A stretch of DNA of 21,372 bases, from IMG/VR virus record IMGVR_UViG_3300033571_018606, positions 1-21,372 of that record; one strand, written 5' to 3'. Positions 1-21,372 of the stretch are shown here, in pieces. The notes below the pieces were generated by a model. The model saw nothing but the letters and a program-made list of their open reading frames with translations, was not told the DNA's origin and did no database searches. This DNA is from a virus. The position numbers were made by a program, and so were the translations under genes. How positions within the stretch are numbered: position 1 is the stretch's first letter; each line of letters starts with the position of its first letter.

Positions 1-71
1 AATTGCCGTTTTTTATTCGTAATTATTCTTAGCGACTAGCGAGAGCGGCGCGGCCCTTAACTTAATCAAAC

Positions 72-221
72 ATGAAAAGTATATTGTTTTTAGTTTTGCT
101 ATTGAGCGCCACGAGTGCAAAAGCTGATTGTTACTGCGCTTGCATTGGTGGAGAAAACCAAGCTATATGCGAAGGGCCTTTGAATATTGAACCAATTTGT
201 CCAATCGCGATTTGCAGATAA
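72..221 (+). CDS. Small secreted cysteine-rich peptide (49 aa)
   Basis: A complete 50-codon frame from ATG to TAA. Residues 1-18 form a classic signal peptide: two charged or polar residues, a Leu/Val-rich core, then an AKA signal peptidase I site. The predicted mature peptide has only about 31 residues and six cysteines, C20, C22, C24, C33, C43 and C48, beginning DCYCAC and ending with PICPIAIC. That density suggests disulfide bonding in the periplasm or outside the cell. It stops 4 nt before terS, so it is probably co-transcribed with the packaging genes. I recall similar CYC-start, P-I-C-P peptides in proteobacterial phages and prophages but cannot check this here, and I know no function. 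No Shine-Dalgarno is visible upstream. The signal peptide call is strong and the role is open. Confidence 0.7.
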   Translation: MKSILFLVLLLSATSAKADCYCACIGGENQAICEGPLNIEPICPIAICR

Positions 222-225
222 AAAT

Positions 226-630
226 ATGAGTAAACAAAAGAAAAAAACACACGCGGAAACTTTGATTGATAATGCTGAGGCTGTGATTGATTGTTTACAA
301 AATGGTGGAACTTACGATGATTTAAAGCAGAAGTTTGGGGTTACTTATGAGGCTGTGAGTGAGTTTATCAATAAATCCGAGTTTTCCGCACGCGCGAAAG
401 ATGCGCAGAAGAATTCAGCACAAAAATATGCTAAACTTGCACTTGACTCGCTAATTGCAATTAAAACTGGCGACGACAAAGCTGATATTACACGCCAAAG
501 AGAGTTAGCTCATCACTATCGCTGGCTTGCAAAAGTTAAAGCTCCGAAAGAATTCAATGAGAATAGAGTTGACACTGATGAGTTGGCTGCTAAGTTATTA
601 GCTCCCACTATTATTTTAAAGAAAGAGTAA
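226..630 (+). CDS. terS: Terminase small subunit, Sf6-type
   Basis: A 134-aa protein. TerS binds the packaging site on the DNA concatemer and recruits the large terminase. The N-terminal part (about residues 8-55) reads as a helix-turn-helix, with the pattern YDDLKQKFGVTYEAVSEFIN. The C-terminal half carries the signature RELAHHYRWLAKVKAPKEF, which I associate with Sf6-family small terminases, followed by a DELAAKLL tail. The position directly upstream of terL fits. I chose ATG 226. An upstream in-frame TTG at 187 would add 13 residues but lies inside the preceding peptide gene and has no ribosome site. The stop codon overlaps the next start (TAATG). In headful-packaging phages the pac site often lies in this gene, but I cannot point to one. 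Confidence 0.85.
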   Translation: MSKQKKKTHAETLIDNAEAVIDCLQNGGTYDDLKQKFGVTYEAVSEFINKSEFSARAKDAQKNSAQKYAKLALDSLIAIKTGDDKADITRQRELAHHYRWLAKVKAPKEFNENRVDTDELAAKLLAPTIILKKE

Positions 631-791
631 TGCAAAATAATGAGCTGTTTGAAAGGCTGAGATTGCAACTTATAGACTTATTGCAAGAAAACAGCAATCA
701 AAACGATATTTATTATTTAATTATGTCGCATTTAAAAACTACAGACCAGCACAAAGCTTTTTTAGACTACTGTAAAAACAATGCAATTTGA
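630..791 (+). CDS. Small hypothetical protein between terS and terL (53 aa)
   Basis: A complete frame from the ATG in the TAATG overlap with terS to a TGA 11 nt inside terL. The product is helical and polar, begins MQNNELFERLRLQLIDLLQE and ends DYCKNNAI. It has no signal peptide, membrane segment or motif I recognise. Overlap at both ends, and the 150-nt gap it fills, are the main evidence that it is real: the two terminase genes would otherwise be separated by an unusual non-coding stretch in a tightly packed operon. A GAAAGAG stretch just upstream could be a weak ribosome site. It may tune TerS/TerL stoichiometry or be an accessory protein. Function unknown. Confidence 0.6.
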   Translation: MQNNELFERLRLQLIDLLQENSNQNDIYYLIMSHLKTTDQHKAFLDYCKNNAI

Positions 792-2220
792 GCTACATCC
801 ACGCCAAACTCAATGCTTCTTAAGTGAGGCAACTGAAATTCTTTATGGTGGTGCGGCAGGTGGCGGCAAGTCTCATACAATGCGAGTGATCGCAATCTTC
901 TACGCATTATCAATTAGCAATATTCAAATCTATTTATTCAGACGATTAAGCGAGGATTTAAAGAAGAACCACTTAGACGGCGCAAGCGGTTTTAATGTTT
1001 TACTTGCTGAATATGTAGCGGCAGGATTGGTTAAAATCAATTATTCAACTTCTCAAATAGTATTTAGCAACGGTAGTAAGATTAATCTTTGCCATTGTCA
1101 ATACGATAAAGATGCTCTCAAATATCAGGGCGTAGAGATTAACTTATTATTGATTGATGAATTAACCCACTTCTCAGAATATATTTATAAATTCCTTCGT
1201 TCTCGCGTTCGTCTTGGCTCTTTACAGGTAGGTAAAGAGTTTGTAGGAAAATTACCTAAGATTATTGCAAGCTCAAATCCGGGCGGAGTTGGACACCAAT
1301 TCGTTAAAGAATATTTCATAGACAACAAAGAGCCTTTCAAGATTTATCAACTAGATGCAAAAGATGGCGGTATGAAAAGGCAATTCATTCCTGCTAAATT
1401 AGCGGATAATCCTACGATGCTTGCAAATGACCCTTTTTACGCAGACAAGCTTTCTGGTTTGGGTGGAGCTTTAGCAAAGGCAATGTTAGAAGGTGATTGG
1501 GACGCGATAGATGGAGCTTATTTTGATAAGTTTGACAAATCTAAACATGTTATCGAGCCGTTTGAGATTCCTAAGCAATGGTATAGATTTAGGGCTTTTG
1601 ACTATGGCTATGCAGCGCCGTTTTCCGTTGGTTGGTATGCAGTAAGCGAAGGCAAAGAAATTAATGGACAATGGATTCCTAATGGCGCTTTGATTAAATA
1701 TCGTGAGTATTATGGAACGACTGGCAAAGCTAATGAAGGACTGAGACTAGAAAATAATCAATTGGCTGCCGAAATTCTGAGATTACAAGGCGAGGAGAAA
1801 ATAAGAGATTCAGTTGCAGACCCCGCAATATTCGCTCAAAATGGAGGTATTTCTATTGGTGAGCAATTACAAAGATGCGGTGTTGACTTTAGACGCGCAG
1901 ACAATGAAAGAGTTGCGGGCTGGCAGCAAATAAGATATAGGCTCGCTGGTGAAGATTATCCGATGTTTTATTTATTCAAGAATTGTATTCACACGATAAA
2001 ACAATTAGCAATCTTGCAACATGATAAGAGTAAGCCCGAAGATTTAGACACGGATATGGAAGATCATGCAGCGGACGAGACGCGCTATGCTTGTATGAGT
2101 AGGCCCTTGACAATTAAACACATCGATCCAATAATTCGCGAAGAAGGTAAAATTTATGTCGACCAACAAACTAAAATTTTCAGAAATCTAATCAAGCAAT
2201 CAAATGACGCAAGACTCTAA
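781..2220 (+). CDS. terL: Terminase large subunit (packaging ATPase/nuclease)
   Basis: A 479-aa DNA-packaging motor. It pumps DNA through the portal into the procapsid and cuts the concatemer. The ATPase domain has a Walker A motif GGAAGGGKS (residues 23-31), a Walker B with catalytic Glu in LLLIDE (122-127), and a coupling motif SSNPGG (164-169). The C-terminal RNase H-like nuclease shows the expected acidic residues: D274 in AFDYGYAAP, D347 in VADPAIF, and D428/D432 in the EDHAADETRYACMSRP region near the end. The length is normal for the family. The start at 781 overlaps the 53-aa gene by 11 bp and the 3' end overlaps the portal gene by 17 bp, so the products are probably translationally coupled. 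All key motifs are intact. Confidence 0.96.
   Translation: MQFELHPRQTQCFLSEATEILYGGAAGGGKSHTMRVIAIFYALSISNIQIYLFRRLSEDLKKNHLDGASGFNVLLAEYVAAGLVKINYSTSQIVFSNGSKINLCHCQYDKDALKYQGVEINLLLIDELTHFSEYIYKFLRSRVRLGSLQVGKEFVGKLPKIIASSNPGGVGHQFVKEYFIDNKEPFKIYQLDAKDGGMKRQFIPAKLADNPTMLANDPFYADKLSGLGGALAKAMLEGDWDAIDGAYFDKFDKSKHVIEPFEIPKQWYRFRAFDYGYAAPFSVGWYAVSEGKEINGQWIPNGALIKYREYYGTTGKANEGLRLENNQLAAEILRLQGEEKIRDSVADPAIFAQNGGISIGEQLQRCGVDFRRADNERVAGWQQIRYRLAGEDYPMFYLFKNCIHTIKQLAILQHDKSKPEDLDTDMEDHAADETRYACMSRPLTIKHIDPIIREEGKIYVDQQTKIFRNLIKQSNDARL
2107..2135 (+). promoter_or_regulatory. Candidate sigma-70-like promoter ahead of the portal gene
   Basis: TTGACA (2107-2112), a 17-nt spacer, then AATAAT (2130-2135): a perfect -35 box and a five-of-six -10 box at ideal spacing. 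It lies in the 3' end of terL, about 70 nt upstream of the portal start, so it could add transcription to the head genes. It is inside coding sequence in AT-rich DNA, where chance matches are common, so confidence is limited. Confidence 0.3.
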
Positions 2221-4288
2221 TCAAGTAGAAGATTTAAAAACATTTAAAGAAGAAAACGGCGAGACTTGGCGTTGGAATTATTGGAAAGACCAACTCAGCC
2301 TTTCAATCGAAGAATCAAAAGATTACCTTGATGAGAGCGAAAGGATTGTAAATATTTTCAAAGGAAACTCTTATCGCGCAACTAATCAAGCAGGCGATAC
2401 TTTACAAGTAAAGCCCGTTTATAACATTCTTTATTCAAATGTTGAAACACTTAAGCCGCTAGTATTTTCTAGACTTCCAAACCCTCGCGTTCGCAAAAGA
2501 AACTTAGAGAAAAACAATATCAACAAATTAATTTCAATTATTCTTGAGCGTAACATTAAACGCGTTCTTGAAGAGACTGATGCGCAAAATGTTATTGAGC
2601 AGTCAAGAGATGATTATTTGGTGGTTAAGCGCGGTGTGTTGAAAATATTGTTTGAGCAAGAAATAGAAGTAAAGGAAAGGATTGTTGAGCAAGTTGACGA
2701 GATGGGCAATTTAGTGCAAGTAGCTGAGGAGTATGAGGAATTAGGCGAAAAGAAAATCAATCTAGAATTTGTGGCTTACAAAGACATAGTGTTTTCTTGC
2801 GCTTCTAAATGGGAGGCTGTTACTTGGGTTGGTTTTAGGCATTATATGACCAAAGACGAGCTTAAAAAAAGATTTGGTAAAAAAGCAAGTTTGATTAATC
2901 TTGATAACGAGGTTGCGCCAAACACTCTGAAAGATGATGGCAAAGACGGTATATTCAAGAAAGCTGAGGTTTGGGAGATTTGGGATAAAGAAACTAAGAA
3001 AGTTTATTTCTTTTGCGAAGGCTACAGCAAAGGCTTGCTTAAAACTGTAGATGATTCTTACAATTTGCAAAATTTCTTTAATATTCCTCGCCCTCTTGGC
3101 ATTGATTCTGGCTTTGATAAAGTAAACTGCCCAATTCCAGATTATAAATATTATGAAGAGCAAGCAAAAGAGCTAGATAAGATTTCTAACAGAATTATTG
3201 CAATCTTGCCTTATATGTCCATGGGTGGGGTTTACTCTGACTCATTGACAACTGATGATGCTGAAGGATTCTTGCAGTCAATAGAAAAATACTTCCCTGT
3301 TAAAATGTCTCCCGATGCGGATATAAACAAACTAATTCGTGAGCGCGATTTATCTAAACTTGCTGGCGTTCTTACTACTCTTTACGAAGAAAGACAACAA
3401 ACAATTAGAGCTATTCAAGAAATTACAGGCATTTCTGATATTGTAAGAGGTCAAACAGTAGCAAGTGAAACAGCGACAGCGCAAGAGTTAAAAGGAAACT
3501 TTGCCGTATCTCGTTTGCAACCAATGCAGCAAGAGATGGAATTTTTCTGCCGTGATATTGTGCGTATTATTGCCGAGTTATTAGCCGAGAATTATGACAT
3601 CGTTGAGCTGGTAAAAGCGGCTGGTTTAAAAATCTTTGACATGGATGAGTTAGCTGAGAAATTCACAAAAGAGTTGGAACAACAAGGAGTGCCAGCGGAG
3701 CAAATAGGCCAAGCATTGCAAGCGAAACTAAAACCTTATTCTAATGAGATTAAAGCGGGCCAAGCAACTACAATTAATAACATGATCGCAGCCGCCAAGA
3801 TTCTTAAAAGCGATAAATTAAGAGGGTGGGCGATTGAAGTTGAAACTGATTCAACAATTAAAGTAGATCAAAACTCTGAAAAGCAAGCCGCGCTAGACTT
3901 CTCTAATGCTTTGGCTACAGTTGCAGGTCAATTCTTACCATTGGTGCAAGCTGGTGTAATTTCTAAAGAAGCTTTTAAGTCTTTGTTGTCTTATGTGATG
4001 AGACGCTTCGAAGGCTCTGAGGAAGTGGAAGAATTACTGGATGATACTGATGAGCAAGAAGCTAATCCTGCCGAGCAAATGCAACAACAAGCAGCTCAAA
4101 AAGAAATGGAATTAGCAGAAAGAGATATGGCGGTTAAAGAATTTAACGCTGAATCAAAAGCAAGTTATGAGCAAAGAAAACTTGACATTGAGGAAGGCAA
4201 AGCTATTATGGACGACATGTCTTTCAGCGATGAAATGCGCTTGAGACAAGAGCAGATTAATAGTAAAATAACGGCATCAAATGAGTGA
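2204..4288 (+). CDS. Portal protein, P22-type
   Basis: A 694-aa protein, close to the roughly 725 aa of the P22 portal. It forms the ring at one capsid vertex through which DNA enters and leaves and on which the tail is built. The N-terminus (about 15-60: ETWRWNYWKDQLSLS and YLDESERIVNIFKGN) matches the opening helices of P22-like portals. The middle contains the expected NVIEQSRDDYLVVKRGVLK and a long helix region (EITGISDIVRGQ). The last 60 residues are Gln/Glu-rich and helical, as in a portal barrel. It overlaps terL by 17 bp and the next gene by 8 bp. The final codons, ending NSKITASNE, lie in a repeat that recurs 283 bp downstream. Confidence 0.92.
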   Translation: MTQDSNQVEDLKTFKEENGETWRWNYWKDQLSLSIEESKDYLDESERIVNIFKGNSYRATNQAGDTLQVKPVYNILYSNVETLKPLVFSRLPNPRVRKRNLEKNNINKLISIILERNIKRVLEETDAQNVIEQSRDDYLVVKRGVLKILFEQEIEVKERIVEQVDEMGNLVQVAEEYEELGEKKINLEFVAYKDIVFSCASKWEAVTWVGFRHYMTKDELKKRFGKKASLINLDNEVAPNTLKDDGKDGIFKKAEVWEIWDKETKKVYFFCEGYSKGLLKTVDDSYNLQNFFNIPRPLGIDSGFDKVNCPIPDYKYYEEQAKELDKISNRIIAILPYMSMGGVYSDSLTTDDAEGFLQSIEKYFPVKMSPDADINKLIRERDLSKLAGVLTTLYEERQQTIRAIQEITGISDIVRGQTVASETATAQELKGNFAVSRLQPMQQEMEFFCRDIVRIIAELLAENYDIVELVKAAGLKIFDMDELAEKFTKELEQQGVPAEQIGQALQAKLKPYSNEIKAGQATTINNMIAAAKILKSDKLRGWAIEVETDSTIKVDQNSEKQAALDFSNALATVAGQFLPLVQAGVISKEAFKSLLSYVMRRFEGSEEVEELLDDTDEQEANPAEQMQQQAAQKEMELAERDMAVKEFNAESKASYEQRKLDIEEGKAIMDDMSFSDEMRLRQEQINSKITASNE
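4182..4209 (+). promoter_or_regulatory. Candidate promoter ahead of the small-gene cluster
   Basis: TTGACA (4182-4187), a 16-nt spacer and TATTAT (4204-4209): perfect -35 and five-of-six -10. It sits near the end of the portal gene, about 70 nt before the start of the first of four small genes. The geometry parallels the candidate at 2107-2135. It could let the small-gene cluster be expressed apart from the head operon. A chance match inside an AT-rich gene cannot be excluded. Confidence 0.3.
4259..4284 (+). repeat. Direct repeat copy 1, portal 3' end and next start codon
   Basis: 26 bp, matching 4542-4567 at 25 of 26 positions (C versus T at 4278/4561). The copy spans the last codons of the portal gene, the sequence ACGGCATCAA and the ATG of the following gene. 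Both copies encode NSKITA in the upstream gene and place the downstream ATG at the same point, so the repeat duplicates a gene junction. Confidence 0.85.
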
Positions 4289-4574
4289 TAATAAAATAAA
4301 TTTTGAAGATTTAGAAATAATTCCTCTTCCACCAGTTAAAGTTTCGCGGCAAAGATGCGTTATTTATCCATATACATGCAATTATTATAAAGTAATTGAT
4401 GAAAAAGGCAGTTGGTTGACTTACGCATTCCCTCTTTATCCCGACCAAAATATTGACCAAAAAATAGAGCGAGTAAAACTTGAATTTTTAAAAATGTTGC
4501 AATTAGAGGATCCGGCCAATATTAGAAAATTTGAAAAAGATAATAGTAAAATAACGGCATTAAATGACTCTTAA
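4281..4574 (+). CDS. Hypothetical protein, first of four small genes (97 aa)
   Basis: The start overlaps the portal stop by 8 bp and the end overlaps the next gene by 11 bp. No recognised domain. The N-terminal 20 residues are acidic and proline-containing (DLEIIPLPPVKVSRQRC). They are followed by a Tyr/Phe-rich segment (VIYPYTCNYYKV and YAFPLYPD), then an amphipathic helix (IDQKIERVKLEFLKML). Its last residues, NSKITALNDS, copy the portal C-terminus because of the flanking 26-bp repeat. No signal peptide or membrane segment. There is no Shine-Dalgarno; the start follows CGGCATCAA. The gene looks like a unit inserted by junction duplication. Function unknown; an accessory virion factor or a host-takeover protein are both possible. 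Confidence 0.65.
   Translation: MSDNKINFEDLEIIPLPPVKVSRQRCVIYPYTCNYYKVIDEKGSWLTYAFPLYPDQNIDQKIERVKLEFLKMLQLEDPANIRKFEKDNSKITALNDS
4542..4567 (+). repeat. Direct repeat copy 2, 283 bp downstream of copy 1
   Basis: 25 of 26 bases identical to 4259-4284. It covers the last codons of the 97-aa gene and the ATG of the 98-aa gene, in the same reading-frame register as copy 1. The 283-bp unit between equivalent positions is almost exactly one small gene. Confidence 0.85.
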
Positions 4575-4860
4575 ACGCTTAACACTACCCGCACTAGATT
4601 TACAAGATACTAGTATTGTAGATAAAATTTATTCTCAGATATTGCAAAACAGAGACGAGACGGGAATTGATGTAATGGTGTTTCCAATAGTTAATAGCTC
4701 GGTTATTGTTAATTACTTTACGCCAATATCTAACGCACCTTTTTTTATGAAAGATATTTTAGAAAATAAGGTTGATGAGTCTTTTATTAAAAATAGCATT
4801 AATTGCGCGGCGATTTCTTTAAAAAATATTGAGCAATTTGCAAAAAATGAAAACAATTGA
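4564..4860 (+). CDS. Hypothetical protein, second small gene (98 aa)
   Basis: ATG 4564 overlaps the previous gene by 11 bp, and the stop lies 14 bp inside the next. The product starts MTLKRLTLPALDLQD, has a hydrophobic middle (GIDVMVFPIVNSSVIVNYF, too short and broken for a confident membrane helix), and ends in a charged helix (AAISLKNIEQFAKNENN). A loose resemblance in layout to the next gene (LP near the N-terminus, beta-like centre, helical end) might indicate a shared fold, but identity by eye is too low to claim homology. The start context CGGCATTAA is the repeated junction motif. Function unknown. Confidence 0.6.
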   Translation: MTLKRLTLPALDLQDTSIVDKIYSQILQNRDETGIDVMVFPIVNSSVIVNYFTPISNAPFFMKDILENKVDESFIKNSINCAAISLKNIEQFAKNENN

Positions 4861-5098
4861 TCTTCCAAGAAACGCTAATTGTAAAGTTATTGAGATTAAT
4901 GACATTGAGAAAATCAGTTCAGCTTATCTTAAAGACAAAGTTAATCTTGCTGACAGATACACTTGCCTCTTTTATAATAATGAAGTTAAACATTTTGCAA
5001 TGATTTTATCAAAAGAAGTGAGTAATAAAGCTATTTTGGAAGATGTTAAACAATCTTTGGTAACTGATATATTTATTTTAAAACAACTGTATGCTTAA
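4847..5098 (+). CDS. Hypothetical protein, third small gene (83 aa)
   Basis: I chose ATG 4847, giving MKTIDLPRNANCKVIEIND. An in-frame TTG at 4829 would add six residues but has nothing to recommend it. The start is embedded 14 bp inside the upstream gene and the stop overlaps the next start by 8 bp, so the four genes of this cluster form an unbroken overlapping chain. The protein appears mixed alpha/beta: a strand-like segment (RYTCLFYNNEVKHFAMILS) followed by a C-terminal helix (AILEDVKQSLVTDIFILKQL). No signal peptide, membrane segment or catalytic motif recognised. Confidence 0.6.
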   Translation: MKTIDLPRNANCKVIEINDIEKISSAYLKDKVNLADRYTCLFYNNEVKHFAMILSKEVSNKAILEDVKQSLVTDIFILKQLYA

Positions 5099-5495
5099 AC
5101 GCAAAAATTTTTTCACTTATAGAAGCATTTTTATTCCAGCCTTCTTTGTTATCGAAGGCTTCGAATGTTTTCGATTCAAAACAAAAGAAGAACTTAAAAA
5201 AGATTTAACTTTTTATTATAAAAAAATACTTGCTAAGTTAAAACGCGAACCTATTTTAAAAATGAATAGTGGTCGCTACAATACAAAATCATTATCGTCT
5301 TTTGATTATCAGATACAAGATAAAGGCGGTATTGTTGATTGCAACGGAAAAGTGCATACAACTGCGACATCGTATAAAAACTTTTTGAAAGACAATGATT
5401 TAGTCATTAAAGACTGGTCTGACGGAAGTAATAAAAAACAAATGCAATTGAGCGATAGAGCTGAAATTGCAAAACAACTAAACAAATATATCTAA
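5091..5495 (+). CDS. Hypothetical protein, fourth small gene (134 aa)
   Basis: A basic N-terminal half (RKNFFTYRSIFIPAFFVIEG, then a Lys-rich helix to about residue 55) precedes a distinct C-terminal half. The latter contains GRYNTKSLSSFDYQIQDKGG, then a CNGKVHTTATSYKNFLK segment. This tail vaguely recalls the 'tags S-R-S-x-H ... L' segment of small proteins often found next to phage portal or capsid genes, but key positions differ, so this is only an impression. The gene ends 2 nt before the scaffold-like gene. It may be a minor head protein, or simply the last gene of an accessory cluster. Function unknown. Confidence 0.6.
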   Translation: MLKRKNFFTYRSIFIPAFFVIEGFECFRFKTKEELKKDLTFYYKKILAKLKREPILKMNSGRYNTKSLSSFDYQIQDKGGIVDCNGKVHTTATSYKNFLKDNDLVIKDWSDGSNKKQMQLSDRAEIAKQLNKYI

Positions 5496-5497
5496 AC

Positions 5498-6502
5498 ATG
5501 GCATCGGATTTAGAGAATAAATTTAACGAAATATTAGGGGAAACTGTAGAAGTTGCTGAAACCCCCGTTGAAACTCCTGTAGCAGAAACAGAAGTAGAGA
5601 ATAAAGAAGAGGGGGTTGTTACCGCCGAATCTAACGAAGAAACTCAAGAAGAAGAAGCCAAAGAGGGTGACACTCCGTCTGATAGCGACTTAGAAGATGA
5701 GTTAAAAGGTATAGCGCCAGAATTAGTAGATGCTATTTTGAAAACTCCATCAGAGCTTCGATCTATACAGATTGAAGTTTTAAAAAAGATGCGGGCTAGT
5801 ATTGATAGGAAGCATACTGAATTTGGACAAGAAAAAAAAATAGCCGAGACAACAAGAGAACTATTTAAACAATACGGACTTGATGAAACCAAAGGATTTG
5901 ACCAAATTAAAAACTTGGTAGAATTTGAGAAAAATCTCAAAAGCAATCCAAAAGAAACCATCAAGAATCTGCAAAAACTGTTTAAAGTAGAAGAAGAGTC
6001 TGGGTCACAAGAACAAGAAATAGACATCGACTCATTAACAGATAATGAGCGAATCCTTTATAACAAAATAGAAAGGGCTGAAAAAGAAGCTAAGTTAGCA
6101 AAACAAGAATCTGAGAATTTTAGGAAATTAGGCGAAAAAGAGCAGCAAGATTTGATTTTAAAAGAAATCAATTCATTTAAAAGTGCCGTTAGTGATGACG
6201 GCTTTTTGAAAAATCCATATTTCGATGATCTATTGCCAGAAATGGAAAGGTTATCTGCTATTTATCCAAATGATAATGTTGAAAAGCTTTATAACAAGGC
6301 TTTAAAACTTAATGATGAAATTTTTAATAAAGTTTCAGAGGATGAAAGAAAAAGAAATGGTTTTCTTACCAAAAGGCAAGAAGAAGCTCTTTTAAAAGCT
6401 AAATCTATAAATTCCCAAAGTTTAAAGCATAAATCATCTAGTTCTAACCAAGTTAAAACCTTAGATGATACTTTACTAGATATTCTTGCGAACGCTGCTT
6501 AG
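5498..6502 (+). CDS. Putative capsid scaffolding protein (334 aa)
   Basis: The protein sits between portal and major capsid, the usual place for the internal scaffold that shapes the procapsid and then leaves. Residues 1-70 are extremely acidic, with repeated Glu/Val/Thr/Pro units (ETPVETPVAETEVEN) and clearly disordered. Residues about 85-235 are charged and helical with coiled-coil character (EEESGSQEQEIDIDS, then LAKQESENFRKLGEKEQQ). The C-terminus is basic with a Ser/Lys stretch (SLKHKSSSSNQVK), which would suit the helix-turn-helix coat-binding end of P22-type scaffolds. Identification rests on position and composition, not on recognised sequence signature. No protease gene is adjacent. 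Confidence 0.7.
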   Translation: MASDLENKFNEILGETVEVAETPVETPVAETEVENKEEGVVTAESNEETQEEEAKEGDTPSDSDLEDELKGIAPELVDAILKTPSELRSIQIEVLKKMRASIDRKHTEFGQEKKIAETTRELFKQYGLDETKGFDQIKNLVEFEKNLKSNPKETIKNLQKLFKVEEESGSQEQEIDIDSLTDNERILYNKIERAEKEAKLAKQESENFRKLGEKEQQDLILKEINSFKSAVSDDGFLKNPYFDDLLPEMERLSAIYPNDNVEKLYNKALKLNDEIFNKVSEDERKRNGFLTKRQEEALLKAKSINSQSLKHKSSSSNQVKTLDDTLLDILANAA

Positions 6503-6537
6503 TTATTTTTTACTTTTCTAGTAAAATTTAATTAAAA
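6503..6537 (+). promoter_or_regulatory. AT-rich leader of the capsid gene with a small hairpin
   Basis: This 35-nt gap contains TTTTACT-TTTCT-AGTAAAA (6508-6526), a 7-bp perfect stem with a 5-nt loop, ending 11 nt before the capsid start. It is one of few true gaps in the head operon. It could stabilise the capsid message or be an RNA-processing site. The stem is A/T-dominated and may be chance. Confidence 0.25.
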
Positions 6538-7551
6538 ATGACTACAAATCCTCAAGTACAAGGCCAGTTAATTGCTGCGACCTTAGAGAATATGTCAAAC
6601 AAAGCTATTGACAACATCTCAAACAACAACGCCCTTTTTTATAAAATGCGCCAAAATGGCTCGTTTAAATCAGAAAGCGGTGGTGATATTTTCCGTGAAA
6701 AACTTCTTTACCAAGAAAATACAAACGCACAATGGCAAGATGGTTACGCAGAATTTAATACTGATGCGCAAAACTATCTAACCTATGCTGACTTTAATCA
6801 AAAAGCTATCACTTCATCAATTCCTTTTTACGACCTTGACATTTCTCAAAACCAAGGCAAAGAAAAATTGATTGATTTGGTTAAAACTGGTGTTGATTCA
6901 ACTTTAATTGGCTTGACTAACATTCTTTCAGAAAGTCTTTATTCTGATGGTTCTAATACAAGCGAATTAGAAGGTTTGCAACTTTTGATTTCTAAAACTC
7001 CTACTACTGGGACAGTTGGTGGAATCGATCGCGCAACTTATGATTTCTGGAGAAACCAAGTTTATGATTTTTCTGTTGCTGGCGTAGCTCCTTCTTCTAC
7101 TACTATCCAAAATGCAATGAATAAATTGTATTTAGACTGTTTAGTACAAGGTGCAATGAACGCTCCTGATACCATCGTTGCCGATGCTACTTATTGGGAT
7201 TATTTTAGAGCTTCTTTAACTGATATTCAACGCGTAACTTCTGCTAAAATGGCTGAAGCTGGTTTTGATGTTATTAGATTTAAAAATGCTGATGTAGTTT
7301 ACGACCCTAATTGTCCAGTATCTACTATGTACTTTTTAAATTCTAAGCATCTTAAATTGAAATACTTGGCTATTAAAAATAGTGATGGAAAATCAGGTTC
7401 TTTGAAAGGTGATAATGCTTCACTTGCTCAAATGTTTACTGCTTTGCCTTCAACTCGCCCAGTAAATCAAGCTGTTAATATTCACCCAGTTATGGGCTTG
7501 ATGAACTTAACAATTGATAACTGCCGTACTTCTGGCGTTATTTGCGCTTAA
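6538..7551 (+). CDS. Major capsid protein (337 aa)
   Basis: The main shell subunit, of HK97-like fold by family and length. The N-terminal region contains the recognisable GGDIFREKLLYQENTNAQWQ (48-67), corresponding to the strand and E-loop region of this capsid family. Further segments are AQMFTALPSTRPVNQAVNIH and a Cys-containing C-terminus (IDNCRTSGVICA). It lies directly after the scaffold-like gene and before a decoration-like gene, the canonical order. There is no Shine-Dalgarno; the leader is A/T only (TTTAATTAAAA), notable for what should be the most abundant virion protein. There is no sign of an N-terminal processed delta domain. Confidence 0.88.
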   Translation: MTTNPQVQGQLIAATLENMSNKAIDNISNNNALFYKMRQNGSFKSESGGDIFREKLLYQENTNAQWQDGYAEFNTDAQNYLTYADFNQKAITSSIPFYDLDISQNQGKEKLIDLVKTGVDSTLIGLTNILSESLYSDGSNTSELEGLQLLISKTPTTGTVGGIDRATYDFWRNQVYDFSVAGVAPSSTTIQNAMNKLYLDCLVQGAMNAPDTIVADATYWDYFRASLTDIQRVTSAKMAEAGFDVIRFKNADVVYDPNCPVSTMYFLNSKHLKLKYLAIKNSDGKSGSLKGDNASLAQMFTALPSTRPVNQAVNIHPVMGLMNLTIDNCRTSGVICA

Positions 7552-7570
7552 CATTTAATTTAATTTATTT

Positions 7571-8074
7571 ATGAACTTAAAATTTAGAGAACAGACAACT
7601 GTTACCTCATTATCTCCAACTCAAGTAGATACTTCTGCGGTTACTCCAATTGGAACTATCGTAAAAGCATTTGATACTGACCCAGCGACTAACTATGGTG
7701 AAGTAGAGTTGGTTTACTTAAAGGCTGGCGCTATTGAAGCTGTCGGCTCAGTGGTTACTTTCAGCGGTGAATACACAACTGCTTTAGCGGTTGCTAATGC
7801 TATTGGAAATATTGCTGTTTCTATTTCAGTAAAAGCTGTTGACGAGTTCGGTTGGTATGTTGTGCGTGGTAATGTACCAGCGTTAGTACTAGCTGGATTT
7901 GTTAAAGATGTAAAATGTTTCTTAACCGCTACTCCTGGGTCACTTGATGACGCGGCTGTTGTTGGTGACGACATTTTTGCTTCTTTATCAATTACTGCTA
8001 TCAACACCCCTTCTGCGGGCTTGGCAGTAATTAATGTTAATCGTTCGTTTGTAACAGATGGATTAGCGGCTTAA
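7571..8074 (+). CDS. Putative head decoration protein (167 aa)
   Basis: A Val/Ala/Gly-rich, mostly beta protein immediately downstream of the major capsid gene, where podoviruses often encode a capsid-surface decoration or cement protein. The segment DEFGWYVVRGNVPAL (about 93-107), followed by the alternating hydrophobic pattern AGFVKDVKCFLTATPGSLDD, matches my recollection of such proteins (a G-W-Y-x-x-R-G core). The C-terminus is GLAVINVNRSFV. No signal peptide or membrane helix. The gene is followed within 10 nt by a perfect hairpin, so it is probably the last gene of the capsid block. Assignment is by context plus a weak pattern. Confidence 0.6.
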   Translation: MNLKFREQTTVTSLSPTQVDTSAVTPIGTIVKAFDTDPATNYGEVELVYLKAGAIEAVGSVVTFSGEYTTALAVANAIGNIAVSISVKAVDEFGWYVVRGNVPALVLAGFVKDVKCFLTATPGSLDDAAVVGDDIFASLSITAINTPSAGLAVINVNRSFVTDGLAA

Positions 8075-8081
8075 CTACCTT

Positions 8082-8107
8082 AGGGGAGTGGGTAAATTCA
8101 CTCCCCT
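8082..8107 (+). terminator. Perfect 9-bp hairpin with 8-nt loop after the capsid block
   Basis: AGGGGAGTG (8082-8090), loop GGTAAATT, CACTCCCCT (8099-8107). The stem is perfect and GC-rich. It is followed by TCTAATATT, not a real T-run, so it is an imperfect intrinsic terminator or attenuator, or an mRNA 3'-end stabiliser. It separates the capsid genes from the connector genes. Confidence 0.65.
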
Positions 8108-8134
8108 TCTAATATTAATAAACAAAGGCATCAA

Positions 8135-8656
8135 ATGAAAAATATTAAAAAAATATCATCTACCTATACTTATCCAGCAAAAAGTAAATCTTCACCAGCT
8201 ATTGAAGTTGGTTTCTTTTTAGATTCGAGGTTAGACAGATATGACAATGTTTTGAGGAAAATTAATGTAACTGACAAATATGGTCAAAACCATGTTATAG
8301 AATATTTTGGCAAATCTTTAATGATTTCAGTCAAGACTTCTTCTAAAACAACTATGGTGAGAAGAGCTAATAGAGATGATTTAGTTAAATATAAAGAAGC
8401 TTATTTTTCTTATCTAAGCGAATTAACTCTTGAAGATAAAAAACTTCACGAAGTAAAAACTTATTTGTTTTTGGAAGAACTGCCGCCAGTTGAGGATAAA
8501 ATTGCTATTGGAACTAGCGTAGTTAAAAACGACGAGTTAGATAGCGCTAAATCTGAAATTGCGGCATTAAAAGCTGAATTAGAAAAATCCAAAGAAAAAC
8601 CTAAAAAAGCTAAAGCTTCCGCTAAAGCTGAACCAGAATCAGAAAAATCTGAATAG
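8135..8656 (+). CDS. Hypothetical virion-region protein with Lys/Ala-rich tail (173 aa)
   Basis: The N-terminal 130 residues form an unrecognised, mainly beta-looking domain (KINVTDKYGQNHVIEYFGKS). The last 40 residues are a low-complexity helical tail of Lys, Ala and Glu (SEIAALKAELEKSKEK, then PKKAKASAKAEPESEKSE), which reads as a short coiled coil ending in a disordered charged tail. The gene sits between the capsid block and the head-tail adaptor, starts right after the hairpin at 8082-8107, and ends 2 nt before the adaptor gene. The start context AAAGGCATCAAATG resembles those at 4281 and 4564. Possible roles are a head-completion or DNA-contacting minor head protein. This is inference only. 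Confidence 0.6.
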   Translation: MKNIKKISSTYTYPAKSKSSPAIEVGFFLDSRLDRYDNVLRKINVTDKYGQNHVIEYFGKSLMISVKTSSKTTMVRRANRDDLVKYKEAYFSYLSELTLEDKKLHEVKTYLFLEELPPVEDKIAIGTSVVKNDELDSAKSEIAALKAELEKSKEKPKKAKASAKAEPESEKSE

Positions 8657-8658
8657 AT

Positions 8659-9366
8659 ATGACATTACTTAACATTTGCCAAAATACATTGAAACGCTGT
8701 AAAGCTAGTGAGATTCCTTCTACAATTGTTTCAAACAATACAGATACGGCAAAGTTAGTATTTTCTGCGGCAAGAGATGGCACTGTAATTGTAAGAGAGG
8801 CAACTAATTGGCAAAAGCTAATAAAGTTGCATGAATTTGCTACAGTGGCATCTCAAGCCATTTATGATTTACCTAGCGATATTGAAGACACTAAATTGAT
8901 TCCAAATACTTTTTGGAACAAAACAACTAGATTTCAATTAGAAGGGCCGTTAAATTTAGGGGACTGGCAGTTGCTAAAAAACTGGCCGTTAATCTCTACT
9001 ATTATTCAGAACTTTATTATTTTAAATAATAAGGTCAATATCTTTCCAGTACCAACCTCGATAGCTTCTTTGAATTATCTTTATATTACTAATGAGATTA
9101 TTCGCGCAGAAGATGGAAGTGAACAAAGCGAATGGTTAGCGGATGATGATTATTCTGTACTAAATGAGTATGCAATTGAGTTACAGACATCTTGGATATA
9201 TCTAAAACAATTGGGCCGCCCTTATGATGAAGAAAAGCTTAAGGCTGACAATTATTTAGCGGAACTTGTTAAGCAAGATGGCTCAAGAAAAGTAATTGGC
9301 GTTAATATGAGAGAGATTGGACCTTACAGACCAAATGTTTCTTGGTTGGGGGCTGTTATCAGATAA
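8659..9366 (+). CDS. Head-tail adaptor protein (235 aa)
   Basis: Predicted to form the ring under the portal to which the short tail attaches. The N-terminus MTLLNICQNTLKRCKASEIP followed by NNTDTAKLVFSAARDG matches the opening helices of phage adaptor proteins (gp6-like or SU10-type). The centre carries YDLPSDI, WQLLKNWP and FPVPTSIASLNYLYITN, a repeated feature of these proteins in which a beta sheet packs on the helix bundle. It ends MREIGPYRPNVSWLGAVIR. Length and position between head and tail-hub genes agree. The stop overlaps the next start (TAATG). The exact adaptor subfamily is uncertain. Confidence 0.7.
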   Translation: MTLLNICQNTLKRCKASEIPSTIVSNNTDTAKLVFSAARDGTVIVREATNWQKLIKLHEFATVASQAIYDLPSDIEDTKLIPNTFWNKTTRFQLEGPLNLGDWQLLKNWPLISTIIQNFIILNNKVNIFPVPTSIASLNYLYITNEIIRAEDGSEQSEWLADDDYSVLNEYAIELQTSWIYLKQLGRPYDEEKLKADNYLAELVKQDGSRKVIGVNMREIGPYRPNVSWLGAVIR

Positions 9367-10889
9367 TGTTTCAAGTAAGATCTAATAGAAATAAAATTGC
9401 GGCAGAAAGGGCAAGTTTAGGTAACGTTTTAACCATTCCCTTTGGAACTGGCGGCCTAAACACTAAAGACCCCTTGCCGTCTATGCCTGCACAAGATTGC
9501 GTTATTTGCGAAAACTTTATTGTGGAAAATGATAGGATTGTTTCAAGAGCTGGTTTTACCAATGCAGTTGATACTTTTGCATTTACCGACCCCGTAGAAT
9601 CATTATTTGAATATACCGGCGTAAATGCTACTCAAATTATTAGTTGCGCCGGTTCTAAAATTTATAAAGAACTTACACCAGTTGAAATAGGAACTGGATT
9701 TGCTAGTGCTCGCTGGCAAGGTTTAATGATGAATGATTATCTGCTTCTTTTTAATGGCGCAGATACGCCTCAAAAATACGATGGAACTACATTAACTGAC
9801 AATGTATTAACAGGAACATCTTTTACGCCTGAAAATCTAGTAGGTGCAACTAATTTTAAGAATAGATTAATTGCTTGGGAAAATAACGCTTGTGGATTTT
9901 GGTATGGCGAAAGTGACGCAATAAGCGGGGCTTTATTATTCTTTGATTTATCTTTCATAACCAAGAAAGGTGGCTATGTTGTTGCCTGCGCCACCTGGTC
10001 TTATGATTCCTCTGGTGGAACTGGCTTGCAAGCTCGGTTAGTTATTTTTATGTCTTCTGGCGAAGCTCTGGTTTATGAGGGCACTAATCCAAGTGATGCG
10101 GATGCTTGGGCTATTATTGGCAGATTTAAAGTTGCCCCTCCCATTTCTCAAAGAGCTTTTTTAGAATATTCTGGCGATATTCTTTTAATTAATCGATACG
10201 ATTTAATTACTTTTAGCGAAGTGTTTTCTAGCGGAGAGAATCCAAATACTCAATCAAAACTCGTTGGAGCTATCAAGACAGCTGTAAGTGCTTATGGTTT
10301 AAATTTTGGCTGGCAAATGATTAATCATCCAGACAGTGCTTTGATCATTATTAATGTGCCTAATTCTGCATTGGAATTTACTCAATATGTCATAAACACA
10401 AGAAGCGGTGGCTGCTCTAAATTTACAGGTATGAACGCTCATTGCTTTGGTATATATGATAACAATTTATATTTTGGTGGAGAAACTAAAGTCTACCAAG
10501 CTTTAAGCGGCTCTAGTGATGATGGTGAATTTTTAAACATAGATATTCAAACGTCCTATAATAATTTAGGTTCTAATTTTGAAAAAACTTTAAATTACAT
10601 TAAGCCATTTTTAGCAATTGATACCGACACTAATTTTAGTTATTCGATTAATTACGATTTTAAGACTTCTGACTTAGCCACTAGCGAATTAGTATCAACA
10701 GAGGGTAATTTCTGGGATACTTTTTTCTGGGATGAGGTTTATTGGTCTGCCGAATCTGAAATTAAATCAGTACAATATGGTGTAAGCGGCCAAGGAATCT
10801 ATGTAAGTTATAGAATTAATACAAGTATTAAAAATGCCAGTGTAGCTTTTTATAACATACTTTATTCTTTTGAAAACAACGCTTTATAA
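9366..10889 (+). CDS. Tail hub/stopper-like structural protein, P22 gp10-like (507 aa)
   Basis: The N-terminal signature GGLNTKDPLPSMPAQD followed by CVICENFIVENDRIVSRAGF (about residues 29-63) is typical of podoviral tail proteins that plug or extend the tail below the adaptor. The body contains many strand-rich blades (ARWQGLMMNDYLLLFNGADT, KNRLIAWENNACGFWYGES, SAYGLNFGWQMINHPDSAL), consistent with a beta-propeller. I chose ATG 9366 in the TAATG overlap with the adaptor; an in-frame TTG at 9342 would add eight residues inside that gene. A perfect hairpin follows 12 nt after the stop. Which P22 protein it replaces is inferred from order and length. Confidence 0.7.
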   Translation: MFQVRSNRNKIAAERASLGNVLTIPFGTGGLNTKDPLPSMPAQDCVICENFIVENDRIVSRAGFTNAVDTFAFTDPVESLFEYTGVNATQIISCAGSKIYKELTPVEIGTGFASARWQGLMMNDYLLLFNGADTPQKYDGTTLTDNVLTGTSFTPENLVGATNFKNRLIAWENNACGFWYGESDAISGALLFFDLSFITKKGGYVVACATWSYDSSGGTGLQARLVIFMSSGEALVYEGTNPSDADAWAIIGRFKVAPPISQRAFLEYSGDILLINRYDLITFSEVFSSGENPNTQSKLVGAIKTAVSAYGLNFGWQMINHPDSALIIINVPNSALEFTQYVINTRSGGCSKFTGMNAHCFGIYDNNLYFGGETKVYQALSGSSDDGEFLNIDIQTSYNNLGSNFEKTLNYIKPFLAIDTDTNFSYSINYDFKTSDLATSELVSTEGNFWDTFFWDEVYWSAESEIKSVQYGVSGQGIYVSYRINTSIKNASVAFYNILYSFENNAL

Positions 10890-10901
10890 TTTTTATTCTT
10901 G

Positions 10902-10927
10902 GCAGGAGAGTGATGCCGCTCTCCTGC
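10902..10927 (+). terminator. Perfect 9-bp hairpin with 8-nt loop after the tail-hub gene
   Basis: GCAGGAGAG (10902-10910), loop TGATGCCG (10911-10918), CTCTCCTGC (10919-10927). Same stem and loop size as the hairpin at 8082-8107. The 3' flank is TTGCAATAC, so there is no U-run and strict intrinsic termination is doubtful. The loop is complementary over 7 nt to the loop of the hairpin at 14729-14758. Confidence 0.65.
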
Positions 10928-10956
10928 TTGCAATACAAATTAAATTTTAAATTATC

Positions 10957-11916
10957 ATGGGATTTGGAACTAAATTAAAAGGAGCTTTAGGATTAAGTGC
11001 TGGCCCAAAAGGTTCTTTCACTTCTGGTCAAGAACTTGTTAGACAGCAAGATAATCTTAATCGCTACAATATTAACTCAGCTTTTGGCTCAAGAAATTTT
11101 ACAACTGATGCCGGTGGTAGAAGTGTCTTAAATATTGAAGAGAGTCCTTATCAAAAAGCACTAAGAGGAATGCAGGAACAGCAAGCTTTAGATATTTTTG
11201 GCTCAAAAGCTCCTAGCGCTGAAGACTTTTTGCAACAAGGAAAAGATGTGAGCAACGCTTTGTATGAAAGCTCAATGTATAATTTGCGACCAGAATTTGC
11301 TTCACAAGATACAAATCTTACTGATTATTTAAGCAATCGAGGCATTCCTCTTAATTCAGATGCTTATAGAAAAGCTCTTAGCAGCTTAAGAAGAGATCGA
11401 GGTGGCCAGTTAAATCAATTAGGCTTACAAGCTACACTCGCTGGCGCTCAAGAACAAGATAGACTGGTCAGGCTTGCGGAATCTCAGAGAGCGGCAAGAC
11501 TGGCAGAGACTGGTAGCGCCACCCAAGGAATCGATCTTGGCCTATTTGGAGATGTTTCTGGTATTGATGCGGCCGGTATTATTTCTGGTCAAGAGGGAGC
11601 TTCAAATGCTTATAATTTAAGTAGATTCCAAGATTCTCAAGCTAGAAGAAGCAAAGCTGTAAATGAAACTATCAAGGGTGGAGCTACAGCAGCAGCAGCG
11701 CTTCTTTCTGATATAAATTTAAAAGAAAATATCAAAAAAACTGGACAAAAAAATGGTTTTAATATTTATGAATTTAATTACAAAGGCAAACCAGAGCGTT
11801 ACAGCGGTGTTATGGCTCAAGAAGTGCAGGAAATTATGCCCGAGGCAGTAGCCAACAAAGGTGACTTTTTGGCAGTATTTTACGATAAAATTGGTATCGA
11901 ATTTAAACAAATATAA
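10957..11916 (+). CDS. Helical virion protein with C-terminal S74 chaperone/peptidase domain (319 aa)
   Basis: Residues 1-245 are largely helical and Gln/Arg/Ala-rich (LVRQQDNLNRYNINSAFG, EQDRLVRLAESQRAARLAE), unlike a fibre. The last 69 residues are a short Peptidase_S74-type intramolecular chaperone: SDINLKENI (251-259) contains the conserved Ser-Asp where the family self-cleaves, NGFNIYEFNYKG follows, and GVMAQEVQEIMPEAV (284-298) is the second hallmark. Family members release the chaperone once the partner domain folds. The gene sits at the head of the three-gene group with the putative ejection proteins, so a role as a small internal or tail-assembly protein is likely. It ends 2 nt before the next gene. 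Confidence 0.72.
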   Translation: MGFGTKLKGALGLSAGPKGSFTSGQELVRQQDNLNRYNINSAFGSRNFTTDAGGRSVLNIEESPYQKALRGMQEQQALDIFGSKAPSAEDFLQQGKDVSNALYESSMYNLRPEFASQDTNLTDYLSNRGIPLNSDAYRKALSSLRRDRGGQLNQLGLQATLAGAQEQDRLVRLAESQRAARLAETGSATQGIDLGLFGDVSGIDAAGIISGQEGASNAYNLSRFQDSQARRSKAVNETIKGGATAAAALLSDINLKENIKKTGQKNGFNIYEFNYKGKPERYSGVMAQEVQEIMPEAVANKGDFLAVFYDKIGIEFKQI

Positions 11917-11918
11917 CT

Positions 11919-12917
11919 ATGGAAAACCCTAATATTATTTCTTTAGCTCAACAATTAGGCGCTAAAAATCTTCTTAAAAATCAGTTTTCTTCTAACCCTC
12001 TTACTCAAAAATATTTTACTGCAAGAGGGGCCTCTCAAAATGCCGAAGAGCAATTGCAATCTACCACAACTCCACTAGGGGCTATTTCAAGTGGACTTGC
12101 GCTTTATATGCAAAGAAAGCAAGAAAATAAAACTTTAGAAGAGTTGAATCAACAAATGCAAGTTGAGCAGCAAGTTAAAACTGCAAGAAGAGAGTCTTTA
12201 ATTAATGCTTTACCAGAGGATAGAAGGGTAATTGGCGATGCTTTGGATGACGAAGAGTTACCAAAATATGTGATGCAAATTCTTACCCCTCCAAGCGAAG
12301 AAGATAAACTTGCCCTTGAAAATAAAAGATTACAAAATCAAAAGCTTCGTAAAGATATTAATCAAGTTGGCAAAGTTTCTTCTAGTGGTGATAATGGTGA
12401 AAAAGCTCCCGCTGGCTATAGATTTACTCGAACTGGCGATTTAGAGGCTATTGCAGGCGGCCCAGCTACTAAACAAAGTGCAGAGGCGGCGGGAAAAATT
12501 GCTTTAATAAAGCAAGGACTGAGTGATGTAGAGGCCTTTGAAAGTCAAATTAAAAATAAAGATGGCTCTTTTGATCGAGCTAAAATTGCTGGACTGAGAG
12601 TTTACGGAAGACCAAACGCTAGAGACGAATATTCTAAACTGAATAACTCTTTAAATGCAAGATTGCGCCTTGAATCTGGTGCTGCCGTACCCGAGCAAGA
12701 AGTAAAAAGAGCTTTTGAAACATTTGCACCTAATCCTCTTGATAGTGACGCAACAATTCAATCAAAACTTGGTAGAATGAAAGAATTTTTTAGTGGTGCG
12801 CAAACAGAGATTGGACAAGGAAGGGGTGCAGATCCAGTAAAGCCAGTTGAGCAAAATAAAAGCGTACAATCTAACGACAAAAAGCAAGCTTTAAAAAACA
12901 AATACGGTCTTAATTAA
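11919..12917 (+). CDS. Putative internal virion/ejection protein (332 aa)
   Basis: A helical protein with a pronounced Glu/Gln/Lys coiled-coil region (ENKTLEELNQQMQVEQQVK, about 69-87) and a linker PAGYRFTRTGDLEAIAGGPA (164-183). That linker pattern is one I associate with podoviral internal virion or DNA-transfer proteins. A later block, LNARLRLESGAAVPEQEVKR (245-264) followed by AFETFAPNP, also recurs in such proteins. The C-terminus ends KKQALKNKYGLN. In P22, three ejection proteins (gp7, gp20, gp16) are encoded at this position and injected ahead of the DNA. The assignment to that role is by context and these patterns, not by alignment. It abuts the next gene directly (TAAATG). Confidence 0.65.
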   Translation: MENPNIISLAQQLGAKNLLKNQFSSNPLTQKYFTARGASQNAEEQLQSTTTPLGAISSGLALYMQRKQENKTLEELNQQMQVEQQVKTARRESLINALPEDRRVIGDALDDEELPKYVMQILTPPSEEDKLALENKRLQNQKLRKDINQVGKVSSSGDNGEKAPAGYRFTRTGDLEAIAGGPATKQSAEAAGKIALIKQGLSDVEAFESQIKNKDGSFDRAKIAGLRVYGRPNARDEYSKLNNSLNARLRLESGAAVPEQEVKRAFETFAPNPLDSDATIQSKLGRMKEFFSGAQTEIGQGRGADPVKPVEQNKSVQSNDKKQALKNKYGLN

Positions 12918-14696
12918 ATGAAAGATATAAACTTAGTAAAAGACAATGTTAGAAAAATGATCGATCAGGATGCGCCCGAATCCGACATTGACGAATATCT
13001 TAGCCTTGAAGGTTATACACCAGACCAACTAAGGCAGCCTCAGCAACCAATACGACAACCTCAAGAAGAGGGTTCGATGCTTGGAAACCTTGCAAGAGGC
13101 CTTCCTGTTGGATTAGGACGCGCAGCAACTGGATTTGTGCAAGCTGCAACTGATTTAGGAGAGGGCGCAGCTAATAGAGTTGAAAGAGCTATTTATGGCG
13201 ATGAGCCAATGCAAAAAGAAACTTTTGGAAGCCGTCTAGCTAGTCAAGTTCAACAACAAAATCAACAATTAGAGCAACAGCCTTTGTCAACAAGGATTGG
13301 CGTTGGATTAGGAGAAATTGCGCCTTATTTGGCAACTGGTAGCGGAACTGGCAAAATGGTTAGTTCTGCCGTTGGTGGCGGATTAGGAAGAGCTGCTGGC
13401 CTAGGGGCGGCGGGCGCTGTTGGTGGCGCTACTCAACAAGCTTTATCAGCTCAAGAGCAAGCTGGACTTGAGAATAGATTAGAAAAAACAGCGCAAGGTG
13501 GAGTGACTGGAGCTGCTTTTGGTGCTGGATTAGGTATTGTAGGAGAAGGATTAAAAGCAGCTAAAAATGTTGTAACATCAACAGGTAAGCAAATATATAA
13601 AGGTTTTAAAGCCCCAGAAATTGAAAAATTAGAAATAATTGGAAACGATATTAAGGAAATTTCTAGTGGTCTTTATAACCAAGTTAAGGAATCTGGCGCA
13701 ACTTTTAAACCAGATGCAATTAGAATGGTTTTAAATGATATTGACAAATCAGTTAAAGATGGCGGAACTTTATTTAAAACAAACCACCCAAAGACAATTT
13801 CTCTTTTAAGCGAGATCAAAAAAGACATAGCCACAAAGCAAAAAACTGGTCAATCAATTTCATTACCTGAACTAGATGAGTATCGCAAAGCCATTTCTAG
13901 CGCTATTCAAGATACAGTGGGAATCACGGGAAGGGTTAGTGATGATGGTAGAAGATTAACCAAAGCTATTAGCGCTATTGATAATTTTTTAAATAATTCT
14001 CAACCAGAAAAAGTTTTGCAATCGGGAAATTCAGAAGTTTTTAATTTGTATAAACAAGCAAAAGGCGAGTGGCAAAGATACGCCAAATTTGATTCAATCC
14101 AAAATATAATTAAAAGAGCGGATGGTGACCCAAATAGATTAAAAACTTTAGTAAAAAACTTTGTTGATAATCCTAAAAAAACTAGCGGCTTTAATAAGTT
14201 AGAATTAGACGCACTTAAAAAGGCTTCCGAAAATTCTAACGCCGAAGGTTTATTCAAAGCTATTGGTAAATTTGGTTTTGATTTAGGAAGCGGCAGAAAC
14301 ATTGGCAATACTATCGTGCCAGGCGCTTCAATCCTTTATGGTGGTGCAAAAGGCTCTGGTATTGCGGCGGCCGGTACTTTAGCGAGGCAAGCTCAAAAAT
14401 TAGCGGCAAGAGGTAAGGTAGAAGATGTTTTAAACATAATTCGCGGCGCTAATCCGAAAGATACCCAGAAAATAATCAATAGCCTGCCAATAAAGACAAG
14501 AGATGTGATTTTAATGAATTTATTGAGCAAATCAGCTTTATCTCCCTCAGACGCAAATGCGGCAGAAATGGGAGATATGACTGAGCAAGGTTTTAGGAAT
14601 CAATTAGAACAAACTAGGCAGCAATATCCCTCCTTTGCGGGAGATATTAATGTTGACGAAGCAACTGAAAAATACAAGCAAAGATATTTAAAATAA
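12918..14696 (+). CDS. Putative ejection protein with Gly/Ala membrane-active region (592 aa)
   Basis: The largest of the three putative ejection genes. A charged N-terminus (VRKMIDQDAPESDIDEYLSL) leads to a Gln/Pro linker (36-52). Next come two Gly/Ala-rich hydrophobic stretches, about 54-95 (LPVGLGRAATGFVQAATDL) and about 126-216 (AVGGGLGRAAGLGAAGAVGG). These resemble the glycine-zipper, membrane-inserting segments of ejected proteins that help carry DNA across the envelope. Residues 225-420 are helical and charged, and a third Gly/Ala segment lies near 455-485 (YGGAKGSGIAAAGTLARQAQ). The C-terminus, after DANAAEMGDMTEQGFRNQLE, is a short helical tail. No muramidase motif was seen, so any wall-degrading role is unsupported. 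Confidence 0.65.
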   Translation: MKDINLVKDNVRKMIDQDAPESDIDEYLSLEGYTPDQLRQPQQPIRQPQEEGSMLGNLARGLPVGLGRAATGFVQAATDLGEGAANRVERAIYGDEPMQKETFGSRLASQVQQQNQQLEQQPLSTRIGVGLGEIAPYLATGSGTGKMVSSAVGGGLGRAAGLGAAGAVGGATQQALSAQEQAGLENRLEKTAQGGVTGAAFGAGLGIVGEGLKAAKNVVTSTGKQIYKGFKAPEIEKLEIIGNDIKEISSGLYNQVKESGATFKPDAIRMVLNDIDKSVKDGGTLFKTNHPKTISLLSEIKKDIATKQKTGQSISLPELDEYRKAISSAIQDTVGITGRVSDDGRRLTKAISAIDNFLNNSQPEKVLQSGNSEVFNLYKQAKGEWQRYAKFDSIQNIIKRADGDPNRLKTLVKNFVDNPKKTSGFNKLELDALKKASENSNAEGLFKAIGKFGFDLGSGRNIGNTIVPGASILYGGAKGSGIAAAGTLARQAQKLAARGKVEDVLNIIRGANPKDTQKIINSLPIKTRDVILMNLLSKSALSPSDANAAEMGDMTEQGFRNQLEQTRQQYPSFAGDINVDEATEKYKQRYLK

Positions 14697-14728
14697 TTCT
14701 TGCTAAACAAATTTGTAATATTAACTTT

Positions 14729-14758
14729 TTTTTAACGAAACGGCATCTTCGTTAAAAA
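14729..14758 (+). terminator. 11-bp AU-extended hairpin with 8-nt loop between ejection and fibre modules
   Basis: TTTTTAACGAA (14729-14739), loop ACGGCATC (14740-14747), TTCGTTAAAAA (14748-14758), all paired. The T-run lies on the 5' side of the stem on the + strand, and the 3' flank is TTAAATAC, so it does not fit a canonical terminator in either direction. It may end or process the message before the tail-fibre gene at 14777. Confidence 0.55.
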
Positions 14759-14776
14759 TTAAATACTTTTAACACT

Positions 14777-15811
14777 ATGCCTAGAAACGGAAGCGGACAA
14801 TATAACCTACCTTACGATTGGAATGATGATAAAGCCAACGGCATTAAGGTTCTCGCTTCTCGTATGCAAGCGCAGGATCAAGACATTGCAAACGCCCTTA
14901 CTGGAAGCTTAGCTAAAGATGGGCAGACCCCCCTTACTGGTGATTTAGATTTTAACAATAACAAAGCTGTTGATTTAGCTGATGGAAGCGATTTGGGGGA
15001 TGCGATTAATGTTTCTCAAGCTCAAATCGGAGAATGTCAATTCTATGGCGTTTCGACAACAACCCCCGCTGGCACTGATGGTGAAGATTATGACATTGCA
15101 GCATTTGCAACAGTTCTAACTTATCCAACTTACGCAAGATTCTCTTTTGTTTGCCATTTTACTTGCATAGTTAATCCTAATGCAAGAATTGATGCGTTAG
15201 CTGCAAAGATCTTAAAAAAGAGCAACGGAGCTGGTGGCTATATAGCGCTAGAGGCGGGAGATATGATAGCCGATAAAGAGTATGTAGCAGTTTATAATGA
15301 AGATATAAGTTCTAGTGATATTATTATAGAAAATCCAGAGATTCCATATATTAACCCAATTAAACAGTTTACCGCTCTTGTAGGCTTCTTTGCAACCCAA
15401 ACCGTGCCAGATGGTTTTTTAGAATGTAATGGAGCTGCAATTTCGCGAACAACTTATTTAAGATTGTTTACCGCAATTGGAACAGTTTTTGGAATTGGTG
15501 ATGGCTCAACCACATTTAATATTCCAGATATGCGGGGCTATTTCCCACGAGGATGGGATAATGGGCGCGGAATCGATCCGGCGCGCGCTTTTGGTTCATC
15601 TCAAAACGATGGAGTGGGAAATATATCAATTCCAGGGTCTGTTTCATCTTTCAATACTTTTGAGTGGATTTCTGTGGTTGCCGGACAAGCAAGCGGCGTC
15701 GCAAGTAGATCTGATCCAGGCAAATCAACATGGCAAAATTTGAATATTAATGCTGGAACTATTGAAACACGTTCTAAAAACGTAGCCATGATGTATTGCA
15801 TCAAATATTAA
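14777..15811 (+). CDS. Tail fibre protein with phage collar domain (344 aa)
   Basis: The N-terminus MPRNGSGQYNLPYDW followed by ASRMQAQDQDIANALTGSLA matches the virion-anchoring segment of many podoviral fibres, then DGQTPLTGDLDFNNNKAVDL. The middle (about 85-190) is a beta-rich variable region. Residues 200-262 form a tail collar domain, with PDGFLECNGAAISRTTYLRL, GDGSTTFNIPDMRGYFPRGW and DNGRGIDPARAFGSSQ. The C-terminus, TRSKNVAMMYCIKY, is the usual end of collar fibres. The product should recognise or position on the host surface. It is followed by a fibre-assembly-like gene, as is common for this type. Confidence 0.85.
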   Translation: MPRNGSGQYNLPYDWNDDKANGIKVLASRMQAQDQDIANALTGSLAKDGQTPLTGDLDFNNNKAVDLADGSDLGDAINVSQAQIGECQFYGVSTTTPAGTDGEDYDIAAFATVLTYPTYARFSFVCHFTCIVNPNARIDALAAKILKKSNGAGGYIALEAGDMIADKEYVAVYNEDISSSDIIIENPEIPYINPIKQFTALVGFFATQTVPDGFLECNGAAISRTTYLRLFTAIGTVFGIGDGSTTFNIPDMRGYFPRGWDNGRGIDPARAFGSSQNDGVGNISIPGSVSSFNTFEWISVVAGQASGVASRSDPGKSTWQNLNINAGTIETRSKNVAMMYCIKY

Positions 15812-15823
15812 TTTTAAAAAATT

Positions 15824-16267
15824 ATGAAAATATTTAATTATGATTCAGAAAGCGGCGTGTTCCTTTATGAATCTGAAGCGGCACTAGATATATTGGAGTC
15901 AAGAATACAAAAAGAAGACCGCTTTCTAATACCAGCTCATGCTACGATTATTAAGCCGACTTTGCAAGAAGGTAAGATTTCTAAGTTTGATATAATTAAT
16001 CAAAAATGGGTTTTGGAGGATGTCATAGAGGCAAAACCGTATAAACAAACTGCGGAAGAGGAAAAAAAACAATTACAAGATCAATTAATTAATAGCAGAA
16101 AACATTATTTACAAACCACCGACTGGTATATTGCTAAGGAGTTTGATGAGCCCGGTTCTTACCCAATCGAGATTAAAAACAAAAGAACTTTAGCGAGGCG
16201 AGAAATAGCTCAAATTTCTCAAGAGTCTAGTATGGAGATTTTACGAGAATTTATCAATAACTTTTAA
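15824..16267 (+). CDS. Tail fibre assembly-like protein (147 aa)
   Basis: The N-terminal half follows the pattern of tail-fibre chaperones: MKIFNYDSESGVFLYESEAA, then RFLIPAHATIIKP and NQKWVLEDV, a short beta domain with an aromatic pair. The C-terminal half has the recurrent motif SRKHYLQTTDWYIAKEFDEP (91-110), then YPIEIKNKRTLARREI; a T-D-W-Y followed by an R-x-x-x-R-R helix is a hallmark I associate with fibre-assembly and related host-range accessory proteins. Directly downstream of the collar fibre, it probably assists folding or trimerisation of that fibre or the one at 16598. Confidence 0.65.
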   Translation: MKIFNYDSESGVFLYESEAALDILESRIQKEDRFLIPAHATIIKPTLQEGKISKFDIINQKWVLEDVIEAKPYKQTAEEEKKQLQDQLINSRKHYLQTTDWYIAKEFDEPGSYPIEIKNKRTLARREIAQISQESSMEILREFINNF

Positions 16268-16277
16268 TTAATCAAAT

Positions 16278-16589
16278 ATGTCAAGAATACAATTATTTAC
16301 TAACGCCGCAACTGGCTCTAGTGAGCCTTTTTATGCAAATGGAGTCCCGCCAACTTATAATACCAATTGTTTTGTTGGTATAAATGGGGATTTTGACGGC
16401 GCTACAGTGTTTTTGCAATGGCGAGATCCTGACGGGATTTGGAGCGATACCGACACCGTTAATGATAAAGCTACAGCCTCAAAACTTCTGTTGCCATTTC
16501 CCAATGACGCGGTGGCTTATCGCCTAACAATTACTGGCGGCGTAGCACCAGTAATTAACGCATGGGCTTTTAATTGTAAATTAGTTTAA
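16278..16589 (+). CDS. Small beta-rich virion-associated protein (103 aa)
   Basis: A compact beta-sandwich-like sequence: GDFDGATVFLQWRDPDGIWS (about 38-57), then KLLLPFPNDAVAYRLTITGG and INAWAFNCKLV. The G-x-F-x-G-A-T-V-x-L-Q-W pattern is one I recall from small proteins next to phage tail-fibre genes, where they may act as fibre accessory or decoration domains. No signal peptide or membrane segment. It lies 8 nt before the second fibre gene, so a role with that fibre is plausible but unproven. Confidence 0.6.
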   Translation: MSRIQLFTNAATGSSEPFYANGVPPTYNTNCFVGINGDFDGATVFLQWRDPDGIWSDTDTVNDKATASKLLLPFPNDAVAYRLTITGGVAPVINAWAFNCKLV

Positions 16590-16597
16590 GGAAAATT

Positions 16598-17980
16598 ATG
16601 TCAGTATTAAAACCAACCACAAATACACAAAGCACACCTGGGGGTGGCGCAGTTGATTCTGTTTTCGGGCGCATTGGTGTTGTAGTAGGCCAAGCCAACG
16701 ATTACGCCGCTATTCAAATTACTAATTTTCCTAACACTCCATTTGGCTCTATTGCTTCAACTAATACTCAAGACGCAGTAAATTTTTTAGACACGCAAAA
16801 TCTAAATTCAGCAATTAAACAAAATGTTGATTATTATGCCGATGCCGCAATTGCTACTTACACTTATGATAACGGAGGCCCTGTTGTAGAAGCCTCTATT
16901 ACTGGAACAGTTTTCAATGTTCCATTAATTGTTGATGGCGTTACCCTAGCAGTTAATGACACCTTCCTGTTTCCTACTGGAGTTGCTGATTCTGATAATG
17001 GATCGTATAAAGTAATTCAAGTGGCTAATATTGCCCAGCCTTTTAAAGCAACGCGAATGATTAATTTCAATTCAGCGGCTAATATCGTTCAAAACTCAGT
17101 TTTTGGCATTAGTAAAGGAACTTATGCTGGACAGCAATTTAAATTGGACGAAGTGACCGTGCCAGTAACTGTAGGCACAACTCCACTTACTTTTTCTGCT
17201 TATGCCGTAGGTGGAACTTATGCTTTTGAAGCTCTTACTTTTACAACAAGCAATACTTTAATTACTCCCCCACGAGTAACCATAACCACTCCTATTCCGC
17301 AACAAATTGATGGCCAATTAATTGGAGGTTATGGAGTGTGGCTCGAACAATTATCTTTTGTTGGAACTGCGCCAATTGATTTAGAATTAACGAATTTAGT
17401 TGGGGTTACTAGAATAAATAATACACCAGCTATGTCGGCCCTCGGAAGCGGAGTATTATCATTTCCAGCGCTTAAATCGGTATACGATAACGGTTTCTTT
17501 GCTGCAAACGCTACAATCACATCTTTACTTATGCCATTGCTAGAAATAATTTCTGGCGCGTCAACTACAACCTTAACTTACGCTGCGGTCACTACTTTAA
17601 ATTTTGCGAGTTTAAGAAGTATTCAAGCAACGACACTTTCCGGCAATACTTTGCTTACAAATTTTGCTTTGCCAGTAATAGAATACATTTATGGCACGCT
17701 CACTTCAACTTCAGGAAATGCCGCATTAACTAATTTTACATTAGGCACTTCTCTCAAATATTTCAATGCTAATATTAATTTTACCTCATGCGCTTTAAAT
17801 CAAGCTTCGGTTGATGGCGTTCTTGCTGCACTGGTTGCTTTAGACGGAACTGGCGGTAAAAATTTATATGGAACGAGTAGAATTGTAACCATTACAGGAA
17901 CTTCCTCTACGCCTTCTGCAACTGGACTTTTAGACAAAGCTACTCTCGTAGGAAGAGGTGTAACCGTAACAACAAATTAA
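16598..17980 (+). CDS. Putative receptor-binding tail protein with leucine-rich-repeat-like domain (460 aa)
   Basis: Three regions can be read. Residues 18-42, VDSVFGRIGVVVGQANDYAA, match an attachment element found at fibre N-termini. Residues about 85-202 resemble a common phage fibre domain: GTVFNVPLIVDGVTLAVND, then NGSYKVIQVA and a terminal TVGTTPLTFSAY. Residues about 260-395 show repeats every 22-25 residues: LELTNLVGVTRI, LSFPALKSVYDN, TSLLMPLLEIISG, TTLNFASLRSIQA, TNFALPVIEYIYG, TNFTLGTSLKYFN, a leucine-rich-repeat-like (BspA-type) pattern. The C-terminus, ASVDGVLAALVALDG and LLDKATLVGRGVTVTTN, caps the repeats. This gene has one of the few clear Shine-Dalgarno sites (AAGGA, 6 nt before ATG). 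It is the best host-range determinant in the window. Confidence 0.75.
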   Translation: MSVLKPTTNTQSTPGGGAVDSVFGRIGVVVGQANDYAAIQITNFPNTPFGSIASTNTQDAVNFLDTQNLNSAIKQNVDYYADAAIATYTYDNGGPVVEASITGTVFNVPLIVDGVTLAVNDTFLFPTGVADSDNGSYKVIQVANIAQPFKATRMINFNSAANIVQNSVFGISKGTYAGQQFKLDEVTVPVTVGTTPLTFSAYAVGGTYAFEALTFTTSNTLITPPRVTITTPIPQQIDGQLIGGYGVWLEQLSFVGTAPIDLELTNLVGVTRINNTPAMSALGSGVLSFPALKSVYDNGFFAANATITSLLMPLLEIISGASTTTLTYAAVTTLNFASLRSIQATTLSGNTLLTNFALPVIEYIYGTLTSTSGNAALTNFTLGTSLKYFNANINFTSCALNQASVDGVLAALVALDGTGGKNLYGTSRIVTITGTSSTPSATGLLDKATLVGRGVTVTTN

Positions 17981-17986
17981 TCTTAT

Positions 17987-18178
17987 ATGTCAACCAACGA
18001 ATCACAAATTATTCCTTCTTGGCGCTTAGTTCACGATGGTGAAAAAGTTTTAGCCCTGCTATTTGCGTATGGAACTACTCAAACAAAATTTACTCTATTT
18101 GAGGCTAATACAAAAGAAGAATGTTTAGCGGAAATTGCTAGATTGAACTTGGAGTTTAACGCAGAGGAGTTTGAATAA
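17987..18178 (+). CDS. Small hypothetical protein (63 aa)
   Basis: A soluble, acidic-ended small protein (SWRLVHDGEKVLALLFAYG, then TKEECLAEIARLNLEFNAEE). It reads as a short antiparallel beta unit followed by one helix. It begins 6 nt after the receptor-binding protein and ends in a TAATG overlap with the first membrane protein of the lysis region, so it bridges the tail and lysis modules. The GAGGAG within its last codons serves as the ribosome site for the next gene. No domain recognised. Confidence 0.55.
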   Translation: MSTNESQIIPSWRLVHDGEKVLALLFAYGTTQTKFTLFEANTKEECLAEIARLNLEFNAEEFE

Positions 18179-18390
18179 TGCTTAACGCCCTTAAATTAAT
18201 TTTAGATTTTTTTTTAAAAAGCCAGCCAATTCAAAAGTCAATAGCTTATGGCATCAGAATATTTTGCATTATTGTTTCTATTTGCGTAGGTATTGGTGCT
18301 GGTGTTGCAACTTATGAGAAAATCAAGCAAGGCAAAGGATTATCTGATATTGTCGCTGAGGCAAAGGCTGTAATTCGTGAGGTAAAATAA
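18178..18390 (+). CDS. Small membrane protein, holin candidate (70 aa)
   Basis: One hydrophobic helix at about residues 24-46 (YGIRIFCIIVSICVGIGAGV) is flanked by an amphipathic N-terminus (LNALKLILDFFLKSQP) and a charged C-terminal helix (LSDIVAEAKAVIREVK). The start is TAATG-coupled to the previous gene, with a strong GAGGAG eight bases upstream, among the best ribosome sites here. Size, single membrane span and position at the head of the lysis region make it a holin or holin-partner candidate. The neighbouring 126-aa protein competes for that role. Confidence 0.6.
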   Translation: MLNALKLILDFFLKSQPIQKSIAYGIRIFCIIVSICVGIGAGVATYEKIKQGKGLSDIVAEAKAVIREVK

Positions 18391-18770
18391 TGGACACTAC
18401 TCTTTCTTTGCAACCATTGTTATTCTGGATATTTGGAATTGTTGGAGTTCTTGGAATTTACATTTTTAAAGATTTCAAAGAAAATACTTTGAATAGATTT
18501 GATAAAAATGAAAATTCAATAGAAAAACTTCAGGCCAATCGCACAGACAACGATAACAAAGTTATGCTTCTATCGCAATCAATAACTAATATGGTTTCTA
18601 AATTATCAGAATTAGAAGTTGATTTTAAAGAATACATGAGGTATTCGCAAAAAGCGTTAGAAAAACGGGAGGAATACCATTCTTACATTGAAAAGATTGC
18701 ATCAAATTTAATGACGCAAGATCAAATGAAAGAAATGCTGAGCAAGCTTGATAAAATAGCAAACAAATGA
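18390..18770 (+). CDS. Membrane-anchored coiled-coil protein in the lysis region (126 aa)
   Basis: An N-terminal membrane helix at about residues 9-27 (PLLFWIFGIVGVLGIYIF) is followed by roughly 95 residues of charged, heptad-like helix (NRFDKNENSIEKLQANRTD, MVSKLSELEVDFKEYMRYSQ). The gene overlaps the previous one by a single base (TAATG) and has GAGG before the start. It overlaps the i-spanin-like gene by 4 bp. This topology is frequent among phage lysis-cassette accessory proteins, including some pinholin partners. It could also span the periplasm. The exact role cannot be set from sequence. Confidence 0.6.
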   Translation: MDTTLSLQPLLFWIFGIVGVLGIYIFKDFKENTLNRFDKNENSIEKLQANRTDNDNKVMLLSQSITNMVSKLSELEVDFKEYMRYSQKALEKREEYHSYIEKIASNLMTQDQMKEMLSKLDKIANK

Positions 18771-19009
18771 TTAAATTCTTTAAGCCAATAGCCCTTGCTT
18801 TGTACACCCTAACTATTTTATTTGCTGGTAAAAATTGGGGTTCTTTAGGCAAGGAAGTTGAATGCCAAAAAACAGAAATTGTAAATCAAAATCAAAATGC
18901 AGAATCTATTGAAAAAGCTAAAAAAACTATTAACAAAATTAGCTCTATGCCTGATGATGCTATCTGGAGCGAGTTGTTCAAGAACTATTGCACAGACTGC
19001 AACAAATAG
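18767..19009 (+). CDS. Putative inner-membrane spanin subunit, Rz-like (80 aa)
   Basis: An N-terminal membrane anchor (FFKPIALALYTLTILFAG, residues 4-21) is followed by about 55 periplasmic residues with a helical Gln/Asn/Glu-rich section. The end, MPDDAIWSELFKNYCTDCNK, has the P-D-D, W-x-x-L and terminal basic/cysteine features I associate with small Rz-type proteins. Cysteines at 33, 75 and 78 might crosslink dimers. It is far shorter than lambda Rz (153 aa), so it would need a compact partner. The next gene begins inside it in another frame and carries a possible lipobox, an embedded Rz/Rz1-like arrangement. The call rests on architecture, not homology. Confidence 0.5.
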   Translation: MIKFFKPIALALYTLTILFAGKNWGSLGKEVECQKTEIVNQNQNAESIEKAKKTINKISSMPDDAIWSELFKNYCTDCNK

Positions 19010-19157
19010 CGACACTTGCAAAATAAACTACACGCAGATTTATTTTAATAAACAAGATAAAAAGATTATTGACGAAATAAACTCAAATGCAAAATATCGC
19101 CCAGTCATGCAAAAGCTTGGTAAAAACATTTTGACAAATTCTGAAGTTTTTAAATAA
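18897..19157 (+). CDS. Putative outer-membrane lipoprotein spanin, Rz1-like (86 aa)
   Basis: It begins inside the i-spanin-like gene in the +1 frame and overlaps it by 113 bp. The N-terminus is strongly basic, then hydrophobic (LLTKLALCLMMLSGASC). C27 could be lipidated, but the residue at -3 is Gly, where L, V or I is usual, so the lipobox is imperfect. The mature part, DTCKINYTQIYFNKQDKKI, fits a C-x-x-x-x-x-x-I-x-x-x-x-x-D pattern I recall from small phage lipoproteins, and no proline-rich segment is present. It ends in a TAATG overlap with the polytopic membrane protein. The pair would link inner and outer membranes in the last lysis step. Confidence 0.5.
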   Translation: MQNLLKKLKKLLTKLALCLMMLSGASCSRTIAQTATNSDTCKINYTQIYFNKQDKKIIDEINSNAKYRPVMQKLGKNILTNSEVFK

Positions 19158-19900
19158 TGCTAATTCTTCACTTCGCCAACATTTTATTCGTCACAATATC
19201 ATGCGCTTTTCTCAATAGATGGCGCGGCGGCTGGTTCGATAAATTTCAATTTAAAAATAAGATAGTTGAAAAAATTGTAACTTCCCAAACTTTCAGCCGA
19301 ACTCTAATCACCTTAATTTGCTGCTACTCAATTTTCTTTAATCTTGGCTTCCCAAGCATTTTAGAGGCATTAGCAATATTCCTTTTAGTGCTTTATTTTT
19401 CTTTAGTGGCAGGTTGGGGGACTTGGTTTAGCATCAAAGGCACCGATGGCTGGAAACATAATGTGGATGCTTTTTGGGTCGAAATATTAATGACTTGGAT
19501 TTCTGGCAAACATTGGATTCCAAAGGGCGAGAAGACCGTTAGAAGTGATTCATGGCTAGGACGCTTCACAATTGAGAAAAGCCCTAATGGTAGGGTTAGA
19601 AGTCAGGACTGGTACTTATTCTATAACTTCTTTGCAATGTCTTTGCGCGGCCTAGGATTTGGCGCAGTAATTACATTTATTTTCTGCTACTTAGAGCAAC
19701 CACATCCTTCGATGATACTTTTTTGCGCCATAAGTTACATGATGGGGCTTTGCTATTATATTTGGTATGATTTGAAAGAAAGCGGCGTTAATTTTCCAAG
19801 CTTTTTAGATGGAAATACGAAGCTTGGCGAGTTTCTTTATGGCGGGTTGATTTTAGGTGGAGGGCTTTATTTCTGCTCGTTTTTAGTGAGTATAAGCTAA
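19157..19900 (+). CDS. Polytopic membrane protein of unknown function in the lysis region (247 aa)
   Basis: About six hydrophobic helices: 1-18, two between 50 and 95, 155-178, 186-206 and 223-247. Between helices 1 and 2 is the basic motif NRWRGGWFDKF. A polar loop at about 95-150 contains KGTDGWKHNVDAFWVEI, ISGKHWIPKGEKT and SWLGRF; conserved Trp, His and Lys suggest a functional site. The start is TAATG-coupled to the o-spanin-like gene, placing it in the lysis operon. I recall proteins with an N-R-W-R-G-G motif in other phages but know no function. It might be a superinfection-exclusion or lysis-control protein. The downstream 155 nt is the unusual structured leader of the endolysin. Confidence 0.7.
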   Translation: MLILHFANILFVTISCAFLNRWRGGWFDKFQFKNKIVEKIVTSQTFSRTLITLICCYSIFFNLGFPSILEALAIFLLVLYFSLVAGWGTWFSIKGTDGWKHNVDAFWVEILMTWISGKHWIPKGEKTVRSDSWLGRFTIEKSPNGRVRSQDWYLFYNFFAMSLRGLGFGAVITFIFCYLEQPHPSMILFCAISYMMGLCYYIWYDLKESGVNFPSFLDGNTKLGEFLYGGLILGGGLYFCSFLVSIS

Positions 19901-19954
19901 AACTCTTGCATTTCTAAAAAACAATTCTATTTTGCCCTCAAGCATCCAGTCATG

Positions 19955-20047
19955 CTCAATTGAGTGCGCACTCACCGCCGCCCCAGTTACTAGCCCTTGG
20001 TTTACCTCATATTTTCCAAGGCTATTTCATGGGGCGGCATAGTTTTT
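19955..20047 (+). promoter_or_regulatory. Structured, GC-rich leader/attenuator-like element before the endolysin
   Basis: Overlapping palindromes CTCAATTGAG (19955-19964) and TGAGTGCGCACTCA (19961-19974, perfect 14 bp) are followed by a long hairpin. The outer stem is GCCGCCCCA (19977-19985) with TGGGGCGGC (20030-20038). The inner stem is TAGCCCTTGG (19991-20000) with CCAAGGCTA (20016-20024), carrying one bulged C around a 15-nt loop. The outer stem is followed by ATAGTTTTTATTTATTT, a T-rich run that ends at the endolysin ATG. This looks like an intrinsic terminator or attenuator controlling endolysin expression, or a structured translational leader. The two palindromes share TGAG/CTCA arms, so alternative folds are possible. 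Confidence 0.55.
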
Positions 20048-20055
20048 ATTTATTT

Positions 20056-20454
20056 ATGCCATCTTTCGGAAAAACATCTCAAGACAAATTAAATACTTGC
20101 CACCCTGATTTACAGCGTTTAATGAACGAAGTAATCAAGCTTTATGACTTTACTATACTTGAAGGCGAAAGAACGCTACAGCAGCAGCAAACTTATTTTA
20201 AAGAGGGTAAGTCCAAACTAGATGGAGTTAAGAAGAAATCTAAGCATCAAAACAAGCCCTCTTTAGCTGTTGACATTGCACCGTTTCCGATTGATTGGAA
20301 CGACACAAAAAGATTTTACTTCTTGGCTGGCTTAGTTATGGCTAAAGCTGACGAACTTGGAATTAAAATAAGATGGGGTGGAAGCTGGAATGGAAGCTTT
20401 GATTTTAAACAAAATAAGTTTGACGATTTAGTCCATTTTCAAATTGAATTGTAA
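20056..20454 (+). CDS. Endolysin, M15-family L-alanyl-D-glutamate-type peptidase (132 aa)
   Basis: A peptidoglycan-cleaving peptidase that cuts the peptide stem after the holin permits access. The N-terminus PSFGKTSQDKLNTCHPDLQR is the standard opening of this phage family. Zinc ligands are readable: H64 in SKHQNKPSLAVD, D73 in AVDIAPF, and H127 in DDLVHF. D123 or D124 is a candidate catalytic acid. RWGGSW (106-111) is also characteristic. I chose ATG 20056 because family members start here; ATG 20029 and TTG 19960 would put the structured leader inside the protein with no homologous residues. There is no signal peptide, so export depends on a holin. The length is normal. Confidence 0.9.
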   Translation: MPSFGKTSQDKLNTCHPDLQRLMNEVIKLYDFTILEGERTLQQQQTYFKEGKSKLDGVKKKSKHQNKPSLAVDIAPFPIDWNDTKRFYFLAGLVMAKADELGIKIRWGGSWNGSFDFKQNKFDDLVHFQIEL

Positions 20455-20471
20455 ATTATATCTTTACTTCT

Positions 20472-20509
20472 ATTTTGAGTTAAGTAATATTTAGTTTTTA
20501 ACTCAAAAT
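20472..20509 (+). terminator. 12-bp AT-rich hairpin between endolysin and HNH gene
   Basis: ATTTTGAGTTAA (20472-20483), a 14-nt loop, TTAACTCAAAAT (20498-20509), all twelve pairs perfect. It is 18 nt after the endolysin stop and 9 nt before the HNH start. It could end the lysis transcript or control the HNH gene, as homing endonuclease genes often carry repressive 5' hairpins. There is no clean T-run after it. Confidence 0.6.
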
Positions 20510-20517
20510 TAGTTTAT

Positions 20518-21099
20518 ATGGAAGTGTGGAAAGATATTAATGGCTACGAAGGAGATTACAAAGTTAGCAATACTGGTAAAGTATTTAGCATTAAAAGCGG
20601 AAAGGAGCTAAAAATAAGAAAACAATCCAATGGTAAATATTTCTGTGTAATTTTGTGTCGTCATGGATTTTTAAAAATGCATAGGGTTCATAGATTGGTA
20701 GCATTAAGCTTTATTCCAAACCCAGACAATAAAAGGCAGGTTAATCACAAAGATTGTAACTCTTTAAATAATAATGCGGATAATCTCGAATGGGCTACGG
20801 CATCCGAAAATTTAAAGCACGCTTTTAAATATGGTAGATTAAAACCTCCTAAGCCTTTTTTAGGAAAATTTGGTAAAGAGCACAACAGATCAAAGGGATT
20901 TTGGATTAGAGATTCCGCTGGCATTGGCTATTATAATAGCGGGTTAGAATTTTACAGAAAAACTGGCTTAGATCATACATGCATAAGCTACGGCAGAAAA
21001 TATATAGTTGACAAAAATTGCGACAAGTATGTTTTTAAAAAAGGCGCTATGAAAAATTTAATACTTTATCTTGAATATCCCATCAATCCCAAAAGATAA
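20518..21099 (+). CDS. NUMOD4/HNH free-standing homing endonuclease (193 aa)
   Basis: The N-terminus EVWKDINGYEGDYKVSNTGK (2-21) is a NUMOD4 DNA-binding motif. HRLVALSFIPNPDNKRQVNH (58-77) followed by KDCNSLNNNADNLEWA is the HNH_3 nuclease, with H77 and the N-N-x-x-x-N-L-E-W block intact. A Tyr/Lys-rich C-terminal part (YNSGLEFYRKTGL, then KYIVDKNCDKYVFKK) could be a second DNA-binding repeat. Such genes cut phage DNA lacking the gene and spread by repair. It is free-standing, not inside an intron, and sits at the strand-switch point beyond the lysis genes. A perfect AT hairpin lies just before the start. Confidence 0.9.
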   Translation: MEVWKDINGYEGDYKVSNTGKVFSIKSGKELKIRKQSNGKYFCVILCRHGFLKMHRVHRLVALSFIPNPDNKRQVNHKDCNSLNNNADNLEWATASENLKHAFKYGRLKPPKPFLGKFGKEHNRSKGFWIRDSAGIGYYNSGLEFYRKTGLDHTCISYGRKYIVDKNCDKYVFKKGAMKNLILYLEYPINPKR

Positions 21100-21131
21100 A
21101 TCTGGCAAACCTGAGAAATGGAAGCTAATTA

Positions 21132-21302
21132 TTACTTCTTAATCACCCAGCCATCCCTAGCCATAATATTGTAAAACGAATCAAGAGTTAATTCATCTTT
21201 AGCCCCACTCTCTTTAATGACGCTTACCGTTGCCGTGTGGTAAAACACTTTAAAAGTTTTGCCGTCTTTGCTGATGTAGATTTCAGTTTCGCCTTTTTTC
21301 AT
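21132..21302 (-). CDS. Small hypothetical protein on the opposite strand (56 aa)
   Basis: A complete minus-strand frame from ATG (complement of 21300-21302) to TAA. The product, MKKGETEIYISKDGKTFKVF to GWVIKK, is compact and charged, probably three strands and one helix (LTLDSFYNIMARDGW). The start is preceded by TTAGGTAAA, a weak but plausible ribosome site, and the upstream minus-strand frame stops 1 nt before it. It converges on the HNH gene with a 32-nt gap. No domain recognised. It is probably the 3' edge of an early or replication region transcribed leftwards. Confidence 0.6.
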   Translation of the reverse strand: MKKGETEIYISKDGKTFKVFYHTATVSVIKESGAKDELTLDSFYNIMARDGWVIKK

Positions 21303-21303
21303 T

Positions 21304-21372
21304 TTACCTAATTATCTGCTGGTTGATGTCGTTGTAATTATTGTCATAATTTCCAAACTTTTCTTTTCCCGC
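21304..21372 (-). CDS. 3' end of a minus-strand gene, truncated by the window edge
   Basis: An open frame of 22 codons enters from the right edge and ends in TAA 1 nt before the start of the 56-aa gene. The C-terminus reads AGKEKFGNYDNNYNDINQQI and then IR. The spacing supports it as the upstream partner in the same operon. An alternative frame over the same bases is also open, so the call is tentative. The product cannot be identified from 22 residues. Confidence 0.4.
   Translation of the reverse strand, partial: AGKEKFGNYDNNYNDINQQIIR

Follow-up and report, generated by a model that had tools for sequence, protein, structure and literature searches.

Phage lysis cassettes exchange horizontally and the endolysins that they encode are interchangeable; the timing of lysis is attributed mostly to holins. 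The locus described here resembles exchanged cassettes in that its lysis module occurs in unrelated phages, its last gene has been swapped and a gene for an HNH endonuclease lies adjacent, and it differs from them in that a non-coding leader has been retained while the gene downstream differs. The leader occupies an ORF-free stretch of 155 nt (19901-20055) in the window, by which we mean the whole 21,372-nucleotide stretch of viral DNA that was analysed, between an ORF for a membrane protein of 247 residues and the endolysin gene.

A structured leader ahead of phage lysis genes is reported also for mycobacteriophage Ms6, with a termination signal needed for lysis-gene expression and with two promoters (Garcia et al. 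2002, J Bacteriol 184:3034; cited in PMC5707550 and PMC3111421). Unlike that two-promoter arrangement, the present leader is placed within an operon, before its last gene, and lacks a strong promoter match; its T-run is offset from the stem, the spanin cassette is of Gram-negative type, and termination is putative. At most the leader would resemble the Ms6 mechanism; as its signature of termination falls short, we do not assign it to the Ms6 type. One candidate promoter at the left edge of the block (TTGCAT, 16 nt, TATTTT; 19906-19933) was read by eye and set aside as weak; a transcript starting there would cut stem-loop 1. Intrinsic (Rho-independent) terminators provide the other comparison. 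In both phages that carry the leader, a GC-rich stem is followed by a T-rich stretch, as in such terminators, but the hairpin has two tiers parted by an internal loop, its apical loop is large, ATAG precedes the T5 run, and the tail score is low.

Extent and fold of the leader

The original prediction, made from the letters alone, was confirmed in part: its hairpin, its palindromes and the length of the gap stood, its claim of GC richness survived in weaker form, and its T-rich run turned out not to abut the stem. The gap tops all spacings among the called ORFs of the window, although 631-780, at 150 nt, comes close. Local GC richness holds for 19960-20040 (53% GC, in the top 1.3%), whereas the gap overall is only mildly GC-rich: its GC content is 41.9%, that of the window 36.4%, and among the window's 155-nt stretches 15% match or exceed the gap. 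The perfect 14-bp palindrome TGAGTGCGCACTCA is present, as is the 10-bp palindrome CTCAATTGAG (19956-19965) that overlaps it. Two perfect palindromes of 14 bp were observed in the window against 2.1 expected by chance, and 29 of 10 bp against 29 expected.

The main hairpin, 62 nt in all, has an outer stem of nine pairs (GCCGCCCCA, 19977-19985, with TGGGGCGGC, 20030-20038), which a 5 x 5 internal loop joins to an inner stem carrying one bulge (19991-20000 with 20016-20024); the apical loop is large. When 19972-20049 is folded alone it reaches -32.5 kcal/mol, whereas its dinucleotide shuffles average -15.8 (z -6.4), none of the 200 shuffles equalling it, and in a scan of the window's 78-nt folds the hairpin ranks first on the + strand. 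The potential of this segment to fold is established. Alternative folds, which had been proposed from the overlapping arms, found no support: the pair probability of the outer stem is about 1.0 and that of the palindrome's own hairpin about 0.03, folding of the leader gave no rival structures that exclude each other at comparable energy, and about 15 kcal/mol is lost when the 5' arm is blocked. A riboswitch-like or protein-binding attenuator working through alternative folds is likewise not supported, the best alternative being weaker by that amount.

An intrinsic terminator or attenuator calls for a stable GC-rich hairpin, which is present here at the energy and z score just given and with its outer stem conserved, and for a T-run 0-2 nt behind the stem, which is absent here, since ATAG intervenes. 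The T-tail score is 2.67 when measured from the stem and 5.57 if the tail is set 4 nt later. A terminator scan, which also demands a short loop, did not report the hairpin, and a search of Rfam 15 with the leader returned nothing above the gathering score, the best match lying far below the cut-off. A second GC-rich intergenic hairpin (GCAGGAGAG/CTCTCCTGC), likewise with no adjoining T-run, lies at about 10901-10929 of the window, ahead of the gene at 10957.

Table 1. Coordinates of the leader, its elements and the neighbouring genes in the window.
Feature	Position	Strand	Remarks
Module genes for an Rz-like spanin (PHROG 1026) and, overlapping it, an Rz1-like lipoprotein	18767..19157	+	
Membrane protein gene (upstream), part of the module	19157..19900	+	protein of the relative 87% identical
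Conserved leader block, 143 nt	19906..20048	+	93% in UViG 3300042691_035711 at 11386-11525; flanks unlike on both sides
Stem-loop 1	19933..19970	+	helix 1 19933-19940/19961-19970; second helix 19941-19945/19952-19956
14-bp perfect palindrome TGAGTGCGCACTCA	19961..19974	.	same letters in the relative; frequency in the window equal to chance
Main hairpin	19977..20038	+	9-bp GC-rich outer stem (invariant), internal loop, inner stem (weaker in the relative)
T5 run	20043..20047	+	begins 4 nt past the stem
M15-type endolysin gene (PHROG 465)	20056..20454	+	homologues begin at the equivalent methionine
NUMOD4/HNH homing-type endonuclease gene	20518..21099	+	
DUF5675 3' remnant	21089..21148	+	88% identical to the relative; right edge of the gene replacement

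The lysis module in a second phage

A pattern search of IMG/VR with both stem arms returned 40 stretches, each of which was then read. Thirty-nine had only the common 9-bp arms, with unlike loops; the remaining one belongs to UViG 3300042691_035711, a phage of 48,794 bases with an identical 24 bases at each end and genes for a contractile tail. This is the sole true relative found. Searches of viral contigs with hairpin, loop and degenerate patterns recovered it alone, a search by way of the neighbouring proteins added no other relative, and no further copy of the leader came from blastn of phage and plasmid collections or from a pattern search of a collection of 84,980 genomes.

The head and tail families of the relative include a tail sheath, a baseplate wedge and a major head protein of PHROG 10, and the window has a portal, a capsid and a tail set with weak SU10 similarity, which are other families than those of the relative. 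DNA similarity between the two is limited to the lysis module (18175-19896, 19906-20048, 21089-21148 and 21136-21304), and therefore two otherwise unrelated phages hold one lysis module. The module is common to both at about 84%, spanning 18171-21304 of the window and 9508-12000 of the relative's locus L057, the head and tail genes being unrelated. The suggestion that the DNA had been acquired agrees with this distribution, but composition, on which the suggestion had been based, gives no such evidence.

Within the module, the hairpin part of the leader (19960-20048) shows 4 differences in 89 positions (95.5% identity), against about 84% for the genes at 18178-19900 (Fisher P 0.002 for a region picked after inspection); among 1631 coding stretches of that length, 26 (1.6%) are conserved to this degree. 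All nine pairs of the outer stem, 18 bases in total, are unaltered between the two phages, and the T5 run is present in both at an equal distance from the stem, while two of the nine inner-stem pairs are broken in the relative. From the end of the stem to the start codon there are 17 nt in the window (ATG 20056) and about 15 nt in the relative. Stem-loop 1 keeps helix 1 intact in the relative, with one pair lost and a loop of other length, and pair 19944:19953 has undergone a compensatory change, from A-U in the window to G-C in the relative. A single such change, between only two sequences, was reached by 263 of 500 shuffles and is not separable from chance, so that the comparison of pairs offers a hint of RNA structure, short of proof.

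Behind the leader the two phages differ. Homology ends at 20048, just past the T-run, and resumes in the final 18 codons of a DUF5675 gene, which in the relative fills the endolysin slot and of which the window retains, within 21089-21148, only those codons. This remnant suggests that, in the lineage of the window, a DUF5675 gene was for the most part supplanted by the endolysin and HNH genes, the leader staying put. The cassette at 20056-21148 looks like an endonuclease-linked gene replacement. The HNH reading frame terminates inside the DUF5675 remnant. Some phage homologues of the DUF5675 protein carry, over the stretch that matches, the annotation of a transpeptidase catalytic domain protein, and an enzymatic role for DUF5675 is putative, coming from such third-party labels; a sequence search of solved structures gave nothing usable for it.

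ATG 20056 is the likely start of the endolysin because its homologues share that methionine as their start. Ten homologues were considered for comparison of their leaders, which needs at least 100 nt upstream, and nine qualified (L046 was left out for having too little sequence). None of the nine M15 endolysins is preceded by an unusually stable leader, which argues that the leader was not carried along with the enzyme. The leader is part of the lysis module rather than of the endolysin.

Proposed attenuation and competing readings

The reading that we prefer, at a probability of roughly 0.4, is that of a cis-acting RNA leader in the end part of the lysis operon. The leader would sit between the spanin and membrane-protein genes and an exchangeable last gene, here the endolysin. 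Transcription of the operon would pass through it, the nascent RNA forming first stem-loop 1 and the main hairpin, a strong one, and the latter would reduce or time output of the last gene, most probably through leaky attenuation of transcription. With only 17 nt between stem and ATG, an endolysin transcript started upstream must traverse the hairpin. Three points are inferred: action of the leader at the level of RNA, a reduction of expression, and termination as the means. The leader's position, its conservation and its persistence despite different genes downstream are established, and the idea that it controls the endolysin gains from them: the block occupies the equivalent site of the module, the outer stem is kept, one pair is compensated, and another gene stands behind it in the relative. 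The attenuator part of the original prediction fared less well, since the terminator type is not demonstrated. The 4-nt offset of the T-run, the low tail score and the broken inner-stem pairs count against it, and the relative has a textbook terminator (GGAGGGGTTCGCCCCCTCCTTTTTT, L059 11788-11840), a hairpin followed directly by T6, after its major capsid gene, so that phages of this kind can make standard terminators.

The main rival, because most genes have no Shine-Dalgarno sequence, is that the hairpin works in translation or RNA processing, either by shutting off the mRNA of the operon, which would keep the AU-rich AUAGUUUUUAUUUAUUUAUG single-stranded for ribosomes to land on, or as a boundary of cleavage or stability. 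A clear Shine-Dalgarno match was found in few genes of the window and none for the endolysin, the spacing from stem to ATG is similar in both phages, the stem has no adjoining T-run, and the other intergenic hairpin built in this way also precedes a gene. A T5 run stands nonetheless at the same distance in both phages, and we regard this rival as unlikely.

Conservation might also be only apparent. A stretch of the module on the reverse strand, 21136-21304, is 95.9% identical, on par with the hairpin part, and identity along the module ranges from 75 to 96%; recent exchange of segments could therefore account for the hairpin's high identity, and the block would be a passive one with no current role that travelled with the lysis module. 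That palindromes occur at chance frequency and that a single relative is known agree with this. The hairpin is, however, the most structured stretch of the + strand, none of the 18 bases of its outer stem has changed, and neutral intergenic DNA is not expected to exceed adjacent genes in conservation, all of which renders a passive block improbable.

It is quite improbable that the palindromic DNA is a site of recombination or gene exchange, with 20048 as the left crossover of the endolysin and HNH cassette against DUF5675. Homology does end right past the T-run and resume in the DUF5675 codons, with the HNH gene within the differing part, but the boundary may equally be the start of the swapped gene, which is normal for any gene swap, and neither a recognition site nor a repeat was found at the right edge.

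Translation of the block itself would require a short frame through the hairpin; in the relative it would stop shortly ahead of the following gene, and in the window it would continue without a shift of frame into the endolysin. A frame from TTG 19960 is open in both phages, several of the differences fall at third positions, and the indel is of 3 nt. Two synonymous changes among four substitutions are nevertheless what chance would give (P 0.24), another frame scores equally, the frame has no start signal, and the extension is absent from endolysin homologues; a similar protein is absent from phages and plasmids, and a degenerate pattern returned the known relative only among viral contigs and nothing in the 84,980 genomes. 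We consider this very improbable. The chance that the block is one of the palindromic elements, repeated or mobile, found in Rickettsia genomes is negligible: it is a discrete palindromic block with sharp edges, but it occurs in a single copy per phage record, at the equivalent site in both phages, and searches of phages, plasmids and the genome collection returned no match to it.

A bolder form of the leader reading, which we hold as doubtful, is that the regulatory RNA would belong to the module, govern any lysis enzyme placed in the slot and stay through endonuclease-linked exchange of cassettes between unrelated phages. If a leader does set endolysin output and survives replacement of the enzyme, exchangeable lysis genes would plug into a fixed control element; the two phages supply a natural pair of constructs, one leader with two different genes behind it. 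In the relative, about 140 additional bases (L057 11246-11385) separate the membrane-protein gene from the leader, and two near-identical copies of ATCAAAGCTTATTATCA lie inside them.
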